41,072 nucleotides of DNA, from the NCBI GenBank assembly GCA_022821965.1, contig JAJECN010000052.1, positions 1-41,072 on the forward strand, read 5' to 3'. Shown piece by piece: positions 1 through 41,072 of this stretch. This stretch comes from Candidatus Poribacteria bacterium. Its GTDB lineage: Bacteria > Poribacteria > WGA-4E > WGA-3G. Made by a program: the position numbers and the translations under genes. The notes beneath the pieces are model-generated. The model saw nothing but the letters and a program-made list of their open reading frames with translations, was not told the DNA's origin and made no database searches. Positions within the stretch are counted from its first letter, which is position 1; each line of letters starts with the position of its first letter.

Positions 1-9
1 TTTCGTCAT
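1..9 (-). CDS. possible 5' end of a gene leaving the window (M-T-K...)
   Basis: Only three codons (ATG ACG AAA on the minus strand) lie inside the window. They are preceded by GAGGTGA, a plausible ribosome-binding site, about 3 bases from the ATG. A TAGAAT box further upstream on the minus strand touches the large inverted repeat at 50-89, so a promoter and operator arrangement is possible. Nothing can be said about the product. Confidence 0.3.
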
Positions 10-49
10 GGTTCACCTCAAAATATGTGGTTGTATAATGAGGTGTATT

Positions 50-89
50 CTATCAGAGATGGCGTGAAAAGTCACGCCATCTCTGATAG
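50..89. repeat. perfect 18-bp inverted repeat with 4-base loop
   Basis: Arms 50-67 and 72-89 are exact reverse complements around AAAG. Neither side has a T-run, so it is not a textbook intrinsic terminator. It sits between a putative minus-strand start at the left edge and the plus-strand gene at 261. On the minus strand a TAGAAT hexamer overlaps the end of the left arm, so it could be an operator, a REP-like palindrome or a factor-dependent terminator. Confidence 0.75.
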
Positions 90-147
90 CATCATTTACC
101 TTTGCCTCTGTGAGGTCTCACCGACAATTGAATGCCTCTGCATAAAT

Positions 148-250
148 GGTTGTCAGTTATCAGTTATCAGGTGTCGGTAAAGACATCTTTCGTTAAACCA
201 AAACCTCTTTCACTGAAAACTGAAGACCGAAGACTGAAAACTATTACCAA
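148..250 (+). repeat. CAGTTAT-heptamer interspersed repeat, copy 1
   Basis: The left half has repeated GTTATCAG-type heptamers (148-172) and the right half has ACTGAAGAC/ACTGAAAAC-type heptamers (about 216-245), the imperfect reverse complement of the left. The same design recurs at 18466-18612, 20003-20142 and 34838-34883. The copy ends about 10 bases before the start codon at 261 and, translated, gives the spurious N-terminal extension of that reading frame. Confidence 0.7.
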
Positions 251-260
251 AGAGAGAACT

Positions 261-1124
261 ATGGCAATCACCTACGACTTCATCGTGTACAGTAGTAGAA
301 CATCAGCAATGAATTGGATCCTTGGAATGAAGGCTATTCAGGGGGAAGTACCGTTAGATATTGTCGTGCCAAACGAGCAGACATCATCAGACGCTGAAAA
401 TCTGGAAATAGTGGGTGTTTTAACGAACGAAGGGTTAGAACGCGAGAGCACCGATGGGTTGGAACTCTATTGGTATCTTCGGCAATTAAATCCAAAGAAA
501 AATGAAACATTTGGTTACAATGAAGTAGCGATTCGCAATATTCACAACATGCTGACCAACCTGCGAGTTAATGAAGAGATACGTGTGCAAATCACATACA
601 GCGAACGGAAAGAACCGTATCCCCAGTTCTCGTATCACATTAAGTTAATCGGTATTTTTCCGAGCCAAGCTGCTGCAGAAACGACGCAGAAACCAGATGA
701 AATTGCTACCGCTTCTCCTCCAGCTTCTCCAGAAACGGATACACAACCTCAGGAACAAAAAGATCGCGGTCAGTCTGAGCAAACTATTTATAGAACAACC
801 AACACTTTAGAAAGATTAATCACTTTTACGCAAAACCTTCAAAAAGAGTTGACCCAGACCCAGCAAGAATTTGCAATAATGGTAGATAAGATACAACGAC
901 TGGAAGAGGAGCAGCAACGGTTCAACGCAATTCAAGACCTGATTCAAGACATTCTCGATCAACTCACGCGTTTGGAAGGCTTTAACGCACGCATTAAAGG
1001 GCTTGAGGCAGGCCAAGAGCAATTTCAAGAACTTCAGGAAAGCTTGCAGAAATTCCTTACAGCACTGAATCAGCAGACCCAAACATTACTTCACGAACAG
1101 AAAAATGAAAACTTGAGTAAGTGA
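261..1124 (+). CDS. hypothetical protein with C-terminal coiled coil
   Basis: This is a 287-residue protein of no recognised family. The reading frame is open from 132, but those 43 codons lie in a dispersed repeat. ATG 261, preceded by AAAGAGAGAACT, is the better start. Residues 1-130 look like a compact globular domain (begins MAITYDFIVYSSRTSAMNW). Residues 135-170 are a Pro/Thr/Glu/Gln-rich linker. Residues 180-280 are Leu/Gln/Glu-rich with heptad-like spacing (LERLITFTQNLQKEL; IQRLEEEQQRF), typical of a coiled coil. There is no signal peptide or membrane segment, so it is probably cytoplasmic. The gene to its right is 64 bases away on the same strand, but shared function is not evident. 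Function unknown. Confidence 0.7.
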   Translation: MAITYDFIVYSSRTSAMNWILGMKAIQGEVPLDIVVPNEQTSSDAENLEIVGVLTNEGLERESTDGLELYWYLRQLNPKKNETFGYNEVAIRNIHNMLTNLRVNEEIRVQITYSERKEPYPQFSYHIKLIGIFPSQAAAETTQKPDEIATASPPASPETDTQPQEQKDRGQSEQTIYRTTNTLERLITFTQNLQKELTQTQQEFAIMVDKIQRLEEEQQRFNAIQDLIQDILDQLTRLEGFNARIKGLEAGQEQFQELQESLQKFLTALNQQTQTLLHEQKNENLSK

Positions 1125-1188
1125 ATAGACCGTTTGAAAAACGCGTGAACAGACAATTTCGCTCGGCACCAAAAAAGGAGAATCTGTT

Positions 1189-1989
1189 ATGATGAAATTG
1201 GGAACTATGTCTCTGAATGTGAGAAATACGACTGCCACCGCTTTTGCACAAATCGTGTACGATCTCGGTTTTGATGTCATTGAGCTGCATTCAAGCGCGT
1301 TTGAATCTACCGATGCAGATTATCTGCGGGACGTGAAGAAAGATCTCGCTCGGAAAGGATTACCGTTAGGGTACATCGGGGTTAGTAATAATTTCGGTCG
1401 TCCTGTTGCCGAACACCCGGAACAGATCGCGCTCATTAAACAGTGGATCGATGTTGCTTCTTTTATGAGCTGCCCACTCGTTCGAGTCTTCGCTGCCTAC
1501 GTTCCTGATGACTGCGAAGATGAAGAGACTTTGTGGCCACCGATGATTGAAGCCTTCAAAGAGGTCGCTGAATACGGACATGAAGCAGGGATCCTCGTCG
1601 GTTTACAAAATCACAACCACAACAACGTTACACGTGATGGTGCTGCCGTTTTGCGTGCCTTGAACGGAACGGATCATCCGTATTTCACACATATTTTGGA
1701 TACGGGGCAGTACGCCGGTTCACCCGGAGCAAGTGGACATCGAGGCTCTCCACATCCAGGCTACGACTGTTATGCAAGCATTGAACAAACAGCCCCTCAC
1801 GCCATCTATGTCCGCACCAAGTTTTATCAGATTGATAGTGGTGTTGAGGAATGGTTAGATTACCCCCGCGTTTTAGAGATCCTACGAGGAGTTGGTTACA
1901 ACGGGTGCCTTTCGGTTGTTTATGAGGGTGAATCCGATCCTGTTGACTCAATGCGAAAGGCGAGAAACTATCTGGAATCGTTACTATAA
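1189..1989 (+). CDS. sugar phosphate isomerase/epimerase family TIM-barrel protein
   Basis: This 266-residue protein matches the xylose isomerase-like TIM-barrel (AP endonuclease family 2) fold. Its segments line up with barrel strands: VIELHSSAF (30-38), CPLVRVFAAYV (95-105), GILVGLQNHNHN (134-145), THILDTGQY (167-175) and a C-terminal SVVYEGESDP. Family members bind a divalent metal through Glu, Asp, His and Glu. Here the usual ENH of the first Glu reads Q140-N141-H142, while D171 and the late Glu remain, so metal binding may be altered. The start has a good ribosome-binding site (GGAG, 8 bases upstream). An exact substrate cannot be read. In such genomes these proteins accompany Gfo/Idh/MocA dehydrogenases in sugar or polyol catabolism (inference). 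Confidence 0.85.
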   Translation: MMKLGTMSLNVRNTTATAFAQIVYDLGFDVIELHSSAFESTDADYLRDVKKDLARKGLPLGYIGVSNNFGRPVAEHPEQIALIKQWIDVASFMSCPLVRVFAAYVPDDCEDEETLWPPMIEAFKEVAEYGHEAGILVGLQNHNHNNVTRDGAAVLRALNGTDHPYFTHILDTGQYAGSPGASGHRGSPHPGYDCYASIEQTAPHAIYVRTKFYQIDSGVEEWLDYPRVLEILRGVGYNGCLSVVYEGESDPVDSMRKARNYLESLL

Positions 1990-2027
1990 GCCAAACCACA
2001 CCTATGCTGCTCGTTTGGAGAATGCTT

Positions 2028-2234
2028 ATGCTCGACATTAAACCCAAATATCTTGTCAATAACAATGGGCGGAAAACCGCTGTGGTTTTGTCAATGAAGG
2101 AGTATCGCCTTCTCATAGAACACCTTGAGGATTTAGAGGACATTTTAGAGATGGATGCCGCGGTTAAAACCGAAACTGAGTCTCGCCCGTATCAGGAAAT
2201 TCGAGCCGAGTTAAAAAAAGAAGGGAAACTTTGA
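2028..2234 (+). CDS. Phd/YefM-like antitoxin, apparently without its toxin
   Basis: This is a 68-residue protein. Its N-terminal half, MLDIKPKYLVNNNGRKTAVV followed by LSMKEYRLLIEHLEDLEDI, has the Phd/YefM antitoxin pattern: a DNA-binding N-terminus with a conserved LS-x-x-EY-x-x-L helix. The acidic/basic C-terminal tail would normally wrap a RelE/ParE-type toxin. ATG 2028 is chosen over the upstream ATGs at 2004 and 2022 because GGAG lies 7 bases before it. Antitoxins are normally followed immediately by the toxin. Here only 61 bases separate it from alcohol dehydrogenase, and the toxin is missing or reduced to a scrap. It may act as an orphan autorepressor or antidote. Confidence 0.75.
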   Translation: MLDIKPKYLVNNNGRKTAVVLSMKEYRLLIEHLEDLEDILEMDAAVKTETESRPYQEIRAELKKEGKL

Positions 2235-2295
2235 ACACTATCACACATCGCCGCTAAGCCTATCGTTGAGGAAAGACTATGGAGGAAAGAAATGC

Positions 2296-3399
2296 ATGAA
2301 AACGCGCGCTGCTGTTATGTATGAACATAACCAACCGGTCGTCGTTGAGGAGCTTGAATTAGACGATCCGAAGGCAAACGAAGTCCTCGTTCGGACTGCG
2401 GCAAGTGGTGTCTGCCACTCCGATCTATCAGTGGTCACTGGTACTATATATTACGACGCGGCTGTTGTGCTTGGTCACGAAGGGGCTGGCATCATTGAAC
2501 ATGTTGGGAAGGATGTCGTTGGTTTTCATCCGGGTGACCACGTGATTCTATCTTTCGTCAGTTATTGCGGGAGTTGTCGAATGTGCCAGATGGAGCGGGT
2601 CTGTCTCTGCGAAACTTACGACGTACCCCGCGGGTTCCAATTGGATGGCACATATCGTCTCTATAACAACTCAGGCGATGGAATCCTCCAGATGGCACGG
2701 ATTGCCACAATGTCGGAATACATGGTCGTTCCACAGCAAAACCTTGTGAAGATCGACACGCATTACTCCTTAGAGAAGGCAGTGCTCGTAGGTTGTGGCG
2801 TAACAACAGGCGTTGGTGCAGTACTCAATACTGCAAAAGTAGAACCGGGCAGCACCGTAGCGGTTATCGGCACCGGCGGTGTCGGTTTGAACGCAATTCA
2901 AGGTGCCGTGCTCGCACAAGCAGAACGGATTATCGCTATTGATATAGCAGAAAAGAAACTCAATTTCGCCAAACGCTTTGGTGCTACGGATGTCGTTAAC
3001 GCCGCTGAAGGTGATCCCGTTGAAGCGGTTCGTGAACTAACAAACGGCTTGGGAGTAGATTACGCATTTGAAGTCATTGGAAATCCGAAAACGATTGTGC
3101 AAGCATACGACATGGTCCGACCCGCTGGAAGTGCTGTTATCGTAGGGATGGCGCATCATGAATCCGAGTTTAGTATTCCAGCGCAACGCTTCGTCTCAAG
3201 TGAAAAACGGTTAATCGGTTCATTCTACGGTTCATGTCAACCGCGGGTGGATATGCCGAAACTGCTGAGCCTTTACGAGGAAGGCACCTTAAAACTCGAT
3301 GAACTCATCACGCGGCAGTATCGCCTTGAGCAGATTAATGAGGCATTTGCAGATATGGAAGCGGGAGAAAACGCACGCGGGGTTATTCTTTTTAATTAG
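2296..3399 (+). CDS. zinc-dependent alcohol dehydrogenase (MDR superfamily)
   Basis: This 367-residue cytoplasmic enzyme should oxidise an alcohol or reduce an aldehyde with NAD(H). Catalytic zinc ligands are visible as C40 (GVCHSD), H61-E62 (GHEGAG) and C167 (GCGVTTG). The structural zinc lobe C91-x2-C94-x2-C97-x7-C105 is intact. The Rossmann motif GTGGVG is at 192-197, and the following strand IIAIDI has the Asp that favours NAD over NADP. The overall layout resembles class III-like and Zn-type ADHs. The frame is open from 2266, but ATG 2296 is preceded by a strong GGAGGAAAG. The methyltransferase gene starts 9 bases after its stop codon, suggesting co-transcription. The substrate is not determinable. 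Confidence 0.93.
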   Translation: MKTRAAVMYEHNQPVVVEELELDDPKANEVLVRTAASGVCHSDLSVVTGTIYYDAAVVLGHEGAGIIEHVGKDVVGFHPGDHVILSFVSYCGSCRMCQMERVCLCETYDVPRGFQLDGTYRLYNNSGDGILQMARIATMSEYMVVPQQNLVKIDTHYSLEKAVLVGCGVTTGVGAVLNTAKVEPGSTVAVIGTGGVGLNAIQGAVLAQAERIIAIDIAEKKLNFAKRFGATDVVNAAEGDPVEAVRELTNGLGVDYAFEVIGNPKTIVQAYDMVRPAGSAVIVGMAHHESEFSIPAQRFVSSEKRLIGSFYGSCQPRVDMPKLLSLYEEGTLKLDELITRQYRLEQINEAFADMEAGENARGVILFN

Positions 3400-3408
3400 C
3401 TGTCAGTT

Positions 3409-4188
3409 ATGAAATCCATACACACCGTTGTTCGAGATCAGTTTAGCCAGCATGCCGATTACTACGCGCAAAGCATCGCACACGCCACAGGCGACACCTT
3501 AGACGTAATCCTCGAATTTGCCGACCCCAAAGGGACTGAACGGACGCTGGATATTGCGACAGGCACAGGTTTCACAGCCTTTACATTCGCTCCCAAGGTT
3601 GCGCACGTAGTCGCTACAGATCTGACACCAGAAATGGTCGCGAAGGCAGCTGAGTTGGCGCAGGAACAGGCGATAGAGAACATTGCGTTTTCGGTTGCTG
3701 CTGCAGAATCTCTGCCATTTACCACGGCTTCGTTAGATTTAGTGACCTGTCGGCTTGCCCCGCATCACTTTCAAGATGTCCGAGCATTCTTGAGTGAAGT
3801 TCATCGAGTTTTACGGAAAGGTGGACTCTTCTGTATGGCAGATTCCGTTTCACCGGAATCGGAGAAACTGATCGCGTGGCAGAACCGCGTAGAGACACTC
3901 CGAGATAACTCACACGTCTACGGTCGTCCACCATCGCAATGGAATGCGATGATTGAAGATGCCGGATTCTCCATTGAAAAGACAGCACACGTCCGAAATG
4001 CCCAGATGTCGTTTCTGTGGTGGGTACGTCCAGCGCAAAACCCACCGGAGGTCGTGCAGGAGATCCGTGATGCGTTTGCGCAGCTCTCGCCTGATGAGGC
4101 ACGAGAGTATTACACAGTTAAACCCGCTGGCGATGATTTCTATTTCTCCTGGCCCATGTACGCCGTTAAAGCGAGGCGCGCATCCTAA
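3409..4188 (+). CDS. class I SAM-dependent methyltransferase (UbiE/Methyltransf_11 type)
   Basis: This 259-residue protein has the standard SAM-binding Rossmann signature. Motif I is LDIATGTGFTA, followed by a strand ending in an acidic residue (VVATDLTPEM), the IAFSVAAAESLPF acidic-loop region and a post-motif EVHRVLRKGGLFCMAD typical of Methyltransf_11. It is cytoplasmic with no signal peptide. It lies 9 bases after the alcohol dehydrogenase stop and has no good ribosome-binding site of its own. The spacer CTGTCAGTT matches the heptamer repeat family of this genome, so translation is probably coupled. The substrate is unknown. UbiE-like quinone methylation is possible but not supported by context. 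Confidence 0.88.
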   Translation: MKSIHTVVRDQFSQHADYYAQSIAHATGDTLDVILEFADPKGTERTLDIATGTGFTAFTFAPKVAHVVATDLTPEMVAKAAELAQEQAIENIAFSVAAAESLPFTTASLDLVTCRLAPHHFQDVRAFLSEVHRVLRKGGLFCMADSVSPESEKLIAWQNRVETLRDNSHVYGRPPSQWNAMIEDAGFSIEKTAHVRNAQMSFLWWVRPAQNPPEVVQEIRDAFAQLSPDEAREYYTVKPAGDDFYFSWPMYAVKARRAS

Positions 4189-4239
4189 AATAAAAAGCGG
4201 ATCTCGGATTTGGAACCTCGCCTGCATCTCAACGACTGA

Positions 4240-7068
4240 TTAGAAGGTCTGCGTCAGACGTACCATAGACAAACGCCCGATTTCGGGGGATCCGATAAAT
4301 TGCTGGTGTCTACGGTTCAGGAGGTTTTGGACCGTCAACGAGAGACGCGGTCTGGGACCGACTGGTATTTCGTAGCCCGCGTTCAAATCAATCGTGTAAT
4401 ACGATTCAAGATCACCGATATAAACACCCGATCTCACAGGGAAACCCGCCACAAAACGCGTTCGGAGTCCTACGCCTAATCCGAGATCCGCGTTAAGGTA
4501 TTGAATACTCGCCCCAAATTTATTTTTCGGTGCATTGAGTGCAATATCACCAAGTCCATCAACATCCTCAAAAAGATCCTTGCTAACAAACGAATAGTTT
4601 GCTCCGAAACTCAAACTCGGATTGAGATAATAGGTAAACGACACATCCAACCCGTTGAGCGAAATATCACCATAGTTACGATAGGTGAGCATGATAGCGT
4701 TCGGATCTGCTGCTTGTTCAGGTGTCACCGTGCCAAAGGGTATGAAAGCAGCACCGTTGTTTTCGGTGCCTGCAACGAACAGCATTACCAACTCATCAAC
4801 GGGCGAGCCGTTGCCATTTCCGCCTTGTGAAGGTGTATCGAACGCAAGCAGTGCTTGTTTTAAACCCGCGTTTGCAGGGTCAGCTAAGGCTACAGTAATC
4901 TGTTTACCCAGAGAAGCACCCAACGTTGTCGGGTCCAAAAATACGTTGGGGGTTTCAACAACTAAGGGACCGACGAAATCCTTAATTCTTGAGTGATACA
5001 CATCGGCAGAGAAAGCCAATTTGTTCATGAGGATTCCTTTGTAACCGACTTCGTACGTCTGCGTAATCGTCGGTTTAAGGGGGTTAACGTCGTTGACATC
5101 TTCAACATCAACAAAGTCACCTGCCTGCGGATCAAGCGAGCGTAAAACATTTTTTACACCCGTCACCTGTTTTGGAATAAGGTTATCAAACCCATCAGCG
5201 AGGGCTGCGATTACAGGTTCTTGAAGCCCACCTGCGGTTAAACCTGCTTTAAAAACTGGAAGCGCTGCGCTCATGACGGCACTGCGCCCGACACTCCACA
5301 TAACGTTGGTAAAAACAGGATCGTCAAGCGGGATATAGGTTTCTGCTGGAAGTTTCGCCAGTGGCGAGAAGGGAGAGCGAAACTCCGGACGACCGTCCGT
5401 ACTTCTCTTGAAGGTGAACCCCGTTTCGGCAACTACGCCTTGTGCCCGTATGTCAATATTAGGACTGAAACCCAATGCAGATTGAAAGTTGGCACCCAAC
5501 TTGAATGGATCTACAGATGACAAAATATCGAGAAACAGGTTTGAAGTGGTTGGTGTATTAAAGGCGCGGTTATAGGTTACTCGCAAATTATGGTCGTCGT
5601 TGGGTTGATAGGCAAGCGCGACACGTGGGGAAAGGACCATATCTTCAAGTTGATTGTGGTCATCAATTCGCCCAGCAGCGATGAACTTTAACTGCGGAAG
5701 GATTTTTGTCTCTGACTGCAAATAGGTGCCTATCTCATTGATATTGTCATTGTCCTCGTTGCGCCCGTTAATTGACCCTTCCGTATCGGGACGGGTGAGT
5801 AATAGATCTGCACCGTAAGTAAAGCGTTGCCAATCACCAAAGTTGTAACCGTGCTGAATTTGTCCGACATACAAATCAGAATTGTCTATGGTTGGTTGAC
5901 CTGTTCGCAGAATATAGGTATCTCCGGCATTGCTACGATTCCAAAAGGCTTGTGCAAAGAGGTCTTTGTAAATGAAACGTCCTTGGAGATAACCGTAAGT
6001 CCAGTCTTTCGCTTGACCAGCACCGATACCTGTTAGCTCAATACCGGTGGCTTGTGTGAAACCACTGGCAAGGATTGTGGTCATGTCCTCACTTGGACTA
6101 TAATCAACACGAAACTCACCGCTGGCTTTGTAAGTATCAAATATGGGTTCTCCGGGACCTTCAACATCTTCCTTCGCGCGCCCCTCTTGCCAATCATTTC
6201 CACGAAAATAATTTCCTGAAAATTTATAACCGATCGTCTCATTGACAACGCCTGCATGTCGAACGGAACCCATGAGTATACTCCGTTCACCACCGCCAAT
6301 GCTAACGGTCGTTCCTTGAGAGGTGAAGGGTGAGCGAGTGATGATGTGCATCACACCGTTGGCACTGTTCGGACCGTAGAGTGCCGCGCCGGGACCCGAG
6401 ACGACTTCAATCTGCTCAATATCTTCGTTTATCGTCGGAATGAAACTGTAACTATTGACCCGTAGCGAAGGCACACTTGCAATCCGATTGTCAACGAGTG
6501 ACAAAAGTGAACCCGAAAAAACGTTGTTGAAGCCGCGAACGACAACATACGACGCACCGAGTCCTGCGGTCACGACATCTACCGCACGTACCGATTTTAA
6601 GTGCTCCGTAACACTTGGTGAGACTCGGTCTTTGATTTCCGAATCCCCAACAAGCGCAACGGATGCGGGTGCTTCAAGCACCTTTTCTCGACGACGCGAG
6701 GCCGTAACGGAAATCTGTTCAAGTTGGATAGTTTCTGAAGAGAGTGTAATTTCTAAAGACTTCGTTTCATCATCGGCAAGCGCAACCTCTGACACGACTG
6801 TATCGGTATAACCGGGAGACGATACGGTAATCGTATAGACACCAACAGCCAAATCTGAAATTTCAAGCGTGCCGCTTGCGTCGCTATTCCCCGTAGCAAC
6901 AGTACCGTCCTCAAATGTGGCGGTAATAGAAACATCAGTTAGTTTGTTGCCAGTTCGTGTATCTGTCACCGTAATGTTCAAAGTAGCGGCTTGCACGGAC
7001 ATTACAGCAACAACGAAAATGATGAATGAAGCCAGTAATAAAATACCAAACCGATTTAGTGATTCCAT
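4240..7068 (-). CDS. TonB-dependent outer-membrane receptor with N-terminal CarboxypepD_reg-like domain
   Basis: This 942-residue protein has a signal peptide (hydrophobic 8-24, AxA-like cleavage VQAAT near 26-28). A carboxypeptidase regulatory-like beta domain follows (29-110: NITVTDTRTGNKLTDVSITA...). The plug domain (about 115-240) begins with IQLEQISVTASRRREKVLEAPASV and contains VVRGFNNVF and GPGAALYGPNSANGVMHIIT. A long beta-barrel rich in alternating aromatic strands ends with the Phe-terminated RLTQTF, typical of proteins inserted by the BAM machinery. It imports an unknown large substrate, energised by TonB/ExbBD, none of which is in the window. It lies 89 bases downstream of the sugar kinase on the same strand, so carbohydrate uptake is possible but unproven. 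AAGGA lies about 8 bases before the ATG. Confidence 0.93.
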   Translation of the reverse strand: MESLNRFGILLLASFIIFVVAVMSVQAATLNITVTDTRTGNKLTDVSITATFEDGTVATGNSDASGTLEISDLAVGVYTITVSSPGYTDTVVSEVALADDETKSLEITLSSETIQLEQISVTASRRREKVLEAPASVALVGDSEIKDRVSPSVTEHLKSVRAVDVVTAGLGASYVVVRGFNNVFSGSLLSLVDNRIASVPSLRVNSYSFIPTINEDIEQIEVVSGPGAALYGPNSANGVMHIITRSPFTSQGTTVSIGGGERSILMGSVRHAGVVNETIGYKFSGNYFRGNDWQEGRAKEDVEGPGEPIFDTYKASGEFRVDYSPSEDMTTILASGFTQATGIELTGIGAGQAKDWTYGYLQGRFIYKDLFAQAFWNRSNAGDTYILRTGQPTIDNSDLYVGQIQHGYNFGDWQRFTYGADLLLTRPDTEGSINGRNEDNDNINEIGTYLQSETKILPQLKFIAAGRIDDHNQLEDMVLSPRVALAYQPNDDHNLRVTYNRAFNTPTTSNLFLDILSSVDPFKLGANFQSALGFSPNIDIRAQGVVAETGFTFKRSTDGRPEFRSPFSPLAKLPAETYIPLDDPVFTNVMWSVGRSAVMSAALPVFKAGLTAGGLQEPVIAALADGFDNLIPKQVTGVKNVLRSLDPQAGDFVDVEDVNDVNPLKPTITQTYEVGYKGILMNKLAFSADVYHSRIKDFVGPLVVETPNVFLDPTTLGASLGKQITVALADPANAGLKQALLAFDTPSQGGNGNGSPVDELVMLFVAGTENNGAAFIPFGTVTPEQAADPNAIMLTYRNYGDISLNGLDVSFTYYLNPSLSFGANYSFVSKDLFEDVDGLGDIALNAPKNKFGASIQYLNADLGLGVGLRTRFVAGFPVRSGVYIGDLESYYTIDLNAGYEIPVGPRPRLSLTVQNLLNRRHQQFIGSPEIGRLSMVRLTQTF

Positions 7069-7157
7069 TATAATTATCCTTTATACTTAGAAAATGTAAT
7101 GATCGCCGCCCCAACAGACAGAACGTAAAAAGCCGAATGATTCTGTAGGAGCGATCT

Positions 7158-8108
7158 CTATAGGAAACCTTCAATATCAACAGGCGTAGGGAGTGCAGGA
7201 ATTACGCCGACCTTCTGCGTTGCCAATGCGCCCGCTGCATTCGCATATCGCATGATAGCATCAAGCCGAACTTTTTCAAGCGATGTAAGGTCTGCATGCT
7301 GCATCAGTTGGATGAGCATCGCAGCGACGAAGGCATCCCCCGCGCCAAGCGTGTCAATCACGTCAACAATAAAACCATCAACAAAACCATCAACAAAACC
7401 GTTTGTGTAATAGCAGCCACGCTCGCCTAAAGTTACAACGAGCAATTTCACGCCGAGTCCAAGAATGCGTTCAATGCCGTGCTCCAAGCCTATGTCTCCT
7501 GTGACGAATTCCCACTCCTCTTCCGAAATTTTGACGACATCCGCGTAGGGCATTACCTCCCAGATCCAATGTTTGGCATCGCTGGCGTTATCCCAGAGCA
7601 TCAACCGTAAATTCGGGTCGTAGGAGAGCAGTGCCCCGCCCGCTTTCGCAGATTGGATGGCGTGGAGTGTCGCTTCTCGGCTCGGCGAATGGCTGAGACT
7701 GACAGAGCCGTAATGGAACAACTCCGCTGATTTAAGATAGTCGGTATCAATTTCGTCAGGAGAGAGTTGGATGTCGGCACCCGGGTGGCGATAGAAGGTG
7801 ATGTCTTTCATACCGTCGGAGCGTGTGGCGACGAAGGCTAAGGTCGTCCGAGACCCTTCCCCTGAAATGAGGTAATCGGTATTAACACTGTTCTGTTGGA
7901 GCGTCTCGCGCAGGAAATCGCCGAACGCATCCGCGCCCACTTTGCCAATGAACCCGGCATCCATACCGAGCTTAGCTAAGCCAACGGCAACATTGGCAGG
8001 TGCACCGCCGGGTGCTTTGACAAATCCTGGGGCTTCAGCGAGTGTCACATCAGGCGTTGTGGAAACAAAATCAATGAGGAGTTCACCAATACATAAAGCT
8101 TTTGGCAT
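7158..8108 (-). CDS. PfkB-family carbohydrate kinase (fructokinase-like)
   Basis: This 316-residue protein is a ribokinase/PfkB sugar kinase. It has an N-terminal CIGELLIDFV, a first signature around GGAPANVAVGLAKLG (about 34-48) and the C-terminal ATP/catalytic signature DTLGAGDAFVA (about 253-263) with the catalytic Asp. It would phosphorylate a furanose sugar, likely fructose or a keto-deoxy sugar, using ATP. The frame opens at a TTG at 8126, which overlaps the upstream stop. ATG 8108 with AAGGA about 10 bases upstream fits the family N-terminus better. A 12-base tandem repeat near residue 240 makes a GFVDGFVDGF duplication just before the catalytic signature. It is probably the third gene of an operon with the upstream epimerase and Gfo/Idh/MocA genes. 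Confidence 0.92.
   Translation of the reverse strand: MPKALCIGELLIDFVSTTPDVTLAEAPGFVKAPGGAPANVAVGLAKLGMDAGFIGKVGADAFGDFLRETLQQNSVNTDYLISGEGSRTTLAFVATRSDGMKDITFYRHPGADIQLSPDEIDTDYLKSAELFHYGSVSLSHSPSREATLHAIQSAKAGGALLSYDPNLRLMLWDNASDAKHWIWEVMPYADVVKISEEEWEFVTGDIGLEHGIERILGLGVKLLVVTLGERGCYYTNGFVDGFVDGFIVDVIDTLGAGDAFVAAMLIQLMQHADLTSLEKVRLDAIMRYANAAGALATQKVGVIPALPTPVDIEGFL
7371..7401. repeat. in-frame 12-base tandem repeat inside the sugar kinase gene
   Basis: AAAACCATCAAC is repeated twice exactly (7371-7382, 7383-7394) with a partial third copy. It encodes the repeated tetrapeptide V-D-G-F in the kinase. Because the unit is a multiple of three, copy-number change would not shift the reading frame. 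Confidence 0.85.
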
Positions 8109-8122
8109 AGAGGATTGTTCCT

Positions 8123-9208
8123 TCAAAACGTTGTGCGTAGATCTTGTGCTTGTCCTGTCTGCGCGGATCGGTACCCTGCATCGAAAATTTCTATGACATG
8201 CCGCGCATGCTCCGCCGTTACAATTGTCGGTTTATCCTCGCGAATCCAATCCACCAGCTGCATAATATCCTCATAGACGTGTGACTCCTGAATATTCCGA
8301 TGCGGTCCCACGACGTGCGGTAACTCCCTTTTCGGTGCGTCAATTGGTTCACCGTTAAGGGTGCTGCCTTCGATTGCGCCAGCTGTCCCGTGAATTGCCA
8401 ATCCACCTTTGATTCCATGTCCCGCTGCGGCACCATAGATAAAACCGAAGAAGGCATCGCCGAAGTCAAGGAGAATAAAGGTGTTATCGTCCATATCACA
8501 AGGGAGCATCTCGCCTCGGAATTCACGTTCCTTGACGCGAACACCAGAGAACGCTGTTACACGCTTCACAGGTCCAAGAATACCAGTCATTGTGTGCAGA
8601 CCGTAGACGGTCATATCGTAAAGCGGACCGCCGCCGGGTTTGCGGAAGTACCATGCAGGATTGATATTCGAGAGCAGATCGTCGCCGTGCCGAACAGATT
8701 CGTTTTCGTGGTATTTCCCGAAAGCGGAACCCGTCGCTGCCCATGTCAACGTTCCGATGGCACCTTCATTGATGAGCTTGCGGATCTCTTGGTGGATCGG
8801 GTGGAGCATCTGTCCGGGAGAAGCCACTAACTTCACGCCTTTACGTGCCGCCGATTCAATAAGGTCGTCCGCCTCATCGACGGTGGTCGTCATTGTTTTG
8901 TTGAAATGGGCGTGTAGACCGTGTTCAATCGCGAGTTTTCCTTGTTCATAATGCAAGCCGATGGGTGATGCAATGCTAACAGCGTCTACATGTCCATCCG
9001 CTAAGAGTTCGTCGTAGGTCTGATATGCATACGGAACGTTGAATTTTTCAGATGCCGCTTGTGCCCTACCGGGAACTGGGTCACACACAGCCGTTACCTC
9101 TAATCTATCTTGGACATCGGCTTGGGTGAGATGCGGAAGGATGCCACGCACCGAGATGCTCCCTACACCGATAACACCGATGCGTACTCTGTCACTGGTG
9201 GTTTTCAT
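8123..9208 (-). CDS. Gfo/Idh/MocA family oxidoreductase with degenerate EKP motif
   Basis: This 361-residue protein has an N-terminal Rossmann domain (IGVIGVGSIS, GxGxxS-type, residues 10-19) and an acidic strand end (VTAVCDP). The C-terminal alpha/beta domain runs through GPLYDMTVYGLHTMTGILG. Family members oxidise or reduce sugars and polyols with NAD(P). The catalytic Lys normally sits in EKP; here the equivalent is N103-K104-T105, so the Lys is present but its neighbours are not. ATG 9208 follows GGAGGAATTATT, an ideal ribosome-binding site; the open frame upstream to 9307 is not used. The gene sits between the epimerase and the PfkB kinase in a probable sugar-catabolic operon. Confidence 0.9.
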   Translation of the reverse strand: MKTTSDRVRIGVIGVGSISVRGILPHLTQADVQDRLEVTAVCDPVPGRAQAASEKFNVPYAYQTYDELLADGHVDAVSIASPIGLHYEQGKLAIEHGLHAHFNKTMTTTVDEADDLIESAARKGVKLVASPGQMLHPIHQEIRKLINEGAIGTLTWAATGSAFGKYHENESVRHGDDLLSNINPAWYFRKPGGGPLYDMTVYGLHTMTGILGPVKRVTAFSGVRVKEREFRGEMLPCDMDDNTFILLDFGDAFFGFIYGAAAGHGIKGGLAIHGTAGAIEGSTLNGEPIDAPKRELPHVVGPHRNIQESHVYEDIMQLVDWIREDKPTIVTAEHARHVIEIFDAGYRSAQTGQAQDLRTTF

Positions 9209-9313
9209 AATAATTCCTCCAAAAGCCAAAAATCGTAGCACGCAACAACGGCGCGTGCGGAACCAACCAAAAGGTGTTTTTTGCGAAGTTGCATTGACTG
9301 CGCGCAAGCAAAA

Positions 9314-10204
9314 TTAAAAAAATTGCCGCCACGTTGTTTCATGTTGCCACCCGACAGCGTTTTTGAGTTTATCACAATTGATGAATGATTGATGTCCCTC
9401 AAGCGTTCTGACTTTTGGAAGGAACTCAGGTTTAAAACGTTCAACCAGTTCTTGAGAAGGCTCCAACGCGGACGTATCATCTGCGTTCAGAAAATAGACA
9501 TCGTGCGGTGGCAGTGTGTCTGCCTTTTCCATGATTAAACGGTGCGCACTCGCGACATCTTCACTGCCTACCCAACACCAGAGCCACGGTGTCCAAGCGG
9601 TTGTCTCTTTGGCGTTCTCTGCCATCTGTTTTCGTCGATCTTCCGGACTGATACCGGCGGGACGTGTAATGTATGTTCGGATGCCGTAGGCACGAGTATA
9701 ACTCGCCAAGAGGTCTTCGCCACAGCGTTTAGAGAAACTATAGGAATCTTCAGGATAACAAGGGTGTTCTTCATCTATCGGAAGGTAATCTATCGGAATG
9801 TGTGTTTTGCTGATTCGGAAGCCGTGCCCTAATGCGCAATTGCTACCGGACATCACGACTGTTTGGACATCTGCTTCAATCGCGGCTTGCATGAGGTAGT
9901 AGGTGCCGAGCATATTCGTTTTGAAGGTCGCATCGAAGGGTATGCCCCTCTCTTCAGCGCCTGCCCGTAGGTCTGGGTGATCAACAGGACCCGGCTGTGC
10001 ACCGAGGTGCTGGATTGCGTCCACGCCTTCAACAGCGCGCTGGCAATCCTCAAAGTTGTTCAGGTCGCCCTGAACAAAGGGCAGATGTGAGAATTCATCG
10101 GGTGGTGTTCTGCGCGACATCAGCACCAGTGAGTGTTCTGCTGCTAATTCTCGGATTACAAACTCGCCGAGTCTACCGCTCGCGCCGGTTATCAATATTT
10201 TCAT
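9314..10204 (-). CDS. NAD-dependent epimerase/dehydratase (extended SDR)
   Basis: This 296-residue protein has the Rossmann nucleotide motif GASGRLG near the N-terminus and a D-L pair (VQGDLNN). MSGSNCALGHG supplies the catalytic Ser strand, and YSFSKRCGE is the Y-x-x-x-K catalytic pair. Such enzymes epimerise or dehydrate nucleotide-linked or free sugars, or act as uronate dehydrogenases. ATG 10204 has AGGAG at an unusually long distance (14 bases). A GTG at 10237 is an alternative but would place the start upstream of the conserved N-terminus. It is the first gene of the minus-strand sugar cluster and is preceded by a consensus sigma70 promoter at 10300-10327. Confidence 0.9.
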   Translation of the reverse strand: MKILITGASGRLGEFVIRELAAEHSLVLMSRRTPPDEFSHLPFVQGDLNNFEDCQRAVEGVDAIQHLGAQPGPVDHPDLRAGAEERGIPFDATFKTNMLGTYYLMQAAIEADVQTVVMSGSNCALGHGFRISKTHIPIDYLPIDEEHPCYPEDSYSFSKRCGEDLLASYTRAYGIRTYITRPAGISPEDRRKQMAENAKETTAWTPWLWCWVGSEDVASAHRLIMEKADTLPPHDVYFLNADDTSALEPSQELVERFKPEFLPKVRTLEGHQSFINCDKLKNAVGWQHETTWRQFF

Positions 10205-10263
10205 TTTTTTAATTATGACTCCTGGGTACCGTTTCACGATGGTGTCTGAGATCGTTAAAAGAG

Positions 10264-10292
10264 TTGACAGGTCTGCAAGTGTCGTCTATGAT
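10264..10292 (+). promoter_or_regulatory. sigma70 promoter for the hydrolase gene at 10362
   Basis: TTGACA (10264-10269), a 17-base spacer and TATGAT (10287-10292) match the sigma70 consensus at 11 of 12 positions. Transcription should start near 10299, leaving a leader of about 60 bases. It overlaps the start region of the opposing minus-strand promoter. Confidence 0.75.
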
Positions 10293-10299
10293 GATTCAC

Positions 10300-10327
10300 A
10301 TTATAGCAGTGCTAAAAATTTTGTCAA
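10300..10327 (-). promoter_or_regulatory. consensus sigma70 promoter for the epimerase operon
   Basis: On the minus strand TTGACA (10327-10322), a 16-base spacer and TATAAT (10305-10300) match at 12 of 12 positions. The start would be near 10293, giving a leader of about 90 bases ahead of ATG 10204. The two opposing -10 boxes are only 7 bases apart, so polymerase cannot occupy both promoters at once. Confidence 0.8.
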
Positions 10328-10361
10328 GTTGATCGCCGCATCTATGAAGGAGAAACCCGTA

Positions 10362-11396
10362 ATGTACAACGCTGAAACACATTTCAAAAACTTATACGAC
10401 ACTGTACCGCGGAAATACGAATTTCAGGAAACCACACGGGAAGGGTTGTTAGCATGGCAAGCGAATTTTCGCCCAGAGTTACGAGAAATCCTCGGTTTGG
10501 ATAACATGGAATCCGATTTGGCAGGCTACGTCCCGAAAGCGGAACAACTCGAAGTCTTGGATATGGATAACCACTTCCGCGAAAGCTGGTATCTGTGGGT
10601 AGAGCCGACGGTGCCGTTGCCGTTTTATCTGCTTCGTCCGAAAACAGTCGAAGGCAAAGTACCACTAATCCTCGCACCACACGGGCATAACCATCCGCAT
10701 ATCTACGCCGGCATTGCGCATACGGAAACAGAAGAAGAACACATGCTGGAAGGTGAGCGTGACATCGCACGACAGGCAGCCGTTGAGGAAGGTTATATCG
10801 CTATTGCACCGACAACGCGGGCATTCGGTGAAACGCGGACTGATGCGGATAAACAAGCGAATAATACGCACTCATGCCGACATCAGTTGGTTCATAGCAT
10901 ACTCGTCGGGCGGACCCCGATCGGTGAGCGGGTGTGGGACATGTCGCGCCTCATTGATTGGGCGATAAAGGACTTACCGATAGATGCCGAACGTATTGCG
11001 ATTACAGGCAACTCCGGCGGTGGGACGGTTTCGCTTTTCGCCGCAGCATGCGAAACTCGGATTGCTGTAGCGGTACCGAGCTGCTATTTTTGTACGTTTG
11101 AAGGGAGCATCGGTATGATCCGGCATTGCGAATGTAACTATGTGCCGGGAGTCATGCGACTGGGGGAGATGTACGATGTCGCGGGCTTAATCGCACCGCG
11201 TCCGTTTTGCGCGATTGCGGGGCAAGGTGACGGGATTTTCCCAATAGATCACGTCGAATTCGCTTACGAGCGGCTGAAAACTATCTATGAGATTGCTGGC
11301 GTTGGGGATAGATGTGAACTCTTTATCGGTGAAGGTGGGCACCGTTATTACAAAACAGGCGCATGGCCCTTTGTGCGGCGGTATTTTGCGGAATAA
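10362..11396 (+). CDS. alpha/beta hydrolase, dienelactone hydrolase / acetyl-xylan-esterase-like
   Basis: This 344-residue protein has an alpha/beta-hydrolase core. VPLILAPHGHNHPH holds the oxyanion-hole region. The nucleophile elbow is G-N-S-G-G-G with Ser218. AIAGQGDGIFPIDH supplies the acid and FIGEGGHRYY the catalytic His. The fold and length resemble the poorly characterised Abhydrolase_7/acetyl xylan esterase group, so deacylation of a sugar ester is likely but not proven. ATG 10362 is preceded by AAGGAG at 9 bases and chosen over 10344 and 10215. There is no signal peptide, so it is cytoplasmic. It is expressed divergently from the epimerase/kinase cluster through overlapping promoters, which suggests linked but opposed regulation. 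Confidence 0.88.
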   Translation: MYNAETHFKNLYDTVPRKYEFQETTREGLLAWQANFRPELREILGLDNMESDLAGYVPKAEQLEVLDMDNHFRESWYLWVEPTVPLPFYLLRPKTVEGKVPLILAPHGHNHPHIYAGIAHTETEEEHMLEGERDIARQAAVEEGYIAIAPTTRAFGETRTDADKQANNTHSCRHQLVHSILVGRTPIGERVWDMSRLIDWAIKDLPIDAERIAITGNSGGGTVSLFAAACETRIAVAVPSCYFCTFEGSIGMIRHCECNYVPGVMRLGEMYDVAGLIAPRPFCAIAGQGDGIFPIDHVEFAYERLKTIYEIAGVGDRCELFIGEGGHRYYKTGAWPFVRRYFAE

Positions 11397-11406
11397 AAAA
11401 TTGGTG

Positions 11407-12810
11407 TCAGCCTTTTTTGATTGCCCATAACGTTTTCAAAATGATTTTGATATCTAAGGCGAGCGACCAGTTTTCGATGTAGTATCGGTCATAGTTGACC
11501 CGATCCTCAAGAGAGGTGTTGCCACGCAAACCGTTGACTTGTGCCCAGCCTGTCATGCCAGATTTGACGCGCTGCCGAGCGAGGTAGTGCGGGATTGATT
11601 CACTGAACATGTCAATAAGACCTGACATCTCTGGTCTCGGTCCAACGAGACTCATATCGCCTTTAAGGACATTGAAAAACTGAGGTAGTTCGTCCAAACT
11701 CCAGCGTCTGAGAAACTTTCCAAGTGAGGTTTGCCGCGAATCATCGCTTTTTGCCCACACATGCCCAACTTCTTCTTCAGCATCGGCGCGCATGGAACGG
11801 AATTTGTAGATGCGGAACGGCTTTCCCGCTCTGCCGACACGTTCCTGCCGGAAAATCGCTTTGCCGGGTGATGTTAGGCGTATAATAATAGCGATCGTTA
11901 ACATTAGGGGACTTAACACTATCAAGGCAAACAGGCTGAAACCAATATCTATTAGACGTTTGACGATGCCACTTACACCCTGCATCGGTGTCTCCCGCAA
12001 TTGTAGTACCGGTATGCCTTCAAAAAAAGTGATAGCTGTGCCACCTTTGATAAATTCGGAAAGCTCGGGGAGGACATTGATTTGGACGGGTACACCTTCG
12101 CAGGCATGGAGAATTTGGAGGATAGTTTCATTTGGCACCGTCGGCGATGAAATGAAAAGCGTGTCAAGTCGATACTTTTGCACGATTTCAAGTATATCTT
12201 GACTTTCACCAAGGGACGGCACCGCCGAATCATCAACACCTACCGTTTCGGTGACTATACCAACCAGTTCGTATCCACTATTCGGTCTTGCTTTCAAAAC
12301 ACCAATAAACTGTTCCGCGCGGACATCACAATTTCCGATGAGTGCGACTCGACTGACACCGACCCCTTGGGCATGGATCGCCTGTCGGAAACGGTAAAGG
12401 ACGAGTCGTCCGAGAAACAACCAGACGAGGCTGAAACCGGTAGCGAGAAGCATAACCCAGCGTGAGTAGGCCTCGTGATGATAGATGAAAAAGAGTGCGG
12501 CTAACGTGGCAATGAGCGCGATGATGGCGGCTTTGCAGAGTGCCCAGAACGCTGAAAGGGTCGCGTTGCTCTCCGGATGATAGAGCTTTAAAGCCTTCAA
12601 TGTCATTAACCAGATAATCACCATCAATGGGATGAGTCGGAAATAGTCGTCAAGAGGCGGGGTGCCACCTTTATGAAACGCGAGGGCTTCAGGGGTCCAA
12701 CCTGATTCAAATCGGACCCAATACGCTACGACAATTGCGGTGGCAACGAAGCAGAGATCGAATAAAACTGTGAGCGCGATGAGCAAATGATCGAGCGTTT
12801 TGTTGTTCAT
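11407..12810 (-). CDS. exopolysaccharide polyprenyl glycosylphosphotransferase (WbaP/WcaJ type)
   Basis: This 467-residue membrane protein has about four N-terminal transmembrane helices (first near LLIALTVLFDLCFVATAIVVAY) and a central Rossmann-like region (VALIGNCDVRAEQFIGVL). A fifth hydrophobic segment follows (IGFSLFALIVLSPLMLTIAII), then the bacterial sugar transferase catalytic domain with KFRSM, SLDELPQFFNVLKGDMSLVG, PRPEM and MTGWAQVNGLRG. It transfers a hexose-1-phosphate to undecaprenyl phosphate, starting capsule or exopolysaccharide repeat units at the inner membrane. The open frame extends to ATG 12849 inside the adjacent MITE. ATG 12810 is preferred, although neither start has a clear ribosome-binding site. 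No other polysaccharide genes adjoin it. Confidence 0.92.
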   Translation of the reverse strand: MNNKTLDHLLIALTVLFDLCFVATAIVVAYWVRFESGWTPEALAFHKGGTPPLDDYFRLIPLMVIIWLMTLKALKLYHPESNATLSAFWALCKAAIIALIATLAALFFIYHHEAYSRWVMLLATGFSLVWLFLGRLVLYRFRQAIHAQGVGVSRVALIGNCDVRAEQFIGVLKARPNSGYELVGIVTETVGVDDSAVPSLGESQDILEIVQKYRLDTLFISSPTVPNETILQILHACEGVPVQINVLPELSEFIKGGTAITFFEGIPVLQLRETPMQGVSGIVKRLIDIGFSLFALIVLSPLMLTIAIIIRLTSPGKAIFRQERVGRAGKPFRIYKFRSMRADAEEEVGHVWAKSDDSRQTSLGKFLRRWSLDELPQFFNVLKGDMSLVGPRPEMSGLIDMFSESIPHYLARQRVKSGMTGWAQVNGLRGNTSLEDRVNYDRYYIENWSLALDIKIILKTLWAIKKG

Positions 12811-12821
12811 TGTTTGACGTA

Positions 12822-12939
12822 ATACCATTTCTGATTGAAATTGTAGCATAAACTTTTAGTTTGTGTTCCCTTGTAGCATAGACTGTTAGTCTGTGCACTA
12901 AAGGGTGGTTAATGCGATATAAACTTTTAGAAATGGTAT
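12822..12939. mobile_element. MITE-like element A, copy 1 (118 bp, 11-bp perfect TIRs)
   Basis: The ends are ATACCATTTCT (12822-12832) and AGAAATGGTAT (12929-12939), exact inverted repeats. The interior has two related hairpin units (AAACT-TTT-AGTTT and AGACT-GTT-AGTCT cores). It has no coding capacity. A second, nearly identical copy of 119 bp lies at 25877-25995. Both copies share flanking CGTA on the left and AAGA on the right, so the true element may be a few bases longer. Confidence 0.85.
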
Positions 12940-12956
12940 AAGATAGGACTTACAAG

Positions 12957-12974
12957 CCCATATTGGAATATGGG
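12957..12974. repeat. 8-bp palindrome CCCATATT/AATATGGG
   Basis: Exact inverted repeat with a 2-base centre (or 7 bp with a TGGA loop), followed by GGTGTT. It has no T-run, so it is not a convincing terminator. It lies within the repeat-rich gap. Confidence 0.6.
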
Positions 12975-13060
12975 GGTGTTCAATTTACCTCTTGTATTAC
13001 TAACCCAAGTTGCTACTAACGAGTTTTTGAACATTCTAAGAAGATTCTTCAGGTGTTTTC

Positions 13061-13090
13061 CTACCCCGTAGGGGTAATATATCTATAGAA
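13061..13090 (+). repeat. CCCCGTAGGGG-type dispersed palindrome, copy 1
   Basis: ACCCCGTAGGGGT followed by AATATATCTATAGAA. The palindromic core plus an A/T-rich ATGTCTATAG-like tail recurs at 13111, 34651, 34705, 40794 and 40842. All copies are intergenic and in the same orientation. Confidence 0.7.
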
Positions 13091-13110
13091 ACAGCGTATC
13101 TAAGCAACTG

Positions 13111-13140
13111 CACCCTGTAGGGGTGCTATGTCTATGCATA
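13111..13140 (+). repeat. CCCCGTAGGGG-type dispersed palindrome, copy 2
   Basis: CACCCTGTAGGGGTG followed by CTATGTCTATG, about 50 bases after copy 1 in the same orientation. Confidence 0.7.
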
Positions 13141-13274
13141 GGTGGCAACTTTACCAGCGACGCATCAGCAGTCATGTTAAGTATATCAAATCCTCGCTGT
13201 GCTTTCAAATTAAAAGAGTGAGGAAAACGTTCACTATAGGCATAACTTGGTGGTTAAAGCAGTTGGAAATTATA

Positions 13275-13303
13275 CTGATAAATTGTGCGCAATGTGCTAT
13301 GCT
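13275..13303 (+). promoter_or_regulatory. possible sigma70 promoter for the oxidoreductase at 13362
   Basis: CTGATA (13275-13280), a 17-base spacer and TATGCT (13298-13303). The -35 box matches 4 of 6 and the -10 box 4 of 6. It stands about 58 bases before the start codon. Confidence 0.4.
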
Positions 13304-13361
13304 ATCACAATAGATTTTTGTAGCACAAGTTTCGACGGGGCAAAATCGGAGGAGGGACACA

Positions 13362-14450
13362 ATGGCGAATCAACTCAAAGTCGGAATCGTTGGAGCACAC
13401 CGCGGGAGTTCTTACGTAGCACCTTTTAAAGCAATAGCAGAAACCGATCTGACGGCAGTCTGTGACATCAATGAAGAAACGCTTCAAAGCGTCTCCGAAC
13501 GCTTTGATATCCCACAGAAGTTTACAGATTATACAGCAATGCTGGACGCAGTGGATCTTGTTGTGCTTGCCACGCCGGAGAATCTGCACGTGCCGCAGTC
13601 GATTGAAGCGTTGGAAGCCGGAAAACACGTCATCAGCGAGGTAACCGCTGCCGTCAAGTTAGAGGAGTGCTACGACTTAGTTCGGGCGGTTCGGAAGGCT
13701 TCTGCCAAGTACACAATGGCTGAAAATACGTGCTATTCCAAGCCAAATGTCCTGATCCGCAGCATCGTAGAGGCTGGTATGTTCGGGGATGTCTATTTCG
13801 GGGAAGGGGAGTATCTCCATAACATCAAATCGCTCCACCACGATGCAGAGGGTAATCCGACGTGGCGCTACTACTGGCAGGTTGGCATTAATCGGTGCAA
13901 CTACGCAACACATAGCCTCGGTCCGGTACTTCAATGGTTTGGTAGTCGTGTCGCGAGTGTCTGTTCCCTCGGCACCGGCGTTAACACCGATCCCGAACAC
14001 GCGATGGAAGATACAGTAATGATGCTGTGTAAAACAGATTGTGGTGGGTTAATCAAGATTCGGATTGATATGCTCTCAAATCGACCGGCAAATTCGTATT
14101 TCAGTTTGCAAGGAACAAAAGGCTGCTATGAGGGTTCACGTGGGCTTGGTGCCGCACCGAAGCTCTGGCTGAGTGAATTCGGAGTGACCGAACAGTGGAG
14201 ACCGCTCTCCCAATTTGAAGACCTTCTGCCTGAACGGTGGAAAAACCCGCCTGCTGAGTCTGAAAATGCTGGCGACCTCGGTGAGTATTTCAAAGTACGA
14301 GATTTTGTTGATAGCATCCTCACGGATACAAACCCACCGTTGGATGTCTATACAGCGATGGACTTTACCGTACCGGGTCTGGTTTCGGAGCAATCCATTG
14401 CGAACGGTGGGACACCGATGGAAGTTCCGGATTTTCGGAACATTGAATAA
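13362..14450 (+). CDS. Gfo/Idh/MocA family protein lacking the EKP lysine
   Basis: This 362-residue protein has the two-domain Gfo/Idh/MocA layout: an N-terminal nucleotide-binding domain (KVGIVGAHRGSS, VCDINEE) and a C-terminal domain with NYATHSLGPVLQWFG. The nucleotide loop is G-A-H-R-G-S, not the usual GxGxxG. The catalytic EKP is replaced by E93-V94-T95 (SEVTAAV), so the usual acid/base Lys is absent. It may bind a sugar and cofactor without ordinary dehydrogenase chemistry, or use another residue. The start has GGAGG 6 bases upstream. It converges on the SUF cluster with no obvious functional link. Confidence 0.88.
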   Translation: MANQLKVGIVGAHRGSSYVAPFKAIAETDLTAVCDINEETLQSVSERFDIPQKFTDYTAMLDAVDLVVLATPENLHVPQSIEALEAGKHVISEVTAAVKLEECYDLVRAVRKASAKYTMAENTCYSKPNVLIRSIVEAGMFGDVYFGEGEYLHNIKSLHHDAEGNPTWRYYWQVGINRCNYATHSLGPVLQWFGSRVASVCSLGTGVNTDPEHAMEDTVMMLCKTDCGGLIKIRIDMLSNRPANSYFSLQGTKGCYEGSRGLGAAPKLWLSEFGVTEQWRPLSQFEDLLPERWKNPPAESENAGDLGEYFKVRDFVDSILTDTNPPLDVYTAMDFTVPGLVSEQSIANGGTPMEVPDFRNIE

Positions 14451-14493
14451 CAGAATGGCGATAGAGGCGGGTTAGATCTGGAAACGGCGTGTC

Positions 14494-14667
14494 CTATTCT
14501 TCTTCTACAGGAGAGAAAACAAGCCCACAACTACTGCAGCGGTATCCACTTTCTGGTTTCGATTCCACAACAGGGAAAAGCATTCCGCAACAGATTGGAC
14601 AAGGCTCGTCAATTTCCATTTCGGCTTGTTCTATTTCACCAGATCGGTTTTCAAATTCAACGATCAT
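14494..14667 (-). CDS. small zinc-ribbon protein at the end of the SUF cluster
   Basis: This is a 57-residue protein, MIVEFENRSGEIEQ..., with two CxxC knuckles: C23-P-I-C26 (plus C27) and C44-S-S-C47. The spacing is that of a rubredoxin-like or zinc-ribbon fold. The N-terminus is acidic and the protein ends in VEEE. AAGGA lies about 10 bases before the ATG. It lies 165 bases beyond the rhodanese gene on the same strand and may be the last gene of the Fe-S cluster operon. Its role is unknown. Metal binding is inferred from the cysteines only. Confidence 0.7.
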   Translation of the reverse strand: MIVEFENRSGEIEQAEMEIDEPCPICCGMLFPVVESKPESGYRCSSCGLVFSPVEEE

Positions 14668-14832
14668 ATTTTTAATTTTCCTTGCGGTTAAGGCACGTTA
14701 GTTGGCACCCTGAAAGTTCGTTCTTAAAATCCGCCTTCCACTTCGTTTCAGGCTACGTTTTTTATACTAACATGAGTTTGAATCGCGAGCACGACGTGCT
14801 TCTACTTAAGAGGCAGTTTTACTGACTGTAAT

Positions 14833-15168
14833 TTAATATCTGGGTAGGGTTGGATCAATTTGGGCTGCCCATTGGTCAATACCGCCGATAAGGTTCTTTA
14901 CGTCACTAAATCCGTTTTGCTGCAGATAGGCGGTGGCATAGAGGCTACGTTGTCCATGATGGCAGTAAACAACAATTTCCTGGTCCTGCGGAAGACTATC
15001 TATGTGGTTCGGCAGCGTATTGAGCGGTATCAACCGCGCGCCTTCAAGATGCACGATGTCGTACTCGCTCGGTTCACGGACATCCAATAACAGCATAGAT
15101 TCATTTTGATCCAATTTCTGTTTCAATTCTTGTGGTGAGATTTCAGGAAGTGATGGCGTTGTCTGCAT
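14833..15168 (-). CDS. rhodanese-like single-domain sulfurtransferase
   Basis: This 111-residue protein is one rhodanese domain: LLLDVREPSEYDIVHLEGA, then the active-site loop with catalytic C69 (VVYCHHGQRS), ending NLIGGIDQWA. Such proteins carry a persulfide on the Cys and pass sulfur to acceptors. The length suits GlpE-type stand-alone rhodaneses. It is cytoplasmic, with no signal peptide. It starts 3 bases after the stop of the DUF971 gene, so the two are co-transcribed. Its place in a SUF operon suggests sulfur handling for Fe-S assembly (inference). Confidence 0.92.
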   Translation of the reverse strand: MQTTPSLPEISPQELKQKLDQNESMLLLDVREPSEYDIVHLEGARLIPLNTLPNHIDSLPQDQEIVVYCHHGQRSLYATAYLQQNGFSDVKNLIGGIDQWAAQIDPTLPRY

Positions 15169-15171
15169 TGT

Positions 15172-15564
15172 TTAGTTGTTCTCCTCAGTTTGAATGGGTG
15201 ACTTTTGATCAGGGGGCGCGCATTCTGGACAGGGACACGTCTCACGCAGAACTTCAAATGGGTAGATACCGGTAGCGTGTCCATCATTCCAACTGAATTG
15301 GAGTGCGTAGCGACCAACTAACTGGACATCAAGCGGTTGGATATCGTCCGAGACCTCAATCAGTGTTATATCTCCGTCGCCTTGTGGCGCGAAAAGGGAA
15401 TGAACATCTCTACCTTTATGACGGATGATGGCGCACTCGGCACACGGACACATTTGTCGGAGATAGGTGTATGGATACCAACTGACATGTCCATCCTTCC
15501 ATTCTACCTGAAAAGCAGTGTCATGTTTTTTGAGGAGTTTCGGTTGTTTGGCGGTTGCGTTCAT
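15172..15564 (-). CDS. DUF971 (GBBH-like N-terminal domain) protein
   Basis: This 130-residue protein matches DUF971, the small domain also found at the N-terminus of gamma-butyrobetaine hydroxylase and fused to Mrp/ApbC proteins. It has two related half-motifs: FQVEWKDGHVSWYPYTYLRQ followed by CPCAEC, and LQFSWNDGHATGIYPFEVLR followed by CPCPEC. The Cys-rich clusters could bind zinc or an Fe-S cluster. The frame is open to a GTG at 15597; ATG 15564 is preferred because it matches the usual family N-terminus, although its ribosome-binding site is weak. It lies in the SUF operon next to the rhodanese, consistent with Fe-S biogenesis. Confidence 0.85.
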   Translation of the reverse strand: MNATAKQPKLLKKHDTAFQVEWKDGHVSWYPYTYLRQMCPCAECAIIRHKGRDVHSLFAPQGDGDITLIEVSDDIQPLDVQLVGRYALQFSWNDGHATGIYPFEVLRETCPCPECAPPDQKSPIQTEENN

Positions 15565-15659
15565 GAGATAACAAAACCTGCAGTCCGGATCTACCACCGT
15601 AAAAGTTATAGAGACTTATAGTTTCAAAAGTCACGGCATACGGCGTGTGCCTACTACCT

Positions 15660-15962
15660 TTAAAAGATGCCGAGTTCATCCCTTGCGTCTTCAGTCATCA
15701 TTTCGGGGGTCCAACGCGGGTTCCACACAACATTAACATTAACTTCGTCAACGCCGTCGAGTTGCTGTGTGACGTGCTGCGCACCATTAACAATCTGTCC
15801 ACCGGCGGGACATCCAGGACTCGTTAAAGTCATAGTAATATCCACAGTCGTGTCATTGATATCCACGCCGTAGATAAGCCCCATATCAACGATGTTGATG
15901 CCGATTTCAGGGTCAATAATGTTTTCTTTGATAGTCTCTAATACAGATTCTTCAGATACCAT
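15660..15962 (-). CDS. sufT: DUF59 / MIP18-family protein (SufT/PaaD-like)
   Basis: This 100-residue protein has the DUF59 signature: IIDPEIGINIVDMGLIYGV, then VDITMTLTSPGCPAG with the conserved C51, and a tail VNVVWNPRWTPEMMTEDARDELGI. Members with this C-terminus act in Fe-S cluster maturation (SufT, PaaD and eukaryotic MIP18/CIA2). The gene is between the DUF971 and Rieske genes on the minus strand with short gaps. The sufT symbol rests on family plus operon context and could equally be written as a PaaD-like domain protein. Confidence 0.85.
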   Translation of the reverse strand: MVSEESVLETIKENIIDPEIGINIVDMGLIYGVDINDTTVDITMTLTSPGCPAGGQIVNGAQHVTQQLDGVDEVNVNVVWNPRWTPEMMTEDARDELGIF

Positions 15963-16022
15963 TGGGGTTCCCTCCTATCAGATAGCGAGGTTGCAAACCT
16001 CGTCAGCAAATGAACAAGCAGT

Positions 16023-16337
16023 TTATTCGTCAACACTAATCAAAATATCGTCATCTTCAATTTTGACGGTGTAGCATTCAATGGCTTCGACAGCAGGCAT
16101 ACAGAGCGGCTCACCGGTTTTGACGCAAAAACGTGCGCCGTGCCGAGGGCATTCTATCTCATCGCCGTTGAGAAAACCTTCGGCTAAAGGCCCACCATCA
16201 TGCGTGCAAACGTCCTCCATCGCATAGAACTCACCATCAACATTGAAAAGTAGCACGGGGACGAAATCCACCTCGACTAATTGTTTCGTACCGGGGGGGA
16301 CTTCACTCGCTTTCGCAACTTTATAGAATTCTGGCAT
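16023..16337 (-). CDS. Rieske-type [2Fe-2S] ferredoxin
   Basis: This 104-residue protein has one Rieske domain with ligands C44-T-H46 (VCTHDGGPL) and C63-P-R-H66 (CPRHGARF). It lacks a transmembrane anchor and resembles soluble NirD/BphF-type Rieske ferredoxins. It could pass electrons for Fe-S assembly or to an oxygenase. AAGGA lies upstream of the ATG. It sits between sufU and the DUF59 gene. Rieske ferredoxins in SUF operons recur in several bacterial groups, where the exact role is unresolved. Confidence 0.92.
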   Translation of the reverse strand: MPEFYKVAKASEVPPGTKQLVEVDFVPVLLFNVDGEFYAMEDVCTHDGGPLAEGFLNGDEIECPRHGARFCVKTGEPLCMPAVEAIECYTVKIEDDDILISVDE

Positions 16338-16386
16338 TACATTCCTTCCAAATTTCTTTGTGAGTATAAAACTTCAAAGTGTCTCC

Positions 16387-16776
16387 TTATTCATCTTCTT
16401 CACCGGGCCAACTTGTGATGCCATACGCACCGGCTTTGAGAACCTTCAGAGCCAACAAGGCACATTTGAGACGAACAGGTCCTAATGGGATACCGATCAT
16501 ATCCAAAATGTCGTCTTTTGAGATCTGCTTGACTTCATCAAGACTTTTGCCTTCAATCTTCTCAGTCAGCATAGAGGCAGCCGCGAGACTAATCGTACAA
16601 CCGTGCCCACAAAAACGGACCTCTGTAATTATATTGTCTTCAATAAGTAAGTCAATGCGAATCTGATCACCACAAAGTGGATTGTCTTCTTGGTGCGAAA
16701 TATCAGGATTCGGCAACGTCCCGTAGTTGCTTGGATTTTCGTAATGGTCAAGCAGCTCTTCCTGATATATGTTCAT
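16387..16776 (-). CDS. sufU: SufU-type Fe-S assembly / sulfur-relay protein
   Basis: This 129-residue IscU-like protein has zinc/Fe-S ligands C35-G-D37, C60 (in CGHGC) and C105. The residue before C105 is Lys (RLKCALLAL) where IscU has His, the usual sign of SufU. SufU accepts persulfide sulfur from SufS and passes it to the SufBCD scaffold. ATG 16776 overlaps the sufS stop by the ATGA arrangement, so the two are translationally coupled. The frame open to 16812 is not used. No SufE gene is seen, consistent with the SufS-SufU pairing. Confidence 0.93.
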   Translation of the reverse strand: MNIYQEELLDHYENPSNYGTLPNPDISHQEDNPLCGDQIRIDLLIEDNIITEVRFCGHGCTISLAAASMLTEKIEGKSLDEVKQISKDDILDMIGIPLGPVRLKCALLALKVLKAGAYGITSWPGEEDE

Positions 16777-18020
16777 TGTTTTCTCCGAGTCATAAGTTTT
16801 TGTGTTCTGCACAGCCCTTCGGACAACCTATCCACGTCCTCAATTGTGTTGTAAAGATAAAAACTGGCACGGACGGTGGCGATAACGTCCAACCACTTCA
16901 TGAGGGGTTGGGCGCAGTGGTGTCCTGCCCGGATAGCAACACCGTGCGTATCCAAAATTCCAGCGACATCATGTGGATGGACGCCATCGATATTAAAGGA
17001 GATAACGCCTGCTTTCTGATGAGGTGCAGAGGGTCCGTAGAGCGTAATGCCTTCGATTTCTTGTAAGCGATTGTGTGCGTATTTTAGGAGTTCTTGTTCG
17101 TGAACGTGAATTGCTGCCAAATTTGCTTGTGTGATATAGTCCACGGCGTGCCCAAGCCCAATTGCTTCGGCGATGCTTGGGGTCCCTGCTTCAAATTTCG
17201 CGGGAAGTTCCGCATAACTCGATACATCGCGTTCAACGCTCCGAATCATCGAACCACCGCCGAGGAACGGCGGCATCTCTTCAAGGATATCTAATTTCCC
17301 GTATAACACGCCGATACCCGTTGGTCCACACATTTTATGCCCTGAAAATGCGAGAAAATCGCAGTCAAGTTGTTGGACATCAACGTGAAAATGTGGTACC
17401 GATTGCGCTGCATCAACGACGACTTTCGCACCAACAGCGTGCGCTGCATCAATAACAGACTGGATCGGATTGATGGTCCCAAGTACATTAGAAACGTGCC
17501 CCATAGCGACAAGTTTCGTCTTTTCGGTAAAGACATCTTGGAGCTGCGTGAAATCAAGGAGTCCTTCATCGGTTATCTCAAGGAAACGGAGTACAGCACC
17601 CGTGCGCTGTGCGAGTAACTGCCAAGGCACCAGATTGCTATGGTGTTCCATCACAGTGAGGACGATTTCATCGCCTTCCCGAATATTTTCAGTCCCCCAA
17701 CTGTAAGCGATGAGGTTAATAGATTCCGTTGTGTTCCGCGTGAAGATGATTTGGCGCGAGCGAGGCGCGTTAATCAGTTCTGCCACCTTCTCGCGGGCGC
17801 GTTCATATTGTTCTGTAGCCTCTTCTGAGATACGATAGATACCGCGATGGATATTGGAACGATAGGTATCGTAATAAGCATCCATCGCCTCAACGACGGG
17901 ACGCGGTGTCTGCGTTGACGCGGCATTATCAAGGAAAGCCAAGGGTGGTTCCGTTGCGAAGATCGGGAAATCTTTGCGGATGCTTTCCACATCAAGAGGA
18001 CGAAAGTGGGCAGTGTGCAT
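16773..18020 (-). CDS. sufS: SufS cysteine desulfurase
   Basis: This 415-residue PLP enzyme of class V fold releases sulfur from L-cysteine as a persulfide. The PLP lysine is K229 in FSGHKMCGPTGIG. The cofactor-stacking His is in MEHHSNLVPW (about 127). The active Cys is C369 in AIRAGHHCAQPLM, the short-loop type II arrangement of SufS. FLDNAAST near the N-terminus and FEAGTPSIAEAIGLG are also characteristic. It lies directly upstream of sufU with a 4-base overlap and downstream of the glutaredoxin gene. Confidence 0.96.
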   Translation of the reverse strand: MHTAHFRPLDVESIRKDFPIFATEPPLAFLDNAASTQTPRPVVEAMDAYYDTYRSNIHRGIYRISEEATEQYERAREKVAELINAPRSRQIIFTRNTTESINLIAYSWGTENIREGDEIVLTVMEHHSNLVPWQLLAQRTGAVLRFLEITDEGLLDFTQLQDVFTEKTKLVAMGHVSNVLGTINPIQSVIDAAHAVGAKVVVDAAQSVPHFHVDVQQLDCDFLAFSGHKMCGPTGIGVLYGKLDILEEMPPFLGGGSMIRSVERDVSSYAELPAKFEAGTPSIAEAIGLGHAVDYITQANLAAIHVHEQELLKYAHNRLQEIEGITLYGPSAPHQKAGVISFNIDGVHPHDVAGILDTHGVAIRAGHHCAQPLMKWLDVIATVRASFYLYNTIEDVDRLSEGLCRTQKLMTRRKQ

Positions 18021-18106
18021 TGTGTTTATAAGCCTATGTGAGTGTCTTGATTGCAGATAAGCACGCTCAACTGAGCGTGCCTATCATCAGAGACCCATTA
18101 AATACA

Positions 18107-18448
18107 TTATCGACTCGAAAAACCAATATTGACAGCGGACGGACCATGGTCCTCACATGCCTGATCGGTCGGAACATCGGTTTCAGCATCGCTGGATTTG
18201 ACAATCCCTTCGGAAACCAAATACTGTTCCACTTCATCGCCGCTGACATCAGCAAGTATTATGTCGTCGATCTGGACGCACGGCTGATAAGGCTGCCGCG
18301 TCTTCTGAACCATTTCACGATAGTTGTTTTCGTTGTTAATGATGTCTCTATCTTCATATTCCAAACCGTATTTGGCGAAGATAGCACGGACACCATTGCT
18401 CCACCCACAGACGGGCTTCATATAAGCGATAATCTTCGGTTGACTCAT
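18107..18448 (-). CDS. monothiol-like glutaredoxin with CGWS site and a C-terminal tail
   Basis: This 113-residue protein has a glutaredoxin fold: KIIAYMKPVCGWSNGVRAIF with active site C14-G-W-S17, then the cis-Pro region PYQPCVQIDD. The site resembles CGFS of monothiol glutaredoxins, which carry [2Fe-2S] clusters with glutathione or a similar thiol. About 30 residues follow the domain (SSDAETDVPTDQ...), an unusual acidic tail. AAAAGGAG lies before the ATG, directly abutting a CAGTTAT-type repeat. Its position between sufD and sufS suggests cluster carriage from SufBCD (inference). Confidence 0.85.
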   Translation of the reverse strand: MSQPKIIAYMKPVCGWSNGVRAIFAKYGLEYEDRDIINNENNYREMVQKTRQPYQPCVQIDDIILADVSGDEVEQYLVSEGIVKSSDAETDVPTDQACEDHGPSAVNIGFSSR

Positions 18449-18465
18449 TGTGAGTTCTCCTTTTT

Positions 18466-18612
18466 TATTGGTTATCGGTTCTCAATTTTCAGAGGAAATA
18501 GTTATCAGTTATCGGTTTTCAGTTATCAGTTAATTTCCTGTGGCAGTCCAGTTAACTGTCCTCCACAACAAACATCTTTAACCGACAACTGACGACTGAA
18601 AACTGATAACCA
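18466..18612 (-). repeat. CAGTTAT-heptamer interspersed repeat, copy 2
   Basis: The left half (18466-18532) holds GTTATCGGTT/GTTATCAGTT heptamers. The right half (18580-18612) is ACCGACAACTGACGACTGA followed by AAACTGATAACC, the imperfect reverse complement. It fills the gap between sufD and the glutaredoxin gene. Its GATAACCAATAAAA end lies immediately before the glutaredoxin ribosome-binding site. Confidence 0.75.
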
Positions 18613-18625
18613 TTCCCTCTGACAA

Positions 18626-19987
18626 CTACTCAAGTTTGCGCGTAACGGATGTGCTCAGTTCTTCACGAACTGATTCCAACGGGATACGTTCCATGACGGG
18701 TTCAAAAAATCCGTCAACAATCAATTTTTCTGCTTGTGCGTAGGACACCCCACGGCTCATTAGGTAAAAAACCTGCTCAGGATCAATCTTTCCAGCCGTT
18801 GCACCATGTGTGCAACGCACCTCATGCGCCTGAATCTCTAATCCGGGTAAAGTATCAGCATGTGCACGTTCACTGAGCAGTAGATTATCGTTCTTCTGAT
18901 ATGCATCGGTATGGTTTGCCGATGGATAGACGTAAATGTTTCCGCCCCATGCGGTTTGTGCTCTATCTTTAAGGACGGTTCGATACAGTAGATCACTGGA
19001 GGTATGCGCTGAAACGTGTTCTTGTGCGGTGCTAATATCTAAGTGCTGGCGGGCATCTGTAAAAGCCAATCCCAACATTTGGGCGGTACATCCAGTACCT
19101 TCCAAAACAACGGCTTGGTTTATTTTGCTCAACCTACCACCAAAAGTGGCAGTTACCCAGCAGAGATGTGCGTCTCTGGCAACCATAGCGCGGTGCGAAG
19201 CGAAACTCCAAACCTGCCGATTCCAACGTTGAACCTGCACGTAAGTTACATTTGAATTCTGTTCCGCAAAAATTTCAACCGCGCCACTATGTAAGCCATC
19301 AACATCTGGATTGGCAGATGCGTTATCCTCTAAAATCACAACCTGACTCCCCTCTTCAGCCACGATGAGGGTGTGGGACAAGTCAGCCTGCGCCGCTTCG
19401 GACATCTTGATATAAACCCGCAGCGGTACTTCAATTTTTGTGCCTTTAGGAACATGTAGCAGATAACCACCTTGCCAAAATGCACCATGGAGTGCGTCAA
19501 ATTTATTATGTTGGGCAATATTTCCGCTTTTTAATGTTGTCTCCAAGGTCACTGCCTTATTCATGAAATAGCTGCGGAGGAGTTCTGGCTGTTCTTGAAG
19601 TGCAGTATGGAGATGCGCGAAGTATATTCCTTTTTTTTTCAGTTCCTCAGTTTCAGAGGCGTGTTGAAGTTGCCCATCAACTTGCACAAGTACACCGGCG
19701 GTTTCTTCATCGTTATCATCCAAATCTTCAGCGGATAGCCCACCGTTCGTTGGAACACTCGGTTGATATTTTTCGAGTGCGAAGCCGCGGAGATGTCGCC
19801 GAGTGCGCCGCCAATAATCTTGGGTACGCATATCAACAGTGCGTCGCCATTCATCATCTTTGGTTGTATGCGGCATCGGTAGAGATTCGTAATGTGCGTA
19901 AGCCTCTAAACGTTTCTCACGCATCCACTTTGGTTCATCTGCTGCTATTTTTTGAAGAAATTCTTTTGAAAAGTCGCCTTTTTGCAA
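18626..19987 (-). CDS. sufD: SufD, Fe-S scaffold subunit
   Basis: This 453-residue SufB/SufD-family beta-helix protein has an N-terminal helical part (WMREKRLEAYAHYESLPMP) that matches SufD. The core includes YLLHVPKGTKIEVPLRVYI, HTLIVAEEGSQVVILEDN and the C-terminal CTHGATAGKIDPEQVFYLMSR. The last segment carries the conserved Cys/His pair near the SufB interface. SufD pairs with SufB on the SufC2 ATPase and is needed for iron loading. The start is TTG at 19987 with AAAGGA 7 bases upstream; no ATG is better placed. Both sides are flanked by CAGTTAT-family repeats. Confidence 0.93.
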   Translation of the reverse strand: MQKGDFSKEFLQKIAADEPKWMREKRLEAYAHYESLPMPHTTKDDEWRRTVDMRTQDYWRRTRRHLRGFALEKYQPSVPTNGGLSAEDLDDNDEETAGVLVQVDGQLQHASETEELKKKGIYFAHLHTALQEQPELLRSYFMNKAVTLETTLKSGNIAQHNKFDALHGAFWQGGYLLHVPKGTKIEVPLRVYIKMSEAAQADLSHTLIVAEEGSQVVILEDNASANPDVDGLHSGAVEIFAEQNSNVTYVQVQRWNRQVWSFASHRAMVARDAHLCWVTATFGGRLSKINQAVVLEGTGCTAQMLGLAFTDARQHLDISTAQEHVSAHTSSDLLYRTVLKDRAQTAWGGNIYVYPSANHTDAYQKNDNLLLSERAHADTLPGLEIQAHEVRCTHGATAGKIDPEQVFYLMSRGVSYAQAEKLIVDGFFEPVMERIPLESVREELSTSVTRKLE

Positions 19988-20002
19988 TTTTTTATCCTTT
20001 AT

Positions 20003-20142
20003 TGGTTGTCGGTATTCAGTTATCAGTTTTCAGTTAAAAGGGCTTGATGTAACAATTTACTACCCCCTGGATACTCGAAACTTGGGCGGATTGTTACAAA
20101 GCGTCTCTTAACCGACGACTGACAACTGACAACCTATAACCT
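20003..20142 (-). repeat. CAGTTAT-heptamer interspersed repeat, copy 3
   Basis: The left half TTGGTTGTCGGTATTCAGTT and following heptamers (20003-20036) pair imperfectly with the right half at about 20105-20142 (ACCGACGACTGACAACTGAC). It lies between sufB and sufD. The middle contains TGTAACAATT and AATTGTTACA-like half sites (20049-20100), so the element can fold as a long hairpin with internal stems. It ends next to the sufD ribosome-binding site. Confidence 0.75.
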
Positions 20143-20143
20143 C

Positions 20144-21562
20144 TTAACCCACTGAACCTTCCATCTGAAGTTGGATAAGACGGTTCATTTCAACGGCATA
20201 TTCCATCGGCAGTTCCTTAACAAGGGGTTCGATAAACCCATTGACGATCATTGTGGAAGCTTCCTCTTCCGAAAGCCCGCGGCTCATCAGATAGAAGAGT
20301 TGCTCTTCCCCAATCTTGCTGACACGTGCCTCGTGCTCAATGTTCGTATCGTTCTCTCCGATCTCAATGACCGGATAGGTGTCTGAACGAGAGTCCTTGT
20401 CAAGAATGAGGGCATCACAAACAACGTGCGATTTGCACCCTTTCGCTCCCTTTGCGACATCAACCCACCCGCGATAACTGGATCGACCACCATCTTTACT
20501 GATGCTCTTTGAGGTTATCTGCGAAGTCGTGTGTGGCGCGCAATGGTAGACTTTTGCCCCTGCGTCTTGATGTTGTCCTTTGCTTGCGAATGCAATAGAG
20601 AGAATATCGCCGCGCGCACCGGGTTCCATCATATAAACGCTCGGATACTTCATGGTTAACTTACTGCCGAGGTTACCATCAACCCACTCCATCTGTGCGT
20701 CTTCGTAAGCAAACGCCCGCTTTGTGACCAGATTATATACATTGTTCGCCCAATTCTGGATGGTCGTATAGCGGACCCGCGAACCTTTCATGCAAACAAT
20801 CTCAACGACCGCGCTGTGCAAGGATTCGCTGCTGAATGTCGGCGCGGTGCACCCCTCAACGTAATGTACCTGTGAACCTTCATCAGCGATGATGAGCGTG
20901 CGTTCAAACTGCCCCATGTTTTCGCTGTTGATACGGAAATAGGCTTGTAATGGGTACTCCACCTTTACACCCGGTGGGACATAAACAAAACTACCGCCAC
21001 TCCAGACTGCACTATTGAGTGCAGCGAACTGGTTATCCGCAGACGGGATGATAGTCCCGAAATATTTTTTCACCAGATCGGGGTACTCTTTAACAGCAGT
21101 ATCGGTATCAAGGAACACAACGCCGATTTTATCCAATTCTTCGACGATATTATGGTAAACGACTTCGGAATCGTATTGAGCACCGACACCGGCGAGGAAT
21201 TTTCGTTCGGCTTCAGGGATACCGAGCCGGTCGAATGTTTTCTTTATGTCGTCCGGTACATCGTCCCAACTCCGTTCACTCCGGTCAGAGGCTTTGACAT
21301 AATAATAGATGTCGTCAAAATCGAGTTGGGAAAGGTCGCCGCCCCATTTGGTCATCGGCTTCTGCTTGAAAATCTGGTAAGCATTGAGCCGATACTCGCG
21401 CATCCAGTCGGGTTCGCCTTTGATGTCGCACATCTGGTTGATAACCTCTTCATCCAACCCCTTCCGTGACTTGAATGTAGGTTTAATATCGTCGTGGAAC
21501 CCGTATTGGTACTCGTTACTAACCCCGAGTTCTTCTATCGTGTTCGTTTCAGAATTTGCCAT
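20144..21562 (-). CDS. sufB: SufB, Fe-S scaffold subunit
   Basis: This 472-residue protein is the core Fe-S scaffold, on which clusters assemble from persulfide sulfur. Family-specific segments include [76 protein letters not shown] and [19 protein letters not shown]. The conserved Cys (in [12 protein letters not shown]) is present. A good AGGAG lies 6-7 bases before ATG 21562. sufC is 50 bases upstream. It is longer and more conserved than SufD, as usual. Confidence 0.97.
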
Positions 21563-21612
21563 TTCACTTCTCCTATTACGTTAGCGGGGATGCCGCGCGC
21601 CGCCGCCCCGAG

Positions 21613-22398
21613 TTACTCTTCGTCAATACCGTGTTTTTCGCGAATCGGATCGTAGCCCTCTGCTTCTAACATCTGTGTGAGTTCCCACCCACCGGATTCA
21701 ACAATCCTACCATCAAGCAGAATATGCACGAACTCCGGACGGATGTAGTCCAGCAATCGTGGATAGTGTGTGATAATCAGGACTCCCAACTCTGGTCCAA
21801 TCAATTGACTCACACTTTCACCCACGACTCGGATAGCATCAATATCGAGTCCTGAATCCGTTTCATCAAGGATCGCAATTTTGGGTTCAAGCATCGCGAG
21901 TTGAAGAATCTCGGCACGTTTCTTTTCACCACCAGAGAACCCATCATTGAGGTATCGTCTTGCGAAAGAATCATCAACACCGAGCTGCTTCATTTTGTCG
22001 CGAAGCTCGCTGCGAAATTCGCGCATCGGAATGAGTCCATCATTGCTGGAACCATTTCCTTCTTTGGTACGGACTGCACTCACGGCGAGTCGTAGGAAAT
22101 TTGCTAAACTTACCCCAGGAATCGCCGTTGGATACTGAAAAGCGAGGAAAAGCCCGAGCTTCGCGCGTTCGTTCGGTTCCAGTTCCAAAACATCGACACC
22201 ACTAAAAACCACTTCCCCAGAATCAATATCGTAGAGTGGATGTCCCATTAAACCATTTGCGAGGGTGCTTTTGCCGGACCCGTTTGGACCCATCAGCGCA
22301 TGGATCTCACCCTGTTTGACAGTTAAATTTAATCCTTTGATAATTGGTTTTCCTTGCACACTGATATGCAAGTCTTTAATCATCAAGTCTTTGCTCAT
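21613..22398 (-). CDS. sufC: SufC, Fe-S assembly ATPase
   Basis: This 261-residue ABC-type ATPase has Walker A GPNGSGKST at 37-45, the signature FSGGEKKRAEI, Walker B and D-loop IAILDETDSGLD, and the H-loop VLIITHYPRLL, all characteristic of SufC. It powers conformational change of the SufBCD scaffold in the cytoplasm. AAGGAG lies 14 bases before the ATG, a long spacing. It is the first gene of the SUF cluster. A 149-base gap separates it from moaA upstream, with no obvious consensus promoter or IscR-type site visible. Confidence 0.97.
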   Translation of the reverse strand: MSKDLMIKDLHISVQGKPIIKGLNLTVKQGEIHALMGPNGSGKSTLANGLMGHPLYDIDSGEVVFSGVDVLELEPNERAKLGLFLAFQYPTAIPGVSLANFLRLAVSAVRTKEGNGSSNDGLIPMREFRSELRDKMKQLGVDDSFARRYLNDGFSGGEKKRAEILQLAMLEPKIAILDETDSGLDIDAIRVVGESVSQLIGPELGVLIITHYPRLLDYIRPEFVHILLDGRIVESGGWELTQMLEAEGYDPIREKHGIDEE

Positions 22399-22547
22399 TT
22401 CTTGACTTTGGACTCCTTACTTATAGTTAGTAAAATTTAGAGACATTTAGTGCTTTGCTATTGATGCCTCATCCATATATGTTGATGTATTTTGTCCGTC
22501 TCTCGTATTTCTCGTGGATGTATCTCACGCATTGTTGATTTTAGTGC

Positions 22548-23546
22548 TTATCCACCAATTCTTGACATGTTCCGCTCAGGTTTAATAAAGTCGGCTGCAT
22601 TAATTTTATGCCCTGCTTCTTTCTGCAAGACTGCATCGAGAATTAACTCTGTAATCCCTTCATCCGGCACGCCTTCGCGTAGCGGTGTAAGCAGGTCTGT
22701 TTCCGTCAATGAGAAGAGACAGGTCCGAAACTTTCCATCAGCTGTGAGGCGAACCCGGTTGCAATTCCCACAAAAAGGTTCACTCACAGAAGGGATGACT
22801 CCCACCTCGTTTCCGTTATCCGCGAAGCGATAACGCTGCGCAGTATCGCTCTTTGATTCACCGTTCAAGGTTACAGGTGCGAGTGGATAGACAGCGTTAA
22901 TTTTGTCAATAATCTCTTTTCCGGGAACGTACATGTTCCGTCCCCACACGTCATCCGCATCAAGCGGCATGAATTCGATGAATCGGAGTTGATAATCATT
23001 TTGACGCGCAAAGGTTGCCAAATCAACAATCTCGTCATCGGTAAAGCCGCGCATTGCGACAGCATTGACTTTAATTGGGTTGAAACCGCAGTCGTGTGCT
23101 GTTTTGAGTCCCTCAAGCACACGCGAGAGCACCTTCCGACGCGTCATCTGCTCGAACTTCTCTTCGTTGAGTGTATCTAAACTGACATTAATACGACGGA
23201 GTCCAGCATCGTAGAGTGCTTGTGCTTGTTTAATAAGCCCGATGCCATTTGTCGTCAAACTAATATCTTTGAGCTCTTCTAATTGCGCCAATCGCTCTAT
23301 AAGTATAGGCACACCGGGACGGACAAGCGGTTCGCCACCGGTAATACGGATTTTGTTAACACCCAAGCCAACAAAAATTCGGGCGAGATGTAGAATCTCA
23401 TCAAACGTCATCACCGCCGAATCCGGCATGAAGGTCATGTCTTCCGGCATACAGTAGATGCACCGAAAGTTACACACATCTGTAACCGAAATCCTGAGAT
23501 TCGTATGGATCCGCCCAAAGCGGTCTATCATCTGTTGTTTCATCAT
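22548..23546 (-). CDS. moaA: GTP 3',8-cyclase MoaA (molybdenum cofactor biosynthesis)
   Basis: This 332-residue radical SAM enzyme converts GTP to cyclic pyranopterin precursor together with MoaC. The radical SAM cluster motif CNFRCIYC is at 26-33, and ITGGEPLVRPG binds SAM. The second 4Fe-4S cluster motif CGNCNRVRLTADGKFRTC is present near the C-terminus. The protein ends in Gly-Gly, as active MoaA does. No other mo genes are in the window. It carries two Fe-S clusters and directly precedes the SUF operon on the same strand, which may tie its expression to cluster supply (inference). Confidence 0.97.
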   Translation of the reverse strand: MMKQQMIDRFGRIHTNLRISVTDVCNFRCIYCMPEDMTFMPDSAVMTFDEILHLARIFVGLGVNKIRITGGEPLVRPGVPILIERLAQLEELKDISLTTNGIGLIKQAQALYDAGLRRINVSLDTLNEEKFEQMTRRKVLSRVLEGLKTAHDCGFNPIKVNAVAMRGFTDDEIVDLATFARQNDYQLRFIEFMPLDADDVWGRNMYVPGKEIIDKINAVYPLAPVTLNGESKSDTAQRYRFADNGNEVGVIPSVSEPFCGNCNRVRLTADGKFRTCLFSLTETDLLTPLREGVPDEGITELILDAVLQKEAGHKINAADFIKPERNMSRIGG

Positions 23547-23575
23547 TAATTCAGGCAGAATCTAATTTTATTAAT

Positions 23576-23604
23576 AGTATATCACATCGCTATATTTTTT
23601 GCAA
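23576..23604 (-). promoter_or_regulatory. sigma70 promoter for moaA
   Basis: On the minus strand TTGCAA (23604-23599), a 17-base spacer and TATACT (23581-23576) match 10 of 12 consensus positions. The start would be near 23569, so the moaA leader is only about 25 bases. That is too short for a molybdenum-cofactor riboswitch. Confidence 0.7.
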
Positions 23605-23688
23605 GTATTTTTTATAGTAAAAACTATAAAAAAGATTTTTGGAGAAAGCGAGGAAAAATTGCGGCACACACGGACAAGGACTTTTCAA

Positions 23689-23717
23689 TTGACACAGTAA
23701 TGACTTTGATGTAGAAT
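23689..23717 (+). promoter_or_regulatory. sigma70 promoter for the gene at 23753
   Basis: TTGACA (23689-23694), a 17-base spacer and TAGAAT (23712-23717) match 11 of 12 consensus positions. The start is near 23724, with GGAGG a few bases before ATG 23753. It is divergent from, and does not overlap, the moaA promoter. Confidence 0.8.
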
Positions 23718-23752
23718 ATACCTACTATTTTTGAAAACTGGAGGAAAAATCG

Positions 23753-24121
23753 ATGAATGAAAAAGTGTTTGATGTAGGCGGCGTTGAACTCCATGTAGAT
23801 CAACGCAATTTCGGAGCAGACGGTGGTCCTTCCGTCCGTGTTTACGGCGAGGCAGACGGCGAAAATATTCAACTGCTCCGCTTCGACTGTTTTCGCAAGG
23901 ATCCGCACTATCACTACGATCCCTCTGGAAAGAACGATCAGCGGTCCCTCGATAAAGCGAGTGTGCCAGATTCAGTTGCTTGGACAATTAAACAACTCGG
24001 ACACAATCTCGTGGAAATGATTCACACAGCAGGTTACGCCAGCGTTGCTGAACAGGTTGATCAAGCGGCGGTCGCGCAAGTCCTGCCTGAAGTCGAATCC
24101 CTTATGCGAGACGATACCTAA
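23753..24121 (+). CDS. conserved-looking small hypothetical protein
   Basis: This is a 122-residue soluble protein of no family I can name with confidence. The first 70 residues are beta-rich (VFDVGGVELHVDQRNFG; VRVYGEADGENIQLLRFDCF) with a His-rich stretch DPHYHYDPSG. The last 50 are helical (VAWTIKQLGHNLVEMIHTAG). The gene has an excellent promoter and ribosome-binding site, so it is very likely expressed. The HYHYD cluster could bind a metal (inference). The secreted protein gene follows after 46 bases. Confidence 0.75.
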   Translation: MNEKVFDVGGVELHVDQRNFGADGGPSVRVYGEADGENIQLLRFDCFRKDPHYHYDPSGKNDQRSLDKASVPDSVAWTIKQLGHNLVEMIHTAGYASVAEQVDQAAVAQVLPEVESLMRDDT

Positions 24122-24167
24122 TTTTATATTTATAGATGTGTTTAAGCGCACAAAGGAGAAAATTAAC

Positions 24168-24833
24168 ATGACTAAATCTATTGTTATAAGTATGTTCCTG
24201 CTCACACTTCTGATAGGTTTGAGTGCTTTTGCGGGAACCCCAATAGAGTGGGGAAAGTGGAAGGAAGGGGAACTCCTCCTCGAAAACCACAGTTTTGAGG
24301 AGGACTTAGCCGCTTGGGGTTTAGAGGACGGTGCCTGCTGCAACCGAGGCGGACTCTATACGATGGAAATCGATAAGAAAAATCCGCAACACGGAAAACA
24401 GTCGCTTAAAGTTATCGGGCATAAAGCCACAGGTACCGCTTGGCATGCGAAGGTTAGGCAAAAGGATGCCTCAATGAAATCCGGTGAGACGTACACCGTG
24501 ATTTTTTGGGCGCGTTCCGAGAAACCACGCGAGGTGCAACTGAGCGTTCAGATGCAACACGATCCCTGGACTTTCTATCAAGGCGGTGCGATAAATTTAG
24601 TAGGTCCGGAATGGACGGAGTATCACATTACCTTCAATTCAAATGCCGACGTTGAAAGAGACATGTGGGTAGGACTTTCGATCGCTCAATCCGATGTCGA
24701 TTTCTGGATTGATAACTTTCGATACTTTGAAGGTAAACCCGAAGACGATCTGAACCGAGATACACCGTTCCCTGTTGATGCCAGAGAAAAATTGGCGACC
24801 CAATGGAGCGCGATTAAGGCGGATCGGTTCTAA
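24168..24833 (+). CDS. secreted carbohydrate-binding-module-like protein
   Basis: This 221-residue protein has a signal peptide (KSIVISMFLLTLLIGLSAFAG, AxA-like cleavage near 24). It then has a beta-sandwich of the CBM4/9 (CenC) type: LLLENHSFEEDLAAWGLE, HGKQSLKVIGH, GETYTVIFWARSEKPREVQL, WTEYHITFNS and VDFWIDNFRYFE. These modules bind glycans and are often attached to glycoside hydrolases, but this one stands alone with a short charged tail. ATG 24168 is preceded by AAAGGAG. It likely shares a transcript with the gene before it and ends at a clear terminator. Confidence 0.85.
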   Translation: MTKSIVISMFLLTLLIGLSAFAGTPIEWGKWKEGELLLENHSFEEDLAAWGLEDGACCNRGGLYTMEIDKKNPQHGKQSLKVIGHKATGTAWHAKVRQKDASMKSGETYTVIFWARSEKPREVQLSVQMQHDPWTFYQGGAINLVGPEWTEYHITFNSNADVERDMWVGLSIAQSDVDFWIDNFRYFEGKPEDDLNRDTPFPVDAREKLATQWSAIKADRF

Positions 24834-24857
24834 AAACGCTCTTTTGATTTTTTTGAG

Positions 24858-24888
24858 GCGCGGTCTTTCGACCGCGCTATATTTTTTT
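24858..24888 (+). terminator. intrinsic terminator
   Basis: An 8-bp GC-rich stem, GCGCGGTC / GACCGCGC (24858-24865 / 24870-24877) with a TTTC loop, is followed by TATATTTTTTT. Outer bases CGCTCTTT and AAAGAGCG also pair. It serves the plus-strand gene ending at 24833. Confidence 0.9.
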
Positions 24889-24944
24889 AAAGAGCGAACT
24901 GAACTGCGGAATTTTGCCTTTACAGTGCCTTGCTGTCTTTGCAA

Positions 24945-25853
24945 TTACTCGTCGCAAAGTATCTCATAGTAAACTTTCGCATTATTGTGTGGTAAATCAT
25001 TTATGAGTCTACAATAAGAGAACGTTTCAACATCTGATTGGATTACGTGACTTCTGAGTGTCGAAAGGTTGGTTTTAAGTTTTTCCCACTTGTCATATAA
25101 TTTCAAGCGGCGAAGTCCGGAGGCTGATCGATGATCAGGATTTTGGTACACGAAACACATTTTATCATGATTGTATTTCTTCATAATCCGAATGATGGTT
25201 TCAGATAAGTTATTAATATCCAATGTCGGACTCGAAAAAAAATAGCAAAAATTAAATACAATCTGTGCCCGATCACCGTTTTCAATGTACCTGTCCAACA
25301 ATCCGGGCAAATTATCGTCGTCGCGAATTAACTCAATTTTGTCAAAGAAAGGGTCCTTATACTGGTTGGTACCATATTTGTTGATTGCTGCTGCTTTATT
25401 AAGCATGGTTTGTGAACTATCAATTCCTAAATAAGCAATGTCGCGCTGTCCTGTAAAAGTTTGAAAAGCGATACCTGAAGTTAGTGGACCGCAACCGAAA
25501 TCAATGAATATAACTTTACTTTTTTCGCTCATCGGTGTGAGGCAATTCGTAAAAATGTGATAAGAACCAAAAAGGTGTCTGGGCATGTGATGAACACAAT
25601 AGATAGACACCTTGTCTTTCGGAAAATAATATTCATTAGACGATTTATCAAATGATACTTTATCGAAATCGCTCTGTCCTTGCCTCAGAATGCGCGCTAT
25701 ATCTTCCCAGTAGTATATTCTGTTATTTCTAACATCTACCGCCAATGTCGGTAGATCGTGCTCAAAAGGTTGTATTATCAGCTCTTCAAACAGATTCTTT
25801 AGACTTTCACCGGGTTCATAGTAGTTATCATAGGGGCGGTGGATGTAGGACAT
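24945..25853 (-). CDS. SAM-dependent methyltransferase-like protein, AT-rich, next to a MITE
   Basis: This is a 302-residue protein from ATG 25853. VIFIDFGCGPLTSGIAF is a SAM-binding motif I, followed by IAYLGIDSSQTMLNKA (acidic motif II). Later QIVFNFCYFFSSP and KMCFVYQNPDH fit the C-terminal half of a class I methyltransferase. Base composition is visibly more AT-rich than its neighbours, suggesting recent acquisition. The frame continues upstream through an ATG inside the MITE (25904). Neither that start nor 25853 has a good ribosome-binding site, so the native 5' end may have been lost or replaced when the element arrived. The substrate is unknown. Confidence 0.75.
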   Translation of the reverse strand: MSYIHRPYDNYYEPGESLKNLFEELIIQPFEHDLPTLAVDVRNNRIYYWEDIARILRQGQSDFDKVSFDKSSNEYYFPKDKVSIYCVHHMPRHLFGSYHIFTNCLTPMSEKSKVIFIDFGCGPLTSGIAFQTFTGQRDIAYLGIDSSQTMLNKAAAINKYGTNQYKDPFFDKIELIRDDDNLPGLLDRYIENGDRAQIVFNFCYFFSSPTLDINNLSETIIRIMKKYNHDKMCFVYQNPDHRSASGLRRLKLYDKWEKLKTNLSTLRSHVIQSDVETFSYCRLINDLPHNNAKVYYEILCDE

Positions 25854-25876
25854 ATTTTGGAGGTTTTCTTTTCGTA

Positions 25877-25995
25877 ATACCATTTCTGATTGAAATTGTA
25901 GCATAAACTTTTAGTTTGTGTTTTCCTTGTAGCATAGACTGTTAGTCTGTGCACCAAACGACGGTTAATGCGATATAAACTTTTAGAAATGGTAT
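25877..25995. mobile_element. MITE-like element A, copy 2 (119 bp)
   Basis: Same ends as 12822-12939: ATACCATTTCT at 25877-25887 and AGAAATGGTAT at 25985-25995, with near-identical interior. Both copies lie just upstream of a minus-strand gene, and both contain an ATG that opens in-frame into that gene (MLQFQSEMVLR in each case). Confidence 0.85.
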
Positions 25996-26018
25996 AAGAC
26001 TTGATCGGGAGATCAAGA

Positions 26019-27032
26019 TTACAGGCTGGCAACTAATTCTTCCTGATATGCAAAAAGGGCAGGGGTGCCACCTGTATGAAGGAAGATGACGGTTTCGTCG
26101 CGTCCGAACTTGCCCTGTTGGATATGATCAATCAGGCATGCCATTGCTTTAGCGGTATAGACGGGGTCAAGGAAGATACCTTCCGTTTTGGCAACGAGTT
26201 TGAGGGCATCAATACATTCCGGGGTGAGATAGCCGTAAGCCTGTCCAATATAGTCATCTGTATTCTGAATATCTGTGTCAGCGACGCGGGTGTCCAACCC
26301 CAAGAGATCGGCTGCATCGTTCGCAGCACTGCGGAGCCGTTCATGTTTATTCTCCCAAACAATGGGTGCAATACCAAACGGCTTCATTTTCATTTCAAGC
26401 GTCTTCGTCCCCAGAACAAGCCCCGCCTGTGTGCCACCTACGGAAGCAGTATAAATCCAATCCGCGTCAATACCCAACTGTTGTTGCTGTTCCGCAATTT
26501 CAGCGATGCACCATGTGAAAGCCACAGCCGCAAGCGCAGTGGAACGAGGCGATGCGACGACGTAAGGCTTCATCCCTTGTGCTTCTAAGTCTTTCGCTAA
26601 TTCGTATTTTACCACGTCTAACTCAGGTCCGAACGGAACATCGACAATTTCGACATCAACACCCGTCAAATTGTCTAACAGTAGATTGCCTTGAAGGATA
26701 CTCTTGTGGTCCCGAGCGAGACGCAAATAGCAGTTGAGTCCAAGTTTACCGCAAGCAGCAGCGGCTTGTCTACAGTGATTGGATTGCGATGCGGCACCGT
26801 GTACAATCGTATCTGCGCCTTGTGCGACAGCGTCCCCAAGCGTAAAAGTAAGCTGCCGTACCTTGTTTCCACCAAACGCTAAACCTGAGCAATCCTCGCG
26901 TTTCATAAAGATGCGCGGTCCACCAAGTACTTCAGAAAGTCGTGGGCACTCCTCAAGCGGCGTTGGAAAATGACCGAGGTCTACCTGCGGTATCTGTGCA
27001 ACCTTTTGAATCAAGCCTTCACTCATCATCAT
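26019..27032 (-). CDS. PLP-dependent D-cysteine desulfhydrase / ACC deaminase family
   Basis: This 337-residue protein belongs to the fold-type II PLP family that includes D-cysteine desulfhydrase and 1-aminocyclopropane-1-carboxylate deaminase. The PLP lysine is in FGGNKVRQL, preceded by IFMKREDCSGLA. The substrate loop GAASQSNHCRQAAAACGK and the C-terminal VIFLHTGGTPALFAY are typical. Reaction: release of pyruvate, ammonia and H2S from D-cysteine, or related beta-elimination. Substrate choice cannot be settled by eye. The frame opens at a GTG overlapping the upstream stop; ATG 27032 (GGAG 8 bases before) is preferred. It is coupled to the GrpE-like gene upstream. Confidence 0.9.
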   Translation of the reverse strand: MMMSEGLIQKVAQIPQVDLGHFPTPLEECPRLSEVLGGPRIFMKREDCSGLAFGGNKVRQLTFTLGDAVAQGADTIVHGAASQSNHCRQAAAACGKLGLNCYLRLARDHKSILQGNLLLDNLTGVDVEIVDVPFGPELDVVKYELAKDLEAQGMKPYVVASPRSTALAAVAFTWCIAEIAEQQQQLGIDADWIYTASVGGTQAGLVLGTKTLEMKMKPFGIAPIVWENKHERLRSAANDAADLLGLDTRVADTDIQNTDDYIGQAYGYLTPECIDALKLVAKTEGIFLDPVYTAKAMACLIDHIQQGKFGRDETVIFLHTGGTPALFAYQEELVASL

Positions 27033-27037
27033 TTTTT

Positions 27038-28630
27038 TCACTCCGCTTCAATGACAACAGCCATGTGGCTAACCCGTTTTCCGTCTTTGGACTGCAATCC
27101 CGGTGTGACGACTTCAACAATGGTTCCGGGCTCAAATTCACTAATGCAAGCACCTTTTACCTTATGATGATTCGGCGATACTTCTGTTTCCCCAACTTTA
27201 ATGGGCATCACTTCAGAATCAACGAGATCTAAGAACCAAGTAAGGCGTTTGGGCAACTCGTTTCCTTGCAGACTCTTCGCGACCTCAACGAAAAGAAAAT
27301 CGCGTACAAACTCAGTGAGGAACTTTTTAAAGATAAGCACCTCAATCTTTGAAGCATGTTTCTTCTCTTGCTCAGTTAGTTTCTTCTTGAAACGTTGGAG
27401 ATAAGCATCACATTCACTCTGAATTTTCTCTAAATCGCTCTGGCTTGCGGCGAGAAGATCTGGAAACAGTGTTGGAGAAGGCGTAGAAACACCGCGCGTC
27501 TGCTTGAGGGTTCGTCTGAGCCGCGTATTAATCTCATCGAGCGTTTGAACGAACTGTTCTGTTTCAGGCGTAGCACGCCCAACCTCCTTCTGCCAAGCAC
27601 TCACCTCAGTTACCATGAGATTAAGGAGTAAAACAGCGGTTTCCTCTTCACAGAGCGTCTCCGGGTCCCAATCAACAAGACTGAGTCCATATCCCTCGTT
27701 GTAATCTCTCTCTAACTTAGCGAGCTCATCCTGAAATTCGTTCTGGATGGCTTCACCTTTTTCTTGATAGTAAGCCTTGCCGCGTCTCCCACCAGCAGAA
27801 AGCCCCAACACCTGGACGAACTGTCCAAAGATTCCTTTCTCTTTCCGTTTTGAAGCTGCCCCCCGGGCAGTTGAGGAAGCGTTTTGTTCATTCACAATCG
27901 CTTGTGCTTTCTGTCGTTCTGCAAGCGCACTTGCAGGAAGAGTTGGAACCGTGATTTTGAACTCTAAGTTAGTATTTACATTAGGCAACAGGGTTTTGAC
28001 ACTCTGAATCGCCGGGATTTTGGTAGGGGCACGCACTGGAACGGATTCATCCTTCGGTACCTGTTCACTTTCCTGCGCATTCGGTGTCTGTTCACTTTCC
28101 TGCGCGACTGGTAGTGCTGCTTCTGGAAAAAGCGTTTCAGGAACACTCGGAACTTCTTCTTCTCGCTCGGTAGCACGTGGGACCACCGCTTCCTCAGTCT
28201 GTTGTGCCGCTGCGGTCTCGGGATCCTGAGTGGTCTGGTCATCATCGTCGCGGCGGTTCTCTGATAGAGGTGTTTCGCGTATAGACACAGTATCTTCTAC
28301 CGGTTCCTCCGCAGGTGATGCAGCTTTGAGCACTTCCAATTCTGCTAATATTTTTTCAACACGCGCAGAAATAGGATCTGCCTTATCAACAAAAAAAGTT
28401 AAGCGATATGCTTCGAGCACCTCCGTTGGAAGGCGAAACGAGACAGGCGAGCTGATCAGCTGAAACTGTTTCCAATTGGCGAGTCCACTCACGGCCAATT
28501 TCTGATACATCACACGCACTTGTCTTTCATCGTTAGTCAGGTTCCGGACTCCCATAACGGTGTAGGCACCATCAAAGCTAAACGATATTTCAAGATCTCT
28601 AAAACGACCTGTTACGCTGTTCCCTGACAT
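27038..28630 (-). CDS. unknown protein with GrpE-like C-terminal domain
   Basis: This is a 530-residue cytoplasmic protein. Residues 1-95 form an unrecognised beta-rich domain. Residues 110-210 are a Glu/Pro/Gln/Thr-rich disordered linker. Residues 235-470 are helical with coiled-coil character. The last 60 residues (PIKVGETEVSPNHHKVKG, then FEPGTIVEVVTPGLQSKDGK, VSHMAVVIE) resemble the beta-wing head of GrpE, the DnaK nucleotide exchange factor (pattern: P..hxxV, PGTVVxxxxxGY). It is far larger than GrpE (about 200 residues) and no DnaK gene is nearby. It may be an exchange factor for a specialised Hsp70 (inference). AAGGAG precedes the ATG. Confidence 0.65.
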   Translation of the reverse strand: MSGNSVTGRFRDLEISFSFDGAYTVMGVRNLTNDERQVRVMYQKLAVSGLANWKQFQLISSPVSFRLPTEVLEAYRLTFFVDKADPISARVEKILAELEVLKAASPAEEPVEDTVSIRETPLSENRRDDDDQTTQDPETAAAQQTEEAVVPRATEREEEVPSVPETLFPEAALPVAQESEQTPNAQESEQVPKDESVPVRAPTKIPAIQSVKTLLPNVNTNLEFKITVPTLPASALAERQKAQAIVNEQNASSTARGAASKRKEKGIFGQFVQVLGLSAGGRRGKAYYQEKGEAIQNEFQDELAKLERDYNEGYGLSLVDWDPETLCEEETAVLLLNLMVTEVSAWQKEVGRATPETEQFVQTLDEINTRLRRTLKQTRGVSTPSPTLFPDLLAASQSDLEKIQSECDAYLQRFKKKLTEQEKKHASKIEVLIFKKFLTEFVRDFLFVEVAKSLQGNELPKRLTWFLDLVDSEVMPIKVGETEVSPNHHKVKGACISEFEPGTIVEVVTPGLQSKDGKRVSHMAVVIEAE

Positions 28631-28830
28631 GTTATCTTTCTCCTTGCAAATCTCTCATATAAATTAAGACCGAACATAAATCTCTTGGACAATATGGAGT
28701 TAACTAACTCAACGTTTTTTGTCAATTTGCGTTACAAAGTTTTTTTCTTCGGTTATTTTCTGGATCAGAATTCAGGAGATTAGAGAGGTTCTTTGTTGCC
28801 CAAAATTTACGCAAAGCAACGATCGAAAGT

Positions 28831-31800
28831 TCACCGCCGGATAAACATCTTTCGCGTCGCATGGAAATCCCCAGCTTTAAGTGAATAAAAATATACGCCG
28901 CTCGCGACAGGTTCGCCTGCAGCATTACGCCCATCCCAATAGGCAGTATGCGAACCCGCTTTGCGGTAGCCGAGCGTTTTAGAATAGATACGCCGTCCCT
29001 GAGCATCGTAAATATAAAGCGAAACGTTCACATTTGAGGCTAATTCATACGGAATCCACGTTTCCGGATTAAATGGATTCGGGAAATTTTGACTTAAACG
29101 GTTGACTAATGTAGATTTAACTGCACTCGGTGTCCATTCAGATGGTGTCTGTTCTTCTACAGCAAGCGAGTAGCCTTCCGGATGTACACGAAAAATACGG
29201 AGTTGATAGAGATCCACAACATAGAGGGCATTCCCTATCAACTTCAATTCAAATGGAAACCGAAGTTCACGAAAACGAGAGGTAGATGTCAACGTCCGTG
29301 TGTCAATAACTTGGATGCTATCACTATCAAGTAGATAAAGATAGTTACCCCCTACTTTTACATCAATTGGGAGCGCATCATTTTCGTATACATCCGTCAA
29401 CCTCGGATCATTCGGTTCGGTCACATCAAGTACTAAAACGCCGACAGCACTGTCCAGTAGATAAGCCCGTTCATCTGCGAACGTAACGCCCGTTGCATTT
29501 CCTTGTGTTGCGTAACTTCCAATGAGGCGCGGGATTGTCGGTTCTGTAATGTCAAAGACATGCAGTCCTCCTTCAAGGGCAGCAATATAAGCGCGTGCAG
29601 GCGAATTCGCATCAACGACGACGCGATAGGCGCTCCCCGGCATGTCACGTCTGGATACAATTCTGCTCTGATGGGGAACCCTACTATCAACGACAATTAG
29701 GGATTCTGCGCAAAGGTAAGCATATCCGGCGTTCAAGGCAATGTCCGAAACGGATGCGGCTGTCGGAATATGCGCCACAACCGTATTTAAAGCGAGATTA
29801 ACAACGAACATCCCCGTCTCGGCAGCAAGGAAACCGTGTCCATCTTGGACACGAACTTTGGTGCAGCTGACAACATCAAGCCGATTTTCAGAGACGACAC
29901 CCTTCGCAGATAATGACAGTTTTTTTGTTACAGTACCCTGATAGGGGGTCGTAAATTCGATGGTCTTCAACCCACCAGTGCCGTTTGCGATATAGACAGT
30001 CGGTTCACCTGCTACTGCCTCTACAACATCAAGCCCATAAGCCGTGCCGCCAGATGCATATCGGTGCAACCACTTTGGCGATCCGTCTTCGCTAACATCA
30101 ATTGTTTGGATACCGCCCTTTCCATCAGCGACATAAGCGAGTGTCCCTTCAAGTACCACATCAGTTGCCTTACCAAACGTAGGCTGTGTGGAAATTCGTC
30201 GTGGCTGTTGTGGGTTACGCACGTTGATAACATGGAGTCCGGTTTGTTGGTCTGTAAGATAGACGGTGTCGTCATGAAACTGAATACCTGTTGCGAGTCC
30301 CGGTGTATTTAGGCGGAAATCCTCTTCGGGGTTTTGGGCATCCGTAATATCCACAACAATGAGGTTGCCTGAAGCAACATAGGCGTGTGCCACATTCCTT
30401 GTCTTTTCAATCTCATAGGCAGCGGCTAAAATTGGGACGACGCTCCGCACAACAAAATTGCCAAATGGACTTGGATCGAGAATAAAAAGTCCGTGTCTAT
30501 CATCACTGAAGTAAACGACATCATCATGGATCGTCACATTAATCGGTCTACCAGCAGTCCGAAAAAAACGTCGAGGGCGGGGTGTTTGCACGTTCTGAAC
30601 GTCTTGTAAGTTGAAAACAAGCAGGTCGCGTTCAATGTCAAGCACATATAGTTTGTCGTCAGCAACTCGAACCCTGTGTGCATTCGTGAATCCACCGAGC
30701 GTCTTTAGAATACTCGGATTGGTCGGTACGGAAGTATCAATAATCTGCACACCGGCAGCACTGTCAGCGACGTAAGCGGTGTCGCCCTCAACAGCGACAG
30801 ATCGCGCACGCCCGGGTGTGGCGATCTCACCGATTTGGATAGGTTGTGTCGGTTCTGCCAACGTGAAGATTTCAAGTCCCCAATCACTCGCTGCATAAAG
30901 ATATGACGCATCCGTACCCCCAATTTCAACATCGGTATAATCGCTTGCGAGATGAATTTGCGTCATCGGTTCAAGTTGTGTTATAGGTGTAAGATTCGAG
31001 GGCGAGACACTCGGTTGGGTAAGATTGCCGAGGGCGTAAGTGATAGCCTCAGGCACAGTATCTGACATACGTTGGCGTGGCGCGCCTATTCCGTCTTCAA
31101 CATTATTGGCGGCAGGTACATCTGCGATATAACGGAGTGTCTGCGGGGTATCTGCCGTTACCATTAGGACAATTTCGCCAGTACGCTGGAGTCCATCTTG
31201 GCGGATAAGTCCCCTGTTTTTCGTGTCAAATGGAACGGATGTAACAGCGGGGCGTCCGTTGGTTGGCAAGTAAAGGGTTGTCGCGTAGAGGTTTCCCGAA
31301 CCGCTCCCCATCACCGATATATCCAAGGTCTCTGGCAGATTCTTGAAAACAATATAGTGTGCACTCCACTGGTCAATAGGAATATTGTTCGCCTCGCTTG
31401 GGTAGTTGAAGATGCGCGGCATGACAGCACTCACCTTTCGGTCACGCAGCTCAGAATAGCCGAGCCGCCTGTTTTGTGCTTGTGTGTTCACCCAATTCGC
31501 GAGCCCCCAATTCAGAAAGACTTCAGGAAATCGGACATTTTTCCCAGTATCCACCAAGGCAGCATCAATAGCGTGTTCACCCAGTGCATCCGTCTCTATG
31601 ATACCGCGGATAAGTTCCGGTCCGCCATACTGCTCATAGAGATAGAGCATGAGCATGAAAGTCCCGCCGTAATAGGTATCTCTTGTGTTAGCATAAGCAA
31701 GCGAAACACTGGGGTTCGCCAGATAACCATCAACGAAAATATTGTGTACGGTGCCGTAGACCGCCCATTCAACAAAACTCGCTGTGCCTTCCTCTAACCA

Positions 31801-32418
31801 GCGCTGATCGGTGGTCCCACCGTTCTGAAACCAATTGATGAGATGTGCAAATTCATGTGCGAGACTACTATAAAAAGTATGTCGAGAACGTTCTCTGAAC
31901 TGGAAAACATCCATATAAAGCATCTCGCGCCGGTTGCTATTCGGTGCTGTCGGCACCTGATCGGCGGGCGCGAAATAACCGCCATAGTCCGCTCCAGAGT
32001 TGTTCATACCGACATCGTGCATCAGCAAAGTGATGCGGTTGTCCCTGTCGAGTCCGGGTTTCCATTCGGTTCCCATCCATTTCCGAACGCTCGGATAGAT
32101 ACGTGTATCAAATTCCTTTGCCACAGCAACTGCGTCGGCATCGGTGAACAACTCTCGCACAGAATTATCGACATAGACATAGAGATGTTCACTCTTTGCG
32201 ATACAGGTGGCTGTTACCTCTGTCTCTGGAATGTGAATAAAGAGCCGTTCTACGTGTCCAATCTGAACGGGTGCAGCAGGTGCAGCGGCAACCTCTTCAG
32301 GAGGGTGTTGCCCAAGGTGTTGTTGATGTAAAAGAGGTGTACCACATAGCCACGAATCAGCGGATACAAAACCGATAGCGAGAGCAAAAATGAGATTGAT
32401 TGATATTAAAAATTTCAT
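28831..32418 (-). CDS. secreted surface protein: HEFAH metallopeptidase-like domain, LVIVD beta-propellers, FlgD-like sorting tail
   Basis: This 1195-residue protein has an N-terminal signal peptide (KFLISINLIFALAIGFVSA). A zinc-peptidase-like domain follows (about 90-340) with H188-E-F-A-H192 and a downstream E in WLEEGTASF (209-210), as in gluzincin-type HExxH...E peptidases. From about 480 to 1075 there are many short repeats of the LVIVD type (for example GLFILDPS, GLHVINVRNPQQPRRI, GLHVFDITEPTIPRLI), expected to form beta-propellers. The tail (about 1105-1195) holds NFPNPFNPETWIPYEL, VSLYIYDAQGRRI, YWDGRNAAGEPVASGVYFY and a basic end, the FlgD-like type-IX-style sorting signal. It probably processes or binds extracellular polymers. 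Confidence 0.9.
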   Translation of the reverse strand: MKFLISINLIFALAIGFVSADSWLCGTPLLHQQHLGQHPPEEVAAAPAAPVQIGHVERLFIHIPETEVTATCIAKSEHLYVYVDNSVRELFTDADAVAVAKEFDTRIYPSVRKWMGTEWKPGLDRDNRITLLMHDVGMNNSGADYGGYFAPADQVPTAPNSNRREMLYMDVFQFRERSRHTFYSSLAHEFAHLINWFQNGGTTDQRWLEEGTASFVEWAVYGTVHNIFVDGYLANPSVSLAYANTRDTYYGGTFMLMLYLYEQYGGPELIRGIIETDALGEHAIDAALVDTGKNVRFPEVFLNWGLANWVNTQAQNRRLGYSELRDRKVSAVMPRIFNYPSEANNIPIDQWSAHYIVFKNLPETLDISVMGSGSGNLYATTLYLPTNGRPAVTSVPFDTKNRGLIRQDGLQRTGEIVLMVTADTPQTLRYIADVPAANNVEDGIGAPRQRMSDTVPEAITYALGNLTQPSVSPSNLTPITQLEPMTQIHLASDYTDVEIGGTDASYLYAASDWGLEIFTLAEPTQPIQIGEIATPGRARSVAVEGDTAYVADSAAGVQIIDTSVPTNPSILKTLGGFTNAHRVRVADDKLYVLDIERDLLVFNLQDVQNVQTPRPRRFFRTAGRPINVTIHDDVVYFSDDRHGLFILDPSPFGNFVVRSVVPILAAAYEIEKTRNVAHAYVASGNLIVVDITDAQNPEEDFRLNTPGLATGIQFHDDTVYLTDQQTGLHVINVRNPQQPRRISTQPTFGKATDVVLEGTLAYVADGKGGIQTIDVSEDGSPKWLHRYASGGTAYGLDVVEAVAGEPTVYIANGTGGLKTIEFTTPYQGTVTKKLSLSAKGVVSENRLDVVSCTKVRVQDGHGFLAAETGMFVVNLALNTVVAHIPTAASVSDIALNAGYAYLCAESLIVVDSRVPHQSRIVSRRDMPGSAYRVVVDANSPARAYIAALEGGLHVFDITEPTIPRLIGSYATQGNATGVTFADERAYLLDSAVGVLVLDVTEPNDPRLTDVYENDALPIDVKVGGNYLYLLDSDSIQVIDTRTLTSTSRFRELRFPFELKLIGNALYVVDLYQLRIFRVHPEGYSLAVEEQTPSEWTPSAVKSTLVNRLSQNFPNPFNPETWIPYELASNVNVSLYIYDAQGRRIYSKTLGYRKAGSHTAYWDGRNAAGEPVASGVYFYSLKAGDFHATRKMFIRR

Positions 32419-32455
32419 CTGAAGCGTCCAAACTTGCGTAAATTCTATTTATCTT

Positions 32456-32577
32456 AGGACTTACGCATACTGCTCTTTTGTAGCATAAACTTTTAGTTTG
32501 TGTTTCCACCAGAACGCTGTGTTTTCCGAAAAATCGCATCTGACAGAACCGGTTACAGTCAAAATTGCGTAAGTCCT
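32456..32577. mobile_element. MITE-like element B (122 bp, 12-bp perfect TIRs)
   Basis: The ends AGGACTTACGCA (32456-32467) and TGCGTAAGTCCT (32566-32577) are exact inverted repeats. The interior carries TAGCATAAACTTTTAGTTTG, a hairpin unit shared with MITE A, but is otherwise different. It has no coding capacity. It lies in the divergent gap between the surface protein and the oxidoreductase at 32695. A fragment of its end sequence occurs at 12946-12954. Confidence 0.8.
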
Positions 32578-32630
32578 GTATCTATTTTACAATAGTTATA
32601 TCGAAAATTCAATTGAGATTGGAAATTCGC

Positions 32631-32659
32631 TTTACAGACCAAAATACCTCTGCTATACT
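32631..32659 (+). promoter_or_regulatory. sigma70 promoter for the oxidoreductase-selenoprotein pair
   Basis: TTTACA (32631-32636), a 17-base spacer and TATACT (32654-32659) match 10 of 12 consensus positions. The start is near 32666. The -10 box covers the first ATG of the open frame at 32659, which confirms that translation begins at 32695. Confidence 0.75.
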
Positions 32660-32694
32660 TGCATCATAAAAAATATCAAAAGGGAGAAATCTCA

Positions 32695-33720
32695 ATGTAC
32701 CGTGTCGGTATCATCGGATTAGGCAGTATCGCCTCCCGTTATTCAACACCAGACGATGCTTACCCCTATTGTCACACGGGCGGCATCCGTTTTTGTGAAA
32801 CGACTGAATTGGTGGCAGTTGCGGACATGTCCGCTGAACGCCAAACAGAATTCCAGCAAGTTTGGGGCCCCGCTTTTCCAGAGGATTCCATAAACTATTA
32901 CGAAACAGATACACAGATGCTCGAAAGTGAAGATTTGGACATCGTTGCTGTCTGTGTACGCGGACCGCATCATTTCACGGTGATGCAGAACGTCCTGAAG
33001 GCGGACATCAAAGCCATATTCCTTGAAAAACCAGCTGGATGCTCCCTCGAAGAGGTTGACGCGATGACAGCGAGTGCTGACGCGAAAGGCATCCCTATCG
33101 TTGTTGACTATACGCGGCATTGGGCACCGCACCTCATCCGTCTCCAATCGCTCATCAAAGACGGACTCATCGGTGAGGTGCAAACCGTCATCGGCTACTG
33201 CGGTGGCGGTGTGCTCTCTTTCGCCATCCACACAACGGATATGATCTGCCAGTTCGCTGGCTACGATCCAGTCTCGGTGACAGGATTCGTTTCTGGAGGC
33301 GGTAATGTCCCAGAACCTTACGAACCTGAACCCGCGATTGTCGGTTCAACGATTCAATTTGAAAGCGGCGTTATCGGTTTTCACGTTGGAAATCATGGTA
33401 CACGAGGTGGATTTTCCGTTGATGTTCTCGGCAGCGAAGGAAGCGTTCAGACAGGATTCTATAGGGGCGCGACTGTGCATAAAGGCGGTGAATTGATTGA
33501 TAATGCGACCCTTGACCTTCCAGAAAACGCCGGTCCGTTCAATGTTGCATATAAACAGATTACGGACTACCTCGATGGCGGTCCGCTTCCCCATTGTGGA
33601 CGGGACGATTATACGGCTGTCAACGAAATCGGTTTTGCGACTATCGAAAGCGGCATAACCGGACAGACGATCCAACTCCCGGGTCAGAACAGGCAACGAC
33701 TCATCTTCGCGAACGGTTAA
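32695..33720 (+). CDS. Gfo/Idh/MocA family oxidoreductase (canonical motifs)
   Basis: This 341-residue protein has a Rossmann motif VGIIGLGSIASR (residues 4-15), the acidic strand end VAVADM, the canonical catalytic triplet E111-K112-P113 (IFLEKPAGCSLEE) and the second-domain His in SFAIHTTDMICQF. It should oxidise or reduce a sugar or cyclitol with NAD(P). AGGGAG lies 8-10 bases before ATG 32695. The selenoprotein gene begins 12 bases after its stop. Together with a strong promoter this points to a two-gene operon, so the two products may act on the same pathway (inference). Confidence 0.92.
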   Translation: MYRVGIIGLGSIASRYSTPDDAYPYCHTGGIRFCETTELVAVADMSAERQTEFQQVWGPAFPEDSINYYETDTQMLESEDLDIVAVCVRGPHHFTVMQNVLKADIKAIFLEKPAGCSLEEVDAMTASADAKGIPIVVDYTRHWAPHLIRLQSLIKDGLIGEVQTVIGYCGGGVLSFAIHTTDMICQFAGYDPVSVTGFVSGGGNVPEPYEPEPAIVGSTIQFESGVIGFHVGNHGTRGGFSVDVLGSEGSVQTGFYRGATVHKGGELIDNATLDLPENAGPFNVAYKQITDYLDGGPLPHCGRDDYTAVNEIGFATIESGITGQTIQLPGQNRQRLIFANG

Positions 33721-33732
33721 TACGGAGTGGGC

Positions 33733-34470
33733 ATGGCATCTGTATGGAAACTTGATCGTCTGTCTCGATTCTTTATGAAGTTTTACGGCGGTCAGCGGTA
33801 TCAAACATCTCCTAACACACCGCTGCGCTTGCCCTTGAGCGAATGTAGCGTTGCACTTATTACGACCGCCGGGTTCTTTCTCGATGGGCAGAACCCTTTT
33901 GAGAAGGGAGATTGTTCGTACCGCGAGATTCCAAATTCCATTCCGACCCAAGCACTTATAAATGGGCATAAAAGTGCGGCTTACGATGAACGCGGCATCG
34001 AAATTGATGCGAACCTTGCGTTCCCACTTGATAGATTCAGGGAGTTGGAGACAGAAGGTAAAATCGGTTCACTCAACCATAGACACTTCAGCTTTATGGG
34101 GTCGATTACAAAACCGCAACGCCTCATTAGGCAAACCGCCCCTGAAGTTGCACAGATGCTTAAAGCTGATGGTGTAGATGTTGCTTTCTTAACCCCTGTG
34201 TGACCGATGTGCAATCAATCTGTAGGATTGATACAACGTGCTGTTGAAGAAGCAGGAATTTCCACGGTTTCAATTACCCTTGCTGAAGGTATGACTAAGA
34301 AGATAAAACCACCGCGCGCGTTAGCCGTGCCATATCCATTTGGACATCCGCTCGGTGAACCGAACAACCCAGAATTGCAACACGCGATCATCGCTGAGGC
34401 ACTTGCACTTTTAGCAGCCGAAACACTGCCCCCTATCCTTCGCGCTTTCGTTAGGAATGGTATGCAGTAG
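33733..34470 (+). CDS. GrdB/PrdB-like selenoprotein with in-frame UGA (U157-P-M-C160)
   Basis: This 245-residue protein is read through a UGA codon at 34201-34203 as selenocysteine. Upstream and downstream segments are in the same frame and together match the 'glycine/sarcosine/betaine/D-proline reductase selenoprotein B' family: GSLNHRHFSFMGSI, then APEVAQMLKADGVDVAFLTP, then V-U157-P-M-C160-N-Q-S-V-G-L, then VPYPFGHPLGEPNNPELQ. Family members carry U-x-x-C or C-x-x-C at this redox site. A bacterial SECIS-like hairpin follows at 34208-34235. ATG 33733 has ACGGAG 5 bases upstream; the GTG at 33727 is less likely. True Grd/Prd partners (GrdA, GrdC, PrdA) are absent, so it is a stand-alone relative of unknown chemistry, paired here with a Gfo/Idh/MocA dehydrogenase. 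A nonsense mutation is the alternative reading. Confidence 0.82.
34208..34235 (+). promoter_or_regulatory. bacterial SECIS-like stem-loop in the selenoprotein gene
   Basis: An upper stem ATCAATC (34214-34220) pairs exactly with GATTGAT (34226-34232) around the 5-base loop TGTAG. TGT (34208-34210) can pair with ACA (34233-34235) below a GCA bulge. The loop begins 17 bases after the UGA and has G at its second position followed by U, as in known bacterial SECIS elements bound by SelB. Confidence 0.7.
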
Positions 34471-34508
34471 TTTTTAGCTGTCAGTTAAAAAGTACTATAG
34501 TTTGGACA

Positions 34509-34562
34509 ACTTACAAGCGATTCAAGTCAATCTTTACTTACAAGCGATTCAAGTCAATCTTT
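34509..34562 (+). repeat. 27-base perfect tandem repeat, two copies
   Basis: The unit begins ACTTACAAGCGATTCAAGTC and ends AATCTTT. It occurs at 34509-34535 and 34536-34562 without a mismatch, which suggests a recent duplication. Confidence 0.9.
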
Positions 34563-34650
34563 AAAAGAAGGTGTCTGCTCTCACCAAAAGCACGTTGTAT
34601 TTTCAGCGAGTTTAGAAACGCAAAGAAACCCGTAGAAAAATACACCTCTT

Positions 34651-34680
34651 TAGCCCCAGCGGGGCGAAATGTCTATAGAA
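34651..34680 (+). repeat. CCCC-palindrome dispersed repeat, copy 3
   Basis: TAGCCCCAGCGGGGCGA followed by AATGTCTATAGAA. This is the same family as 13061 and 13111 but with the AGC-centre variant. Confidence 0.75.
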
Positions 34681-34704
34681 GAAACCCAGACACCCCACCC
34701 TTCT

Positions 34705-34730
34705 TAGCCCCAGCGGGGCGATATGTGTAT
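34705..34730 (+). repeat. CCCC-palindrome dispersed repeat, copy 4
   Basis: TAGCCCCAGCGGGGCGA followed by TATGTGTAT, 54 bases after copy 3 in the same orientation. Confidence 0.75.
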
Positions 34731-34837
34731 CAATGAAATCTTATATTGACGCTTGAGCGGTTCTCATTCATCTTGGTTATTACGCAAGCAATCCTAAAAA
34801 TTGTCCAAAGTTTAGTAAAAAGCAGTTTGATTTAAAA

Positions 34838-34883
34838 AAATCATCTTTTAACTGATAACTAAAGACTGATAACTGATAACCAT
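34838..34883 (+). repeat. CAGTTAT-heptamer interspersed repeat, copy 4 (right half)
   Basis: AACTGATAACTAAAGACTGA and following heptamers end in GATAACCATTAAAAGGAG. The repeat runs directly into the ribosome-binding site of the gene at 34899, as in copies 1-3. A matching left-half fragment lies at 34478-34492. Confidence 0.7.
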
Positions 34884-34898
34884 TAAAAGGAGAATTCC

Positions 34899-35960
34899 AT
34901 GGACAAGATCAGAGTCGGTATTATCGGATGTGGCGGCATCTTCAGAGGTCTCCACGCTCCCTACTACCAAGAACCGACACGCCGTGCGGACATCGTTGCA
35001 ATCGCTGACATCAACGAAACATCTGCAAACGAACAAGCAGATCAATTCGGTGCAGATGCCTATACAGACTACCGCGCACTTCTCGATAGACAGGATATAG
35101 ACGCAGTCGATGTCTGTGTCCACCCGGGTCCACACCTTGAAATCACGCGTGCCGCGACCGCTGCTGGCAAACACATTTTGATGGAGAAACCGATGTGTTG
35201 TAACGTCGCGGAAGGCGAGGAAATGATTGCAGCTGCTGAGAATGCTGGTGTCCTCCTAATGGTCGCCTACATGATGCGGTTCAGTCCCGGATATATGAAA
35301 CTAAAATCGTTGTTAGACGATGGCACGCTTGGCACGCTACAGATGGCGTATTCCAATCAGGTCGGTTGGTTCTCACCGGAACGGCATCCATGGCTCTTTG
35401 TGAAGGCAGAATCCGGCGGCATGTTGGTGGAACAAGCGATTCACGAACTCGATATCTGGTTGTGGTTATACGGGCCCGCTTCCACCGTTTATGGGTTCAC
35501 AAGCCATGTTCCGCTCGGCGGTACCTATCCGCCTCCCGAAGAAGCCGTAGAGAACAACGCCGTGCTGACCGTGCATTTCAAAAACGGCGGTGTCGGTATG
35601 ATGATTAAGAGTTGGGCATCTGAGATTCGGAACAGCGGTAACGGTCTGGTCACCAGCAAAGGTTCTGCGACGTTGATTCACAATGGACTCCGCTGGAAAA
35701 CCCACGATATGGCATCTGAGGAAGAATTCACTGCTCCTGTGCCAGATGATGGGACCTATCGCAATATGCCGGAGGAGCGGCGGCAGCAGCGATATTGGGG
35801 TGTCGCTGCGAAAGGAACAAGCATCGACCATTGGCTCCAATGCATCGCTGGTGAGGCAGAACCGACAACCCACGGACGCATCGGCAGAGACGGCATCGAG
35901 TTGGCAGAAGCAACGTATCGTTCTTCCCAGATTGGTGCACCGATTTCGTTGCCACTGTAG
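34899..35960 (+). CDS. Gfo/Idh/MocA family oxidoreductase (canonical motifs)
   Basis: This 353-residue protein has Rossmann motif VGIIGCGGIFRG (6-17), acidic strand end VAIADINE, the catalytic triplet E96-K97-P98 (ILMEKPMCCN) and second-domain QAIHELDIWLWLYG with the conserved His and Asp. It is predicted to be a cytoplasmic NAD(P)-dependent sugar or polyol dehydrogenase. AAAAGGAG lies 8 bases before the ATG, immediately after a heptamer repeat. No neighbour is close enough to define an operon. The substrate is not determinable. Confidence 0.92.
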   Translation: MDKIRVGIIGCGGIFRGLHAPYYQEPTRRADIVAIADINETSANEQADQFGADAYTDYRALLDRQDIDAVDVCVHPGPHLEITRAATAAGKHILMEKPMCCNVAEGEEMIAAAENAGVLLMVAYMMRFSPGYMKLKSLLDDGTLGTLQMAYSNQVGWFSPERHPWLFVKAESGGMLVEQAIHELDIWLWLYGPASTVYGFTSHVPLGGTYPPPEEAVENNAVLTVHFKNGGVGMMIKSWASEIRNSGNGLVTSKGSATLIHNGLRWKTHDMASEEEFTAPVPDDGTYRNMPEERRQQRYWGVAAKGTSIDHWLQCIAGEAEPTTHGRIGRDGIELAEATYRSSQIGAPISLPL

Positions 35961-36064
35961 AAAATAATCTGGCAGAAGCCCAATTCTGTTTTTGTTGTAC
36001 GGGTGCCCGTTCCTCACTACTTTTTCATACGCAGGAATGAGTTGTAATGTTGTAATGAAAAAAT

Positions 36065-36092
36065 TTGTGTTTTTTTTAGAAATTGGTATAAT
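36065..36092 (+). promoter_or_regulatory. sigma70 promoter for the gene at 36175
   Basis: TTGTGT (36065-36070), a 16-base T-rich spacer and a perfect TATAAT (36087-36092). The start is near 36099, leaving a leader of about 75 bases. Confidence 0.6.
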
Positions 36093-36174
36093 TTACTAAG
36101 TTTCTGTGTTTCTATCTTGTTCCTTGTGAATTGTCCTAAGTAAAACAAACCCTCAAAACTACTTTTGAAGGGAT

Positions 36175-36846
36175 GTGGTTAAGATTACAAGAGAAGAATT
36201 TTTAAAATACTACGATTCAGCAGTTTACTCAGCCAAGCTGCGGGTTCCAAGATCAGGTCCCAACTTAGCTGTGAGAAATACCGCCCGCATCAATGACGCT
36301 GTTTCTTATGGGCGGAATGTTTATGCTATTGCCTTAGATCTTTTAGTTGATAGGCGCGCCGCTAATGTAGTACAGCATGAAGTGTTCTGTCGCACTGTAG
36401 AGCAGACTCACAATTTTTCTGTCGCAGATGTGTGGCGTGGTAACTCGTGTTGGGAAGGGCTTCAAAACCTCACTATAGCTGCCGCAGTTGATATTTTGTG
36501 TTTACCTGAAGAAAATAACCCACTATCGCGCCCATTGATTGGGGGCGCGCAATTAATTGATGAGATAAACAGTAAATGGTGGGGGATTTTAGCACTGACC
36601 TTCCGACTCAGAGGTTTGCTTGAATTTCAGGTAGGGTGTCTCACTGTTTTAAAAAAGCCTCTCCAAGAGATAGCGGAACGCCTTTCTAAGACAGAACCTG
36701 AAATTCAATTGCTGTACCGAACAACCATCACGGAAATAAAGAACGCTATTGACCAGTGGGCGCAAACTGAGATTTCAGCAGCAAACGAACGTTTCACTGA
36801 AGTCGAGGAAATCAAAAGACACTACGATTACGGGAGGACATTATGA
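36175..36846 (+). CDS. hypothetical helical protein
   Basis: This is a 223-residue protein with no family I can name. It looks mostly alpha-helical (DAVSYGRNVYAIALDLLVDRR; GLQNLTIAAAVDILCL; TTITEIKNAIDQWAQTEISAA), with no signal peptide. R-T-V-E-Q-T-H around residue 73 has the spacing of a HEPN R-x4-6-H motif, but this is not enough for a call. The start is GTG 36175; a GAAGGG lies very close upstream, and an ATG two bases earlier is in a different, short frame, so the start is uncertain. It overlaps the next gene by 4 bases (ATGA), so the two are coupled. Confidence 0.65.
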   Translation: MVKITREEFLKYYDSAVYSAKLRVPRSGPNLAVRNTARINDAVSYGRNVYAIALDLLVDRRAANVVQHEVFCRTVEQTHNFSVADVWRGNSCWEGLQNLTIAAAVDILCLPEENNPLSRPLIGGAQLIDEINSKWWGILALTFRLRGLLEFQVGCLTVLKKPLQEIAERLSKTEPEIQLLYRTTITEIKNAIDQWAQTEISAANERFTEVEEIKRHYDYGRTL

Positions 36847-37988
36847 GGATCGGTGTCGTCTACTCTGGGGAACAGATACAACCGTGGCCATTTCGTGCCT
36901 TGTACCCTGTTCAATTGCGTGTAAACTGCATTGCAAATTCCAGTGTCATTCCCGAAAACCGTGTCCGTGTTGAAGAGTTCGCGTCATTCTTCGAGTGTGA
37001 TTTCTTTGAGAGCCCTGAAGAAATGTTCAATACAACGAAGCCGAAGTTAGATGGTGTTATCATTGTCTCAGAGGAGGCGGCAAGCGTGCCGCGTGCCCAA
37101 CTCATTGAATCAGCCCTTGCTGCAGGTATCAATGTTTTAGCTCCGGCAGCACCTGGCTCTTTAGAAGAGGGGATCCGCCTTGCTGCAGCATCTGAAAAAT
37201 ATAAACGGCTTGTCATGACAGGAACAAGGTTCATATTTGGCAGCTGTATTCAGGAAATCTTACGTATTGTAAGTAGTTCGGGGTTCGGAATTATTCAGGA
37301 CATGCGGTTCTTGCTCGGAATCGGACGCGTGCCGTATTTAAACGACTTGTTGAAGTTTGGAGACTTGCATTTCCAGATTGTCTTTGAGATCGTCCGTCGG
37401 CTCTTTGTAGAATATACGGTGCTGCCTGAAGAAGCGACCGTAATGGCTTCGAGGAATGGAGCACCGAACATCGCCTGCACTCTCAGGTTTCCGCAGGGTG
37501 CGCTTTGTACTTTCTGCCAGACTTCTAACCGTCAATGGGGAAACGACTCTTATCATAAAATTGAAATTACAGGTGGTGCCTCTTACATCTGGAGTGACCT
37601 GCAGACTTGGAAATGTTTCTCTATGGAGAACACTTTCAGGATGGGCGGCGGAGATGAGGAAATCTCGGCTAATATACAAGGCTCCTCCGGTCAACTTAAG
37701 GAGTTCTGTTTAGCTATTGAAGGCAATCGCGAACCTTATGCGGGCACGCTCCGGAGCACTTTGCCCGCGCTGTGGTTCCGAGAAAGATTACAAGACTGTA
37801 TTGAACACGGACAGACCAGTCTAAAACTGAGTGAGATTCGTGCGAACGCAGATGCTGAAATTCAACGACTGACCTCTCAGTTCGATGTTGATCCACAAAA
37901 CGGGGCGTCCCGACGTCAGAAGGCACTGCTCTTAGGTAAACGTGGTGATTTCTCCTTAGCACTTGCCGAGTACCACCAAACTTTGTGA
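36843..37988 (+). CDS. divergent Gfo/Idh/MocA-like protein with TPR-like tail
   Basis: This 381-residue protein starts as a Rossmann-like domain (MRIGVVYSGEQIQPWPFRAL), but the Gly-rich loop is not GxGxxG. The order that follows fits the family: LDGVIIVSEEAASVPRA, a helix, INVLAPAAPGSLEEGIRLAA, KRLVMTGTRFIFG, then a second domain (GDLHFQIVFEIVRRLF; ITGGASYIWSD). The EKP triplet is replaced by APA, so the catalytic Lys is missing. The last 30 residues (DPQNGASRRQKALLLGKRGD, then FSLALAEYHQTL) resemble one tetratricopeptide repeat. It is translated together with the unknown gene before it (ATGA overlap, GGGAGG upstream). It may be a non-catalytic sensor, given the regulator gene that follows (inference). 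Confidence 0.7.
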   Translation: MRIGVVYSGEQIQPWPFRALYPVQLRVNCIANSSVIPENRVRVEEFASFFECDFFESPEEMFNTTKPKLDGVIIVSEEAASVPRAQLIESALAAGINVLAPAAPGSLEEGIRLAAASEKYKRLVMTGTRFIFGSCIQEILRIVSSSGFGIIQDMRFLLGIGRVPYLNDLLKFGDLHFQIVFEIVRRLFVEYTVLPEEATVMASRNGAPNIACTLRFPQGALCTFCQTSNRQWGNDSYHKIEITGGASYIWSDLQTWKCFSMENTFRMGGGDEEISANIQGSSGQLKEFCLAIEGNREPYAGTLRSTLPALWFRERLQDCIEHGQTSLKLSEIRANADAEIQRLTSQFDVDPQNGASRRQKALLLGKRGDFSLALAEYHQTL

Positions 37989-38073
37989 ATTCGCCCACGT
38001 ACCTAACCGGCGAGCGATTTCTGTAACCAATGTTTATGAAGGTAATTTTTCATTAAAAAGCAGGGAAAACAAA

Positions 38074-39162
38074 ATGCATGGGAAAACTACGACTCAGATG
38101 CAGAACGTTACCAGGAATATTATCGGCGAATCGGCGCAGATGCAAGAGGTCTTTCGATCCGTAAACTTAGTCGCCCCTACAGAAGCAACTGTTCTCATTA
38201 CCGGTGAAACAGGCGTTGGCAAAGAGATTATCGCGCAAGCCATTCATGACAATAGTCCGCGTAAAAATGAGCCTTTTAAAGTAATCAACTGTGGGGCGTT
38301 TGCTCCAGAACTCATTCAAAGCGAACTCTTTGGACATGAAGAAGGGGCTTTTACAACCGCTATTAGGAAGCATCGCGGTATATTTGAACAGGCAAACGGT
38401 GGAACCTTGTTCTTGGATGAAGTCAGTGAGATGTCGCCTGAAGTCCAAGTGAAATTTCTGCGTGTCTTGGAACAGCAAGAATTTTCACCGGTCGGTAGCG
38501 AAGAAATAATTAAAGTGGATGTCCGAGTGGTAGCGGCAACAAACAGGAACCTTAAAACCGCGGTTAATAGAAAAAGATTTCGAGAAGATCTCTACTATCG
38601 ACTGAACCTCTTTCGTGTTCAGATTCCACCGCTCCGTAACAGGCGTTCGGATATCGCACCCTTGGCGTTTGATTTTCTCACCCAATTAAGCGAGAATTAC
38701 GATAAATTGATCATCGGTATAACCCCGGAGGCGGTTAAATATCTTCAGAGTATCAATTGGTACGGTAATGTGCGAGAACTCAGAAACGTAATAGAAACCG
38801 CACTTATCTTTGCAGAGGGCGAAGAATTAAAAAAAGAGGACATCGAAATGGCAATAAAAAACCTAAATGAAGCTGACGAACACTCAGATACTGACTCGGA
38901 AGCGTTTAGAGATTCATTCTCAAATGAAGTAGAGCCTTCACAAGAACCTAATGGAGACCCGCACATAACACCTGAAGATGTCAGGGGTAAATTATGGGAG
39001 CTCGTCCAGACCGGAACGATGTCCGAGATAACCTCTTATATTAGCCTTATGAGGTATGAGGCAGAAATTCTTCACTACTCCAAACGGGACATTGCCAAAC
39101 GTCTCCAAATATCTGTGCCGACCTTGGATAAATATCGGACATTGGCTGAGAAAAACACCTAA
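38074..39162 (+). CDS. AAA+ sigma54-activator-like protein with GAFTTA loop
   Basis: This 362-residue protein is a bacterial enhancer-binding protein of the NtrC AAA+ type, without a receiver domain. Walker A is GETGVGKE (44-51), followed by INCGAFAPELIQSELFGHEEGAF. The sigma54-contact loop is G91-A-F-T-T-A96 instead of GAFTGA. Walker B is TLFLDE (111-116), sensor I is AATNRNL, and the arginine-finger region is FREDLYYRLNLF. A linker (270-305) is acidic and disordered. The C-terminal HTH-like segment is KRDIAKRLQISVPTLDKYRT. ATG 38074 is chosen over upstream frame positions because AGGG precedes it. It lies 85 bases after the Gfo-like gene. Because GAFTGA normally contacts sigma54, the Gly-to-Thr change may weaken that activity. 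Confidence 0.88.
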   Translation: MHGKTTTQMQNVTRNIIGESAQMQEVFRSVNLVAPTEATVLITGETGVGKEIIAQAIHDNSPRKNEPFKVINCGAFAPELIQSELFGHEEGAFTTAIRKHRGIFEQANGGTLFLDEVSEMSPEVQVKFLRVLEQQEFSPVGSEEIIKVDVRVVAATNRNLKTAVNRKRFREDLYYRLNLFRVQIPPLRNRRSDIAPLAFDFLTQLSENYDKLIIGITPEAVKYLQSINWYGNVRELRNVIETALIFAEGEELKKEDIEMAIKNLNEADEHSDTDSEAFRDSFSNEVEPSQEPNGDPHITPEDVRGKLWELVQTGTMSEITSYISLMRYEAEILHYSKRDIAKRLQISVPTLDKYRTLAEKNT

Positions 39163-39498
39163 AAAAGTCGATGCACTTCCGCGAAAACTTACCATTGTCT
39201 TTCCCCACCCACTTATCAATTTTGTAGACCCCTCCTAATTCACATATTCGTTAATCAATACGGTTACCTGAGAACCCATTTTTTTCTCAATAGGGACCAA
39301 CTTTGGCAAAACCAAAATTTTTCGTCTTTACAAAAAATTTGGCGCGCATCACAAAAATTTTTGCGTCTTTACATGACTTAGCGAAACCGGATCTCATTGA
39401 GTTCAGAATCAATATAATGTTAAAAACCCTGATTTTACAAGGTTGTATCATATCTGAACTTGTAGAACCCGTAATGACACTCAGAAGATTGCGAGAGT

Positions 39499-39514
39499 TG
39501 GCACAGTTTTTGCA
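39499..39514 (+). promoter_or_regulatory. sigma54 (-24/-12) promoter, exact consensus
   Basis: TGGCAC (39499-39504), 5 bases and TTGCA (39510-39514) match the sigma54 core consensus TGGCAC-N5-TTGCA/T at every specified base, preceded by the favoured T. Transcription would start near 39526. It lies 337 bases beyond the AAA+ activator-like gene and points into the gene-poor stretch. Confidence 0.7.
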
Positions 39515-39692
39515 AGTTCCGCTAACCAGGTCCTCATCGCAGGAAATGCGCGAAAGATATTGGCCACCCTTCAAAATTTACTGGATGGGGACTTGGGGGC
39601 ACACAAAAATTGGGTTAAAATAAAAAAATTGTTGTATTTTATTTTCTTTTTTGCCATAATATTTCTTGGCATCCGTAAAATCCAGTATGGAG

Positions 39693-39725
39693 TGGTTCGG
39701 CAACAGTTGCAGCTGTCCCGAACCA
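39693..39725 (+). repeat. hairpin with 8-bp stem TGGTTCGG/CCGAACCA
   Basis: Arms 39693-39700 and 39718-39725 are exact inverted repeats around a loop that holds a smaller ACAG/CTGT stem. The GGTTCGG/CCGAACC core resembles the palindromes at 40661 and 40731. It lies downstream of the sigma54 promoter. Confidence 0.55.
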
Positions 39726-39855
39726 TGGCACTGCCAAGGGTAAGTTGCCAGTGCGTGTTTAAGTATATCACATATCTCATTTGATATGCCTTATATTTTA
39801 AGCAGCGTCGTAATGTTTACGTGTCTTTTTTTAAAGATTCACGCGTAATTACGAA

Positions 39856-39948
39856 TGGACGTTGGAGACGGATTGCCGAGGTAGTCCCTTCTATCTCCCG
39901 TCTCCGCCCAACTGGCAATTGGGTATGCGTCTGAGAATACAACGTCCA
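39856..39948 (+). ncRNA. candidate structured RNA with three-way junction
   Basis: A 9-bp closing stem (TGGACGTTG 39856-39864 with CAACGTCCA 39940-39948) encloses two hairpins. The first is GAGACGG/CCGTCTC (39865-39871 with 39898-39904, plus an inner GAGG/CCTT). The second is CCCAA/TTGGG (39907-39911 with 39919-39923). A T-rich tract follows at 39959-39970. Three independent exact stems nested in 93 bases suggest a folded RNA, but no known family is recognised. Strand is inferred from the downstream T-tract. Confidence 0.45.
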
Positions 39949-40137
39949 AATACCCCAATTTTTTTATTTTTCTGCTGGTGTTGATCTCTACTTGGCAGTG
40001 GCTTGCTGCGCTCTGGTTTCATTGGCAATACGCTGGACATTAGCGCGTGAAAGGACTTATTGTTTTACGCGGTGTTTCTTTGCGCATTGCGTAAGTCACA
40101 TTGAATTCACATGATGTTATATCAAGGAGAAAATCTG

Positions 40138-40584
40138 ATGAAAATCCTTAGATGTCTTTTTACACTTATTCAAATCGGTGTTCTTTCCATAATTCTCAGT
40201 GGTGTAGCGGGTGATTGTAATACTTATCAAGAATCGCCCTCGGAGGAAAACGCAATGCCCTCAGAGGATACCACAGCACCCATCCTCATTGGCGGAACTG
40301 TCAAAGATGGCGAGGAAGATGTTGATTACGAAGCGATCAATGAGGGCAAAACCATTGAAGTTACCTTCAGTGAAGATGTCTCAGGTAACATTACGCTGCA
40401 GACCGAAGGCGGCGACCATATCGGTTGGATCGGCATAGTTGAAGGTACCAAAGGCACACTTGAATTGGTCCCAGGTAAAGAGATCGCCCACAAGACAACT
40501 TATGTTATCAAAGGTAAAGTCACAGACGCTGCCGGTAACGAAACCGAAGTCAGTATAAGCTTTACAACCAAAGATAAAGCGTAA
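40138..40584 (+). CDS. secreted Ig-like (Big_5/SbsA-type) domain protein
   Basis: This 148-residue protein has a signal peptide (MKILRCLFTLIQIGVLSIIL, then SGVAG). A short Ser/Glu linker is followed by one bacterial Ig-like domain of the Big_5 type: DTTAPILIGGTVKDGEEDVD, then KTIEVTFSEDVSG, TLELVPGKEIAHKTTYVIKG, VTDAAGNETEVSISFTT. A Cys follows the cleavage region (AGDC), but the lipobox is not canonical. ATG 40138 is preceded by AAGGAGA at 7 bases; the open frame from 40111 is not used. It probably acts at the cell surface in adhesion or as a structural module. Confidence 0.85.
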   Translation: MKILRCLFTLIQIGVLSIILSGVAGDCNTYQESPSEENAMPSEDTTAPILIGGTVKDGEEDVDYEAINEGKTIEVTFSEDVSGNITLQTEGGDHIGWIGIVEGTKGTLELVPGKEIAHKTTYVIKGKVTDAAGNETEVSISFTTKDKA

Positions 40585-40605
40585 AGGCAAGGCTATTTCG
40601 ATTAC

Positions 40606-40630
40606 AGAGTTATTTAACTCTTGGTTTTTT
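40606..40630 (+). terminator. intrinsic terminator after the Ig-like gene
   Basis: AGAGTT/AACTCT stem (40606-40611 with 40616-40621) with an ATTT-type loop, followed by TGG and seven Ts. A second palindrome, TGTCCA-ATTT-TGGACA, follows directly. Confidence 0.7.
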
Positions 40631-40660
40631 TGTCCAATTTTGGACACCCCAGGCCCAGTA

Positions 40661-40682
40661 GGTTCGGTTTCCTAACCGAACC
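40661..40682. repeat. GGTTCGGTT-TCCT-AACCGAACC palindrome, copy 1
   Basis: A perfect 9-bp stem with TCCT loop. The same core recurs at 40731-40752 and, extended, at 40895-40950. Confidence 0.85.
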
Positions 40683-40730
40683 CATAACTGTCAATTTTAG
40701 AAAAACAACCGTCTCAGACCTAGACCGGTA

Positions 40731-40752
40731 GGTTCGGTTTCCTAACCGAACC
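40731..40752. repeat. GGTTCGGTT-TCCT-AACCGAACC palindrome, copy 2
   Basis: Identical to copy 1 over 22 bases, with CCGGTA before it and GGATCC after it, so the flanks differ from copy 1. Confidence 0.85.
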
Positions 40753-40793
40753 GGATCCTACGCGGAAACCTTGAAGATTTCAAACACATCTTC

Positions 40794-40820
40794 AGTCCCG
40801 TAGGGACGCTATGTTTATAG
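40794..40820 (+). repeat. CCCGTAGGG-type dispersed palindrome, copy 5
   Basis: AGTCCCGTAGGGACGCTATG then TTTATAG. This is the same family and orientation as the copies at 13061-13140 and 34651-34730. Confidence 0.75.
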
Positions 40821-40841
40821 CAGCGTGTGACCAAAAAACTA

Positions 40842-40863
40842 AGTCCCGTAGGGGCGGCATTTG
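40842..40863 (+). repeat. CCCGTAGGG-type dispersed palindrome, copy 6
   Basis: AGTCCCGTAGGGGCGGCATT followed by TGG, a shortened copy 48 bases after copy 5. Confidence 0.65.
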
Positions 40864-40894
40864 GAGAGAGCCCTATAAAATGCCGCGCAAAATC

Positions 40895-40950
40895 ACTAAA
40901 TTGACACCTATGGTTCGGTTTCCTAACCGCACCATAGGTGTCAATTTAGT
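40895..40950. repeat. 56-base palindrome: 26-bp arms, one mismatch, TCCT loop
   Basis: Arms 40895-40920 and 40925-40950 are reverse complements except for one position (T in the left arm against C in the right). The centre CGGTT-TCCT-AACCG is the same as in copies 1 and 2, but here the flanks (ACTAAATTGACACCTATGG and its complement) also pair. Confidence 0.9.
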
Positions 40951-40990
40951 AGAAATATAAAAGTTTTCTTTTGAGAAAAATGCTGTGAAA

Positions 40991-41059
40991 TGGAAATACC
41001 TCTTGTATAATGTAGAAAAAGATTAGAGGTTAATTCTACAAAAAAAAGGGGTATTTCCA
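40991..41059 (+). promoter_or_regulatory. promoter region with a 10-bp inverted repeat flanking the leader
   Basis: A perfect TATAAT lies at 41006-41011. TGGAAATACC (40991-41000), in the promoter spacer, and GGTATTTCCA (41050-41059), ending at the base before the start codon at 41060, are exact reverse complements. This could be a pair of operator half-sites or a leader hairpin hiding the ribosome-binding site. Confidence 0.45.
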
Positions 41060-41072
41060 ATGTCCATTTTAC
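41060..41072 (+). CDS. start of a gene cut by the window edge (M-S-I-L...)
   Basis: ATG TCC ATT TTA is preceded by AAAAGGGG and, further upstream, a TATAAT box. Only four codons are visible, so the product cannot be named. It follows a cluster of hairpin repeats. Confidence 0.5.

Follow-up and report, generated by a model that had tools for sequence, protein, structure and literature searches.

How is the gene read?

In the 41,072-nucleotide poribacterial contig analysed here (hereafter the window), two adjacent open frames are separated by one UGA, which raises the question of whether they are the remains of a broken gene or a single gene in which the UGA is translated and, if so, what the product does. 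The original prediction was that the frames join across this codon, and the positions bear it out: a single TGA (34201-34203) divides two open frames of equal phase, and reading it as selenocysteine (Sec) gives a 245-aa protein with the motif U157-P-M-C160. A mechanical ORF list instead cuts the gene at the TGA, into 33727-34203 and 34207-34470. In an AlphaFold model of the read-through chain (mean pLDDT 91.2), strands and helices lie on both sides of residue 157, and Sec157-x-x-Cys160 falls between a predicted core strand (150-154) and a helix (158-173). The genome that holds the gene comprises 5.69 Mb in 62 contigs. The features of the locus are listed in Table 1.

Table 1. Features of the selenoprotein locus, in window coordinates
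Feature	Position	Strand	Basis or remark
Gfo/Idh/MocA-family oxidoreductase, upstream; ends 12 nt before the selenoprotein start	32659-33720	+	PF01408; adjoining in most poribacterial loci
GGAG, possible Shine-Dalgarno, 5 nt before the ATG	33724-33727	+	Direct sequence reading; putative
Selenoprotein gene, predicted 245-aa stand-alone PrdB-like protein	33733-34470	+	ATG at 33733, stop TAG at 34468-34470
UGA codon decoded as selenocysteine (U157 in U-P-M-C)	34201-34203	+	TGA in 44/44 and 80/80 relatives; aligned with the clostridial PrdB Sec151 codon and the Haematobacter Cys
SECIS-like stem-loop within the coding sequence	34214-34232	+	8 bp including the U34221-G34225 wobble, GUN loop; fold energy and covariation
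Gfo/Idh/MocA-family oxidoreductase, downstream	34899-35960	+	PF01408/PF02894; next or near in most poribacterial loci

Selenocysteine machinery and the genetic code

The original prediction proposed looking for selA, selB, selC and selD, and all four were found in the genome. The profile scores were 522 bits for selA, 359 bits for selD and 349 bits for selB, which lies ~60 nt from the tRNA-Sec on one contig; the tRNA itself scores 78 bits, has the anticodon UCA and is called Sec (TCA) by ARAGORN. The selD gene (L139:2580-3530) is a selenoprotein gene in its own right, with an in-frame TGA in the motif C-A-G-U. We also considered a genetic code in which TGA is a sense codon. This was ruled out, since TGA ends 8 of the 25 long ORFs in the window and is therefore also a normal stop here rather than a generally reassigned codon.

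Conservation of the UGA codon

A search of 60 genomes, comprising the poribacterial genome and 59 relatives, gave a match in 47; wherever the motif was readable throughout, in 44 loci, the codon was TGA. A pattern scan of genome contigs was also made with peptide patterns that leave out residue 157, so that neither Sec nor Cys was favoured. Among the best 80 of its 569 confirmed relatives, a set that overlaps with the 44 loci, the codon was again TGA in every case, with no Cys form. As titled, these 80 loci belong to Poribacteria, Acidobacteriota, Latescibacterota, Desulfobacterota, Chloroflexota, actinobacteria and Planctomycetes. Scanning viral contigs with the protein gave no relative. Ka/Ks against relatives is ~0.05-0.2 upstream and downstream of the TGA alike; purifying selection is thus equal on both sides, and the low values beyond the codon indicate that the downstream part is under selection as protein.

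Single-codon interruptions are common in metagenome assemblies, and the TGA could in principle be a premature stop in a pseudogene or a miscalled TGC or TGT. The same codon in 44/44 and 80/80 loci from several phyla, a Ka/Ks of ~0.1 after the TGA and the covariation of the downstream stem described below all speak against this. Because the same error would be needed in every genome, this explanation is in effect refuted, and we give it practically no weight. Three findings were named in the original prediction as ones that would overturn it: a lack of selenocysteine machinery, close homologues with independent stops and a decayed downstream part, or reads with TGC/TGT at 34201-34203. None of these was encountered here.

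Some individual copies show irregularities of their own. In the homologue from genome G054 (L049:4923-5660), a further in-frame TGA stands at a position that is Arg in relatives (D-R to D-UGA); an error, a C-to-T change and a second recoding are all conceivable origins. The copy in G046 (L052) is split into two frames and that in G058 (L054) looks degraded; in these two genomes the gene may be decaying or misassembled.

A covarying hairpin follows the UGA

A SECIS-like hairpin with a 7-bp stem and a UGUAG loop had been proposed to follow the UGA, and the sequence matches it exactly: AUCAAUC (34214-34220), the loop UGUAG (34221-34225) and GAUUGAU (34226-34232). The closing U-G of the loop is C-G in many relatives, so that the element can also be drawn as eight base pairs with a GUN triloop, and this loop is found in 38 of the 39 distinct non-poribacterial sequences. 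When the 36 nt after each codon were folded and compared with synonymous shuffles, the mean z was -2.05 directly after the UGA and unremarkable across most of the gene. In single sequences, for example L004 and L048, the gain in folding over the synonymous shuffles is only modest, and the case for a SECIS therefore rests on the set.

Within the set, pairing in the stem 34214-34221/34225-34232 reaches 98.4% over 31 distinct sequences of the class (0 of 500 shuffles) and 92.2% over 43 more diverse sequences, which contain 42 double-change cells compared with 15.5 in shuffles. These compensatory changes go hand in hand with the choice among synonymous codons. At Gly165, the synonymous third position varies with the base that opens codon 163 (Ser U-A, Thr A-U, Ala G-C), with 31 of 36 pairs Watson-Crick and a further three wobble (permutation p 5e-5). 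Codon 161 behaves likewise: its third base depends on the first one of codon 167, Ile or Val (Fisher p 2e-5). Both tests ignore relatedness, so these p values are too small; the tracking runs in the same direction over several phyla. An Rfam scan of the region gave chance matches only, below gathering scores. Decoding of the UGA as selenocysteine is as well supported as sequence allows.

Selenocysteine UGA codons in general compete with termination. On this ground, the main task of the UGA and its hairpin might be to switch, depending on selenium, between a short and a long product that each have a function. The short product would be without the redox pair and without the strands and helices that make up the C-terminal part of the predicted fold, and there is no sign of selection on the short form itself; we regard such a switch as extremely unlikely.

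Relationship to PrdB and GrdB

The protein had been predicted to be GrdB/PrdB-like. Profile searches uphold the homology and place the protein nearer to PrdB than to GrdB, yet below the level at which it could be called a PrdB equivalog. The best profile is TIGR04483 PrdB (E 9e-49), with 166 bits against a curated cut-off of 300, whereas clostridial PrdB proteins pass it (Terrisporobacter 425 bits, Peptoclostridium 310 bits). The Pfam GRDB family PF07355 is matched above its gathering cut-off (40.5 bits against 22) and TIGR01918, the glycine/betaine/sarcosine/D-proline reductase selenoprotein B subfamily, below its own (54.6 bits against 65.45).

Like these clostridial PrdB proteins, which are ~240 aa long, the poribacterial protein is collinear over its length and has a Sec codon in the same alignment column (residue 151 in the clostridial proteins), followed by x-x-C. 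It differs from them in sequence (35-36% identity in the alignment) and in motif, which is U-P-M-C-N-Q-S here and U-G-T-C-H-R-S in clostridial PrdB. The selenoproteins of component B of glycine, sarcosine and betaine reductase (GrdB, GrdF and GrdH) are homologous in their C-terminal half and share the Sec and a following Cys, but their models span ~430 positions and the enzymes work with GrdE-type subunits, whereas the present protein is a single domain. The motif UxxCxxC is cited for GrdB (PMC13188914); the poribacterial protein has UxxCxxS. A Cys form of the family is encoded on the Haematobacter plasmid pOT1-1 (WP_035710215.1, titled 'glycine/sarcosine/betaine reductase selenoprotein B family protein'). 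It carries C-P-I-C at the homologous site, its Cys aligned with the window UGA, and likewise has no adjoining prd genes; it differs in having Cys for Sec, in its length of 308 aa and in adjoining aminotransferase and cobalamin genes. A small tree sets the two clostridial PrdB proteins apart from the clade of the window protein; its deep forks are weak or open, and the Haematobacter branch is very long. A sequence search of solved structures gave one spurious designed-repeat protein and no PrdB or GrdB structure. With Foldseek, nothing in the PDB matched at E <= 0.001, and neither GrdB nor PrdB was among the entries seen; VIA-align Z stayed below 8, a level that may reflect no more than a shared Rossmann-like arrangement.

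Related selenoproteins have been recorded before. The Sargasso Sea survey gives PrdB-type UxxC selenoproteins as the third most abundant known family, with 42 genes (PMC1088965), and the GOS survey lists 'Proline reductase PrdB' with 235 Sec and 110 Cys forms (PMC2398784). By counts, motif and Pfam assignment, the marine proteins resemble ours in the UxxC motif, the predominance of the Sec form and PrdB/GRDB homology. A listing of 2006 (PMC1794560) includes 'proline reductase' selenoproteins from Anaeromyxobacter and Geobacter. Our search of open-licence papers found neither a description of the gene or of its dehydrogenase neighbours in Poribacteria nor a function assigned to the stand-alone PrdB form. 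The protein is a new, well-supported member of the known UxxC PrdB selenoproteins, whose abundance in marine metagenomes has been on record since 2005.

The PrdA/GrdE-type partner is not detected

Clostridial PrdB goes with PrdA, which was not detected in the poribacterial genome. The profile PF09338, which covers PrdA/GrdE-type subunits, matched none of the 60 genomes, including the gene's own, which is ~95% complete; a PrdA protein query, run without a positive-control genome, likewise matched 0 of 60. As a control, PF09338 recognises the Terrisporobacter PrdA, encoded beside prdB on a plasmid, and the profile also detects a homologue in one Desulfobacterales genome. A PrdA analogue of unrelated sequence may still exist. 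The absence of the usual Grd/Prd partners, stated in the original prediction, therefore holds in these genomes; the protein is nevertheless not isolated, as it belongs to a large, multi-phylum family.

These data bear on whether the gene encodes a genuine D-proline reductase PrdB for Stickland-type proline reduction, with PrdA encoded elsewhere. The Sec at the homologous position and the 35-36% identity to clostridial PrdB would fit such an enzyme. A score of 166 bits against 300, where two clostridial PrdB proteins pass, the lack of any PF09338 or PrdA match in its own genome or the relatives, and neighbours that are not prd genes make it very improbable. That the UGA is recoded in a gene with a covarying SECIS, the machinery to decode it, homology to PrdB and no detectable PrdA/GrdE-type subunit is, by contrast, a conclusion that we hold as close to certain as genomic data of this kind can make it.

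Gene neighbourhood

The sugar-type dehydrogenase with which the gene had been said to be paired is real, with a PF01408 match, and adjoins it in most poribacterial loci. The dehydrogenase cluster was seen in 36 loci of this phylum, usually right beside the gene; in most poribacterial loci one Gfo/Idh/MocA gene lies immediately upstream and another downstream. This arrangement, together with the 12-nt gap between the upstream gene and the start, suggests that in Poribacteria the protein may take part in a sugar- or inositol-type pathway with the flanking dehydrogenases. Such a role would add to the explanation preferred here and excludes nothing of it. We consider it possible but doubtful: the linkage is missing in one poribacterial group (L087-L090) and in all other phyla, the neighbours elsewhere (permease, RecX, methyltransferases, GcpE, amidase and others) are unrelated to one another, with none shared among the non-poribacterial loci, and Gfo/Idh/MocA genes recur in the window. 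As the pairing is specific to Poribacteria, it says little about the general function of the family.

Three Gfo/Idh/MocA-type proteins (starting at 32659, 34899 and, weakly, 36843) lie within 32659-39162, followed by a sigma-54 activator-like protein at 37963. Upstream, 28831-32418 encodes a protein of 1195 aa that carries LVIVD repeats and whose C-terminal sorting domain resembles the type IX secretion kind. Just 3' of the selenoprotein gene, a unit of ~26 bases (ttacaagcgattcaagtcaatcttta) occurs twice in close succession at 34500-34562. The palindrome TAGCCCCAGCGGGGCGA, at 34651-34667 and 34705-34721, has eight exact copies genome-wide compared with none for the backwards pattern and resembles a small dispersed intergenic repeat. 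In Desulfobacterales loci (e.g. L114:8852-10072), an alpha/beta hydrolase, in some cases fused to OsmC, is encoded after the related gene.

A proposed mechanism

In the D-proline reductase family, the Sec selenolate is the nucleophile and the following Cys resolves. By homology, Sec157 would be the nucleophile and Cys160 the resolving residue here. These considerations allow us to propose, as the best explanation overall and a probable one, that 33733-34470 is one Sec-decoded gene whose product works without PrdA as a reductase. SelB with Sec-tRNA(UCA) would bind the hairpin just after the UGA, and the ribosome would insert selenocysteine to give the 245-aa alpha/beta protein. The selenolate would then attack either a disulfide-type substrate or an electrophilic carbon and go on to form a selenenyl-sulfide with Cys160, to be reset by a cellular dithiol, for instance thioredoxin. 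The pyruvoyl subunit, which serves substrate activation in D-proline reductase, would not be used. We favour, with some reservation, this picture of a thiol-regenerated selenol reductase acting without PrdA.

If no pyruvoyl subunit takes part, the substrate would have to be reactive enough alone or be activated by something unrecognised. A GrdB-like system, with a GrdE-type partner, has been proposed for fluoroacetate cleavage (PMC10838667), which makes it thinkable that the activated carbon need not belong to an amino acid. There is perhaps an even chance that these proteins form a distinct, pyruvoyl-independent class of Sec reductases with an undescribed substrate, found in Poribacteria, Acidobacteriota, Desulfobacterota and others, in which Sec is hardly ever traded for Cys.

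A plain ORF caller thus splits a gene that is conserved as a selenoprotein in uncultured Poribacteria and several other phyla. The large aligned set of PrdB-like proteins without PrdA is one in which the role of these abundant environmental selenoproteins could be tested.

Follow-up and report, generated by a model that had tools for sequence, protein, structure and literature searches.

A conserved sigma54 promoter and a putative leader RNA family in front of exported-protein genes of Candidatus Poribacteria

By comparing promoters, proteins and RNA structures among Candidatus Poribacteria genomes, we defined a multi-copy family of structured RNAs that is absent from Rfam 15 and confined to a single family of this phylum. 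One member lies between a sigma54 promoter and the gene of a predicted exported protein in the window, the whole 41,072-nt stretch of DNA analyzed here. Promoter conservation, the rpoN gene, the activator, the RNA structure, the association of sigma54 sites with the RNA and the exported downstream genes were all computed in this work. In the interpretation that we favor, with somewhat better than even confidence, the sigma54 promoter with its upstream activator and a basal sigma70-type promoter would feed a cis-acting leader switch that gates the exported protein.

The -24/-12 site at 39499..39514 on the plus strand (TGGCAC-AGTTT-TTGCA, TGGCACAGTTTTTGCA) fits TGGCACN5TTGCA exactly, with the spacing of the -24 GG and -12 GC that the sequence-only reading had claimed for it. 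As that reading also held, it is the sole match without mismatches to TGGCACN5TTGCW on both strands of the 41-kb window, where ~0.04 exact matches are expected by chance (an estimate from base counts), and it begins 337 bases past the stop of the activator gene at 39162. Transcription is predicted to start near 39526. The genome contains one copy of rpoN (PF04552, E 1.1e-58, a 653-aa open frame), and the promoter is kept in relatives: across 21 distinct module copies, aligned by the site, identity reaches 98% in the -24/-12 letters and falls to 65% in the 60 bases upstream and 44% in the 30 bases downstream. A stricter sigma54 pattern, TTGGCAYNNNTYTTGCW, has nine matches in the 5.69-Mb genome, and the reversed control pattern has 0. 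Several of these genomic sites precede exported proteins, and one precedes a glutamine-synthetase-like ORF, the latter identified by eye from its sequence. Glutamine synthetase is a classic sigma54 target, and these are the contents expected of a sigma54 regulon. The site persists in distant relatives, in which the activator is about 63-72% identical (loci L022, L062, L063 and L066), and the RNA element was not found at these four loci; the promoter may thus be older than the RNA at this locus.

The gene in front of the promoter (38074..39162, plus strand, with an alternative TTG start possible further upstream at 37963) had been described as sigma54-activator-like, and its product indeed carries the AAA+ sigma54-interaction domain (PF00158, E 1.3e-70) and the AAA lid PF25601. 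The AAA+ domain lies nearly at the N-terminus, and the protein has no N-terminal sensor domain. Its loop reads GAFTTA, not the canonical GAFTGA, in all sampled orthologs (15 distinct sequences), and given this loop its contact with sigma54 may be unusual. Because the PF00158 match is very strong, we nevertheless call the protein a bacterial enhancer-binding protein (bEBP) with a variant loop; since GAFTTA is unusual, we infer its link to the promoter from synteny and from the conserved upstream control region that ends at the -24/-12 site, here named module A (about 39302-39515, plus strand). The part of module A before the promoter itself is 39302..39498; it includes the AT-rich repeats AAAATTTTTCGTCTTTACA and AAATTTTTGCGTCTTTACA (39314-39373), which are candidate activator-binding sites. 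The module recurs separately at other loci. In relatives it is found beside the activator ortholog and also elsewhere, before different exported-protein genes, and these stand-alone occurrences suggest that the window's activator has a regulon of module A promoters. Module A without the RNA was observed before other exported-protein genes at loci L049-L053 and in the second copies of L056 and L057.

The region behind the promoter had been described as gene-poor and structured, and both parts of the description stood: no convincing ORF was found between 39163 and about 40110, and the folding z-score relative to shuffles was -5.5 for 39526-40110 and -6.4 for 39668-39968. The latter interval (39668..39968, plus strand) is the whole RNA element of what we term the long class, as defined by alignment, pairing and a non-coding indel pattern. 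It belongs to a module of about 39540-40060 that is dispersed separately from module A and occurs three times in this genome, with as many as six matches in other genomes. Aligning 36 copies gives a near-invariant core order consisting of the sigma70-type -10 element TGCTATAAT (TGCCATAAT in the window), GGCATCCGTAAAATCC, a chain of hairpins and a U run. We rejected a protein-coding role for the RNA core, as the length of just 16 of its 182 indels is divisible by three and open frames are not common to the copies, and a conserved small peptide at 39970-40055 was rejected because indels between copies break its frame.

The proposed secondary structure, all on the plus strand, is a domain of four hairpins closed by a helix P1. 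The 5' strand of P1 (GGCAUCCGU, 39668..39676) pairs with a 3' strand assigned from pair counts (ACGGAUUGCC, 39868..39877); it is 91.7% paired in the long class, often with an A.C mismatch, and covaries in the second, short class described below. Hairpin 1 (GUGGUUCGG...CCGAACCAU, 39692..39726) is 96.6% paired and has a compensatory C-G to G-C change in five copies. Hairpin 2 (GCACUGCCAA...UUGCCAGUGC, 39728..39754), which served as the search signature, is nearly invariant (99.7% paired) and contains a conserved 1x1 mismatch. Hairpin 3 (GUUUAA...UUUAAGC with an inner AU-rich helix, 39757..39803) is 97% paired and covaries strongly in the short class (helices 7-8), and hairpin 4 (UCGUAAU...AUUACGA, 39808..39854) forms pairs with compensatory changes. 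Hairpin P6 (GGAGACGG...CCGUCUCC, with the inner helix AGGUAG/CUAUCU, 39864..39905) forms all its pairs in 35 of 36 copies, and compensated variants were found at two loci (GGAAACGG/CCGUUUCC in L130, GGUGGCGG/CCGCCACC in L142). Hairpins 1-4 and P6 are supported by RNAalifold and by pair counts; over the long class, 92.9% of cells are paired, with 22 compensatory cells vs 5. The element ends in a terminator-like hairpin (AAUUGGGUAU...AUACCCCAAUU) followed by a U run (39917..39965), imperfectly conserved with a mean of 8.4 of 10 pairs in 36 copies. A candidate pseudoknot, GGACGTT/AACGTCC (39857/39941), is conserved in sequence and was rejected because covariation gives it no support. Searches against Rfam 15 gave no family above the gathering cut-off for the window, and nothing credible at relaxed thresholds for the window or other copies.

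The letters ACGG (39868-39871) are common to P1 and P6, and therefore these two helices are mutually exclusive. In a subset of the short class, the P1 3' strand GGAUUGC has a complement, GCAAUCC, further downstream at a consistent spacing (about +31 to +43), and the covarying pairs of P1 strand and partner in this subset include GGATTACC/GGTAATCC, GGATTGTT/AACAATCC and GGATCGC/GCGATCC. Scored against shuffled sequences, this partner strand is significant at the 5% level in just 20 of the 92 short copies. The alternative helix is thus present by sequence in the long class (the ACGG of P1 and P6) and with covariation in a subset of the short copies, not in all. From this pattern, which is not universal across copies, we infer a cis-acting switch function for the leader.

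The wider family was delineated with two covariance models. At the level of the order, the first (R1), made from the 5' part of the long-class RNA, had matches in 36 of 72 genomes, and widening the search to the 84 genomes of the phylum still gave 36, every one of them in a single family of Candidatus Poribacteria (f1). The second (R2), built from seven diverged short-class copies that R1 had picked up, matched 53 of the 84 phylum genomes, again all in family f1, with up to 17 matches per genome. Most of these genomes were assembled from metagenomes, and a copy close to a contig end may be truncated or have gone undetected. R2 also recovers several long-class copies, in the correct position and orientation, and since it was built solely from short-class copies, the two classes are related. 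In 75 short-class copies, 41 of 51 pairs have changes on both sides. The compensatory cells number 258, compared with 79±8 after shuffling, and 91% of cells are paired vs 34-42% with slid partners. The short-class alignment was fitted to the structure; even so, chance is a very unlikely source of this result in view of the slid control and of how many pairs are compensatory. Outside Poribacteria, matches to the hairpin-2 pattern came from a scatter of unrelated organisms and looked like chance, and a pattern search of IMG/VR for a viral home gave 0 matches.

Two kinds of promoters are predicted in front of the RNA. Upstream sequence was long enough for this count in 49 distinct long-class copies. 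Of these, 37 carry a sigma54 site no more than 260 nt before the RNA, compared with about one expected (about 0.02 per window), and the distance from the site to the RNA start is mostly 165-207 nt. These sites lie in unrelated upstream sequence and beside different activators, of which at least two types accompany long-class copies: that of the window and a divergently placed one, about 44% identical. A third activator type is present at the short-class loci L187 and L310. At L187, L291, L304 and L310, we observed the third activator, a sigma54 site, the RNA and an HxsA3-like small protein (NF038309, below cut-off), together in at least some of them. The sigma70-type promoter of the window copy (39632..39660, plus strand) was recognized by alignment as TTGTAT and CATAAT separated by 17 nt, with TG preceding the -10 element (TGCTATAAT in most copies). 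A -10-like element occurs at most 20 nt before the RNA in 46 of the 49 long-class copies, the window copy (CATAAT) being one of the three not counted, as the simple scanner did not call it. The element is kept in long-class copies with or without sigma54 sites, and some RNA copies of this dispersed family have no sigma54 site. Sigma54 is therefore probably not the sole promoter: a sigma70-type promoter of the RNA's own very probably lies immediately before it. As the long class keeps this adjacent -10 element, sigma54 may matter only in some conditions.

The first ORF past the leader in the window (40138..40584, plus strand) begins with ATG at 40138, has a Shine-Dalgarno sequence AAGGAG near 40124 and encodes a putative exported Ig-like (Big_5) protein (PF13205, E 9e-8) with an N-terminal hydrophobic segment; the sequence-only reading had made no mention of this ORF. 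Further downstream, the region 40660-40950 contains inverted repeats on TAGGTTCGGTTTCCTAACCGAACC and a longer palindrome around 40900-40949, which look like dispersed REP-type repeats. Near the contig end, at 40985-41060, the inverted pair TGGAAATACCTCT / AGGGGTATTTCCA is possibly an insertion-sequence end. In the short class, a Shine-Dalgarno ORF starts within 220 nt downstream in 68 of 92 copies (74%), and 64 of these 68 ORFs (94%) have a hydrophobic export-type N-terminus, as scored by a simple scale, not a signal-peptide predictor. The corresponding values are 23% and 43% for random positions, and 9 of 92 (10%) and one (11%) for the antisense side. Small exported proteins with cysteines and membrane proteins with a single membrane-spanning segment are among the products, as is one resembling HxsA3 (E 0.001, below cut-off). 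Judged by these neighborhoods, the short class, which is the wider one, is a 5' leader of exported-protein genes. For the long class, the gap between the RNA and the next ORF ranges from about 40 to 900 nt. The copies linked to sigma54 precede WD40, caspase-like and other exported proteins, and behind those that lack a sigma54 site there is often a small winged-helix (wHTH) gene, which in several cases starts right at the element's end. This winged-helix protein is about 120 aa long and has weak MarR/TrmB similarity (L018, L023, L038, L045-L047, L055), with six relatives in one genome. L263 (G000:C59:133144-133310) and some 20 orthologs form a single-copy group of the RNA that also has a member in this genome; the gene behind it encodes an N6/N4 DNA methyltransferase (PF01555) and is truncated or absent in some genomes.

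The sequence-only reading had suggested a regulatory RNA as the product. Two of the three outcomes that it had named as refuting, a genome that lacks rpoN and a site that relatives do not share, were not what we observed. The RNA part of that suggestion is borne out by a covarying structure, and a cis-acting 5' leader fits better than a free RNA, since the family is mostly a 5' leader of exported-protein genes. Since the long class has its own predicted promoter and a terminator-like end, its main rival explanation is a free-standing family of trans-acting sRNA genes, each made of a promoter, an RNA of about 300 nt and a terminator, with the exported genes as mere neighbors. The -10 element and the U run that flank the RNA, the several similar copies per genome and the variable long-class distance to the next ORF all agree with this explanation. 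It is nevertheless unlikely in our estimate, as the related short class is a tight same-strand 5' leader, and as the long-class copies without a sigma54 site often precede the wHTH gene, in several cases one that starts at the element's end.

It is improbable that the element is mainly mobile or repetitive DNA entering intergenic regions, with palindromes that serve mobility and a promoter association due to insertion preference. Dispersed non-orthologous copies, many matches near contig ends and long-class copies about 75-83% identical would suit such an origin, but the compensatory changes in the RNA, its fixed orientation before genes, the conserved -10 element and the near-constant distance to the sigma54 site speak against it. 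The least credible alternative is a chance -24/-12 match, with transcription solely from the sigma70-type promoter. The -10 element is compatible with this explanation, being kept in nearly all copies whether or not they have sigma54 sites; the conservation of the site against diverged flanks, the recurrence of such sites in unrelated upstream contexts and their excess over chance before the RNA make it very improbable.

We thus return to the cis-acting leader. At this locus, the activator encoded just upstream most likely switches on the sigma54 promoter, probably by binding the AT-rich repeats (about 39302-39373). A transcript that starts near 39526 would cross the ~300-nt RNA (39668-39968) towards the Big_5 gene at 40138. 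P1 (39668-39676/39868-39877) is predicted to close the domain around hairpins 1-4, and its 3' strand could enter the downstream helix instead, with the long-class RNA ending in the terminator-like hairpin and U run. The leader would then act as a riboswitch- or attenuator-like cis switch of the exported protein, with two inputs: sigma54 with its activator, and the basal sigma70-type promoter directly before the RNA.

Each part of this arrangement has known counterparts. LuxO is the activator of the Qrr RNAs, and CbrB that of CrcZ/CrcY. Like these sigma54-dependent small RNAs (Vibrio Qrr, PMC10162802, PMC8043402; CrcZ/CrcY, PMC6292655), the locus has a sigma54 promoter and a bEBP before a structured RNA, with several copies per genome as for Qrr. 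In contrast to them, the Poribacteria RNA is about 300 nt long, has its own putative sigma70-type promoter and belongs to a family found mostly as a 5' leader before exported-protein genes. Riboswitch and attenuator leaders share with it a conserved, covarying domain in the 5' leader, a closed multi-hairpin arrangement with P1, a candidate alternative helix downstream that would exclude P1, and an end that resembles a terminator or lies close to the RBS, whereas the Poribacteria RNA matches no aptamer class in Rfam searches and precedes exported proteins of many kinds, not of one pathway. The window's activator resembles PspF-like bEBPs without an N-terminal sensor in its AAA+ domain near the N-terminus and its membership in the sigma54 activator superfamily, and differs from them in the GAFTTA loop of all sampled orthologs and in its gene being beside the presumed target promoter, with dispersed like promoters.

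Poribacteria are uncultured sponge symbionts, and our literature search found no paper on sigma54 control or structured RNAs in this group. More tentatively, and with slightly less than even confidence, we suggest that one leader RNA class of this Poribacteria family controls many exported or surface proteins in response to a single signal, and that it has repeatedly become linked to different sigma54 activators, three or more in all. The loci would then provide repeated natural examples of one RNA domain tied to different sigma54 activators. A leader RNA common to many exported-protein genes would imply a common signal for proteins shown to the host or to rivals, and the leader RNA would be a handle for finding that signal.
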